In this document: piece by piece, positions 1 to 39,849 of the stretch
Layout of the letters: the number at the start of each line of letters is the position of its first letter
How positions within the stretch are numbered: position 1 is the stretch's first letter
Assembly: GCA_913775025.1 (NCBI GenBank)
Contig: CAJYJW010000032.1
Span: forward strand, 1-39,849
Source: an uncultured Sphingomonas sp.
Lineage (GTDB): Bacteria > Pseudomonadota > Alphaproteobacteria > Sphingomonadales > Sphingomonadaceae
Length of the DNA stretch: 39,849 nucleotides
Direction: 5' to 3'
Translations under genes and position numbers: made by a program
The notes under the pieces: model-generated
The model's input: the letters and a program-made list of their open reading frames with translations, nothing else
The model's database searches: none
What the model was told of the DNA's origin: nothing

Positions 1-2
1 CG

Positions 3-1412
3 TCGGTTTCGGGTTATCGCAAGCAGACCTCGCGGCTGCCGAACACCTATCCCGGCGTGGCGCCGGTCGCACCGGACGGCACGGTCCTGTCGCTGTTCGA
101 CGCCAGCCGCGATGACGACCGCAAGACCTATCAGCAAGAGGTGCGCTTCGCCACATCGCTGCCCGGCCCGTTCCAGCTCGTCGCCGGCGGCTTCTACCAG
201 CGCGACCGGACGAGCTATTGCGTGACGGAGCTGCTCGGCTTCCTCGATCTGGTGAGCGGTCCGCTGCCGTTCGGTAACTGGAACGATCAGCCCTATGTGC
301 TTTGCAACGCGCAGCGGGCGAAATCGACCGCGGCGTTCGCCGAAGGCACGCTCAAGCTCAGCGATACGATCAGCCTGACGGGCGGCGCGCGCTATACGTG
401 GGAGCGCAAGCGCTGGTTCGGCCGGCAGCAGGTGTTCCCGGCGCAGCTGCGGGGCGGCTTCGATCCGACGATCCCGTTCGGCGAGGCTCTGGACGCCAAC
501 GTCTTCGATTATCCGGCGAATGTGATCCAGGTGCGCGCCCGCGCCAACGAACCGACCTATCGCGGTAGCCTGAGCTGGCAGGCGACGCCGGAGATCTTTT
601 TGTACGGAACCTACTCGCGCGGTTTCAAGGGCGGCGGCTTCAACGATCAGGTCGGCACGTTCGCCCCCTTCACCAACGCCGACGGCAGCCAGAACGACGC
701 GCTGTTCGCCGCCGCCGCCGCCGCGACCAAACCTGAGAAAGCCGACAGTTTCGAGGTCGGTATCAAGACCCAGCTGTTCGATCGCCGGCTCCGCTTCAAC
801 CTCACGGGCTTTCACGTCACCTATAGCGATCTACAGAAGCAGATCGTCGTGCCGCTCGTCGTCAACGGCCAGCCATTCCAGGTGACGACCTTCTTCAATG
901 CGGCCAAGGCGCGCGTGCAGGGGATCGAGGCGGAACTGACCGCGCTGCCTACCGAGGGGCTGACGCTGCGCGGCGTGCTCGGCTACCTTGATGGCAAGTA
1001 TAAGAATTATGTCACGCCGATCCCGGCGGGCTATAATCTGGCGGATGCCCCGCTCGATCGCACGCCTAAATGGCAATGGACGGCGGATGCGACCTATGAG
1101 GTGCCGATCGGCAACTACAAGATCGCATTCAACGGCAACGTCAATTACGTCGCGCGCAACCTGTTCACCCAGTCGATCGACAATATCGCGGATAACACTT
1201 ATCTGAATGCGCGCACATTGGTGAACGCCTCCATCACGCTCGCCCAGGTTGACGGCGCTTATTATGTCCGTGTCATCGGACAGAACCTGACGGACAGGCG
1301 CTATCGCACCGCCCAGCAAGTCGTGGCAGGCCTATGGGACGACGCGCAATACGGCCCGCCGCGCTATTATGGGCTGGAGCTTGGCCTCAAGCTCGGCAGC
1401 CGCACCAATTGA
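3..1412 (+). CDS. TonB-dependent receptor, C-terminal part (5' end outside window)
   Basis: Frame is open from base 3; beta-barrel motifs (YGTYSRGFKGGGFN, NVNYVARNLFTQ, GQNLTDRRYR) and C-terminal GLELGLKLG typical of TonB receptors. Confidence 0.9.
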   Translation, partial: SVSGYRKQTSRLPNTYPGVAPVAPDGTVLSLFDASRDDDRKTYQQEVRFATSLPGPFQLVAGGFYQRDRTSYCVTELLGFLDLVSGPLPFGNWNDQPYVLCNAQRAKSTAAFAEGTLKLSDTISLTGGARYTWERKRWFGRQQVFPAQLRGGFDPTIPFGEALDANVFDYPANVIQVRARANEPTYRGSLSWQATPEIFLYGTYSRGFKGGGFNDQVGTFAPFTNADGSQNDALFAAAAAATKPEKADSFEVGIKTQLFDRRLRFNLTGFHVTYSDLQKQIVVPLVVNGQPFQVTTFFNAAKARVQGIEAELTALPTEGLTLRGVLGYLDGKYKNYVTPIPAGYNLADAPLDRTPKWQWTADATYEVPIGNYKIAFNGNVNYVARNLFTQSIDNIADNTYLNARTLVNASITLAQVDGAYYVRVIGQNLTDRRYRTAQQVVAGLWDDAQYGPPRYYGLELGLKLGSRTN

Positions 1413-1424
1413 AAGGCTCCCCCT

Positions 1425-1457
1425 GGGCGATCGGCGCGCGCCGATCGCCCTCTTTTT
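1425..1457 (+). terminator. Rho-independent terminator after the TonB receptor
   Basis: Perfect 10-bp stem GGGCGATCGG / CCGATCGCCC with CGCGCG loop followed by TCTTTTT, 12 nt after the stop. Confidence 0.9.
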
Positions 1458-1475
1458 GTCGGAGGATCTAAGCCA

Positions 1476-2139
1476 CTAAGCTGACCGGTTTGAGGCCGCC
1501 CCGCCTGTAAGATGTCGAAACAATTCCCGCTGGAAACCGCACGCCAGCCCCGCCCCGGGCAGGCTCTCGATGGCGCCGATGCCAGGTACTCCGTCGGGCG
1601 AGCTTTCGACAGAGCCGGCCTATTGTGCGTGACGGCGCGCGTGGTGAATTCTTGGATCAAGGCCACCGCACAATCATGCGTCCGTTCGCGCGGATCGCTT
1701 GTCGGGCGGGGGGGGGCGAGGATACGCATCTGCTCCATCAGGAGCGGCCGGTCCAGCCGCCAGCCCGCCAGCGTTTCGTGCCCGCGGCGGATGCCCTCAA
1801 GCCCGCCCGGCGCGAGCTTGCGCCGGCGACAGAGCGACATCGGGAGGAACTGGGCAAAAAAATCACGGAATAGCGGCACCGGATCGATCCGGTCGTATCC
1901 GCTGATCGACAGCGCATAGCCGGCATCGGCGCGCCGCGTCATCGAGATGCCGGCGGTATGCGGGGCAGAAAAGGTCGGCTTGATTGCCAGCGAAAGCATG
2001 CGACCTTCACGCCGCGCCGCGCGAGATGATAGGCCGTGAAGCTGCGAATAATGGTGATACCAATGACGAGACACCGGTCGCCCCGCCGGCCGGGTACGTA
2101 TCGCATCGTCGGGCAGGGTTTCGCGAGGGCTGCGCGCAT
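1476..2139 (-). pseudogene. Decayed DAO-family FAD-dependent oxidoreductase
   Basis: Fragments in different minus frames: CLVIGITIIRSFTAYHLARRGVKVA (damaged GxGxxG Rossmann), KPTFSAPHTAGISMTRRADAGYALSISGYDRIDPVPLFRDFFAQFLP, and AGSVESSPDGVPGIGAIESLPGAGLACGF; mid-region missing and several frameshifts. Confidence 0.75.
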
Positions 2140-2170
2140 GACATGCGTAAGGCGATGCGAGGAGACAGGC

Positions 2171-2446
2171 GTGGACGATCTTGACGAGTTGCTGGGCGCG
2201 ATGGCCCGCCGTATCGATCATCCCCGGCTTAGCGGGATGGAGACGCGGCTGATCGCACAGATCGCCGGCAGTCGGCGCGATCGCGCTGATCTGCCGCTGG
2301 GTGCTGCGCTGGCGACGGTGACGGCGGCGCTGGGGATCGGGCTGATGAGCGGGCAGGCGGTCGCCGGACCATCGCCTGCGGCGGCGATCACGCTCGACGC
2401 GGGGATCGCGCTCGCGCCATCGACGCGATTGGCGGCGCTTCCGTGA
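2171..2446 (+). CDS. Small single-TM protein, CnrY-like putative anti-sigma factor
   Basis: GTG start at 2171; 91 aa with N-terminal cytoplasmic segment then one hydrophobic stretch; overlaps next gene (GTGA); position matches CnrY in cnrYXH. Confidence 0.6.
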   Translation: MDDLDELLGAMARRIDHPRLSGMETRLIAQIAGSRRDRADLPLGAALATVTAALGIGLMSGQAVAGPSPAAAITLDAGIALAPSTRLAALP

Positions 2447-2880
2447 AGCGGGCGCGGGTGGGATTGCTGATGGTGGCGGCGCTCACAGCCGGGCTGGCGG
2501 GCGGAATGTTGGGGCAGCGGATCGCGCGGCCGGATCCGGGCGGCGGCGCGGCGCTGCACCGCCTGCTGCACGATGGCCTAGACCTGGACCGAGGGCAGGC
2601 CGCCGCGCTGGAGGGGCTGGAACAACGCTATGCCGCCCGTCGCCGCGTGCTTGAGGCCGGGATGCGGGCCGACAATGCCCGGCTGGCCGCCGCGATCGAG
2701 GCGGAACATGGCATCGGCCCGCGCGTGAATGCTGCGATCGAGGCGTCCCATCACAAGATGGGCAGCCTGCAGAAGGAGACGGTGGCGCATGTCTTCGCGA
2801 TGCGCCGGCTGCTGCATCCCGACCAGGTACGTCGTTTCGACAGCGCCGTGGCCAAGGCACTGATCGACGACGGTCGGTGA
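2443..2880 (+). CDS. Periplasmic heavy-metal sensor, CnrX/NccX-like
   Basis: N-terminal TM anchor; HRLLH and HVFAM (HxxxH / HxxxM) ligand-type motifs; helical LHDGLDLDRGQAAALEGLEQRYAARR. Confidence 0.8.
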   Translation: MKRARVGLLMVAALTAGLAGGMLGQRIARPDPGGGAALHRLLHDGLDLDRGQAAALEGLEQRYAARRRVLEAGMRADNARLAAAIEAEHGIGPRVNAAIEASHHKMGSLQKETVAHVFAMRRLLHPDQVRRFDSAVAKALIDDGR

Positions 2881-3443
2881 CGCCGCATGGCGCGCTCGAC
2901 GACGCGGCGCTCGCGGCGGAGGCTGTCAGCGGACGCGACGCCGCGTTCGCCGAACTGGTGCGCCGCCATCGCCAGCGTCTCTACCGCCTGATCCTGGCGA
3001 ACGTTAACGATGCGGACGAGGCCCTGGACCTGGTGCAGGAGACGTTTCTCTCGGCCCACCGCGCGCTCGCCCGCTATGATCCGGCGCGGCCCATGGGCGG
3101 CTGGCTGGCGGCGATCGCACTCAATAAGTGTCGCGACTGGGCACGCAGGCGGTCCGTGCGGCGGCTTTTCCGCCTCGCTCGCCCGCTGGACGAGGCGGGC
3201 GAGGTCGCGGGGGATGTGCCGGGGCAGGACGTGGCGGCCGATGCGCGACGGCGGATGGATCGCGTGGCGCGCGCGATCGCCGAAATGCCGGCCGGCCTGC
3301 GCGAGGTCCTGACGCTGCGCACCATCGACGGGTTGCCGCAGGCGGAGGTGGCGTCGCTGCTGGGCATCAGCCCGAAGGCGGTGGAGACGCGACTGTATCG
3401 CGCGCGGGCGCGGTTGCAGGCGCTGCTGCACGAGGGGGAATGA
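2877..3443 (+). CDS. ECF-type RNA polymerase sigma factor, CnrH-like
   Basis: Region 2 (DLVQETFLSAHRALARYDP) and region 4 (LREVLTLRTIDGLPQAEVASLLGISPKAVETRLYRARARL); GTGA overlap with upstream gene. Confidence 0.9.
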   Translation: MTPHGALDDAALAAEAVSGRDAAFAELVRRHRQRLYRLILANVNDADEALDLVQETFLSAHRALARYDPARPMGGWLAAIALNKCRDWARRRSVRRLFRLARPLDEAGEVAGDVPGQDVAADARRRMDRVARAIAEMPAGLREVLTLRTIDGLPQAEVASLLGISPKAVETRLYRARARLQALLHEGE

Positions 3444-3495
3444 CCCGGGCCGCGTACTAGGGTCAGGGCATACGGCACTGAGGGTATATAGGGTG

Positions 3496-5202
3496 ATGGA
3501 TTTGGTTTCCCGGCGCGGTTTTCTGCGCGGCGCGACGCTCACGGGTGGTGGTGTCGCGCTGGCCGGGGCGTTTCCCGGCTGGGCGCGCTCCGCAAGCCAG
3601 GGCCTGCCGCGCGATCTCCAAACCGTGTCCGGGCCGGAGATCGAACTGCGCATCCACCATCTGATGCTCATGATCGACGGGAAGCCGAGCCACGGCATCG
3701 GCATCAACGGCGGCGTGCCGGCGCCACTGATCCGCCTGCGCGAGGGGCAGGACGTCGTGCTTCGCGTCGTCAACGAACTGGACGAGGAAACCTCGCTCCA
3801 TTGGCATGGCCTGCTGGTGCCGATGCAATATGACGGCGTGCCCGGCATCTCCTTCCCCGGCATTCCGGCGCGATCGACCTTCGAATATCGCTTTCCTGTG
3901 CGGCAGGCGGGCACATACTGGTATCACAGCCATTCCGGTTTGCAGGAGCAGATGGGCCTGTACGGCCCCATCGTGATCGACCCGGCGGGCGCGGACCCGG
4001 TCGCCTTCGATCGCGAGCATGTGGTCGTGCTGTCCGACCACAGCGACCTTCACGGTCACGCGATCTTCGCCAAGCTGAAGAAGCAGCCGGGCTATTTCAA
4101 CTATCAACGACAGACGCTCGCCGGACAGATCGCGGGCCGTGACCAGTCGACGGCTGAGCGGGCGGAATGGGGCAAGATGCGGATGGACCCGGCGGACGTG
4201 TCCGACGTGACCGGATCGACCTACACCTACCTCGCCAACGGCCATGGCCCGCGTGACGACTGGACCGCCCTGTTCACGCCCGGCGAGCGGGTGCGGCTGC
4301 GCTTCGTCAACGCATCCGCCATGACGACGTTCGATGTGCGCATTCCCGGCCTGCCGCTGTCGGTGGTGCAGGCGGATGGGCTGAACGTGCGGCCGGTGGA
4401 GGTGGACGAGTTTCAGTTCGGCCCGGCCGAGACGTACGACGTGGTGGTGACACCGCGGGAGGATCGCGCCTACGCCATCGTGGGCGAGGCGATCGATCGA
4501 TCCGGCATGGCCCGCGCCACACTGGCGCCGCGCATTGGCATGGTGGCGGCCACGCCGCCGCTCCGCTCGCGCCCGCTCGCCGACATGAAGGATATGGGCA
4601 TGGGCGACATGAAGCACGGCGGCGACATGGCCGGCATGGACATGTCGATGCGCAATTTCGACAACGCCCTGCAGGTGAAGCGCGATCCCGGCGTACAGAC
4701 GATCGCGCCGATGCCGATCGATCGCATGGCGGATCCGGGGCAGGGCCTGGCGAACGCCGGCCACCGCGTGCTCACCTATCACGACCTCGTCGCGCTTGAG
4801 AAGAATCCGGACACGCGCGCGCCCGAACGCTCGATAGACATTCACCTGACCGGCAACATGGAACGCTACATGTGGTCGTTCGATGGCGTGAAGATGAGCG
4901 ACGCGCGCGAGCCCATCGCCTTCACGCAAGGGGAGCGGGTGCGCGTGAACCTCATCAACGATACGATGATGGGCCACCCGATCCACCTGCACGGCCATTT
5001 CTTCGAACTGGCGACGGGCAAGGGCGATCATGCCCCGCGCAAGCATACCGTACTGGTGCAACCGGGCGGCATCGCCACGTTCGATCTGACCGCGGATGCC
5101 TTGGGCGACTGGGCGTTCCACTGCCATATGCTCTACCATATGCATGCCGGGATGATGCGCGTCGTATCGGTGCGGCCGGCGGACGCGGGGGCGGCGGCAT
5201 GA
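3496..5202 (+). CDS. copA: Copper-resistance multicopper oxidase CopA
   Basis: Tat signal SRRGFLRG; cupredoxin motifs HWHGLLVP, YWYHSHSG, HPIHLHGHFFEL, HCHMLYHMHAGMM; Met-rich MKDMGMGDMKHGGDMAGMDMSM. Confidence 0.95.
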   Translation: MDLVSRRGFLRGATLTGGGVALAGAFPGWARSASQGLPRDLQTVSGPEIELRIHHLMLMIDGKPSHGIGINGGVPAPLIRLREGQDVVLRVVNELDEETSLHWHGLLVPMQYDGVPGISFPGIPARSTFEYRFPVRQAGTYWYHSHSGLQEQMGLYGPIVIDPAGADPVAFDREHVVVLSDHSDLHGHAIFAKLKKQPGYFNYQRQTLAGQIAGRDQSTAERAEWGKMRMDPADVSDVTGSTYTYLANGHGPRDDWTALFTPGERVRLRFVNASAMTTFDVRIPGLPLSVVQADGLNVRPVEVDEFQFGPAETYDVVVTPREDRAYAIVGEAIDRSGMARATLAPRIGMVAATPPLRSRPLADMKDMGMGDMKHGGDMAGMDMSMRNFDNALQVKRDPGVQTIAPMPIDRMADPGQGLANAGHRVLTYHDLVALEKNPDTRAPERSIDIHLTGNMERYMWSFDGVKMSDAREPIAFTQGERVRVNLINDTMMGHPIHLHGHFFELATGKGDHAPRKHTVLVQPGGIATFDLTADALGDWAFHCHMLYHMHAGMMRVVSVRPADAGAAA

Positions 5203-6161
5203 TCCGCGCGCTTCTTTCCCTCGCGCTCTCCGCCGTGGCGGCCCCCGTTATGGCGCAGGGCCACGCCGGCCACGCGATGCCCACCGATCCGCACGCCGGC
5301 CATGCGATGCCGCCCGCCGCGCCCACTGTTTCGGCCGATCCGCATGCCGGCCACGCGATGTCCGCGCCCGCCACCGCGCCGGATACGTCCGCCGTCGATC
5401 CGGTCGGTACCGATCAGCAGCCCGGTTCCGCCCCCGCGCCCACCCCGCCGACCGATCGCTACGGCGACCGCTACTGGCCGGCGGACGCCATGGCGGCCGC
5501 GCGTGACAAGGTGCGACGCGAGCATGGCGGGATGAACGTCGGCATGGTGATGATAAACATCGCCGAGTGGCAGCCTGCCCGCGGCAAGGATCGCTTCCGC
5601 TGGGACGGCGAGGGGTGGTTCGGCGGCGACGTCAATCGCCTGACCGTGAAGACCGAAGGCGAGGGCGTGTTCGGCGGCGGCGTGGAGGAGGCCGAGGCGC
5701 AGGCGCTTTATAGCCGCGCGCTCGACGCCTATTGGAACCTCCAGGCCGGCGTCCGGCAGGATCTCGGGCCGGGTCCGAAACGCACTTATGCGGTAATCGG
5801 TGCGGAGGGGCTGGCGCCCTATTGGTTCGAGGTGGAAGGCGCGCTTTTCCTGTCGAACAAGGGCGACGTGTCCGGGCGGATCGAGGCCTATTACGATCAG
5901 CGGATCACCCAGCGGCTGATCGTGCAGCCGCGCACGGAGATCGACGTCTCGGCGCAGGACGTGGCGGAGACGCGGACGGGACGTGGATTGAGCAAGGCCT
6001 CGCTCGACCTGCGGCTGCGCTACGAAATCCGCCGCGAGTTTGCGCCCTACGTGGGGATCAGCCATGAACGCCGGCTCGGCCGCACCGCGCGCTATGCGCA
6101 AGCCGGCGGGGAAGATCGCGCCGATACCCGCTTCGTCATGGGACTGCGCACCTGGTTTTGA
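5199..6161 (+). CDS. copB: Copper resistance protein B (outer membrane)
   Basis: ATGA overlap with copA; signal peptide; HAGHAM repeats; C-terminal YDQRITQRLIVQPRTEIDVSAQD and YVGISHERRLGRTA typical of CopB. Confidence 0.92.
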   Translation: MIRALLSLALSAVAAPVMAQGHAGHAMPTDPHAGHAMPPAAPTVSADPHAGHAMSAPATAPDTSAVDPVGTDQQPGSAPAPTPPTDRYGDRYWPADAMAAARDKVRREHGGMNVGMVMINIAEWQPARGKDRFRWDGEGWFGGDVNRLTVKTEGEGVFGGGVEEAEAQALYSRALDAYWNLQAGVRQDLGPGPKRTYAVIGAEGLAPYWFEVEGALFLSNKGDVSGRIEAYYDQRITQRLIVQPRTEIDVSAQDVAETRTGRGLSKASLDLRLRYEIRREFAPYVGISHERRLGRTARYAQAGGEDRADTRFVMGLRTWF

Positions 6162-6228
6162 ACCGATGGCCATCAGCAGACGCGGCACGACGTGCCGGAC
6201 CCGATGCGCAATGCATGAGAAAGCTTAG

Positions 6229-6265
6229 TTGGTGACCCCTACGGGACTCGAACCCGTGTTTTCGC
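6229..6265 (-). repeat. Left direct repeat = 3' end of tRNA-Glu (candidate att site)
   Basis: ttggtgacccctacgggactcgaacccgtgttttcgc, identical to 16838-16874 and in the same orientation; no complete tRNA cloverleaf here. Confidence 0.88.
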
Positions 6266-6411
6266 TGCGAGAGGACAGTAGAGTGGGTTGTCGCGGACCC
6301 CAGCGAACCAGGATATTCTTGTATTTCCGTCGTTTTCGAACTTGCTGGTTCGCCGGCGTTCGCCCGTGCTTATCGTCCAAGCGCTCCCGAAGTTTGGGCG
6401 GGGTGGAATAC

Positions 6412-6582
6412 ATGATCAGGGTAGCGGCGGAAGCGAAGCTGCAGACGCGTGCGGCTCGGGAGCGCCTCGCCCGTCGATCCGAGCCCAAGTGGCGAACAAT
6501 CAGCGAGGGCGCTCACATCGGCTATTATCGCGATGCCGGGCGTGGGCGCTGGGTGAGGCTGTGCCAAGGTGCGTGCCGGTAG
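6412..6582 (+). pseudogene. Tyrosine-recombinase integrase, N-terminal relic
   Basis: MIRVAAEAKLQTRAARERLARRSEPKWRTISEGAHIGYYRDAGRGRWVRL resembles the N-terminal arm-binding region of tRNA-site tyrosine integrases (TRTARxxL...PYW..I..G.xLGYRKG..G.WV); no catalytic domain follows. Confidence 0.65.
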
Positions 6583-6710
6583 ATTATCTCCACCTTGTAG
6601 AGGCCGTTGACCGTCTCGGCCAAAGCGTTGTGGAATCGGCCACCGACACGGCCAACCGACGGCGCGATACCAGTATCGGCGAGCCGCTTGGTGGACTGAT
6701 ATCCTGCCAC
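6568..6710 (-). mobile_element. IS3-family OrfB transposase fragment
   Basis: KRLADTGIAPSVGRVGGRFHNALAETVNGLYKVEIIYRHAPWHS resembles IS3 OrfB RLAEAGIEPSVGSVGDSYDNALAETINGLYKAEVIHRRGPWRS. Confidence 0.85.
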
Positions 6711-6892
6711 ATCTGCCGCTAAATCTCCCTTATCTCCTCAAGATTGCAGGTCAGGGAGGCCGGACTGACAAGAGTACGCGGCTTCGATCGACCTACCTTA
6801 TGTCACAGCTTCCGAGACGTGGAGACCGGACTGTAGCTGTCTGGAAAACGGACCGGGCATGCTCGCGATTGCCCGCGCAGGAGGGGAAAGAG

Positions 6893-8158
6893 ATGTCCAC
6901 CACGTTCAAGGACGACGTTGCCGTGCCGCCCGGTCTCTCCGCCGACCGGATCGTCGATATAGACATCTATTCGCCGCCCGGACGCGAGAAGGACTTCTAC
7001 GCCGCGTGGAAGACGTTGCAGGATAATTCCCCCCCGATCGTTTGGACGTCTCGTAACGAGGGTCACTGGATCGCGCTTTCGGGCGAGGTGCTCGCAGCGG
7101 TGCAAGGCGATCCAGAGCGTTTTTCGAACCGGATCATCGTCATACCGCGCTCGGTCGGCGAAAAGCATGCGCTGATCCCGACGACAATCGATCCACCCGA
7201 GCACCGCCCGTACCGTAGATTGCTTAACGATGGTCTCTCGCTTTCAAAGATCCGACATTTACACACGGCGATCGCCTCTGTCGCAGATGAGCTTATCGGC
7301 GGGTTCGTCGGGTTCGGTCGATGCGATTTCACCGCCGAGTTCGCACGCCTTTTTCCGATCCGCATCTTCATGTCGCTGGTCGCACTGCCGATGGCTGACG
7401 CGGATCGCCTGTGTTTCCTCGCCGAATGCATGACCAGACCGAACCCGCCACTGCCGTTCGAGGACGCCAAGCAAGCTTTCTACGCGTTCCTTGCGCCCGT
7501 CGTCGCCGAAAGGCGGGGCGGCTCCGGCGAGGACATCATCAGCGCGATCGTGAATGCGGATATCAACGGCCGCAAATTGAGTGATGAGGAGGCGCTGTCG
7601 CTGTGCACGCAGTTGCTGATCGCCGGCGTAGATACGGTGGTGAACGTGCTCGCATTCATCATGCTCGAACTCGCGCGCGATCCGGCGTTGCAGGAACGGC
7701 TCGCCGGCCTCACCCGCAGCGGGTTGCTTGCCGCGACGAACGAGCTGTTCCGGCGCTTCGGCTTCGTGACGATCGCGCGAACCGTACGCGAGGACATGGA
7801 GTTTCACGGCGTCCACTTGAAGGCCGGCGACCTCGTCTGCGTGCCGACGCAGGTCCACGGGCTCGACGAGCGGATCAATGCCTGCCCGCTCTCGATCGAC
7901 CTCGATCGACGCGGCGCGCGTCATTCCGCCTTCGGCAGCGGGCCGCACATGTGCCCGGGGCAGGAACTCGCACGCGCCGAGGTGGCGATCATGCTGGAAC
8001 GCTGGTTCGCCGCGATACCGCGCTTCCATGTCGGCGCGGACGCCGACCTGCGCAATCTGGCCGGCATTGTTCCACAAATCGCCCGTCTCACGCTTGAATG
8101 GGATGTTCTGCCTATGCCTTCGCATGATGGGCAGGGGGCGATCGAAGAGCTGGCTTGA
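6893..8158 (+). CDS. Cytochrome P450, P450cam (CYP101)-like
   Basis: ATG at 6893 after GGAGGGG; I-helix LLIAGVDTVVNVL, ExxR in NELFRRF, heme motif SAFGSGPHMCPGQELAR; FHGVHLKAGD and GLDERINACP resemble P450cam. Confidence 0.92.
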   Translation: MSTTFKDDVAVPPGLSADRIVDIDIYSPPGREKDFYAAWKTLQDNSPPIVWTSRNEGHWIALSGEVLAAVQGDPERFSNRIIVIPRSVGEKHALIPTTIDPPEHRPYRRLLNDGLSLSKIRHLHTAIASVADELIGGFVGFGRCDFTAEFARLFPIRIFMSLVALPMADADRLCFLAECMTRPNPPLPFEDAKQAFYAFLAPVVAERRGGSGEDIISAIVNADINGRKLSDEEALSLCTQLLIAGVDTVVNVLAFIMLELARDPALQERLAGLTRSGLLAATNELFRRFGFVTIARTVREDMEFHGVHLKAGDLVCVPTQVHGLDERINACPLSIDLDRRGARHSAFGSGPHMCPGQELARAEVAIMLERWFAAIPRFHVGADADLRNLAGIVPQIARLTLEWDVLPMPSHDGQGAIEELA

Positions 8159-8413
8159 GGGGCGGGTCGCGCGCATCACGAGCGATGCATTGGGGTTGGA
8201 TACCGAGGATCGCGAGAAACATCGAAGAGGTTGTCATGCAGGCCGGCATCGGCTCTGCTTCGCGCCGTTAGCTGGGCGGCAAATCGGCCATCGGATGGAC
8301 AAGAGCTTCAGTGGAGACGGCGATGCCCCCCAAAGCCCTCTACATGCCTGCGCCCCTCAACCCCGCTCTCAAGGCGAAGAACAAGCGGCTTTAGGTCTTG
8401 GCGGAACTGTGAC

Positions 8414-8476
8414 TCAGCCCATCTTGCCGATGGTGGTTGTGATGCCAGTGATATGCCGCGCGGTATCGGCGGATTA
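8414..8476 (-). pseudogene. Possible SDR C-terminal relic
   Basis: Minus frame reads SADTARHITGITTTIGKMG*, resembling the SDR C-terminus (cf. DESRQITGTAITIDNG in the SDR at 9933); very short. Confidence 0.35.
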
Positions 8477-8641
8477 AGTGGCGTCCGATCGGCCACCTTC
8501 GTTTACTCCTAATCCTGCTGCCGGTCATGTCGGCGCTGGTGTCGTGCTCGCAAAAGCGCATCGACAATCTCCCACCTGGCATCCGACATCCGGATTCGCT
8601 CACCCAACGCCTCCAGATGGCGGCAGTAAATTCATCGCAGA

Positions 8642-9715
8642 TCAGCGCGAAGAGTTGTCGAAGAAAGTGCTCGAGAGATCCAACGGAGCCCAACTGCCAT
8701 TGTTGTTCAGGCCTTCGTAAGCCCCCCCAACTTCGCTCGAAAGATTGTGGGAGCTAGCCCAGTCGAAGACGAAGCGCCGGTGCGCGATCTTCCATTCGCC
8801 GTCGCGCTTGACGAAGCGGTCCAGATAGCGCCCGCCGGTGATCGTCTCCTGCGGATCATCGCCAAGCGTGGCACTATAAGCGATAACGTAGGTTTCGCCG
8901 ACCGCTTCATCGCCTCGGATCTCGAAATATTCATTGGCCAGGCTGTGAAAACAGGAGCGGAAATTCGCGCGCACTGCGGCGACGATGCGCTGCGAGAAAT
9001 CCGGCGCCTTGCCGTCGATCACGCCGGTAACGACGTCCGCGTCCTCATGGAACACGGAGGCCAGTAAAGCTGCGTCACCACGATCGACACCGCGCGCATA
9101 TGTGGCAACGAGATCGTGAAGGGCCTGCTTGGCTAAAGCGTCATCGAGCGCACGCATGATCACGTCTCCCTTGCTATCACTGAAGGCGGAACCGGAGATA
9201 AAGTCATGCGAGGGATCGTGATCGCGATGCGCGCCACGGAGCATGCCAAGAAGCGTTATCTCAGCGTCATCACGATTGATATTCCAGTCCAGAACGTAAG
9301 TGCGATGCGCTATGCGCCAGCCTGCCGTGCAACGGACGTGCCGGTCGAGATAACGGCCACCAATCCAGCGCTGGCGATCCGGTCCGGCCGGTTCGGGCGT
9401 ACGCATATAGGCTATGACGTAGCTTTCCGAACGCGCCTCATCTCCGTCGATGCTCACCAGCATGTTCGAGATGCGGTGGAACGTAACGTCACCGTTCGCC
9501 ATGGCATCGGCGAGGATCGTGGCGAAATCAGCCGCAGGGCCGTCGAACAAACCGTAAGCGACCGTGGCGCCGGGCGCGTAGGCCGACGCTAGAAGCGCGC
9601 GGTCGTTGCGGTCCACCCCGCGGCTGTGCCGGGCAAGATTGGTGCGTATCTCGCTGGTCGCCACGAGGGCGGCAATCGCCTTATCGCGGCGCTGCGCAGG
9701 CTCGACGACCGTCAT
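8642..9715 (-). CDS. Tandem SnoaL-like (NTF2 superfamily) protein, two domains in one ORF
   Basis: Two homologous halves: SRGVDRNDRALLASAYAP...GGRYLDRHV...GWRIAHRTYVLDW and ARGVDRGDAALLASVFHE...GGRYLDRFV...EWKIAHRRFVFDW. Confidence 0.8.
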   Translation of the reverse strand: MTVVEPAQRRDKAIAALVATSEIRTNLARHSRGVDRNDRALLASAYAPGATVAYGLFDGPAADFATILADAMANGDVTFHRISNMLVSIDGDEARSESYVIAYMRTPEPAGPDRQRWIGGRYLDRHVRCTAGWRIAHRTYVLDWNINRDDAEITLLGMLRGAHRDHDPSHDFISGSAFSDSKGDVIMRALDDALAKQALHDLVATYARGVDRGDAALLASVFHEDADVVTGVIDGKAPDFSQRIVAAVRANFRSCFHSLANEYFEIRGDEAVGETYVIAYSATLGDDPQETITGGRYLDRFVKRDGEWKIAHRRFVFDWASSHNLSSEVGGAYEGLNNNGSWAPLDLSSTFFDNSSR

Positions 9716-9932
9716 ATGTCGTTGCCGGTGCAATGCGTGTGCGAATATGGCGGATGGGCGCGATGTGCATCACCTGAAAGGGATTTTGCGCGCCAAGACT
9801 TTTGGAAGCCGTCGCGACAGTGATGGCGGCCCACCGGGCCGGTTCTGTCATTGCGGCCAACGATCTCCGCGCCGTTCCCGCCGCTCGCGCAAGCAGGACG
9901 AAAGGCATGCTTCCTCGACGACAGGGTCACGC

Positions 9933-10685
9933 TCATCGCATCGTCTCTCCGTTGTCGATCGTGATCGCCGTCCCGGTGATCTGCCGCGATTCATCAAAAC
10001 CGAGGAAGAGGACAAGGTTGGTCACGTCGCGCGGGCTGCCTTGCCCGTGGTTAGCGATCTGATCCGGCCCCGACTCGCTTTCCGGCAATTGCGCCAGTGC
10101 CGCACGGGTCATCGGCGTGTCATGGGCGCCAGGGATGATCGCGTTCACGCGAATGCGGCTACCCTGTTCCTGGCAGAACATCGCGGTCGATCGGGTGAGC
10201 GCGATGATCGCGCCCTTCGCCGCGGAATATCCCGGGATTAAGCCGACCCCTTTCGTTGCCGCCACCGATGAAACATCGATGATCGACCCACCATCTGTTC
10301 GGGCCATCAGTGGTATGCCGTGGCGACAGCCAAGGAAGGTGCCGATCGTCCTGACGTCAATCTGCAATTGCCAGTCTTCAAGGGCACAATCGACGATGGA
10401 ACCGAAGCGGACGAGGCCGGCATTGTTGACGAGAATGTCCAGCCGCTCGAAACGGCGTTCCACCTCAGTCATCGCCAGACCCCGCGCCGTGTCCGATCGC
10501 ACATCGGATTGAATCGCCGATGCATCCGGCAGGCGTGCCGCCGCCGCATGGACCGCCGCGCCGTCGATGTCAGCGAGGATCACCCTTGCGCCTTCTGCCG
10601 CCAGCAACGCGGCGTCTGCGAGCCCGTATCCCGACGCCACGCCCGTCACCAGCGCCACCTTCCCCGCGACGCGCCCATCCGCCAT
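9933..10685 (-). CDS. Short-chain dehydrogenase/reductase
   Basis: KVALVTGVASGYGLADA, LDILVNNAGLV, YSAAKGAIIALTRS, RVNAIIPG, RQITGTAITIDNG. Confidence 0.92.
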   Translation of the reverse strand: MADGRVAGKVALVTGVASGYGLADAALLAAEGARVILADIDGAAVHAAAARLPDASAIQSDVRSDTARGLAMTEVERRFERLDILVNNAGLVRFGSIVDCALEDWQLQIDVRTIGTFLGCRHGIPLMARTDGGSIIDVSSVAATKGVGLIPGYSAAKGAIIALTRSTAMFCQEQGSRIRVNAIIPGAHDTPMTRAALAQLPESESGPDQIANHGQGSPRDVTNLVLFLGFDESRQITGTAITIDNGETMR

Positions 10686-10695
10686 CTTGCCTTCT

Positions 10696-13062
10696 CTACA
10701 TATAGTTGGCGCGCAGCGTGATGCCGAAGCGCCGCGGCGGCTGATAGTTGGCGAACCCGGCGAAGCCGGGCGAGTCATAGACGCTGGCAAGATAGCGGTT
10801 GTCGAGCGCGTTCTTCACCCAAACGCTAACCGTCAGCCGGTTGCCCGGCAGCGTCCAGTCGAGATTGGCGTCGACGATGTGCGTAGGCTGGATCAGCGAC
10901 CGCGGGGTGTTCAGCACGTTGGTGAAGAATTTGGATGCGGTGTAGCTGTAGAGGGCATTGGCGGTCACTTTATTTTCGCCAAGCTCGATCGTGTAGGTCG
11001 CGCCGGCATTTGCCGACCACTCGGGCGAGTTCTGCAAACGCGCGCCCTTGAGGTTGACGGTCTGCAACGTTAGCGGATTGAGATACGGGAAGTCTTTGTA
11101 CTTCGCGTCAAGATAAGCGAGCGAGCCGGTCACCGTCAGGCCGTTTACCGGCGCTGCTGTCGCCTCAAGCTCGAAGCCCTTGATGATCGCCTTGCCGGCA
11201 TTCTGGATCGTATTGCCCTGTACCGGACCGGTCGGCGTGTTGACGAAGTAGATTTGGGCGACCTGCAGATCGCGATAGTTGGTGTGAAAACCCGCCAGGT
11301 TCACGCGCAGCCGGCGGTCGAGCAGATCGGCTTTGACACCCACCTCGATGGTGTCGACCTTCTCCGGATTATAAGGGCCGATGTCGCTCGGCAAACCGAT
11401 CCGGCCGACGAACCCGCCCGATTTGAACCCGCGTGCCCAGTTGCCGTAGGCAAGGATGCGATCCGTGATCTTCCAGTCGAGCCCCAGTTTCCACCCGACG
11501 TTGTTCCAGGACTTGGAGTCGACAGGATTGATCCGGCTGAGTTGTAACGCGTTGGTGCCCTCGAAATCGATCAGGCCCGCGGGGTTCAACAGATTGTCCA
11601 GCGACGCGTCCATCCTTGTCCGTTCATACGTATAACGGATACCGGCCTGGGCGCGGAGCGTATCGGTAATGTCGAAATAGTTCTGCAGAAAACCTGAAAC
11701 AGAATAATTTTCCTGGTCCTGCCGGTTTACCTGCATCAATCCGGGATTGGCGAAGGTCAGGCGGAAATCCTGCTGCAGGAAATAGTGATCCTTGATGTAG
11801 AACGCACCGGCAATGGCGTTCCACCAGTCCGTTATTCGAGCACTGGTCCGCAACTCCTGCGAGAATTGCCAGGCGCGGGTGCGGCGGCGCGTGTCGGCGA
11901 GCGAAAGGGGCGTGCCGTCCTGATCGGTGTATTCGAAGACGTTGACCTTCTTATATCCCGTAATCGACGTGATGTCGCCGATCGCGGTGTCGCGCAGGTT
12001 GAGCGTCAGCGTGCCCTTATAGGTGTTCAGGTTGGATACGTCCGGTACCGAATTGTTGGCCGAGAAATACTTGTCCGGCGCGTCGCAGCGCTGGCCGGGC
12101 TGGCAGGGTGATTGATACATGTTCTGTACGCCGGGGGGCACGTAGGTGATCTCGCCCGGGTAGGCGCCGTTGACCACGATCGGCGCGCCGTTGCGACCGC
12201 GATCATATTCGCCGCTGGCGATCGCATCGAAGGTTGACGACGGGCTCCACTTCAATGTGCCGCGCACGACCTGTACGTTACGCTTCCCCATCTTGCTGCC
12301 GTCCACGACGTTCGTGACCCAGCCATTATATTCGTCGTGCGAGGCGGCGATGCGCGCCGAAAGGGTGTCGCTCAGCGGCGTATTGACAACGCCATTGACG
12401 TTGAAGCCGCCATAATTGCTGAGCGTCGCCTCGCCCTTTGCGCCGAAGCGATCGGTCGGCAGAGCATTGACAACGTTGATGACGCCTCCGGTCGTGTTCG
12501 CTCCAAAGAGCGTGCCCTGCGGTCCGCGCAGCGTCTCGATGCGATCGATGTCGAGCAGATCGACAAGCGCGCCGGTCGAAAAGAATTGCGGCACGCCGTC
12601 GACGACGATCGACACGGTGTTGCCAGCGTAGGGATCAGGTTCGATCACGCCGATACCGCGGATCGTGAACACCGCCGAGTTCGGCGTGTTCGAAAAATTG
12701 TTGATCTGGACGTTAGGCGTCGTGCCTTGCAGCCCTTGGATCGTCACCGCGTGGAGGTTGGCCACTGCGGCGCCACTCACCGCAGTAACAGAAATCGGTA
12801 CGTTCTGGAGATTCTCGGCCCGCTTCTGCGCGGTGACGACGATGTCCTGAAGGCCGGTGGTTCCAGCGCTCGTATCGCTGATCGCCGCAGGGCTACCAAC
12901 CGCACGCAACTCGGTGACCGGGGTGCCTGCCGCCCGACCCACCTCGGGCGCGACAGGCGGCGCGGGCTGCGGTGTCGCGACAGCTGGCTGCGCCGCGACT
13001 GTTCCGGCCGTCAGTAGTGCGGCGACAGCGACCGACGAACGAAAAAGGCCCACACGGTCCAT
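10696..13062 (-). CDS. TonB-dependent receptor
   Basis: Signal peptide; TonB box DIVVTAQKR; plug NVPISVTAVSG, RGIGVIEPDPYAG, ETLRGPQGTLFGANTTGGVINV; start 13062 preceded by GGGGGAGG. Confidence 0.95.
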   Translation of the reverse strand: MDRVGLFRSSVAVAALLTAGTVAAQPAVATPQPAPPVAPEVGRAAGTPVTELRAVGSPAAISDTSAGTTGLQDIVVTAQKRAENLQNVPISVTAVSGAAVANLHAVTIQGLQGTTPNVQINNFSNTPNSAVFTIRGIGVIEPDPYAGNTVSIVVDGVPQFFSTGALVDLLDIDRIETLRGPQGTLFGANTTGGVINVVNALPTDRFGAKGEATLSNYGGFNVNGVVNTPLSDTLSARIAASHDEYNGWVTNVVDGSKMGKRNVQVVRGTLKWSPSSTFDAIASGEYDRGRNGAPIVVNGAYPGEITYVPPGVQNMYQSPCQPGQRCDAPDKYFSANNSVPDVSNLNTYKGTLTLNLRDTAIGDITSITGYKKVNVFEYTDQDGTPLSLADTRRRTRAWQFSQELRTSARITDWWNAIAGAFYIKDHYFLQQDFRLTFANPGLMQVNRQDQENYSVSGFLQNYFDITDTLRAQAGIRYTYERTRMDASLDNLLNPAGLIDFEGTNALQLSRINPVDSKSWNNVGWKLGLDWKITDRILAYGNWARGFKSGGFVGRIGLPSDIGPYNPEKVDTIEVGVKADLLDRRLRVNLAGFHTNYRDLQVAQIYFVNTPTGPVQGNTIQNAGKAIIKGFELEATAAPVNGLTVTGSLAYLDAKYKDFPYLNPLTLQTVNLKGARLQNSPEWSANAGATYTIELGENKVTANALYSYTASKFFTNVLNTPRSLIQPTHIVDANLDWTLPGNRLTVSVWVKNALDNRYLASVYDSPGFAGFANYQPPRRFGITLRANYM

Positions 13063-13193
13063 CGAACAACCTCCCCCTGCGCGGTTTGGCTGCGATCCTT
13101 GCCGCATTGCCCCCGCTATCCCGCGCGGTTCCACCACCGGAATGCCGCGCGCCACGGGCTAGTGGCCGCAGCAAGGCCCGTCTGAAATAGATC

Positions 13194-13205
13194 GGACGAT
13201 CGTCC
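13194..13205. promoter_or_regulatory. Candidate TetR operator, site 1 (TonB-receptor promoter region)
   Basis: Perfect palindrome GGACGATCGTCC, ~130 bp upstream of the TonB-receptor start. Confidence 0.7.
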
Positions 13206-13219
13206 TACTGAACTAACGG

Positions 13220-13906
13220 CTAGGTGGGGTCGGCCAGCGCCAGATTGCCCGCCGTGAAGAAGGTGGCGGCCGGATCAAGCAGTTGGTCGATGCGGTCGGC
13301 GTCGAAATGTCCGGCCGATATCGAGTCGAGGAAGCCAGCGTCCTGCACGATGAAAACGAGCGCAGATTCGGTTAGGTAGAGGCCGATCTCGAACTGCTGC
13401 TGGTTCAGCCCGGGAAGGCCAATACGCAGGCGGTCGGCGAAAAGGTCGGACACCGCCTTCAGGCTTGCGAGCGCGGGCGTTACTTCCGGCACGCGATAAT
13501 GGCTCATGAACATCGATGTCATTCGGATATAGCTGCGCAGGCCGCGATAATCATCGACGCAGGCGCGCAAGAAGGGCGTCAGGAACGCCTTGACGATCTC
13601 GCGCGGATCGTCCCCCGCCTCGGCCAGTCCTTCGGCTACGGCATCGCGCAGTACCGGGAGGCGGCGATCGACGACCGCTTGCACCAGCGCCTCCTTCGAA
13701 GGAAAATAATGGTTGATGAGGCCCAGCGCCGCACCTCCACGAGCTGAGATCTCGCGCATCGACGCGCCATAATAGCCACGTTCTGAAAAGACCGCCTCAG
13801 CCGCATCCATGATCGCCTCGCGCCGTGCCTCGCCCTTCGCCCCACGGCGGCGCGACGGGGCGGGTGGCTGCACCGGAATTTTTTCGGCGTCGCTCACGAT
13901 GTCCAT
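13220..13906 (-). CDS. TetR/AcrR-family transcriptional regulator
   Basis: N-terminal HTH AIMDAAEAVFSERGYYGASMREISARGGAALGLINHYFPSKEALVQAVV; start chosen at MDIVSDAEK, alternative at 13954. Confidence 0.92.
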   Translation of the reverse strand: MDIVSDAEKIPVQPPAPSRRRGAKGEARREAIMDAAEAVFSERGYYGASMREISARGGAALGLINHYFPSKEALVQAVVDRRLPVLRDAVAEGLAEAGDDPREIVKAFLTPFLRACVDDYRGLRSYIRMTSMFMSHYRVPEVTPALASLKAVSDLFADRLRIGLPGLNQQQFEIGLYLTESALVFIVQDAGFLDSISAGHFDADRIDQLLDPAATFFTAGNLALADPT

Positions 13907-13963
13907 TCGGCGGACCCACGCATCGTCCGAACACGCCACCCGCGGCCTCGCCATAGTGCTAGT

Positions 13964-13977
13964 AGGACGATCGTCCT
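13964..13977. promoter_or_regulatory. Candidate TetR operator, site 2 (tetR/Rieske divergent region)
   Basis: AGGACGATCGTCCT palindrome; AGTAGGACGATCGTCC is shared, inverted, with the 13194 site. Confidence 0.72.
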
Positions 13978-14057
13978 GTTTGAGTGCATATTCAAGACAA
14001 ATCTCCATACGATCCGGCGCGGCATCCGGGCGGAGCAGCATAGTCAGGAGAGCGTTC

Positions 14058-15398
14058 GTGACCAACATCCTCCGCCATCCGCTGACGCTCGACGGGCGTG
14101 ACGCTACCCAGTTGCGCGGCGATCCGATCACGGGCGATCGCTATACCTCGCCTGCATTCGCGAAAGCGGAATGGGATCACATGTGGACCAAGATCTGGCA
14201 CGTCGCCGGACGGCTCGCCGACATTCCCGAGAGCGGCGACTATCTTGTCCACGATTTCATGCATGAGAGCGTGATCTGCGTGCGGCAAGACGATGGCTCG
14301 ATCCGTGCCTTCTATAATGTCTGTGGGCATCGCGGCCAGCGGCTTGCAGCGAACAGCGCCTTCGCGCCCGACGGCTTCCGCTGCCCGTATCATGGCTGGC
14401 TATGGGGCATCGACGGCATCCTGAAGGATCTTCAGGACCCGGAGGACTTTCCACAGGGAAATCCTTGCGGCAAGCTTAGCTTGGCCGAGCTGACGTGCGA
14501 TACCTGGGGCGGCTTTGTCTGGTACTCGCTGGCTGAAAAGCCCCAGCCGCTGCGTGAGTATCTCGCCCCGCTGCCCGATCTCTATTCCAACTACCCGATG
14601 GATACGGCGGTCCTCGTCTTTGGGCTCAAAATCAGGCTCAACACCAATTGGAAGTTCGCGACAGACAACTTCTCCGAAAGCTATCACACCCGGACCGCAC
14701 ATCCGCAGGTGCCCCCGTGGATCGATCAGGACGTCGATAGCGCGCGACACGAAATGTACCCGCAGGGGCATGGCCGAACGGTGCAGCCGATGCGCCCCTC
14801 GCTTACCGATCGCCTGCCGGACGGCGAGCCGCACCCGTTCGACTATATTCTGCGTCAGTGGAACATCGATCCGGAGAGCTATTCGGATTTCGAAACCAAG
14901 GCGATGCAGGGCTGGCTCGATCTCAAGGCCGCGAAGAAGCGGCTGTGGCGAGAGCGCGGTTTTGTTCACTACGAGCGCATGAACGATGAGGAGCTGACCG
15001 ACAGTCCGCACACCGTCATCTTCCCCAACGTGACCTTGTCCTACCTTCCGGATAATTTGATCTTCTTCCGTACCGAGCCGCATCCGGACGACCCGAACAA
15101 GTGCACGTTCGATTTGTGGCTGATGGCCTATCCGGTCGAGGGCATGGACGAGGTGGAATCGATCATGGCCGGCCCACGCCCGCTGCGGGAGGCGGAGATC
15201 GAGGTGCGCGACTTCGACGGTGGAGCCGGCGTGCCCGAGATCGACGGGCAGATCGTTTATCAGGACATGATGCTGGCCGAGAACCAGCAGCGCGGCATGC
15301 ACTCGCGCGGCTATCGTGACAGCTATCTGGCCGCGCAGGAGACCCGCGTGCGTTTCTTCCACGAGGTGTTGAACGATTATCTGGAGGGGCGGCGCTGA
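14058..15398 (+). CDS. Rieske aromatic ring-hydroxylating oxygenase, alpha subunit
   Basis: Rieske motif CGHRGQRL...CPYHGW; mononuclear-iron region DNFSESYHTRTAHPQ; GTG start after AGGAGAG. Confidence 0.92.
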   Translation: MTNILRHPLTLDGRDATQLRGDPITGDRYTSPAFAKAEWDHMWTKIWHVAGRLADIPESGDYLVHDFMHESVICVRQDDGSIRAFYNVCGHRGQRLAANSAFAPDGFRCPYHGWLWGIDGILKDLQDPEDFPQGNPCGKLSLAELTCDTWGGFVWYSLAEKPQPLREYLAPLPDLYSNYPMDTAVLVFGLKIRLNTNWKFATDNFSESYHTRTAHPQVPPWIDQDVDSARHEMYPQGHGRTVQPMRPSLTDRLPDGEPHPFDYILRQWNIDPESYSDFETKAMQGWLDLKAAKKRLWRERGFVHYERMNDEELTDSPHTVIFPNVTLSYLPDNLIFFRTEPHPDDPNKCTFDLWLMAYPVEGMDEVESIMAGPRPLREAEIEVRDFDGGAGVPEIDGQIVYQDMMLAENQQRGMHSRGYRDSYLAAQETRVRFFHEVLNDYLEGRR

Positions 15399-15820
15399 TG
15401 GCGTTCACCGGGCCGCTGGAGGATCGCGTTGCGATCCACGAACTCGTCGCGAGCTACGGCGATGCCGTCACCGGCCGCGACGGCGATGCATGGATCGACA
15501 ATTGGGCCGAGGAGGGCGCGGTGTGGAAACTGCCCGCCATCCCCGGTATGGAGCGGGTGGAAGGCCGCGAGGCGATCCTCGCCGCATGGCTCGCGGCAAT
15601 GCCGGGTTGGCCGACCCAGATCAATTTTCAGCGCTGCGGCGCGATCATGGTCGAGGGCGACCGTGCGCACGGCCATACCTACACCGATGAGCTCAATCTC
15701 GACGCGGCAGGCAACTGGGAACGCTGGCTGAACCGCTATGACGACGAGTGGGTAAAGCGCGACGGACGCTGGCGCTTCGCCAGCCGCAGCCTTACCGTGC
15801 TCGCGATACGGCCGGGGTGA
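15398..15820 (+). CDS. SnoaL-like / small-subunit-like protein
   Basis: DRVAIHELVASYGDAVTGRDGDAWIDNWAEEGAVW...WLNRYDDEWVKRDGRWRFASRSL; TGATG overlap with the Rieske gene. Confidence 0.82.
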   Translation: MAFTGPLEDRVAIHELVASYGDAVTGRDGDAWIDNWAEEGAVWKLPAIPGMERVEGREAILAAWLAAMPGWPTQINFQRCGAIMVEGDRAHGHTYTDELNLDAAGNWERWLNRYDDEWVKRDGRWRFASRSLTVLAIRPG

Positions 15821-15852
15821 GGCACGACTAGGCTAAGAGTTTGTTTCAAAAC

Positions 15853-16110
15853 TTACGCTGAGCGAGCGATGCGCCTGACGAGCGCCATCGCCGCGGCAGC
15901 GTAGAGGAAGGCAGTGGCGGAGCCTATCGTAGCTTCGAAGCCCTCGGCCATCCGCCGGTTTCGACCGAGCTAGGCGAAGGTCCGTTCGACGACCCAACGC
16001 CGCGGGTGGACGGTGAACCCGATCTGCCCAGCGATCTTGCGCACGATCTTCATATCGATCGAGGTGGCATCGCTGACCCGTGCGGCATTGTAGGCGCTGT
16101 CGGCGAACGC
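15853..16110 (-). mobile_element. IS5-family transposase C-terminal fragment with in-frame stop
   Basis: AFADSAYNAARVSDATSIDMKIVRKIAGQIGFTVHPRRWVVERTFA*LGRNRRMAEGFEATIGSATAFLYAAAAMALVRRIARSA; TAG replaces the expected Trp codon. Confidence 0.85.
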
Positions 16111-16119
16111 CTTGGCGAC

Positions 16120-16547
16120 GAAGGGATGCCGCTGCCGGGATTCCGGCAAGTCTTCGAACGTGAAGCCGGACAGGAGCGGCAACCCGTCGAGTTCCCCGAG
16201 CCTGAAGCCGCCGAGGACGAACTGCTCGATCGTGCGCAGCCGCTGAGAGCCGTCGACCATCTCCAGCTTCCCGCTCTCCGGTTTCTCCCAGAAGAAGAGG
16301 AGGGGATCGGCAGGCCCATGACGATCGATTCGATGAAGCGAGATTTGCGCTTGCCCTCTTAGGTGAACTCGCGCTGGTAGCCGGGCACCTCGAACTCGCC
16401 AGCGTGCATCTTGGAGGCAAGCAGCTCGACGGAATACTCGGTAAGATAGAAGTCGATGTGCCGCGACTGTTCGACAATCTGAGCCTCGGCCGCGGCCTTC
16501 ATGTCCTCGGTGATCGCCGACTGCTCCCGCGGTTGTCTCGCCACCAT
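16120..16547 (-). pseudogene. DUF262 (GmrSD-like N-terminal) gene fragment
   Basis: GEFEVPGYQREFT* then EGKRKSRFIESIVMGLPIP, frameshift, LLFFWEKPESGKLEMVDGSQRLRTIEQFVLGGFRL; broken by a stop, a frameshift and an IS5 junction. Confidence 0.75.
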
Positions 16548-16837
16548 AACCCCCTGTTCCGCCGCCAACTTCTCGGCCTCGGTCACATCGCCTATCCATA
16601 GGGCGCACGCCGTCCAGACGGTAGGGTCCAAGAAGCGCTTCGCCGCTAAAGGTGCATGGGTCATCGATGAGAGCAGATGGACGCGCGCTACGCAGCCGTC
16701 GGAGCCCCCCGGGGGAACGCCCACGTTCTAATGAATGGCTCAGTCTGTTCCCGGCTGGTTCAGCATGCTTATTCCCCATCCGTTACCCATGTAGCGTGGG
16801 CAACGGCGGATTTCTGCTGCTAAGTGCTTGATAATCC

Positions 16838-16874
16838 TTGGTGACCCCTACGGGACTCGAACCCGTGTTTTCGC
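16838..16874 (-). repeat. Right direct repeat (within tRNA-Glu 3' half)
   Basis: Exact 37-bp match to 6229-6265. Confidence 0.88.
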
Positions 16875-16914
16875 CGTGAGAGGGCGACGTCCTAGACCGC
16901 TAGACGAAGGGGCC
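16839..16914 (-). tRNA. tRNA-Glu (CTC)
   Basis: Minus strand GGCCCCTTCGTCTAGCGGTCTAGGACGTCGCCCTCTCACGGCGAAAACACGGGTTCGAGTCCCGTAGGGGTCACCA; cloverleaf, anticodon CTC, encoded CCA. Confidence 0.95.
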
Positions 16915-17091
16915 GTCGGCGGAGCGGGCTCTTTGACGTGGGTGAGGCCGTTCGTCAAGCGGCTTACATTGCTTCTCGACGCTTGCGAACGCGATATGCC
17001 GTTACGTTAGACGTGAGGGAAGTCGACAAAAACGCCAGCACGTATTGCGGTTCGGGAAGCCGAGAATTTCGAACCCAGTGACGGCCGAAAA

Positions 17092-17166
17092 TGGTGGGCG
17101 TGGCAAGGATTGAACTTGCGACCCCTGCGATGTCAACACAGTGCTCTACCACTGAGCTACACGCCC
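17092..17166 (-). tRNA. tRNA-Val (GAC)
   Basis: Minus strand GGGCGTGTAGCTCAGTGGTAGAGCACTGTGTTGACATCGCAGGGGTCGCAAGTTCAATCCTTGCCACGCCCACCA. Confidence 0.95.
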
Positions 17167-17179
17167 ACGGTGGCGGTCA

Positions 17180-19891
17180 CTAGCGGAGGGTTTCGGATCG
17201 CGCAACGGGTTTATCGCGTCCGCTGGCGATGCGCATCTTTCCGAGAAAGGCGGGGCCTGCCGCCCGTAGCAGACGATCGACCATGTCATGGCCGAGCTTG
17301 CGATAGCTTTCCCACTGCGCCTCATCGAAGAACTGATCGCTGGTCGCTTGCTGGGGAAAGGAGGGGTTCGCACGGGCGTAGGCGGCTACATCGAGGCTCA
17401 AGGCCGGGATCGGGCGCGGCTTCAGCCACAGGATGATGCAATCCTCTTGCTCTCCGGGAAAATGCGCGCGAAGCAGCAGGGCGAAGCGGCCGGGATCCGC
17501 CAGCCGGTCATGCCAGTCCGCGTCGGGGGCTGCGTTGAGGAAGTAGCGGGCGGCATCGCCCGCGATCTCGCGCATCTCTGCCTCGGGCAGCGGCTCGATC
17601 TCGCCACGCAGATCGAGCCGGGTCTTGCGGACAAGCTGCTCGAGATCCTCGAAGCGGTCGTCGGGATCGGCCCCGCCGTCGCTTACCAGGATGACGCCGA
17701 TACGCCGGTGCAGCAAGGCATAGGCGCCGCTGTTCTCGAAATGCCCGCCATCTGACAGATAGACCCGACGCCACGTGCGGGAATATCGCGCCGTCATCTC
17801 CTCGAATAGGAAGACGAAGGTGTCGAGCCGCCGTCCGATCCAGCGCGAAACAGTCGCCTTGTCTACGCTGGCGATGCGGCCGCCATGATCCCACCAATAG
17901 CCAAGCCGGAGGTTGGCGAAGGTGAGCGTCAACGCGCCGCCAAGCGACGTGAGCCGGCCCATGCCGGACGAGGCCGCCGCGCCCGATATCGCGATCCACT
18001 GCCCGATCGAAAGCGCTTCCGCCTGCGCCGCCCGCAGCGCCCGCCATCCGATCGGCGGCTCGCGATCGACGCTGATCCCATGTGGGCCGAGCAGCAGGGG
18101 CACGCCCTTGCGGTCTCGTTCGGCAATGCGCGATGCGGGCGCGATCGTCTCGTTCAGGGTGACGAGGGTGAGCGGGATGGGGGCGGTGGTGGGTATGGCG
18201 TAGAAAGCACGCGGTTCGATATGGTCGCAGGCGTCGCTTTCCGTCACGCGATGGCTCGCGCCGGTGCCGGGCGCTAGGCGGGCGAGGTTGGACGCGCCAA
18301 GATAGGCCCGCGTCAGCCGCGCGGCGTAGAGCTGATGCAGCGAGGATAGGTTGATAAAGCCCCGCGCCCGTCCCGTCATCGCGATGAGGATCGCGAGGAC
18401 GACGACCAGCGCCACGGTTGGCCTTGGGTCCAGCCCCGGCGCACCCCAGGCCGGTCCGACCCAGAGAACGGCCTGCACCGCGGCATCCACCAGCACCGCG
18501 ATGCCGCCATATAGCATCACGCCCGCGAAAAACATCGCGAGGCGGGCGTGACGCCGGATGATGGCCAACACCCTGCCGCCGGCACGCCCGCCGATCAGCG
18601 TATAAAGGCGATTGACGGCGAGTGCCGCGAGGGGGAGCCCCGCCACCGGGGCGATCCCCAAGACCCCCTCGGCGTTCCCGCCGGTGACATGATCGCGGAC
18701 GGCGAGCGCCAACCCGTCGCAGAGCCCGGCCGCGGCGAGCAGTAACGTCGCTATCCCGGCGGTCGTGAGCCGGGCCGTCAGCAGCCGGCGTATCTCCGCG
18801 GTGGGGTTGGGAAAGCGGCGTCGCGCACGCGTATAGGCCAGCAAGGCGATCGCGGCCGAGCCGGCGATATAAAGCGCCCCTGCCGCAAGGATCGGCCATG
18901 CGGGGATGCCGGCAGTGCGACGAATGGGAAGCGGCAGGCCATGGCTCGGCGCCCAGTCCGAAAGATCCCACAAAGCAAGACCCGTACCCGCCAGCAGCGC
19001 GACGACAGCGGTGGGCAGCGCCACCCATAGCAATCGCCGACGGGAGTCGAGGCGATCATCCACCAGCGCGGCGCCCAGCGGCTGCGGGTTGCTCCGCATA
19101 TTCTCGGTCATCCAATAGGCGAGGCCATAGCCGGCCGCGAAGATCGCGGCGCTGGCGGCCAGCAACAGCCAGGGGCTGAGGTATATCTGTCGCACCATGC
19201 CAGGCGCGCTCGCACCATGCGCTGGCGGCCAGGTCAGCATCGTCGCCCACGCCAACGCGTTGCTCAGGCCCAGCCCACGCGAGAGGCCGTGCAGTAACAG
19301 GGTCACGCCCGCGAACACCCCCGCCACGCCGATCGCGAACACATAGAGCATCGAAAGCCAGTTGCGGACCAGATAGGCGGCGGCGGTGGCGTAGTCGCTC
19401 GGTCCGTTCGGGGCGAGATAGCGGCTGTGCTCGCGCAGCCACCCGATGGGATTGCGGCACCGCCCGCCCGGTCCTGCGATCGTCGCATCCGCCGGTTCGC
19501 TTTCAAGGGCGGCCATGGCAAATGCATGTTGCGCGGCGATGCCGGGCGGAAGCTTGCCTTCGGGATCCTGCCAGCTCGGGCCACGCTGCGCGGGGGGCAG
19601 GAATAGGCCGCGGAGAAAGCCGCCCGTATAGCCGCCGCCCGATACGGTAGACATATAATCGAAGCGCATGAAAAGGTCGTGCGCGACGAGCGCCTGCACC
19701 AGCCCGAGCGAAAGCGTGGCGCTGCGGATGCCCCCGCCGGACAGGGCTATGCCGGCATGGCCGGTGCCGCTCCACCCTTCTGCCACGGCATCCGCCTGCC
19801 GCAGGGCGTCCAGCCGTCCGGCCAACGCCGTGTCGTCGATCGCGGGCTCGGCGCGGAAGCGTACGCCGGTCGCCGTCGTCTTGTCCGTCAT
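17180..19891 (-). CDS. Large patatin-like phospholipase-family membrane protein
   Basis: GIALSGGGIRSATLSLGLVQAL, STVSGGGYTGGFLRG, multiple central TM segments, LSDGGHFENSGAYALLHRR. Confidence 0.8.
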   Translation of the reverse strand: MTDKTTATGVRFRAEPAIDDTALAGRLDALRQADAVAEGWSGTGHAGIALSGGGIRSATLSLGLVQALVAHDLFMRFDYMSTVSGGGYTGGFLRGLFLPPAQRGPSWQDPEGKLPPGIAAQHAFAMAALESEPADATIAGPGGRCRNPIGWLREHSRYLAPNGPSDYATAAAYLVRNWLSMLYVFAIGVAGVFAGVTLLLHGLSRGLGLSNALAWATMLTWPPAHGASAPGMVRQIYLSPWLLLAASAAIFAAGYGLAYWMTENMRSNPQPLGAALVDDRLDSRRRLLWVALPTAVVALLAGTGLALWDLSDWAPSHGLPLPIRRTAGIPAWPILAAGALYIAGSAAIALLAYTRARRRFPNPTAEIRRLLTARLTTAGIATLLLAAAGLCDGLALAVRDHVTGGNAEGVLGIAPVAGLPLAALAVNRLYTLIGGRAGGRVLAIIRRHARLAMFFAGVMLYGGIAVLVDAAVQAVLWVGPAWGAPGLDPRPTVALVVVLAILIAMTGRARGFINLSSLHQLYAARLTRAYLGASNLARLAPGTGASHRVTESDACDHIEPRAFYAIPTTAPIPLTLVTLNETIAPASRIAERDRKGVPLLLGPHGISVDREPPIGWRALRAAQAEALSIGQWIAISGAAASSGMGRLTSLGGALTLTFANLRLGYWWDHGGRIASVDKATVSRWIGRRLDTFVFLFEEMTARYSRTWRRVYLSDGGHFENSGAYALLHRRIGVILVSDGGADPDDRFEDLEQLVRKTRLDLRGEIEPLPEAEMREIAGDAARYFLNAAPDADWHDRLADPGRFALLLRAHFPGEQEDCIILWLKPRPIPALSLDVAAYARANPSFPQQATSDQFFDEAQWESYRKLGHDMVDRLLRAAGPAFLGKMRIASGRDKPVARSETLR

Positions 19892-20041
19892 GCCGCCCCC
19901 CGCGTCGCCCGGTTCGCTACCCTGATCGGCGGTTTCCTACGTTGCAATTCGGGAACGTCGCCAAATCGCTCGGCATTCCCTCGTTTCGCCATGAAGAATA
20001 TGCCGCTACGAGGAGCGGAATAGCCTATCGGGAGTGCCGTC

Positions 20042-20575
20042 ATGAAAACCCTGCTCGCCGCCGTCGCCGCCCTTGGCCTCGCCACGCCCGTGCTCGCCGC
20101 GCTGCCGGTGGGGGCGAACGCGCCCGATTTCGCCACGCAGGCGTCGCTTGCGGGCAAGCCGTTCGCCTTCCGCCTGTCGCAGGCGCTGCGCAAAGGGCCG
20201 GTGGTGCTCTATTTCTTCCCGGCCGCCTTCACATCCGGCTGCACGGTGGAGGCGCATGAGTTCGCCGAGGCGACCGATGCGTTCAACAAGCTGGGGGCGA
20301 CCGTGATCGGTATCTCGGCGGACGATATCGCCACGCTCAACAAATTCTCGGTCAGCGAATGCCGCAACAAGTTCGCGGTCGCCTCCGCCAGCCCGGCCGT
20401 CATCAAGGCGTATGACGTGAAGCTGCCGGTGATCGCAAAGTCGAACCGTACCTCCTTCGTGATCGCGCCCGACGGCAAGATCATCTACGCTTATTCGGCA
20501 CTCGGGCCGGCAGGCCATGTCTCCGGCACGATGGAGGCGGTGAAGGCGTGGGCCGCCGCCCATCCGAAGCGCTGA
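20042..20575 (+). CDS. Exported peroxiredoxin (AhpC/TSA family)
   Basis: Signal peptide MKTLLAAVAALGLATPVLA; PVVLYFFPAAFTSGCTVEAHEF; ISADDIATLNKFS. Confidence 0.88.
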   Translation: MKTLLAAVAALGLATPVLAALPVGANAPDFATQASLAGKPFAFRLSQALRKGPVVLYFFPAAFTSGCTVEAHEFAEATDAFNKLGATVIGISADDIATLNKFSVSECRNKFAVASASPAVIKAYDVKLPVIAKSNRTSFVIAPDGKIIYAYSALGPAGHVSGTMEAVKAWAAAHPKR

Positions 20576-20598
20576 CCGCACCCTTTCGAGGACAGGAA

Positions 20599-21351
20599 AT
20601 GACTGATATCGCGCTGGTGACTGGTGCCAGCTCCGGCTTCGGCGCGGCGATCGCCCGGCGCTTTGTGGGCGAGGGGCGGCGCGTGATCGCCGCCGCCCGC
20701 CGGGTGGAGCGGCTTGACGCGCTGGCGGCCGAGCTTGGCGATGCGCTTTTGCCGCTGCCGCTGGACGTGACGGACGCGGAGGCGGTGGCCGCTCTGCCGG
20801 GAGCGCTGCCCGATGGCTGGCGCGATGTCGCGATCCTCGTCAACAATGCCGGGCTCGCGCTCGGCACCGCGCCCGCGCAGGAGGCACGGCTGGACGAGTG
20901 GGAGCGGATGATCGCCACCAACGTCACCGGCCTTACCCGGATGACGCACGCGTTGCTGCCCGGCATGGTCGCGCGGGGGGCGGGGCATGTCGTGATGCTG
21001 GGGTCGGTCGCGGCGAACTATCCGTACCCCGGTGGCAATGTGTACGGGGGCACCAAGGCGTTCGTGCAGCAGTTCGCGCTGGGGCTGAAATCCGATCTGG
21101 TCGGTACAGGCGTGCGGGTGACGGACATCCAGCCCGGCCTGTGCGGCGGCACCGAATTCTCACAGGTAAGGATGGGTGGCGATGCCGCGAAGGCGGCGGC
21201 GGTCTATGCCGGCACCACGCCCCTCTCTGCCGATGATGTGGCGGAGGCGGTGTCCTGGGTCGTCGGCCTGCCCGCCAACCTCAACATCAACCGGCTGGAG
21301 ATGATGCCCGGCGTGCAGGGCGCCGGCCCGTTTCGGATAGCGCGCGACTGA
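20599..21351 (+). CDS. SDR oxidoreductase, YdfG-like
   Basis: IALVTGASSGFGAAIARRF, ILVNNAGLALG, YGGTKAFVQQFALGLKSDL, NINRLEMMP. Confidence 0.92.
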   Translation: MTDIALVTGASSGFGAAIARRFVGEGRRVIAAARRVERLDALAAELGDALLPLPLDVTDAEAVAALPGALPDGWRDVAILVNNAGLALGTAPAQEARLDEWERMIATNVTGLTRMTHALLPGMVARGAGHVVMLGSVAANYPYPGGNVYGGTKAFVQQFALGLKSDLVGTGVRVTDIQPGLCGGTEFSQVRMGGDAAKAAAVYAGTTPLSADDVAEAVSWVVGLPANLNINRLEMMPGVQGAGPFRIARD

Positions 21352-22634
21352 TGGGGGCGGCACGGGCGGGCGGGGCATCCACCCGGCGGATATTGGGCGC
21401 GAGCCTCGTCGGCACGGCGGTCGAGTTCTACGATTTCTATATCTATGCGACTGCCGCTTCGCTGGTGTTCGGGCCGTTGTTCTTTCCGGCGTCTTCGCCA
21501 TCGGCGCAATTGCTCGCTGCCTACGCCAGCTTCGGCCTCGCCTTCCTCGCCCGCCCTCTGGGGGCGAGCGTGTTCGGCCATTTTGGCGATCGGGTCGGGC
21601 GCAAGTCCACACTGGTCGCTTCGCTGCTCACGATGGGCGGCTGCACCACGGCGATCGCCTTCCTGCCAACCTACGGGCAGCTCGGCTGGTGGGCGCCGCT
21701 GCTCCTCTGCCTGTTGCGGTTCGGCCAGGGTTTCGGCCTCGGCGGAGAGTGGGGTGGGGCGGCGCTGCTTGCGGTGGAAAACGCGCCGCCGGGATGGCGG
21801 GCGCGCTTCGGCATGGTGCCGCAATTGGGGGCGCCGGTCGGTTTCATCGCGGCGAACGGCCTGTTCCTGATCCTCGGCGTGAGGCTGACGCCGGAGCAGT
21901 TCCGCGACTGGGGCTGGCGGTTGCCGTTCCTCGCCAGCGCGCTGCTCGTCGGCGTCGGCCTGTGGGTGCGCCTGAAGCTGACGGAGACACCGGTCTTTGC
22001 CGCAGCATTGGCCGAAGCGCCGCCGCCGAAGGTGCCGCTGGCCGAGGTGTTGCGCCATCATCTGCGTGAGGCGATCGCCGGGACCTTCGCCGTCGTCGCC
22101 TGCTTCGCCATCTTCTATATCGCGACGGCCTTCGCGCTGGGATATGGCACCACCACGCTCGCGATCCCGCGCGAGACGTTCCTCGGGCTGCAACTCGGCG
22201 CGATCCTGTTCATGGCCGCCGGCATCGTCGCGGCGGGCTGGCTGGCCGACCGGACGAACCCGCGCGGCGTGCTGATGGCGGGGTGCATCGGCACGATTCT
22301 GTCCGGCTTCCTGCTCGCGCCGCTGCTGGGGGGCGGATCGCCGGTCGCGATCTTCGCCTTTCTAAGCGTCGCATTGCTGGTGATGGGGTTCGTCTATGGC
22401 CCGCTCGGCGCGTGGCTGCCGGGGCTGTTTCCGGCGCACGTGCGCTACACGGGCGCATCGATGGCGTTCAACCTCGGCGGCATCATCGGCGGCGCGCTGG
22501 CCCCTATCGTATCGCAGGCGCTGGCCGATCGGGGCGGCCTGCCGCTGGTCGGCGTATATCTGGGCGTGGCGGGGGTAATCAGCCTCGCGGCTCTCGCGAG
22601 CCTTCAGAAACGCGCGCCCGATCCCGCCGGTTGA
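21351..22634 (+). CDS. MFS transporter, metabolite:H+ symporter (MHS) type
   Basis: GTAVEFYDFYIYATAASLVFGPLFFP, GHFGDRVGRKSTL, RFGQGFGLGGEWGGAALLAVENAPP; many TM segments. Confidence 0.93.
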   Translation: MGAARAGGASTRRILGASLVGTAVEFYDFYIYATAASLVFGPLFFPASSPSAQLLAAYASFGLAFLARPLGASVFGHFGDRVGRKSTLVASLLTMGGCTTAIAFLPTYGQLGWWAPLLLCLLRFGQGFGLGGEWGGAALLAVENAPPGWRARFGMVPQLGAPVGFIAANGLFLILGVRLTPEQFRDWGWRLPFLASALLVGVGLWVRLKLTETPVFAAALAEAPPPKVPLAEVLRHHLREAIAGTFAVVACFAIFYIATAFALGYGTTTLAIPRETFLGLQLGAILFMAAGIVAAGWLADRTNPRGVLMAGCIGTILSGFLLAPLLGGGSPVAIFAFLSVALLVMGFVYGPLGAWLPGLFPAHVRYTGASMAFNLGGIIGGALAPIVSQALADRGGLPLVGVYLGVAGVISLAALASLQKRAPDPAG

Positions 22635-22700
22635 CATGTTGCCGGGGCGGTGCGGTTGCGCTAGGCGGGGCTGCTTTTTCGAGGGACTCCGAGCGACCGC

Positions 22701-23417
22701 ATGACCGCGTCCATCGCGCTGGTCGACGACGACCGCAACATCCTGACCTCCGTCTCGATCGCGCTGCAATCGGAAGGCTTCGTCGTGCGCGTCTATTCGG
22801 ACAGCGAGGCGGCGTTGAAGGCGCTGACCGACAATCCGCCCGATCTGGCGGTGCTGGACATCAAGATGCCCCGCATGGACGGGATGGAGCTGCTTCGCCG
22901 CCTGCGCGAACGAAGCGTTCTGCCGGCGATCTTTCTCACCTCCAAGGATGATGAGCTGGACGAGGCGCTAGGCCTCGCCATGGGGGCGGACGACTATATC
23001 ACCAAGCCGTTCAGCCAGCGCCTGCTGATCGCCCGCATCCGCGCGATCCTGCGCCGCGCCGAGGCGCGCGCCGTGCCGGTGGGGGAGGAAACGTCCACCC
23101 CCGCCGCCGATCCGGTGGTACGCGGCCGGCTGAAGCTGGATCCCGCCCGCCACCGGGTGGAGTGGAACGGGCAGGATGTGACGCTGACCGTCACCGAATT
23201 CCTGATCCTCGACGCGCTGGCGCAGCGCCCCGGCTTCGTGAAATCGCGCGATCAGCTGATGGATGCCGCCTATCAGGACGACGTCTATGTCGATGACCGC
23301 ACGATCGACAGCCATATCAAACGGTTACGACGCAAGTTTCGCAGCGTGGATGATGGCTTCAAGGCGATCGAGACGTTGTACGGCGTCGGCTATCGTTTCT
23401 CCGAGGATGCGACGTGA
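22701..23417 (+). CDS. chvI: Response regulator, ChvI-like (OmpR family)
   Basis: [45 protein letters not shown], winged helix [17 protein letters not shown]; synteny with the following genes. Confidence 0.88.
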
Positions 23418-23429
23418 GCGGGCAGGGCA

Positions 23430-24995
23430 ATGCCCCGCACCTTTGAGGAGCGTGATCTGGCGCTCGCCTGGTCGGGCCGCTGGTCCCTCACCACCCGTAT
23501 CCTCGCGGTCAACATCTTCGCGTTGGCGATGCTGGCGGGCGGTTTCTTCTATCTGGACAGCTACCGCACGCAGATAATCGATCGGCGGCTGGAGCAGGCG
23601 GTGATCGAGACGCGGCTGGTGGCGCAGGCCACCGCGTCTGCCGACCCCGAGGAGCGCCTGCCCCTTCTCGCACAGTTGGGCAACCTCACCCACACCAGAT
23701 TCCGCCTGTACACGCGCGCCGAGGCGCCGCCCGTCGACAGTTGGTCGATCTCCGCACCGACCTACGAATTGCGCGATCCATCGCAGGAGCCGTTTCAGCG
23801 CCGCGCGGCGCGCTTTCTCGATCGGGTGATCGATACGGTGGTCGATGCGGACCGGCCGGCGACGTTCAATGAACCCGCGCTGGACCGGCTCTCGGCGTGG
23901 CCGGAGGCTCTCCTCGCCCGCGCCCAAGGCCGCACCGTCAGCGAGTTGCGCCGCGCGCCGGAGCGTACGCCGTTCATCTCCGTCGCGACGCCGATGCCGG
24001 GGATGCCGGGCGCGGTGATGCTGGCGACGGACAATGCCCGCGACATCGTGCGCGTCGTGCGCGCCGAACGGCTGCGGCTGGGTATCGTGCTGGCGATGGT
24101 GGTGGCCGCCTCGATCCTGCTGTCCCTGTTTCTCGCGCGTACGATCGTGCGACCGCTTCGCCGGCTGGCGCGCGCCGCGCATCGCGTGCGGTTGGGCCGT
24201 GCGCGCGAGGTGACGGTGCCGCGCCTGCCCAGCCGGCGGGACGAGATCGGCCTGCTGGCGCGCGCGCTTTCAGACATGAGCATGGCGCTGCGCCAGAGGA
24301 TCGATGCCACCGAGGCATTCGCCGCCGATGTGACGCACGAGCTGAAGAATCCGCTCGCCTCCCTCCGCTCGGCCGTGGAAAGCATGGGGCGCATTTCGGA
24401 CGATGGCTTGCGTGAGCAGTTGCTGGAGGTGATCCGCGACGACGTACGCCGGCTCGACCGCCTCATCACCGATATCGCCGATGCCTCGCGGCTGGACGCC
24501 CAGCTTTCGCGCGCGCGTTTCGAGACGGTCGATCTCGGCCCGATGATCGAGGGGCTGGTGGCGGAGCGGGAGGCGCGGGGGGAGAACCATGGCGTCCGCC
24601 TCGCCTTCGCCCGGCCCCATGCGGGCACGGCGGTGGTGCTGGGCGACGGATCGCGGCTGACGCGGGTGGTCGCCAACCTGATCGATAACGCCATATCCTT
24701 CTCGCCGCCGGGCGGCCTCGTCCAGATCGCCGCCACGCGCGACGGCGATCGTATATTGGTGCGGGTGGACGATGAGGGGCCGGGCGTTCCCCCGCCGGCG
24801 CGCGAGGCGATCTTCAACCGTTTCCACAGCATTCGTCCGGAGGGGGAGGCCTTCGGCCGCCACAGCGGCCTGGGGCTGGCCATCGCAAAGGCGATCGTGG
24901 AGGCGCATAACGGCACGATCGACGTGGAGGATCGCGACGACGATTGCTCCGGCGCGCGCTTCCTCGTTCGCCTGCCGGTCGCGCCGGAGCGATGA
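23430..24995 (+). CDS. chvG: Sensor histidine kinase, ChvG-like
   Basis: Two TM segments, HAMP, H-box FAADVTHELKNPLASLRSAVE, NLIDNAISFSPP, GEAFGRHSGLGLAIAKAIVEAH. Confidence 0.9.
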   Translation: MPRTFEERDLALAWSGRWSLTTRILAVNIFALAMLAGGFFYLDSYRTQIIDRRLEQAVIETRLVAQATASADPEERLPLLAQLGNLTHTRFRLYTRAEAPPVDSWSISAPTYELRDPSQEPFQRRAARFLDRVIDTVVDADRPATFNEPALDRLSAWPEALLARAQGRTVSELRRAPERTPFISVATPMPGMPGAVMLATDNARDIVRVVRAERLRLGIVLAMVVAASILLSLFLARTIVRPLRRLARAAHRVRLGRAREVTVPRLPSRRDEIGLLARALSDMSMALRQRIDATEAFAADVTHELKNPLASLRSAVESMGRISDDGLREQLLEVIRDDVRRLDRLITDIADASRLDAQLSRARFETVDLGPMIEGLVAEREARGENHGVRLAFARPHAGTAVVLGDGSRLTRVVANLIDNAISFSPPGGLVQIAATRDGDRILVRVDDEGPGVPPPAREAIFNRFHSIRPEGEAFGRHSGLGLAIAKAIVEAHNGTIDVEDRDDDCSGARFLVRLPVAPER

Positions 24996-25423
24996 GCAGC
25001 ATCATGATCCATGCGACGACGGTGGCCTTCCGCCGGGCAGGGGCGTGGCGCGCCGTGCTGCTGACCGGCCGGTCGGGCAGCGGCAAGTCGGATCTGGCGC
25101 TGCGCCTGATCGATCGGGGCGCGATGCTGGTGGCCGACGATTATACCGATCTGCGCGCCTTCGATGGGCGTCTGCTCGCAATGCCCCCGGCACGGATCGC
25201 CGGCCGGATCGAGATACGTGGCCTCGGCATCGTAACCCTGCCGCATAAAGCCGAAGCGGAGGTCTCGCTGGTCGCCGTCCTCGACGTTCCGCCGGAGCGC
25301 ATGCCCGAACCGGACGCCGTGACGCTCGCGGGCGTGGCGCTGCCGCGCGTGGCCCTGGCTCCGTTCGAGGCGTCCGCGCCGATCAAGCTGGAGCGGGCGC
25401 TGGATCTGGGGGGCGTCGCATGA
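24992..25423 (+). CDS. hprK: HPr kinase/phosphorylase, short alphaproteobacterial form
   Basis: P-loop LLTGRSGSGKSDLALRLIDRGAMLVADD; GRIEIRGLGI; ATGA overlaps both sides. Confidence 0.9.
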   Translation: MSSIMIHATTVAFRRAGAWRAVLLTGRSGSGKSDLALRLIDRGAMLVADDYTDLRAFDGRLLAMPPARIAGRIEIRGLGIVTLPHKAEAEVSLVAVLDVPPERMPEPDAVTLAGVALPRVALAPFEASAPIKLERALDLGGVA

Positions 25424-26355
25424 GCGGGCGGACGGCTCCGCGCATCCTGTTCGTCACCGGCCTGTCGGGCGCGGGCAAGTCCACCGCGCTGCATACGCTG
25501 GAGGATCTCGGCTGGGAGGTGGTCGACAATCTGCCGCTGCCGTTGATCGATCGCTTGCTGGCGGTGCCGCCGACCGATGACGACGGGGACCGCCCGCTCG
25601 CGGTCGGCATCGATGCGCGTACGCGCGGGTTCGACGCTTGGGCGTTGCTGCACCGCGCGGCTCGGCTGCGCGATGAGGGCCAGCGCGCGGTGGAAATCTT
25701 GCTGCTCGACTGTGCCGGAATGGAACTGTCGCGGCGTTTCTCCGAGACCCGGCGGCGTCACCCGCTGGCGCTGGATCGCCCGGTCGCCGATGGCATCGCG
25801 CAGGAGCGCGCCTTGCTGGAGCCGGTGCGGCGCGCCGCCGATCACATCATCGATACCACCACCACGACGACCAATGCCCTCCAGCAGGAAATACGGCGGC
25901 GTTTCGGCATGGCGACGGATGCGGCGCCGACGTTGACCGTCATGTCGTTCGGCTTCGCGCGCGGAGTGCCGCGCGAGACGGATCTGCTGTTCGACATGCG
26001 ATTTCTGCGCAACCCCCACTGGGACCCCGCCTTGCGCCCGCTGACCGGGCTGGATGCCGATGTCAGCGCCTATGTCGCGGCCGATCCGGCCTATGCCGAG
26101 GCGATGGAGCGGATCGAGGGGCTGATGCTGCTGTTGCTCCCGCGCTACGCCGGGGAGGGAAAGTCCTACGTCACGGTCGCGATCGGCTGCACCGGCGGGC
26201 GTCATCGCTCCGTTCACGTGGCGGAGCGTTTGGCCACCCGGTTGCGCGACGCGGGATTTTCGCCCACCGTAGTACATCGCGACATGCCGGCTGGCCCCGA
26301 TTCATCACGGGGCGCGCGGCGTGGGCTGGGGGCCGGAACAGATTCGGATGTATAG
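25420..26355 (+). CDS. rapZ: RNase adapter RapZ / nucleotide-binding YvcJ family
   Basis: FVTGLSGAGKSTALHTLEDLGWEVVDNLP; FGFARGVPRETDLLFDMRFLRNPHWDPALRPLTG; AIGCTGGRHRSVHVAERLA. Confidence 0.95.
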   Translation: MSGRTAPRILFVTGLSGAGKSTALHTLEDLGWEVVDNLPLPLIDRLLAVPPTDDDGDRPLAVGIDARTRGFDAWALLHRAARLRDEGQRAVEILLLDCAGMELSRRFSETRRRHPLALDRPVADGIAQERALLEPVRRAADHIIDTTTTTTNALQQEIRRRFGMATDAAPTLTVMSFGFARGVPRETDLLFDMRFLRNPHWDPALRPLTGLDADVSAYVAADPAYAEAMERIEGLMLLLLPRYAGEGKSYVTVAIGCTGGRHRSVHVAERLATRLRDAGFSPTVVHRDMPAGPDSSRGARRGLGAGTDSDV

Positions 26356-26763
26356 ATGATCGGTTTGGTGCTGGTGACGCATGGTCGGCTGGCGGCGGAG
26401 TTCGTCGTCGCGATGGAGCATGTGGTCGGGCCGCAGGCGGCGATCGAGCCGATCTGCATCGGGCCGGAGGATGACATGGAGGTGCGCCGCGCCGATATCG
26501 CGCGCGCGGTCGCGGCGGTCGAGGACGGATCGGGCGTTATCGTGCTGACCGACCTGTTCGGCGGCACGCCTTCCAACCTCGCCATCTCCCTGATGGAGCC
26601 GGGCCGCGTCGAGGTGATCGCGGGGATCAACCTGCCGATGCTTATTCGCTTGGAGGGGGCGAGGAAGATGATGAACGTGAAGGCGGCGGTGGCGGCCGCG
26701 CGAGAGGCCGGGCGGAAATATATATCGGTTGCATCCGAGGTTCTGGGCGAGGCGGCGGCATGA
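26356..26763 (+). CDS. PTS EIIA component, mannose type
   Basis: LVLVTHGRLAAEFVVAMEHVVG (phospho-His region); VIVLTDLFGGTPSNLAISLM. Confidence 0.93.
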   Translation: MIGLVLVTHGRLAAEFVVAMEHVVGPQAAIEPICIGPEDDMEVRRADIARAVAAVEDGSGVIVLTDLFGGTPSNLAISLMEPGRVEVIAGINLPMLIRLEGARKMMNVKAAVAAAREAGRKYISVASEVLGEAAA

Positions 26764-27032
26764 GCGATATCGAACGGATGGTCCAGATCACCAACCGGCG
26801 CGGCCTGCACGCGCGGGCCAGTGCGAAGTTCGTCACCCTCGCCAGCGGGCAGGCGGCGGATATCGAGGTTGAGAAGGACGGATCGCGCGTCGCCGGCACC
26901 TCGATCATGGGGCTGATGATGCTGGGGGCCGCCATGGGGGACAGCATCCGCATTTCCGCCAAGGGCGCGGATGCCGAGCGCGCGGTCGTGGCGCTGGTCG
27001 AGCTGGTCGAGGCCAAGTTCGGCGAGGAGTGA
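26760..27032 (+). CDS. ptsH: HPr family phosphocarrier protein
   Basis: VQITNRRGLHARASAKFVTLAS (His15 motif); GTSIMGLMMLGAAMGDSIRI. Confidence 0.95.
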   Translation: MSDIERMVQITNRRGLHARASAKFVTLASGQAADIEVEKDGSRVAGTSIMGLMMLGAAMGDSIRISAKGADAERAVVALVELVEAKFGEE

Positions 27033-27051
27033 TCCCGCCGGCCTACCCGTC

Positions 27052-27855
27052 ATGCCGCGTCAGATCACCGCTTTCTCCAATCCGCTCGTCAAGAGCGTGC
27101 GGCTGCTGCGCGAGAAGCGGCATCGGCGCGAGCAGAAGCGATTCCTCGCGGAGGGGCTACGAATCCTGACCGAGGCGATGGACGCCGGCCGCATCCCCGA
27201 GACGATCTTCTTCGCCGCCGAGTCCGCCGCCCACCCCCTGGTGCGGCGATTGGTGGCGGCGGTGGAGGGGCGAGGGGGCGAAGCAGTCGAAACTACCCGC
27301 GACATTCTTCACAAGCTGTCCGGCAAGGACAATCCGCAAACGGTGCTGGGCGTCTATGCCGAATTCGCGCTTCCGCTGGCGGCGCTGGATCGCGCGTCCG
27401 CGCCGATTTGGCTGGTGGCGCAGTCGCTGCGCGATCCCGGTAATCTGGGCACCATATTGCGGACGGGCGACGCGGTTGGCGCCGGCGGGCTGATCCTGAT
27501 CGACGAGTGTGTCGATCCCTTTTCCGTCGAGGCGGTGCGCGCCTCGATGGGGGCGCTGTTCACCCAGACGATCGCGACCGCCGCCTGGCCTGATTTTATC
27601 GCATGGTTGCGGAGCGGGCCGGGGCAGCTTGTCGGGATGAGCCTCGACACCGATCATGATTATCAGGGGCCGCGCTATGCCGCTCCGACCTTTCTGCTCG
27701 TCGGCAACGAGGCGCAGGGCTTGCCGCCGGCCTATGCGGCGGAATGCGACCTGCTGGTGAAGATGCCGATGCTCGGCCGCGCCGACAGTCTGAACGCGGC
27801 GGTGGCGATGGCCGTGATGGCCTATGAGGTACTCAACCAGCGCCGCCATGCCTGA
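27052..27855 (+). CDS. TrmH/SpoU-family RNA 2'-O-methyltransferase
   Basis: SNPLVKSVRLLREKRHRREQKRFLAEGLRIL; DPGNLGTILRTGDAVGAGGLILID; FLLVGNEAQGLP; SLNAAVAMAVMAYE. Confidence 0.93.
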   Translation: MPRQITAFSNPLVKSVRLLREKRHRREQKRFLAEGLRILTEAMDAGRIPETIFFAAESAAHPLVRRLVAAVEGRGGEAVETTRDILHKLSGKDNPQTVLGVYAEFALPLAALDRASAPIWLVAQSLRDPGNLGTILRTGDAVGAGGLILIDECVDPFSVEAVRASMGALFTQTIATAAWPDFIAWLRSGPGQLVGMSLDTDHDYQGPRYAAPTFLLVGNEAQGLPPAYAAECDLLVKMPMLGRADSLNAAVAMAVMAYEVLNQRRHA

Positions 27856-27910
27856 CCGCGACCATTGACCGCGTCGTGCGTTCGACCGGGGCAATCAACC
27901 GGAGACGACC

Positions 27911-28141
27911 ATGAGCGACGCCAATGCCGTAAACACTCGCCAGCGCGAGATCGCCGTCGAGCATGTACTGTTCAAGCTGATCGAATATGTCGAGGCGAAG
28001 CATCCGGGCCTGCTCGACTTTATTGAGGGCAGTCTCGACCATCTTGGCGACCCGGCGACCGATGGAAGCAAGGATGACGAGGCGGTCCGTTCGATCGCCG
28101 CGAAGATGCTGACGGGTGCACGTCGCGAGGGCGTCAAATAA
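27911..28141 (+). CDS. Small hypothetical protein
   Basis: 76 aa ORF with GGAGACGACC upstream; REIAVEHVLFKLIEYVEAKHPGLLDFIEGSLDHLGD. Confidence 0.65.
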   Translation: MSDANAVNTRQREIAVEHVLFKLIEYVEAKHPGLLDFIEGSLDHLGDPATDGSKDDEAVRSIAAKMLTGARREGVK

Positions 28142-28166
28142 GCGAATAGAGGATGGCCGGCGGCGG

Positions 28167-28242
28167 TGGTGGAGCTGAGGGGAATCGAACCCCTGACCTC
28201 TGCAGTGCGATTGCAGCGCTCTCCCATCTGAGCTACAGCCCC
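28167..28242 (-). tRNA. tRNA-Ala (CGC)
   Basis: Minus strand GGGGCTGTAGCTCAGATGGGAGAGCGCTGCAATCGCACTGCAGAGGTCAGGGGTTCGATTCCCCTCAGCTCCACCA. Confidence 0.95.
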
Positions 28243-28462
28243 GCTCGCCGGGCGCTCCCTCTAGCCGCCCCCCGGGCGGTATGCAACGCCCTATTTCCAT
28301 GACGGCTGATTTTGACGTCCCAGCAACTGCGACGGGCCGTTCGTCGCGCGGGCGGCCAGGCATCGGAACGATATTCCCGGTCGACATTTTATTCGCCGAG
28401 GCCGCGCAGTGGCATCCAGCCTGAGAAGACGTGGTTTCGCCAGCAGGAAGCAGGAGGATCAT

Positions 28463-29422
28463 ATGGCATATGATCGTGACGACCGCCGTTATGGTCGTGA
28501 CCAGAGCTATGGCTACCGCCCCCAGGGGCCCGGTCGCGATCGCGAGCGCGGCTATGGCCGGGGTGAGGATCTGAGCTACAACCGCGATCGCGGCTACGGT
28601 GGTGGCGAGGCGTATCGCGCCCGTGGCGAGAACGACCGTTACGGTGCGCGCGATTACGGCCGCGCCGGACGTGGTGACGAGCGGGCCGATTACGGCCGTG
28701 CGCCACAGGGCTATGATTACGAAGAGCGCGGCTTTTTCGATCGCGCCAGCGACGAGGTTCGGTCGTGGTTCGGCGATGAGGAGGCCGAGCGCCGCCGCCG
28801 TTACGACGAACGTTTCTCGGGGCGCGACTACGATCGGGATTCCGCAAGCTACGCACGCGAAACGTCCGGCCGTTCGATAGCCTATTCGTCCGGTGCCGAT
28901 GCCGGAATGGGCCTTGGCCTGCCGTCCGCCGGCTACGGCTGGAGCGCGCGGGATCGCGACAATCGCGACGATGATCGCGGGCATGATCCCAGCTATCGCT
29001 CGTGGCGCGACCGCCAGATCGAGGCGATCGATCGCGACTATGACGATTACCGTCGTGAGCATCAGGCGAAGTTCGACAACGAGTTCTCCGGATGGCGCAA
29101 CCGCCGCCAGGGGCAGCGTGACTCGCTCCAGCAGGTAAAGGAGCATCAGGAGGTCGTCGGGTCGGACGGTCAGCACGTGGGCAAGGTCGATCACGTACGT
29201 GGCGACCGCATTCTGCTCACCAAGACGGACGAGAATGCCGGTGGCCATCACCACTCGATCCCGTCCAGCTGGATCTCGAAGGTCGGCGAAAAGGTCGAGA
29301 TCGACCGTACCGCCGCCGAGGCCCAAAAGGCTTGGAAGGACGAAGATCGCAACAGTGCGATCGGCGGCAACAGCACGACGGCCACTCAGGGGCTCAATCG
29401 GAGCTTTTCCGGCACCTACTAA
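28463..29422 (+). CDS. DUF2171 protein with long Tyr/Arg/Gly/Asp-rich N-terminus
   Basis: AGGAGG 5' of ATG; C-terminus VKEHQEVVGSDGQHVGKVDHVRGDRILLTKTDENAGGHHHSIPSSWI; disordered-looking N-terminus. Confidence 0.85.
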   Translation: MAYDRDDRRYGRDQSYGYRPQGPGRDRERGYGRGEDLSYNRDRGYGGGEAYRARGENDRYGARDYGRAGRGDERADYGRAPQGYDYEERGFFDRASDEVRSWFGDEEAERRRRYDERFSGRDYDRDSASYARETSGRSIAYSSGADAGMGLGLPSAGYGWSARDRDNRDDDRGHDPSYRSWRDRQIEAIDRDYDDYRREHQAKFDNEFSGWRNRRQGQRDSLQQVKEHQEVVGSDGQHVGKVDHVRGDRILLTKTDENAGGHHHSIPSSWISKVGEKVEIDRTAAEAQKAWKDEDRNSAIGGNSTTATQGLNRSFSGTY

Positions 29423-29428
29423 GACTGC

Positions 29429-29478
29429 CGTAGCTTCATGAGAGGGAGCCTCGCGTAGCTTCATGAGAGGGAGCCTCG
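29429..29478 (+). repeat. 25-bp perfect tandem duplication
   Basis: CGTAGCTTCATGAGAGGGAGCCTCG at 29429-29453 and 29454-29478. Confidence 0.95.
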
Positions 29479-29498
29479 CTTGCGAGGCTCCCTCTTTT
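29466..29498 (+). terminator. Rho-independent terminator after the DUF2171 gene
   Basis: 13-bp perfect stem AGAGGGAGCCTCG/CGAGGCTCCCTCT, CTTG loop, trailing T run. Confidence 0.88.
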
Positions 29499-29505
29499 CG
29501 TGTCG

Positions 29506-30378
29506 TCAGATGCCCGATCCGGCGAACGTATCGCACTGGGCGGGATCGCCGGTTTCGAGACCGCGCCTCAGCCATTGCTGCCGCTGCGCGGACGTGCCGT
29601 GGGTGAAGCTTTCCGGCACGGGGCGCTGGCCGGCCGCCTCCTGCAACGTATCGTCACCAATCGCCTGCGCCGCGCGCAGCCCCTCCTCGGCGTCACCCGG
29701 TTCGAGCAGGTTGACGTCGTTCTTCGCCCACACGCCGGCATAGCAGTCCGCTTGTAGCTCCATCATTACCTGCAGCGCATTGCCCTCCGCCTGGCTGGCG
29801 TTGGCCTGCGCCCGGCGGACGCGATCCGCCGTGCCGGTGAGGTTCTGGACGTGATGCCCGACTTCATGCGCGATCACATAGGCCTGCGCGAAGTCTCCGG
29901 GCGCGCCGAACTTCTGGCGCAGTTCGTTGAAGAAATCGGTATCGAGGTAGATCTTGCTATCCGACGGGCAATAGAAAGGCCCCATTGCGGACTGCGCGAC
30001 ACCGCAGCCCGAACGGCCCGTGCTGCTGTAGAAGCTCAACACGGCCGGCGTATATTGCTTGCCCTGCCTGGCGAAGAGATCGGTCCACCGCCGTTCGGTC
30101 GACCCCAGCACCTTCAGAGAGAAGCGCTGCACGTCCGTCAGTTGCGAAGGATCGGTCGAGACAGGGCTACTCTGCTGCATCGGCACGCCGCCGCCGCCCA
30201 GCAGGCTGAGCGGGTTGATCCCCAGCACCAGCGCACCGATCACGATGATCGCCAGTATCCCGCAGCCAAGCTTGCCGTTGCCGAGCAATAGGCCCAGCGG
30301 AAAGCCGCCGCCCATGCCCCCGCCGCCACGGCCCTGCACCTCGAAGTTGGTGCTTTCCTGCTCGTCGTCGAGCCGCAT
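29506..30378 (-). CDS. Neutral zinc metallopeptidase, YpfJ family
   Basis: AQAYVIAHEVGHHVQNLTG; RSGCGVAQSAMGPFYCPSDSKIYLDTDFF; single TM. Confidence 0.93.
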   Translation of the reverse strand: MRLDDEQESTNFEVQGRGGGGMGGGFPLGLLLGNGKLGCGILAIIVIGALVLGINPLSLLGGGGVPMQQSSPVSTDPSQLTDVQRFSLKVLGSTERRWTDLFARQGKQYTPAVLSFYSSTGRSGCGVAQSAMGPFYCPSDSKIYLDTDFFNELRQKFGAPGDFAQAYVIAHEVGHHVQNLTGTADRVRRAQANASQAEGNALQVMMELQADCYAGVWAKNDVNLLEPGDAEEGLRAAQAIGDDTLQEAAGQRPVPESFTHGTSAQRQQWLRRGLETGDPAQCDTFAGSGI

Positions 30379-30505
30379 GCATGATCCCCTAGAAACGCTG
30401 AACCGCGTCGGACCATGCGCTGACCATCGCGCGAGGGCAACCGCGCCTTGCAGGGCGCGCGGGCGCCGCTTAAGCCGGTGGTATAAAGTTACCTAGAGGT
30501 TCCTG

Positions 30506-33121
30506 ATGCGCCGTTCCGCCATTCTTGCTGCACCGCTCCTCCTCGCTCTCGGTGGCGCCGCTCCGGGCGCCGCCCCCGGCCGGCTGCCCGATGGCGTGAC
30601 GCCGATCAACTACGACATCACGGTCGATCCCGATGCGAAGGCGCTGACCTTCACCGGCAGCGAAGTCGTAACGATCGCGGTCGCGGCCCCCACCCGCACG
30701 ATCACGCTGAACGCCGCAGATCTGAAGATCGGCGCGGTGCGGCTGGACGGCGGCGTCATGCCCACCGTCTCGCTCGACAACGCACGGCAGACGATGACGC
30801 TGACTTTCGCCGCCCCTGTGACGCCCGGCACCCACAAGCTGTCGATCGCTTGGTCTGGCACGATCAACCGGTCCGCCGCCGGGCTGTTCGCGGTGGATTA
30901 CAAGAATGCCAAGGGCGGAGATGAGCGCATGCTCGTGACCCAGTTCGAGGCGGCGGACGGCCGCCGCTTCGCCCCGATGTGGGACGAGCCCGCGCGCAAG
31001 GCGACCTTCCGCCTGACCGCCGCCGCGCCGGACGGGCAGACCGCCTTCTCGAATATGCCGGTGGAGGGGCGCAGAAAGGGGCCAGGGGGCAAGACGCTCG
31101 TCACCTTCGCGACAACGCCAAAGATGTCCAGCTACCTCCTGTTTCTCGGGCTGGGCGATATCGAACGCAAGGCCAAAACGTTCGGCAATACCGAGATCGG
31201 CATCATCACCCGCAAGGGCGCGATCGATCAGGGCGATTACGCGCTGGAGAGCGCGGGCCGGCTGCTTGCTTATTATAACGATTATTTCGGCACGCCCTAT
31301 CCCCTGCCCAAGATGGATATGATCGCGGCGCCCGGCAGCAGTCAATTCTTCTCCGCAATGGAAAATTGGGGGGCGATCCTTTACTTCGATCGCGTCTTGC
31401 TCCTCGATCCCAAGCTGTCGTCCGAGAATGATCGCCAGCGCATCTTCACCGTCGTCGCGCATGAGATGGCGCATCAGTGGTTCGGCGATCTCGTCACGAT
31501 GGGCTGGTGGGACGACCTGTGGCTGAACGAAGGCTTCGCCAGCTGGATGGAAGGCAAGGCCAGCCACGATCTGAACCCTAGCTGGAACAAGGCCGCGCAG
31601 GATGTCGCGTTTGAGCGGGAGCGGGCGATGGCGGCGGACGCCCGCGTCAGCACGCATGCGATCGTGCAGAAGATCGATACGGTCGAGCAGATTTCCCAGG
31701 CGTTCGATGCGATCACATATGCCAAGGGGCAGGCGGTGATCGGCATGATCGAGGCGGCGCTCGGCCCCGATGCGTTCCGCGATGGCGTGCGCCGCTACAT
31801 GGCGAAATACAAATATGGCAACACGCAGACCGACCAGTTGTGGACCGAGCTGTCCGCTACCTCGGGCCGCCCGGTCAAACCGTTTGCCGACAGTTTCACC
31901 CTGCAAGGCGGCGTGCCGCTGATCCGGGGCGGCGATCCGGCTTGCCGGGCAGGCACCACGCGGCTGACGGTGGCGCAGGATCGCTTCGGTCTCGATCCCG
32001 CTTCCAAGGCGCCGCGCAAGTGGATCGTGCCGGTGCGGGTGAAGGGGGATAATGCGCTGGCCAAGCTGGATGTGACCGGCCCCGCCGCCCGTCCGATGAC
32101 GCTCGCCGGCTGCGGCCTCGCGGTCGTCAATCCGGGGATGCAGGGCTATTATCGCTTCCTGCCGACACAGACGCATTTCGATGCGCTGCGCAACGGCTTC
32201 GCGGGGCTGGTCCTGACCGATCAGGTCGGCTTCATGGGCGACACGCTGGCGCTGGCCAACGGCGGCTATGCGCCGCTCGACCGCTTTCTGGGCTTGATCG
32301 ATCGCCTGCCGGCCGGGGCCGATCCGCTGGTGTGGAACATGGCGGCGGTGCAGCTTGCCGGCATCGATCGCACGCTCGCCGGCGATCCGGGGCGGGCCGC
32401 GTTCCGCCGCCGGGCCGCCGCCGTACTCGCCCCGCAGTTCGAGCGCGTCGGTTTCATGCCGCGCGCCGGCGACACGCCCGCCGCAAGCCAGTTGCGTGAG
32501 GTGTTGATCGCCGTGCTTGGCCGCTTCGGCTATGCGCCGGTGGTCACGGCGTCGCGCAAGGCCGTCACCGGCGGCCTGGACGCGCTGCCCGCCGCCACGC
32601 GCGGCGCGGTGCTGAACGCCTATGCCTATAACGCCACGCCGGCGGACTGGGACCAGCTCCATTCGCTTGCCCGGACCGAGCGTAATCCGCTCGCCCAGCG
32701 GGATCTGTACGCGGCGCTGGCCTCTCCGGCGGATCCGGCGCTGGCGCGTCGCGCGCTCGACCTCGCCATGACGGATGAGCCGACCACCCCCGATCGCGCG
32801 CAGATGATCTCCGGCGTCTCGATCGAGCATCCCGCGCTGGCATTCGATTTCGCGACGGCGCGGATGGATGCGATCAATGATCTGGTCGAGGCAAGCTCGC
32901 GCCCGCGCTATATCGCGCGCCTCGCCGCCGCGTCGGGCGATCCGGCGGTGGCGGATCGGGTGGAGGCCTATGCCGCCGCTAAGCTCGCCGCCGGCTCCCG
33001 CCAGACCGCGACCGAGGCGGTGACCGGCATTCGCTATCGCGCCCGCCTGCGGGCTGAGCAGGCGGCGCCGATCGCGGCTTGGTCCGCATCGGCGCCCATG
33101 GCGCCGCGCAGCGGAGCCTGA
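30506..33121 (+). CDS. M1-family metallo-aminopeptidase (PepN-like), secreted
   Basis: SAMENWGAI; VVAHEMAHQWFGDLVTMGWWDDLWLNEGFASW; signal peptide. Confidence 0.95.
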   Translation: MRRSAILAAPLLLALGGAAPGAAPGRLPDGVTPINYDITVDPDAKALTFTGSEVVTIAVAAPTRTITLNAADLKIGAVRLDGGVMPTVSLDNARQTMTLTFAAPVTPGTHKLSIAWSGTINRSAAGLFAVDYKNAKGGDERMLVTQFEAADGRRFAPMWDEPARKATFRLTAAAPDGQTAFSNMPVEGRRKGPGGKTLVTFATTPKMSSYLLFLGLGDIERKAKTFGNTEIGIITRKGAIDQGDYALESAGRLLAYYNDYFGTPYPLPKMDMIAAPGSSQFFSAMENWGAILYFDRVLLLDPKLSSENDRQRIFTVVAHEMAHQWFGDLVTMGWWDDLWLNEGFASWMEGKASHDLNPSWNKAAQDVAFERERAMAADARVSTHAIVQKIDTVEQISQAFDAITYAKGQAVIGMIEAALGPDAFRDGVRRYMAKYKYGNTQTDQLWTELSATSGRPVKPFADSFTLQGGVPLIRGGDPACRAGTTRLTVAQDRFGLDPASKAPRKWIVPVRVKGDNALAKLDVTGPAARPMTLAGCGLAVVNPGMQGYYRFLPTQTHFDALRNGFAGLVLTDQVGFMGDTLALANGGYAPLDRFLGLIDRLPAGADPLVWNMAAVQLAGIDRTLAGDPGRAAFRRRAAAVLAPQFERVGFMPRAGDTPAASQLREVLIAVLGRFGYAPVVTASRKAVTGGLDALPAATRGAVLNAYAYNATPADWDQLHSLARTERNPLAQRDLYAALASPADPALARRALDLAMTDEPTTPDRAQMISGVSIEHPALAFDFATARMDAINDLVEASSRPRYIARLAAASGDPAVADRVEAYAAAKLAAGSRQTATEAVTGIRYRARLRAEQAAPIAAWSASAPMAPRSGA

Positions 33122-33128
33122 GGGGGAG

Positions 33129-34292
33129 TTGAAGCCCGCCACCATAACCGGCACATCAATGCCGATGCCTGAAACGAGCGCCCCGCCACCACTGCCGCTG
33201 CCCGATCAGGTGGCGTTGGTGTTGCAGGGCGGGGGCGCTTTGGGGGCCTATCAGGCCGGTGTGTACGAAGCGCTGGCCGCCGCGGCGATCGAGATAGACT
33301 GGGTGGCCGGCATCTCGATCGGGGCGGTCAACGCGGCGATCATCGCCGGAAACCCACCCGGCCGCCGGGTCGAGCGGCTGCGCGCCTTCTGGGACAAGGT
33401 TTCGGGCGGGCTGCCCAACGTGCCGCTATGGCTGGGCGACCAGATGCGCGAGGCGATGCACTTGTGGTCGGCCGGATGGGTCGCGGCGGCGGGGGTGCCC
33501 GGCTTCTTCACCCCCCGGATTCTGCCGCCGATGCTGGCGACGGCGGGTACGCCCGCCGCGCTCAGCTTCTATGACAACACGCCGCTCGTCTCGACGCTGG
33601 ACAGCCTGATCGACTGGGATCTGCTGAACGACGGGCCGGTGCGGCTGTCGGTCGGCGCGGTCGAACTGGAAAGCGGTAACTTTCACTATTTCGACAGCCG
33701 GAACGAGCGACTGGATGCCCGCCACATCATGGCATCCGGCGCCTTGCCGCCCGGCCTGCCGCCGGTGGAGATCGACGGCAAGCTTTGGTGGGATGGCGGC
33801 CTCGTCTCCAATACGCCCCTCGTCCATGTGCTCGATCGCCAGCCGTGCGATCTGCTGGTGTTCCAAGTCGATCTGTTCGCCGCCGCCAACGCGTTGCCGC
33901 GCACGATGATGGATGTGCTGGCGCGCGCGAAGGAAATCCAGTTTTCCAGCCGCACGCGGCAGGTGTCCGATCAATTGTTGCGGCTGCGGCAGGAGCGGGA
34001 GGCGATCCGCCTGTTACTCGACAAGCTGCCGCCCGGCCTTCGGGATGACCCTCAGGTCTCCCTGCTGGCCGAGGCATCGCGTGAGCATAACGTCAGCCTC
34101 GTCCAACTCGTCTATCGCGCCAACGCGTGGGAGGGCGGGGCGCGGGACTATGAGTTTTCCGCCCGCACCATGGCCGAGCATTGGGCGGCGGGGCAGGCGG
34201 CGGTCGCCGAGACGATCGATCGTTCCAACCTCCTCGCCCGCAACATTCTCGACGGCAAGACCGCCGCCTTCGACCTCGCCAGACCGGAGTAG
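33129..34292 (+). CDS. Patatin-like phospholipase with DUF3734
   Basis: VALVLQGGGALGAYQAGVYEAL, AGISIGAVNAAII (GxSxG), WWDGGLVSNTPL; start uncertain (TTG 33129 or ATG 33159). Confidence 0.9.
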   Translation: MKPATITGTSMPMPETSAPPPLPLPDQVALVLQGGGALGAYQAGVYEALAAAAIEIDWVAGISIGAVNAAIIAGNPPGRRVERLRAFWDKVSGGLPNVPLWLGDQMREAMHLWSAGWVAAAGVPGFFTPRILPPMLATAGTPAALSFYDNTPLVSTLDSLIDWDLLNDGPVRLSVGAVELESGNFHYFDSRNERLDARHIMASGALPPGLPPVEIDGKLWWDGGLVSNTPLVHVLDRQPCDLLVFQVDLFAAANALPRTMMDVLARAKEIQFSSRTRQVSDQLLRLRQEREAIRLLLDKLPPGLRDDPQVSLLAEASREHNVSLVQLVYRANAWEGGARDYEFSARTMAEHWAAGQAAVAETIDRSNLLARNILDGKTAAFDLARPE

Positions 34293-34295
34293 ACC

Positions 34296-35078
34296 ATGTT
34301 CCTCAAAGGTAAGACAGCGCTCATCACCGGCTCAACCTCGGGCATCGGCCTCGCCTACGCCAAGGCGCTGGCGGCGGAAGGAGCCGCCATCATGATCAAC
34401 GGTTTTGGCGACGCGGATGCGATCGAGGCGGAGCGCAAGGCGCTGGCGGAGGCCAGCGGCGCTCAGGCGGCCTATTCCCCCGCCGATATGTCCAGGCCGG
34501 ACGAGATCGCCGCGATGGTGAGGGACTGCGAGGATCGCCTGGGCGGGCCGGACATCCTTATCAGCAACGCCGGCGTCCAGCATGTCTCGCCGATCGAGGA
34601 TTTTCCGCCCGAGAAATGGGATCAGATCATCGCAATCAACCTGTCCGCCGCCTTTCATGCCATCCGCGCGGCGGTGCCGGGAATGAAGGCACGCAAGTGG
34701 GGGCGGATCATCAATACCGCCTCGGCGCATTCGCTCACCGCGTCGCCGTTCAAATCCGCCTATGTCGCCGCCAAGCACGGCATCGCCGGCCTGACCAAGA
34801 CGGTCGCGCTGGAGACCGCGACCTTCGGCATCACCGCGAATTGCATCAGCCCGGGCTATGTCTGGACGCCGCTCGTCGAAAAGCAGATCCCCGACACGAT
34901 GAAAGCGCGCGGGATGACGCGCGAGCAGGTGATCAACGACGTGCTGCTCGCCGGTCAGCCGACCAAGGCATTCGTCACCGCCGAGCAGGTGGCGGGCCTC
35001 GCCTTGTGGCTCTGCGGAGATGCGGCCGCCTCCGTGACCGGCGCCAACCTGTCGATGGACGGGGGCTGGACCGCCTGA
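34296..35078 (+). CDS. bdhA: 3-hydroxybutyrate dehydrogenase (SDR)
   Basis: KTALITGSTSGIGLAYAKALAAEGAAIMINGFGD, ILISNAGVQHVSPIEDFP, SAYVAAKHGIAGLTKTVALE, ISPGYVWTPLVEKQIPD. Confidence 0.93.
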   Translation: MFLKGKTALITGSTSGIGLAYAKALAAEGAAIMINGFGDADAIEAERKALAEASGAQAAYSPADMSRPDEIAAMVRDCEDRLGGPDILISNAGVQHVSPIEDFPPEKWDQIIAINLSAAFHAIRAAVPGMKARKWGRIINTASAHSLTASPFKSAYVAAKHGIAGLTKTVALETATFGITANCISPGYVWTPLVEKQIPDTMKARGMTREQVINDVLLAGQPTKAFVTAEQVAGLALWLCGDAAASVTGANLSMDGGWTA

Positions 35079-35143
35079 GCGTTTCCGGCGTTGTTGCATC
35101 AGGGGTGTCGCCCGGATCGTGACCCGCCGGAAGGAAGGGTCGC

Positions 35144-35782
35144 ATGAGACGATGGATGTTGATGCTTTCGGTAGCGGCCATGGCCGCCACCTCGGCGTGC
35201 GCCTCCCACAAAAAAGATCTGCGGCCGGCGGCGGCGGACGCAACGCCGAGAGACTGGCGGACAGTGGCGACCTCGGCCGACCGTGACCGGGTGAGAAACT
35301 GGCGTACCGCCTGGACGCAGGCGCTAACCAAGCTGACCGCCGCCGCCGATCGAAACGCCGCGGCAGCGCAAGGCGTACTTCTTCAACCGGATGCTGCGCT
35401 CACCGGCCCCAGCCCGCCCCCCGGGGCGTATCGCTGCCGTGTCATCAAGCTGGGTGCCAAGGGAGCGGGCGGCATCGACTACATCGCTTATCCGGCATTC
35501 CAGTGCCGCATAACAAGGGAGGGTGGGTCGTTACGCCTCGCGAAGCTGAGCGGGTCGCAACGACCGGCAGGCCTCCTTTTTCCAGATGATGAAGGACGCA
35601 TGATCTTTCTCGGCGCGATGACGCTGGGCGACGAACGTCATCCCCTGACTTACGGGCGCGACGAGGAACGTGACATGGCTGGCATCCTGGAACGGATAGG
35701 GCCGCGCGTCTGGCGTTTGGTCCTGCCCTATCCGCATTGGGAATCGACGTTGGACGTGATGGAGCTGATGCCCGCCGAGTGA
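35144..35782 (+). CDS. DUF4893 protein, probable lipoprotein
   Basis: Lipobox-like AATSAC; YRCRVIKLGAKGAGGIDYIAYPAFQCRI, GSQRPAGLLFPDD. Confidence 0.82.
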   Translation: MRRWMLMLSVAAMAATSACASHKKDLRPAAADATPRDWRTVATSADRDRVRNWRTAWTQALTKLTAAADRNAAAAQGVLLQPDAALTGPSPPPGAYRCRVIKLGAKGAGGIDYIAYPAFQCRITREGGSLRLAKLSGSQRPAGLLFPDDEGRMIFLGAMTLGDERHPLTYGRDEERDMAGILERIGPRVWRLVLPYPHWESTLDVMELMPAE

Positions 35783-35903
35783 TGCCGTTCCGGGCATGCT
35801 GCTGTGATCGATGGAGAATTTATTCGGCAATCGCGCAATATGGCTCTTGGCGAAGAAACAGTCGTTGATGTGCGACAAGATGATCCAGTCGACAGGCACT
35901 CGA

Positions 35904-36233
35904 ATGACACAGGGCAAGTCAGCGGACGATTTCTCGTTCGATACGTCCAGGGCGCCGGATGTCGGGGCGCAGGCGCAGACGTCGCTTCTGTTGCTTGAAA
36001 GCCTGATCCATAGTCTCCTCGACAATGGTGCGCTGACCAAGGCCCAAGCGCTGGACGCGGTAGCGGCGGCCTACGATGTCAAGGCTGAAAGCGCGACGAC
36101 CTTGCCGGAGCCACAGGATCGGCTGCAACGCTCGCTCTCAATCCTGACGCGGATGCGTATCAGCCTTGGCGCGCATTCCGGCCGGTATCGTCCCCCGGCC
36201 GATCCCGATGACGAGGCACGCAGCGATGGGTAA
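35904..36233 (+). CDS. Hypothetical protein
   Basis: ORF 35811-36233 with a plausible start at MTQGKSADD; no family recognised. Confidence 0.5.
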   Translation: MTQGKSADDFSFDTSRAPDVGAQAQTSLLLLESLIHSLLDNGALTKAQALDAVAAAYDVKAESATTLPEPQDRLQRSLSILTRMRISLGAHSGRYRPPADPDDEARSDG

Positions 36234-36262
36234 GACTGATCCGTCCCGCTCGGCCCCACAGC

Positions 36263-36997
36263 TTACGCGATCGCGCTGACCTGATCGAGGTGAAGATAGC
36301 GGGGATTGAAATCACCCGCCGCCGCCAGACCTTCGCGATCTCGGATGAGGATCTGCCGCCCGCTCTGTTCGATCAGGCCATCGGCCACCAGAGCCTTGAG
36401 CATGCGGTTCACGTGGATCGCGGTCAGGCCGGTGATGTCGCCGATCTGTTCCTGCGTCAGCGGCAGGATGAGCGTGTCGCGCCGGGCCATGCCTATCGCT
36501 TCCTCGCGCCGGGCCAGTTCGCAGAGCAGATGGGCGATCCGCATCCGCCCTTCGCGACGGCCGACGTTGGCAAGCCATTCCCGCATGATGGAGGCCTCGA
36601 TCAACGCCTCGGTCCAGAGCGCCTCGCCGATCTCCGGATATTCGAGCGCGAGGGTTCGCAGATGCGCGCGATCGATCTTCACGACACGCAGCGGCGTCAG
36701 CGCCTCGACGCTGTGATCGGCCACCTTCAGAAAGAGATGCTGGAGGTCGAGGAAATCACCGGGTGTCTCCACCGCTACGATCTGTCGATTGCCGCCGCTG
36801 GTGATCTTGTAGCGTATTGCCAGCCCCTCGATCAGTAAGCTGCAGACGGGCGTCGGATCGTTGCCGTCGCGCACCAGGATGCTCCCGGCGGCCACTTCCG
36901 ATTGCGTCGAGGCGGTCGCGGCGAGCGCCTCGCAAGCGGCGCTGCTTAGCTCTCGACGCATGTTAAGCTTGCGCATCAGCAACGCAGTGACGTCCAT
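36263..36997 (-). CDS. Crp/Fnr-family transcriptional regulator
   Basis: cNMP-binding fold GSILVRDGNDPTPVCSLLIEGLAIRYK...PGDFLDLQHLF; HTH LTQEQIGDITGLTAIHVNRMLKAL. Confidence 0.92.
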   Translation of the reverse strand: MDVTALLMRKLNMRRELSSAACEALAATASTQSEVAAGSILVRDGNDPTPVCSLLIEGLAIRYKITSGGNRQIVAVETPGDFLDLQHLFLKVADHSVEALTPLRVVKIDRAHLRTLALEYPEIGEALWTEALIEASIMREWLANVGRREGRMRIAHLLCELARREEAIGMARRDTLILPLTQEQIGDITGLTAIHVNRMLKALVADGLIEQSGRQILIRDREGLAAAGDFNPRYLHLDQVSAIA

Positions 36998-37141
36998 CAG
37001 ACCGATCTCTCCAAAAAGCTTCGCAACCGCAATGAGTTAGGGGCAGATGCAGCTGTCCCGCACGCGGCCTTAATCGACCGCGCGGAGCGAACAAAGAGCT
37101 AGTTTACGGCATCGTCACGAGGCTTCATGCAGGAAAGCGTC

Positions 37142-38500
37142 TTACTGCATCCCATATTGTCGGAGGAGGTCGTAAAGCGTCGGGCGGCTGATGCCAAGCA
37201 GTCTTGCCGCGCCGGAAATGTTGCCGTCGGTGCGGGAAAGGGCAGAGCGCAACATGCGACGGTCGGTCGCCTCCCGCGCCGCCTTCAGGCTTATCGGAAC
37301 GGTCTCCGCGTCGCCTGTCGTCAGGTCGAGATCGGCTGCCCTCAGCAGGCGGTCGTCCGCCATTATGACGGCGCGCTTCATCCGGTTTTCCAGCTCCCGT
37401 ACGTTGCCGGGCCACCCCCATGCATCGATCGCCGCCAGCGCATCGGGCGCGAAATTCTGCACCAACGGATTCATCGCGGGGGCGAACCGCTTGAGAAAGT
37501 GCCGGGCGAGCAGGGCGGCGTCGCCGGTCCGCTCGGCCAGCGTCGGAATGCGGACGACGATCTCGGCGAGGCGATAATATAGATCCTCGCGAAAGCTCCC
37601 CTCGGCGATCATGCGATTAAGGTCCTGATGGGTGGCGCAAACAATGCGCGTGTCGACCGGGATCGGGCGCCGGCCGCCGATCCGTACGATCACACGCTCT
37701 TGAAGGAAGCGCAGAAGCTTCACCTGCAGCGAGAGGGGAATATCGCCCACCTCGTCCAGAAACAGCGTGCCGCCCTGCGCCTGTTCGATCCGACCTTCGG
37801 TCGTTTTGATTGCCCCGGTGAAGGCCCCTTTCTCATAGCCGAACAGTTCGGCCTCGAGAAGATTCTCGGGGATGGCGGCGCAGTTGATCGCCACGAAGCG
37901 GCGTGACGCCCTCTCGCTGACGTCGTGCAGGCCGCGCGCCAGCAACTCCTTGCCGGTGCCGCTTGCGCCGAGCAACATCACGGAGACATCGGCATTGGCG
38001 ACCCGTTCGATCGTGCGGGCCACCTTCAGCATTTCCGGGGCGGCGGTGATCATGCCGCCGAGGACTGTCCGGTCTCGCCCGCCCTGATCCAGCAGCCGGC
38101 GGTTCTCGGCTTCGAGAGCATGGAGCCGAAAGGCGCGCGAGACGATCAGGCCAAGCTCGTCGATGTCGATCGGCTTCGCATAGAAATCATAGGCGCCGTT
38201 CGCGATCGCCCGCAGCGCGCTCTCACGCGCGCCATGGCCGCTGGCGACGATCACCTTCGTATCGGGCTTCAACGCCAATATTCCGGCGAGCGCGGCGAAT
38301 CCCTCGCTTACCCCATCCGGATCGGGCGGCAGGCCGAGATCGAGGGTGACGACGGCGGGCTCCAAGGCGCGAACCGCATCGATCGCCGCCGCCCGATTGG
38401 TGGCGGCGATAACCTCATACTCCTCATAGGCCCAGCGAAGCTGCCGCTGCAGCCCTTCGTCATCCTCCACGATCAACAGCTTCGGTTTCGTGTCGCTCAT
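37142..38500 (-). CDS. prsR: Sigma-54-dependent response regulator, PrsR-like (PEP-CTERM/exopolysaccharide)
   Basis: Receiver LLIVEDDEGLQRQLRWAYEEYEV; AAA+ LLGASGTGKELLARGLHDVSERASRRFVAINCAAIPENLLEAELFGYEKGAFTGA; C-terminal Fis-type HTH. Confidence 0.9.
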   Translation of the reverse strand: MSDTKPKLLIVEDDEGLQRQLRWAYEEYEVIAATNRAAAIDAVRALEPAVVTLDLGLPPDPDGVSEGFAALAGILALKPDTKVIVASGHGARESALRAIANGAYDFYAKPIDIDELGLIVSRAFRLHALEAENRRLLDQGGRDRTVLGGMITAAPEMLKVARTIERVANADVSVMLLGASGTGKELLARGLHDVSERASRRFVAINCAAIPENLLEAELFGYEKGAFTGAIKTTEGRIEQAQGGTLFLDEVGDIPLSLQVKLLRFLQERVIVRIGGRRPIPVDTRIVCATHQDLNRMIAEGSFREDLYYRLAEIVVRIPTLAERTGDAALLARHFLKRFAPAMNPLVQNFAPDALAAIDAWGWPGNVRELENRMKRAVIMADDRLLRAADLDLTTGDAETVPISLKAAREATDRRMLRSALSRTDGNISGAARLLGISRPTLYDLLRQYGMQ

Positions 38501-38516
38501 CCTGTGCCCCGTTCCG

Positions 38517-39849
38517 TCAGCCGGCTGCCATCAGCGCGGCGCAGGCGGGGGCCGCCTGCGCCAGCGGCAGGGTGATGGTGAAGCGGCTGCCTTCCGCCTC
38601 GCGACTATCCACCTCCAGCCGCCCGCCCATGGCGGCGATCAGCGCACGCGCCTCATAGGCACCGATTCCGAAGCCGCCGTCCTTGGTGGAGACGAACGGC
38701 TTGAAGAGCCGCGTACGAATGAAGTCGCCGGACATGCCGGTGCCGCGATCCAGCACCTCGATCACCGCATCCGCGCCCTCTCGCGCACACGCGATGGAAA
38801 CGGCCTCATCCGGCGGGCTGGAATCGAGCGCATTCTGCAGGATGTGGCCGAGAGCCTGTTCGAGCCGGACAGGATCGGCAAGGATCATCAGGTCGCCGTT
38901 CCCAGCGATCCTTACCCGCCGCCGGCCGCCGCGGCTGGCGGCCACGGTTTCAAGCAACGGGCGAAGCGCGAAGGGGCGCGGGGCGTCTACCCGGCCGCGG
39001 TGACGCTGGCTGAGCCGTGCGAGCAGATCGTTCATTCGCCCGGTGGACGCCTTCAGCGTCTCTATCATGTCCGCGCGAAATGCCGGGTTGTCGGCATGCC
39101 GTTCCGCATTGCGCGTCAGCAGGGTCAGCTGGCTGACGAGATTCTTGATATCATGCATGATGAAGGCGAAGCGGCGATTGAACTCATCGAAGCGTCGCGC
39201 ATCGCTCAGCGCCTCCTGTGATCGCGCTTCGGCGAGATAGCTCGCCACCTGCCGGCCCGCCACACGGAGCAGGTCGAAATCCTCCCAGTCCAGCTGCCGA
39301 TCGGGTATCGGCCGCGCCAGCACGACGAGGCCGACGAGACGATCGACGTGCAGCAAGGGCACCGCCGCCCAGACGTCGGGGGTTTCGATCAGCCAGGCAG
39401 GCACCTCGCCTGTTTTGCCATCGGGCAGACCGCGAAGCTCATCGAATGCGAGGATGCGGCCATCGTCCTCGGCCTGACGTATCAGCCTCATGCCGCGGGT
39501 ACGGGCGGGGGGATGGATTGCGTCCCATTGCCAGCGCGAGGCGGGCGTGAGGCCGCCGTCCTCGTCCGGCAGCATGAGCAGGCCGCCGGGGGACTCGGTG
39601 ATCTCCGCGATCGCCTGCACGGCACGCATTTCCAGCGGGGCGGCGGCCTCGCCGTGGCGGCCAAGCGTATTGGTGAAGCGTAGCCACTCCGTCCGATAAT
39701 CGTAGCGATGCTGGAAGAAATGCTTGGCGAGCGTAACGCGCAACCATGACTGCATCCGCCGAGAGGGAAGAAACAGCAAAGCGCCCAGCGACATGGCGAA
39801 AACCACGGTGATCGTGCCCATCACCGCATAATCCCCGCCGATCGCATCG
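38517..39849 (-). CDS. prsK: PrsK-like sensor histidine kinase, partial (N-terminus beyond window)
   Basis: KHFFQHRYDYRTEWLRFTNTLGR; GAF region; FAFIMHDIKNLVSQLTLLTRNAERH; FVSTKDGGFGIGAYEARALIAAMGG; frame open to window edge. Confidence 0.88.
   Translation of the reverse strand, partial: DAIGGDYAVMGTITVVFAMSLGALLFLPSRRMQSWLRVTLAKHFFQHRYDYRTEWLRFTNTLGRHGEAAAPLEMRAVQAIAEITESPGGLLMLPDEDGGLTPASRWQWDAIHPPARTRGMRLIRQAEDDGRILAFDELRGLPDGKTGEVPAWLIETPDVWAAVPLLHVDRLVGLVVLARPIPDRQLDWEDFDLLRVAGRQVASYLAEARSQEALSDARRFDEFNRRFAFIMHDIKNLVSQLTLLTRNAERHADNPAFRADMIETLKASTGRMNDLLARLSQRHRGRVDAPRPFALRPLLETVAASRGGRRRVRIAGNGDLMILADPVRLEQALGHILQNALDSSPPDEAVSIACAREGADAVIEVLDRGTGMSGDFIRTRLFKPFVSTKDGGFGIGAYEARALIAAMGGRLEVDSREAEGSRFTITLPLAQAAPACAALMAAG

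What the first reader, a model, noticed from the sequence alone, without database searches (positions are those of the whole stretch)
13194..13977. Same 12-bp palindrome at two promoters flanking the island TetR gene
Seen: GGACGATCGTCC at 13194-13205, between tetR and the TonB-receptor start, and AGGACGATCGTCCT at 13964-13977, in the tetR/Rieske divergent region. The shared 16-mer AGTAGGACGATCGTCC is inverted between sites. Knowledge: TetR repressors bind palindromes near their own gene. Inference: this regulator controls itself, the Rieske-SnoaL pair and the TonB receptor-SDR operon as one local substrate-responsive regulon. I saw no copy upstream of the P450.
Basis: partly seen in the sequence, partly recalled or inferred. 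Interest (0 to 1): 0.65.

Follow-up and report, generated by a model that had tools for sequence, protein, structure and literature searches.

The report
TetR operator pair controlling Rieske cluster
Two identical DNA palindromes flank a regulator gene in a sphingomonad catabolic gene cluster, and related species keep versions of them in front of the same oxygenase gene, so they are very probably the switch sites through which the regulator controls itself, the oxygenase and the outer-membrane uptake protein.

Summary
GGACGATCGTCC lies at 13194-13205 and 13965-13976, inside an inverted 16-mer. These are the only exact copies in the 3.57 Mb own genome.

A 24-bp profile built only from relatives' Rieske promoters picks site 2 as the best match in the own genome. 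Site 1 is not separable from coding background by score alone. Palindromes of the type GGWCRNNYGWCC lie upstream of the Rieske gene in 13 of 14 loci carrying a TetR_C_30-type TetR near a Rieske oxygenase. Only 2 of 14 Rieske orthologs lacking a nearby TetR have one, and both sit in genomes that carry this TetR elsewhere. The TonB-promoter site has counterparts in a congener and, degenerate, in a second genus with the same gene order.

Best reading: an autoregulated TetR repressor (TetR_C_30 subgroup, only distantly PsrA-like) that couples uptake (TonB receptor-SDR) to oxidation (Rieske-SnoaL). Ligand, repression and binding are untested. No convincing copy precedes the P450.

This is a new regulator-operator pair of a well-known kind, in a recurrent sphingomonad module for which I found no description in the open-access papers searched. 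It is solid and useful, and not surprising in mechanism.

The parts
13194..13205 (.). Operator site 1: perfect 12-bp palindrome GGACGATCGTCC between the tetR stop and the TonB-receptor start
   Evidence: second-best place in the window with a window-blind PWM (14.5 bits, next 9.2); 11.8 bits with profile R1 in the whole genome
13964..13977 (.). Operator site 2: 14-bp palindrome AGGACGATCGTCCT in the tetR/Rieske divergent region; extended site CTAGTAGGACGATCGTCCTGTTTG 13959-13982
   Evidence: best match in the whole own genome to the window-blind profile R1 (17.6 bits, E 0.016); best place in the window (25.8 bits)
13194..13209 (+). Left arm of the inverted 16-mer (GGACGATCGTCCTACT); the extra 4 nt face tetR
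13961..13976 (+). Right arm of the inverted 16-mer (AGTAGGACGATCGTCC); the extra 4 nt face tetR
13220..13906 (-). TetR-family regulator, 228 aa (TetR_N PF00440 + TetR_C_30 PF17939), the proposed binder of both sites
   Evidence: homologs accompany the operator
14058..15398 (+). Rieske ring-hydroxylating oxygenase alpha subunit (446 aa, GTG start), proposed target of site 2
   Evidence: orthologs of 68-79% identity with promoters examined
15398..15820 (+). SnoaL-like protein (SnoaL_4), overlapping the Rieske stop: probably same operon
10696..13062 (-). TonB-dependent receptor, proposed target of site 1
   Evidence: orthologs in the same cluster in L110-L113 and L166 and on plasmids
9933..10685 (-). 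SDR oxidoreductase 10 nt after the TonB-receptor stop: probably same operon
8642..9715 (-). Double SnoaL-domain protein downstream of the SDR (about 220-nt gap); possible further member
   Evidence: adjacent to the homologous tetR in G002 (L043)
9890..9913 (.). Weak third, half-site-like match CAAGCAGGACGAAAGGCATGCTTC between the SDR and the double-SnoaL gene; marginal
   Evidence: 9.2 bits, third in the window, close to the next unrelated match at 8.8

Best explanation
The two palindromes are operators of the adjacent TetR_C_30-type TetR regulator. A TetR dimer binds the symmetric core GGACGATCGTCC at site 2, in the shared tetR/Rieske promoter region, and at site 1, in the TonB-receptor promoter region just past the tetR stop. 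With no ligand it would hold back its own gene, the Rieske-SnoaL operon and the TonB receptor-SDR operon. A substrate or pathway intermediate would release it, switching on uptake and first oxidation together. Shown here: the sites, their uniqueness in the genome, and the conservation of related palindromes at homologous promoters in line with the presence of this TetR. Inferred: binding, repression, ligand release, and the operon structure from close gene spacing.
For: Only two exact copies in 3.57 Mb, both flanking tetR. TetR_N and TetR_C_30 domains. Window-blind profile R1 from relatives ranks site 2 first in the own genome, and the strongest other own-genome hits examined (C189, C138, C217, C237) lie inside or across long reading frames. 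Variants, several changed in both arms, sit between tetR and Rieske in homologous loci: GGTCGATCGACC in N. resinovorum pSA1 (L071), GGACAATCGTCC (L078), GGTCGTTCGACC (L168), GGTCGAATGACC (L167), GGTCATTCGACC (L174), GGACGATCGTCC (L154), and GGTCGATCGTTC (L173, L176). Upstream of Rieske: 13 of 14 TetR_C_30-linked loci against 2 of 14 without a nearby TetR, with 10.6% of random 250-bp stretches as background. Both of the '2' (L083 in G002, L086 in G145) lie in genomes that hold this TetR elsewhere. In three genomes whose sites were not used to build R1, the best listed match is at a Rieske or TonB promoter: G002 (TonB), G084 (Rieske, next to a TetR) and G145 (Rieske). G002 keeps GGTCGATCGTCC about 115 nt before its TonB-receptor start. 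G583 (L166) has the same order and orientation as the window (Rieske+, tetR-, TonB-), with a divergent-region site GAACGATCGTAC and a degenerate second copy just past tetR.
Against: No binding or expression data. The GGWCRNNYGWCC pattern was fixed after seeing some of the loci it was counted on. Site 1 alone does not stand out by score: several matches elsewhere in the genome, mostly coding, score as well or better. No sigma-70-like promoter was found at either site, though sphingomonad promoters are poorly covered by that consensus. In four genus-g60 genomes a very similar palindrome precedes Rieske although the adjacent TetR is of another subfamily, so the core is not exclusive to TetR_C_30. 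The 49%-identical TetR locus of G002 (L043) shows no convincing site next to itself.
Confidence: 0.84

Rival explanations
1. Only site 2 is a working operator (tetR and Rieske). Site 1 is a duplicated or inverted leftover of a rearrangement that turned tetR round, and the TonB operon is controlled otherwise.
For: In most relatives with tetR next to Rieske, tetR has the same strand as Rieske with one site just past the tetR stop (L071, L078, L110-L113, L154, L168). In the window tetR is reversed, and the extra 4 nt of the inverted 16-mer face tetR at both ends. No operator-like site was found between TonB and tetR in L110-L113.
Against: Site 1 keeps the core without a mismatch. G002 has a site before the TonB receptor of a homologous cluster. 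G583 has the window's orientation and a degenerate second site.
Confidence: 0.15
2. The palindromes are bound by a different regulator encoded elsewhere, and the neighbouring tetR is coincidental.
For: Genus g60 loci keep AAAACAGG[T/A]CGATCGACCTGTTTT with a TetR of another subfamily.
Against: Presence of the site follows presence of the TetR_C_30 homolog, including a Rieske gene of only 29% identity (L154). One site lies in the tetR's own upstream region.
Confidence: 0.06
3. Chance repeat of a GATCG-rich palindrome in a GC-rich genome.
For: About 1.2 exact copies expected per genome; repeated palindromes of any sequence within 1.1 kb in 8 of 150 simulated windows; 5 matches with up to 2 mismatches in the window are what chance gives.
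Against: Both copies non-coding, flanking tetR, with a shared 16-mer; recovered by a matrix and a profile built without the window; conserved at homologous promoters.
Confidence: 0.02
4. A terminator or other structural element at the tetR 3' end (site 1).
For: Site 1 starts 14 nt past the tetR stop.
Against: A perfect palindrome without a loop, no T-run; the terminator scan found none; an identical copy sits upstream of the gene.
Confidence: 0.01

Closest known systems
TetR-family local repressors controlling themselves and a divergent catabolic operon (general paradigm, e.g. KstR in steroid catabolism; own knowledge)
   Same: TetR_N HTH, short palindromic operator in the divergent promoter region, neighbouring catabolic genes
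   Different: Different C-terminal subgroup and operator sequence; ligand unknown; second exact operator at an uptake-receptor promoter
PsrA (Pseudomonas), TetR-family regulator of fatty-acid oxidation
   Same: Top NCBIfam hit over 28-220 of 228 aa (54.7 bits); [quoted passage not shown]
   Different: Far below the curated PsrA cut-off (54.7 against 300 bits); PsrA binds C/GAAAC N4 GTTTG/C (PMC5722320), not GGACGATCGTCC; the regulated genes differ
PheR of Sphingobium sp. SHPJ-2 (IclR family)
   Same: A sphingomonad repressor whose loss raises both a ring-hydroxylating operon and TonB/TonB-dependent receptor transcripts (PMC13273656)
   Different: IclR family, core GCAACG, TonB effect genome-wide and possibly indirect
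Rieske/TonB/SDR/SnoaL/P450 catabolic clusters on sphingomonad megaplasmids (N. aromaticivorans pNL2, N. resinovorum pSA1, Sphingobium sp. TomTYG65 pTomTYG65a)
   Same: Homologous Rieske (71-77%) and TonB receptors (53-58%), with TetR genes among the neighbours
   Different: Gene order varies; on pNL2 no TetR_C_30 relative was detected beside the Rieske gene and no operator within 2 mismatches before it

Membership tests
TetR family of transcriptional regulators | N-terminal TetR_N helix-turn-helix | tested here: met
   PF00440, 55.8 bits against a cut-off of 24
TetR family of transcriptional regulators | Known C-terminal ligand/dimerisation domain | tested here: met
   PF17939 TetR_C_30, 63.3 bits against 26.3
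TetR family of transcriptional regulators | Palindromic operator close to its own gene | tested here: met
   Perfect palindromes on both sides of tetR, conserved in relatives
TetR family of transcriptional regulators | Binds the operator and represses; released by a small ligand | not testable with these tools
   Needs EMSA, footprinting and expression data
PsrA | NCBIfam PsrA equivalog cut-off (300 bits) | tested here: not met
   54.7 bits
PsrA | C/GAAAC N4 GTTTG/C operator (motif from PMC5722320) | tested here: not met
   Sites read GGACGATCGTCC
TetR_C_30-Rieske operator module of sphingomonads (as defined in this report) | TetR_C_30 regulator within about 4 kb of a Rieske oxygenase gene, with GGWCRNNYGWCC (at most 1 mismatch) upstream of the Rieske gene | tested here: met
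   Window 0 mismatches; 13 of 14 such loci (pattern partly post hoc)

The most novel reading that the evidence does not exclude
The operator is older than its regulator: a GGWCGATCGWCC-type operator in front of this Rieske gene is kept while the regulator beside it was exchanged for a TetR of another subfamily in genus g60 (AAAACAGGWCGATCGWCCTGTTTT with a TetR lacking TetR_C_30), and in the window the inverted operator repeats let tetR flip relative to its target.
Probability: 0.12. Interest if true: 0.5.

Novelty: new member of a known kind. Interest (0 to 1): 0.36.

Why it matters
It assigns an operator and a likely regulon to a previously unassigned TetR subgroup that recurs with Rieske oxygenases in sphingomonads, a group important for degrading recalcitrant compounds. 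It predicts joint control of outer-membrane uptake and first oxidation, and it gives a short defined DNA sequence with which the regulator's ligand, and through it the unknown substrate of the cluster, could be found.

Tried and rejected
Chance: rejected by whole-genome uniqueness and cross-species conservation, although the within-window statistics alone were not decisive. Terminator: no hairpin with a T-run. Sigma-70 promoter at the sites: no consensus match. Distant regulon members in the own genome: the GGTCGATCGACC copies in C189 lie inside reading frames, and the strongest other profile hits examined lie inside or across long frames (C159 was not resolved). P450 as a regulon member: no site before it. 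Genome-contig search with the TetR protein gave only distant relatives of 31-48% over partial matches. DNA-level search of plasmids with the tetR region: no match. Papers: no report of this operator found; the library holds only open-licence papers.

Full report
Observation. The sequence holds GGACGATCGTCC at 13194-13205 and at 13965-13976, the second inside AGGACGATCGTCCT at 13964-13977. The two places share a 100% complementary inverted 16-mer, 13194-13209 and 13961-13976. In the whole own genome (3,566,400 bp in 346 contigs) these are the only exact copies. About one exact copy per genome is expected by composition, so the count is not the surprise. Both copies lying within 783 bp, in non-coding DNA on the two sides of one tetR gene, is. 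Within the window alone the evidence would be only suggestive: 8 of 150 simulated windows contained some repeated palindrome at that distance.

Surroundings. tetR (13220-13906, minus) encodes a TetR_N plus TetR_C_30 protein. Divergent from it are a Rieske oxygenase alpha subunit (14058-15398, plus) and a SnoaL protein whose start overlaps the Rieske stop. On the tetR strand follow a TonB-dependent receptor (10696-13062), an SDR 10 nt behind it, and a double SnoaL protein. Site 2 is 57 nt from the tetR start and 80 nt from the likely Rieske start. Site 1 is 14 nt past the tetR stop and 131 nt before the TonB-receptor start. This is what operators of one local regulon would look like. No sigma-70 consensus promoter was detected, so exact promoter overlap is not shown.

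Comparison with relatives. The TetR is rare: matches at E <= 1e-25 occur in 6 of 401 family genomes including the own one, and further ones came from an order-wide draw. Rieske orthologs of 68-79% identity are commoner. Scanning their promoters found palindromes of the same design, several changed in both arms: GGTCGATCGACC between tetR and Rieske on N. resinovorum pSA1 (L071), GGACAATCGTCC in G390 (L078), GGTCGATCGTTC within ATAACGGGTCGATCGTTCCGTTAT in G063 (L075/L101), and AAAACAGG[T/A]CGATCGACCTGTTTT in genus g60. Symmetric co-variation of the arms is expected of a dimer-bound operator.

Window-blind test. From the relatives' sites alone (13 sequences, window left out) I built a 24-position sequence profile. 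In the own genome its best match is site 2 (17.6 bits, E 0.016). Site 1 scores 11.8 bits, level with several matches elsewhere, most of which lie inside or across long reading frames. A simple weight matrix from seven relatives' sites ranks site 2 first (25.8 bits) and site 1 second (14.5) of all places in the 39.8-kb window, with the third at 9.2. In three genomes whose sites were not in the profile, the best listed match falls on a Rieske or TonB promoter: G002 (before the TonB receptor of a cluster with a 77% Rieske), G145 (before a 73% Rieske), and G084 (AACTGGACGATCGTCCAGTT, between the end of a TetR related to ours and a Rieske of only 29% identity). In G203, G246, G262, G315, G064 and G020, which have Rieske relatives but gave no TetR match at E <= 1e-25, the best profile matches lie in reading frames and away from the cluster. 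G262 does have a weaker TetR relative (34%), and the Rieske gene beside it carries GGTCGATCGTTC in its promoter.

Later loci. The order-wide TetR search brought new loci after the profile was made. The profile itself recovered only one of them (L168, 11.3 bits). Reading the tetR-Rieske gaps showed GGTCGTTCGACC (L168), GGTCGAATGACC (L167) and GGTCATTCGACC (L174), as well as GGTCGATCGTTC in three loci of a more distant TetR-Rieske pair (L172, L173, L176). Counted with GGWCRNNYGWCC and at most one mismatch, 13 of 14 TetR_C_30-linked Rieske promoters have a site, 2 of 14 Rieske orthologs without a nearby TetR, and 3 of 9 with a TetR of another subfamily. Random 250-bp stretches have one in 10.6%. 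The nominal binomial probability (2.6e-12) is too optimistic because the centre of the pattern was relaxed after seeing some loci and because loci are related. The one counted for L043 is probably chance. The two positives without an adjacent TetR are in G002 and G145, which carry this TetR at another place.

The TonB arm. Site 1 is exact but is the weaker half of the claim. Support comes from G002, where GGTCGATCGTCC lies about 115 nt before the TonB-receptor start, and from G583 (L166), the only other locus found with the window's order and orientation (Rieske plus, tetR minus, TonB minus; receptor 64%, Rieske 77% identical). L166 has GAACGATCGTAC in the divergent region and AACCAGAACGTCTGTACGATTA just past tetR, which matches the first site at 15 of 22 positions. 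In genus g60 no such site was found between TonB and tetR.

Mechanism. Most likely a TetR dimer binds both palindromes and holds back its own gene, the Rieske-SnoaL operon and the TonB-SDR operon until a substrate or intermediate binds it. Binding, direction of control and ligand are inferred from the TetR family. The P450 has no site here. In genus g60 and on pNL2 the P450 lies downstream of the TonB receptor on the same strand, so in the window it seems to have been moved away from the shared promoter.

What is known. The protein passes the TetR tests but not the PsrA one (54.7 against 300 bits), and its operator differs from PsrA's C/GAAAC N4 GTTTG/C (PMC5722320). A sphingomonad repressor joining ring hydroxylation with TonB-system expression exists in another family, PheR of the IclR family (PMC13273656). 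I found no paper describing this operator or module, but only open-licence papers could be searched.

Open points. The g60 loci keep almost the same operator next to a TetR lacking TetR_C_30. Whether that TetR reads the site, and whether the operator outlived a regulator exchange, cannot be told from sequence. The window's reversed tetR between inverted operator copies is compatible with a past flip, and that too is only a possibility.

Noticed in passing
L110-L113 (genus g60), Rieske promoters: A conserved 24-bp palindrome AAAACAGGNCGATCGNCCTGTTTT stands between Rieske and a TetR of another subfamily; in further loci (L087, L090, L091, L095) the outer arms AAAACNGG...CCNGTTTT are roughly kept while the centre changes.
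   Followed up: partly
window 13194-13976: tetR lies between inverted operator copies and is turned round relative to Rieske compared with most relatives, compatible with a past inversion of the tetR segment.
   Followed up: partly
window 6890-8158: The P450, 53-58% identical to P450s that follow the TonB receptor on the same strand in L110-L113 and on pNL2, stands alone on the opposite strand here and has no operator.
   Followed up: partly
window 9890-9913: Weak half-site-like match to the operator matrix in the gap before the double-SnoaL gene.
   Followed up: no
window 15833-16779: Overlapping minus-strand frames just behind the SnoaL gene with a weak IS5-family transposase match (E 2.8e-4), probably a degraded insertion sequence at the edge of the cluster.
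   Followed up: no
L172, L173, L176: A second, more distant TetR-Rieske pair (TetR about 30%, Rieske about 40% identical) with GGTCGATCGTTC close before Rieske, including Sphingobium sp. TomTYG65 plasmid pTomTYG65a.
   Followed up: partly
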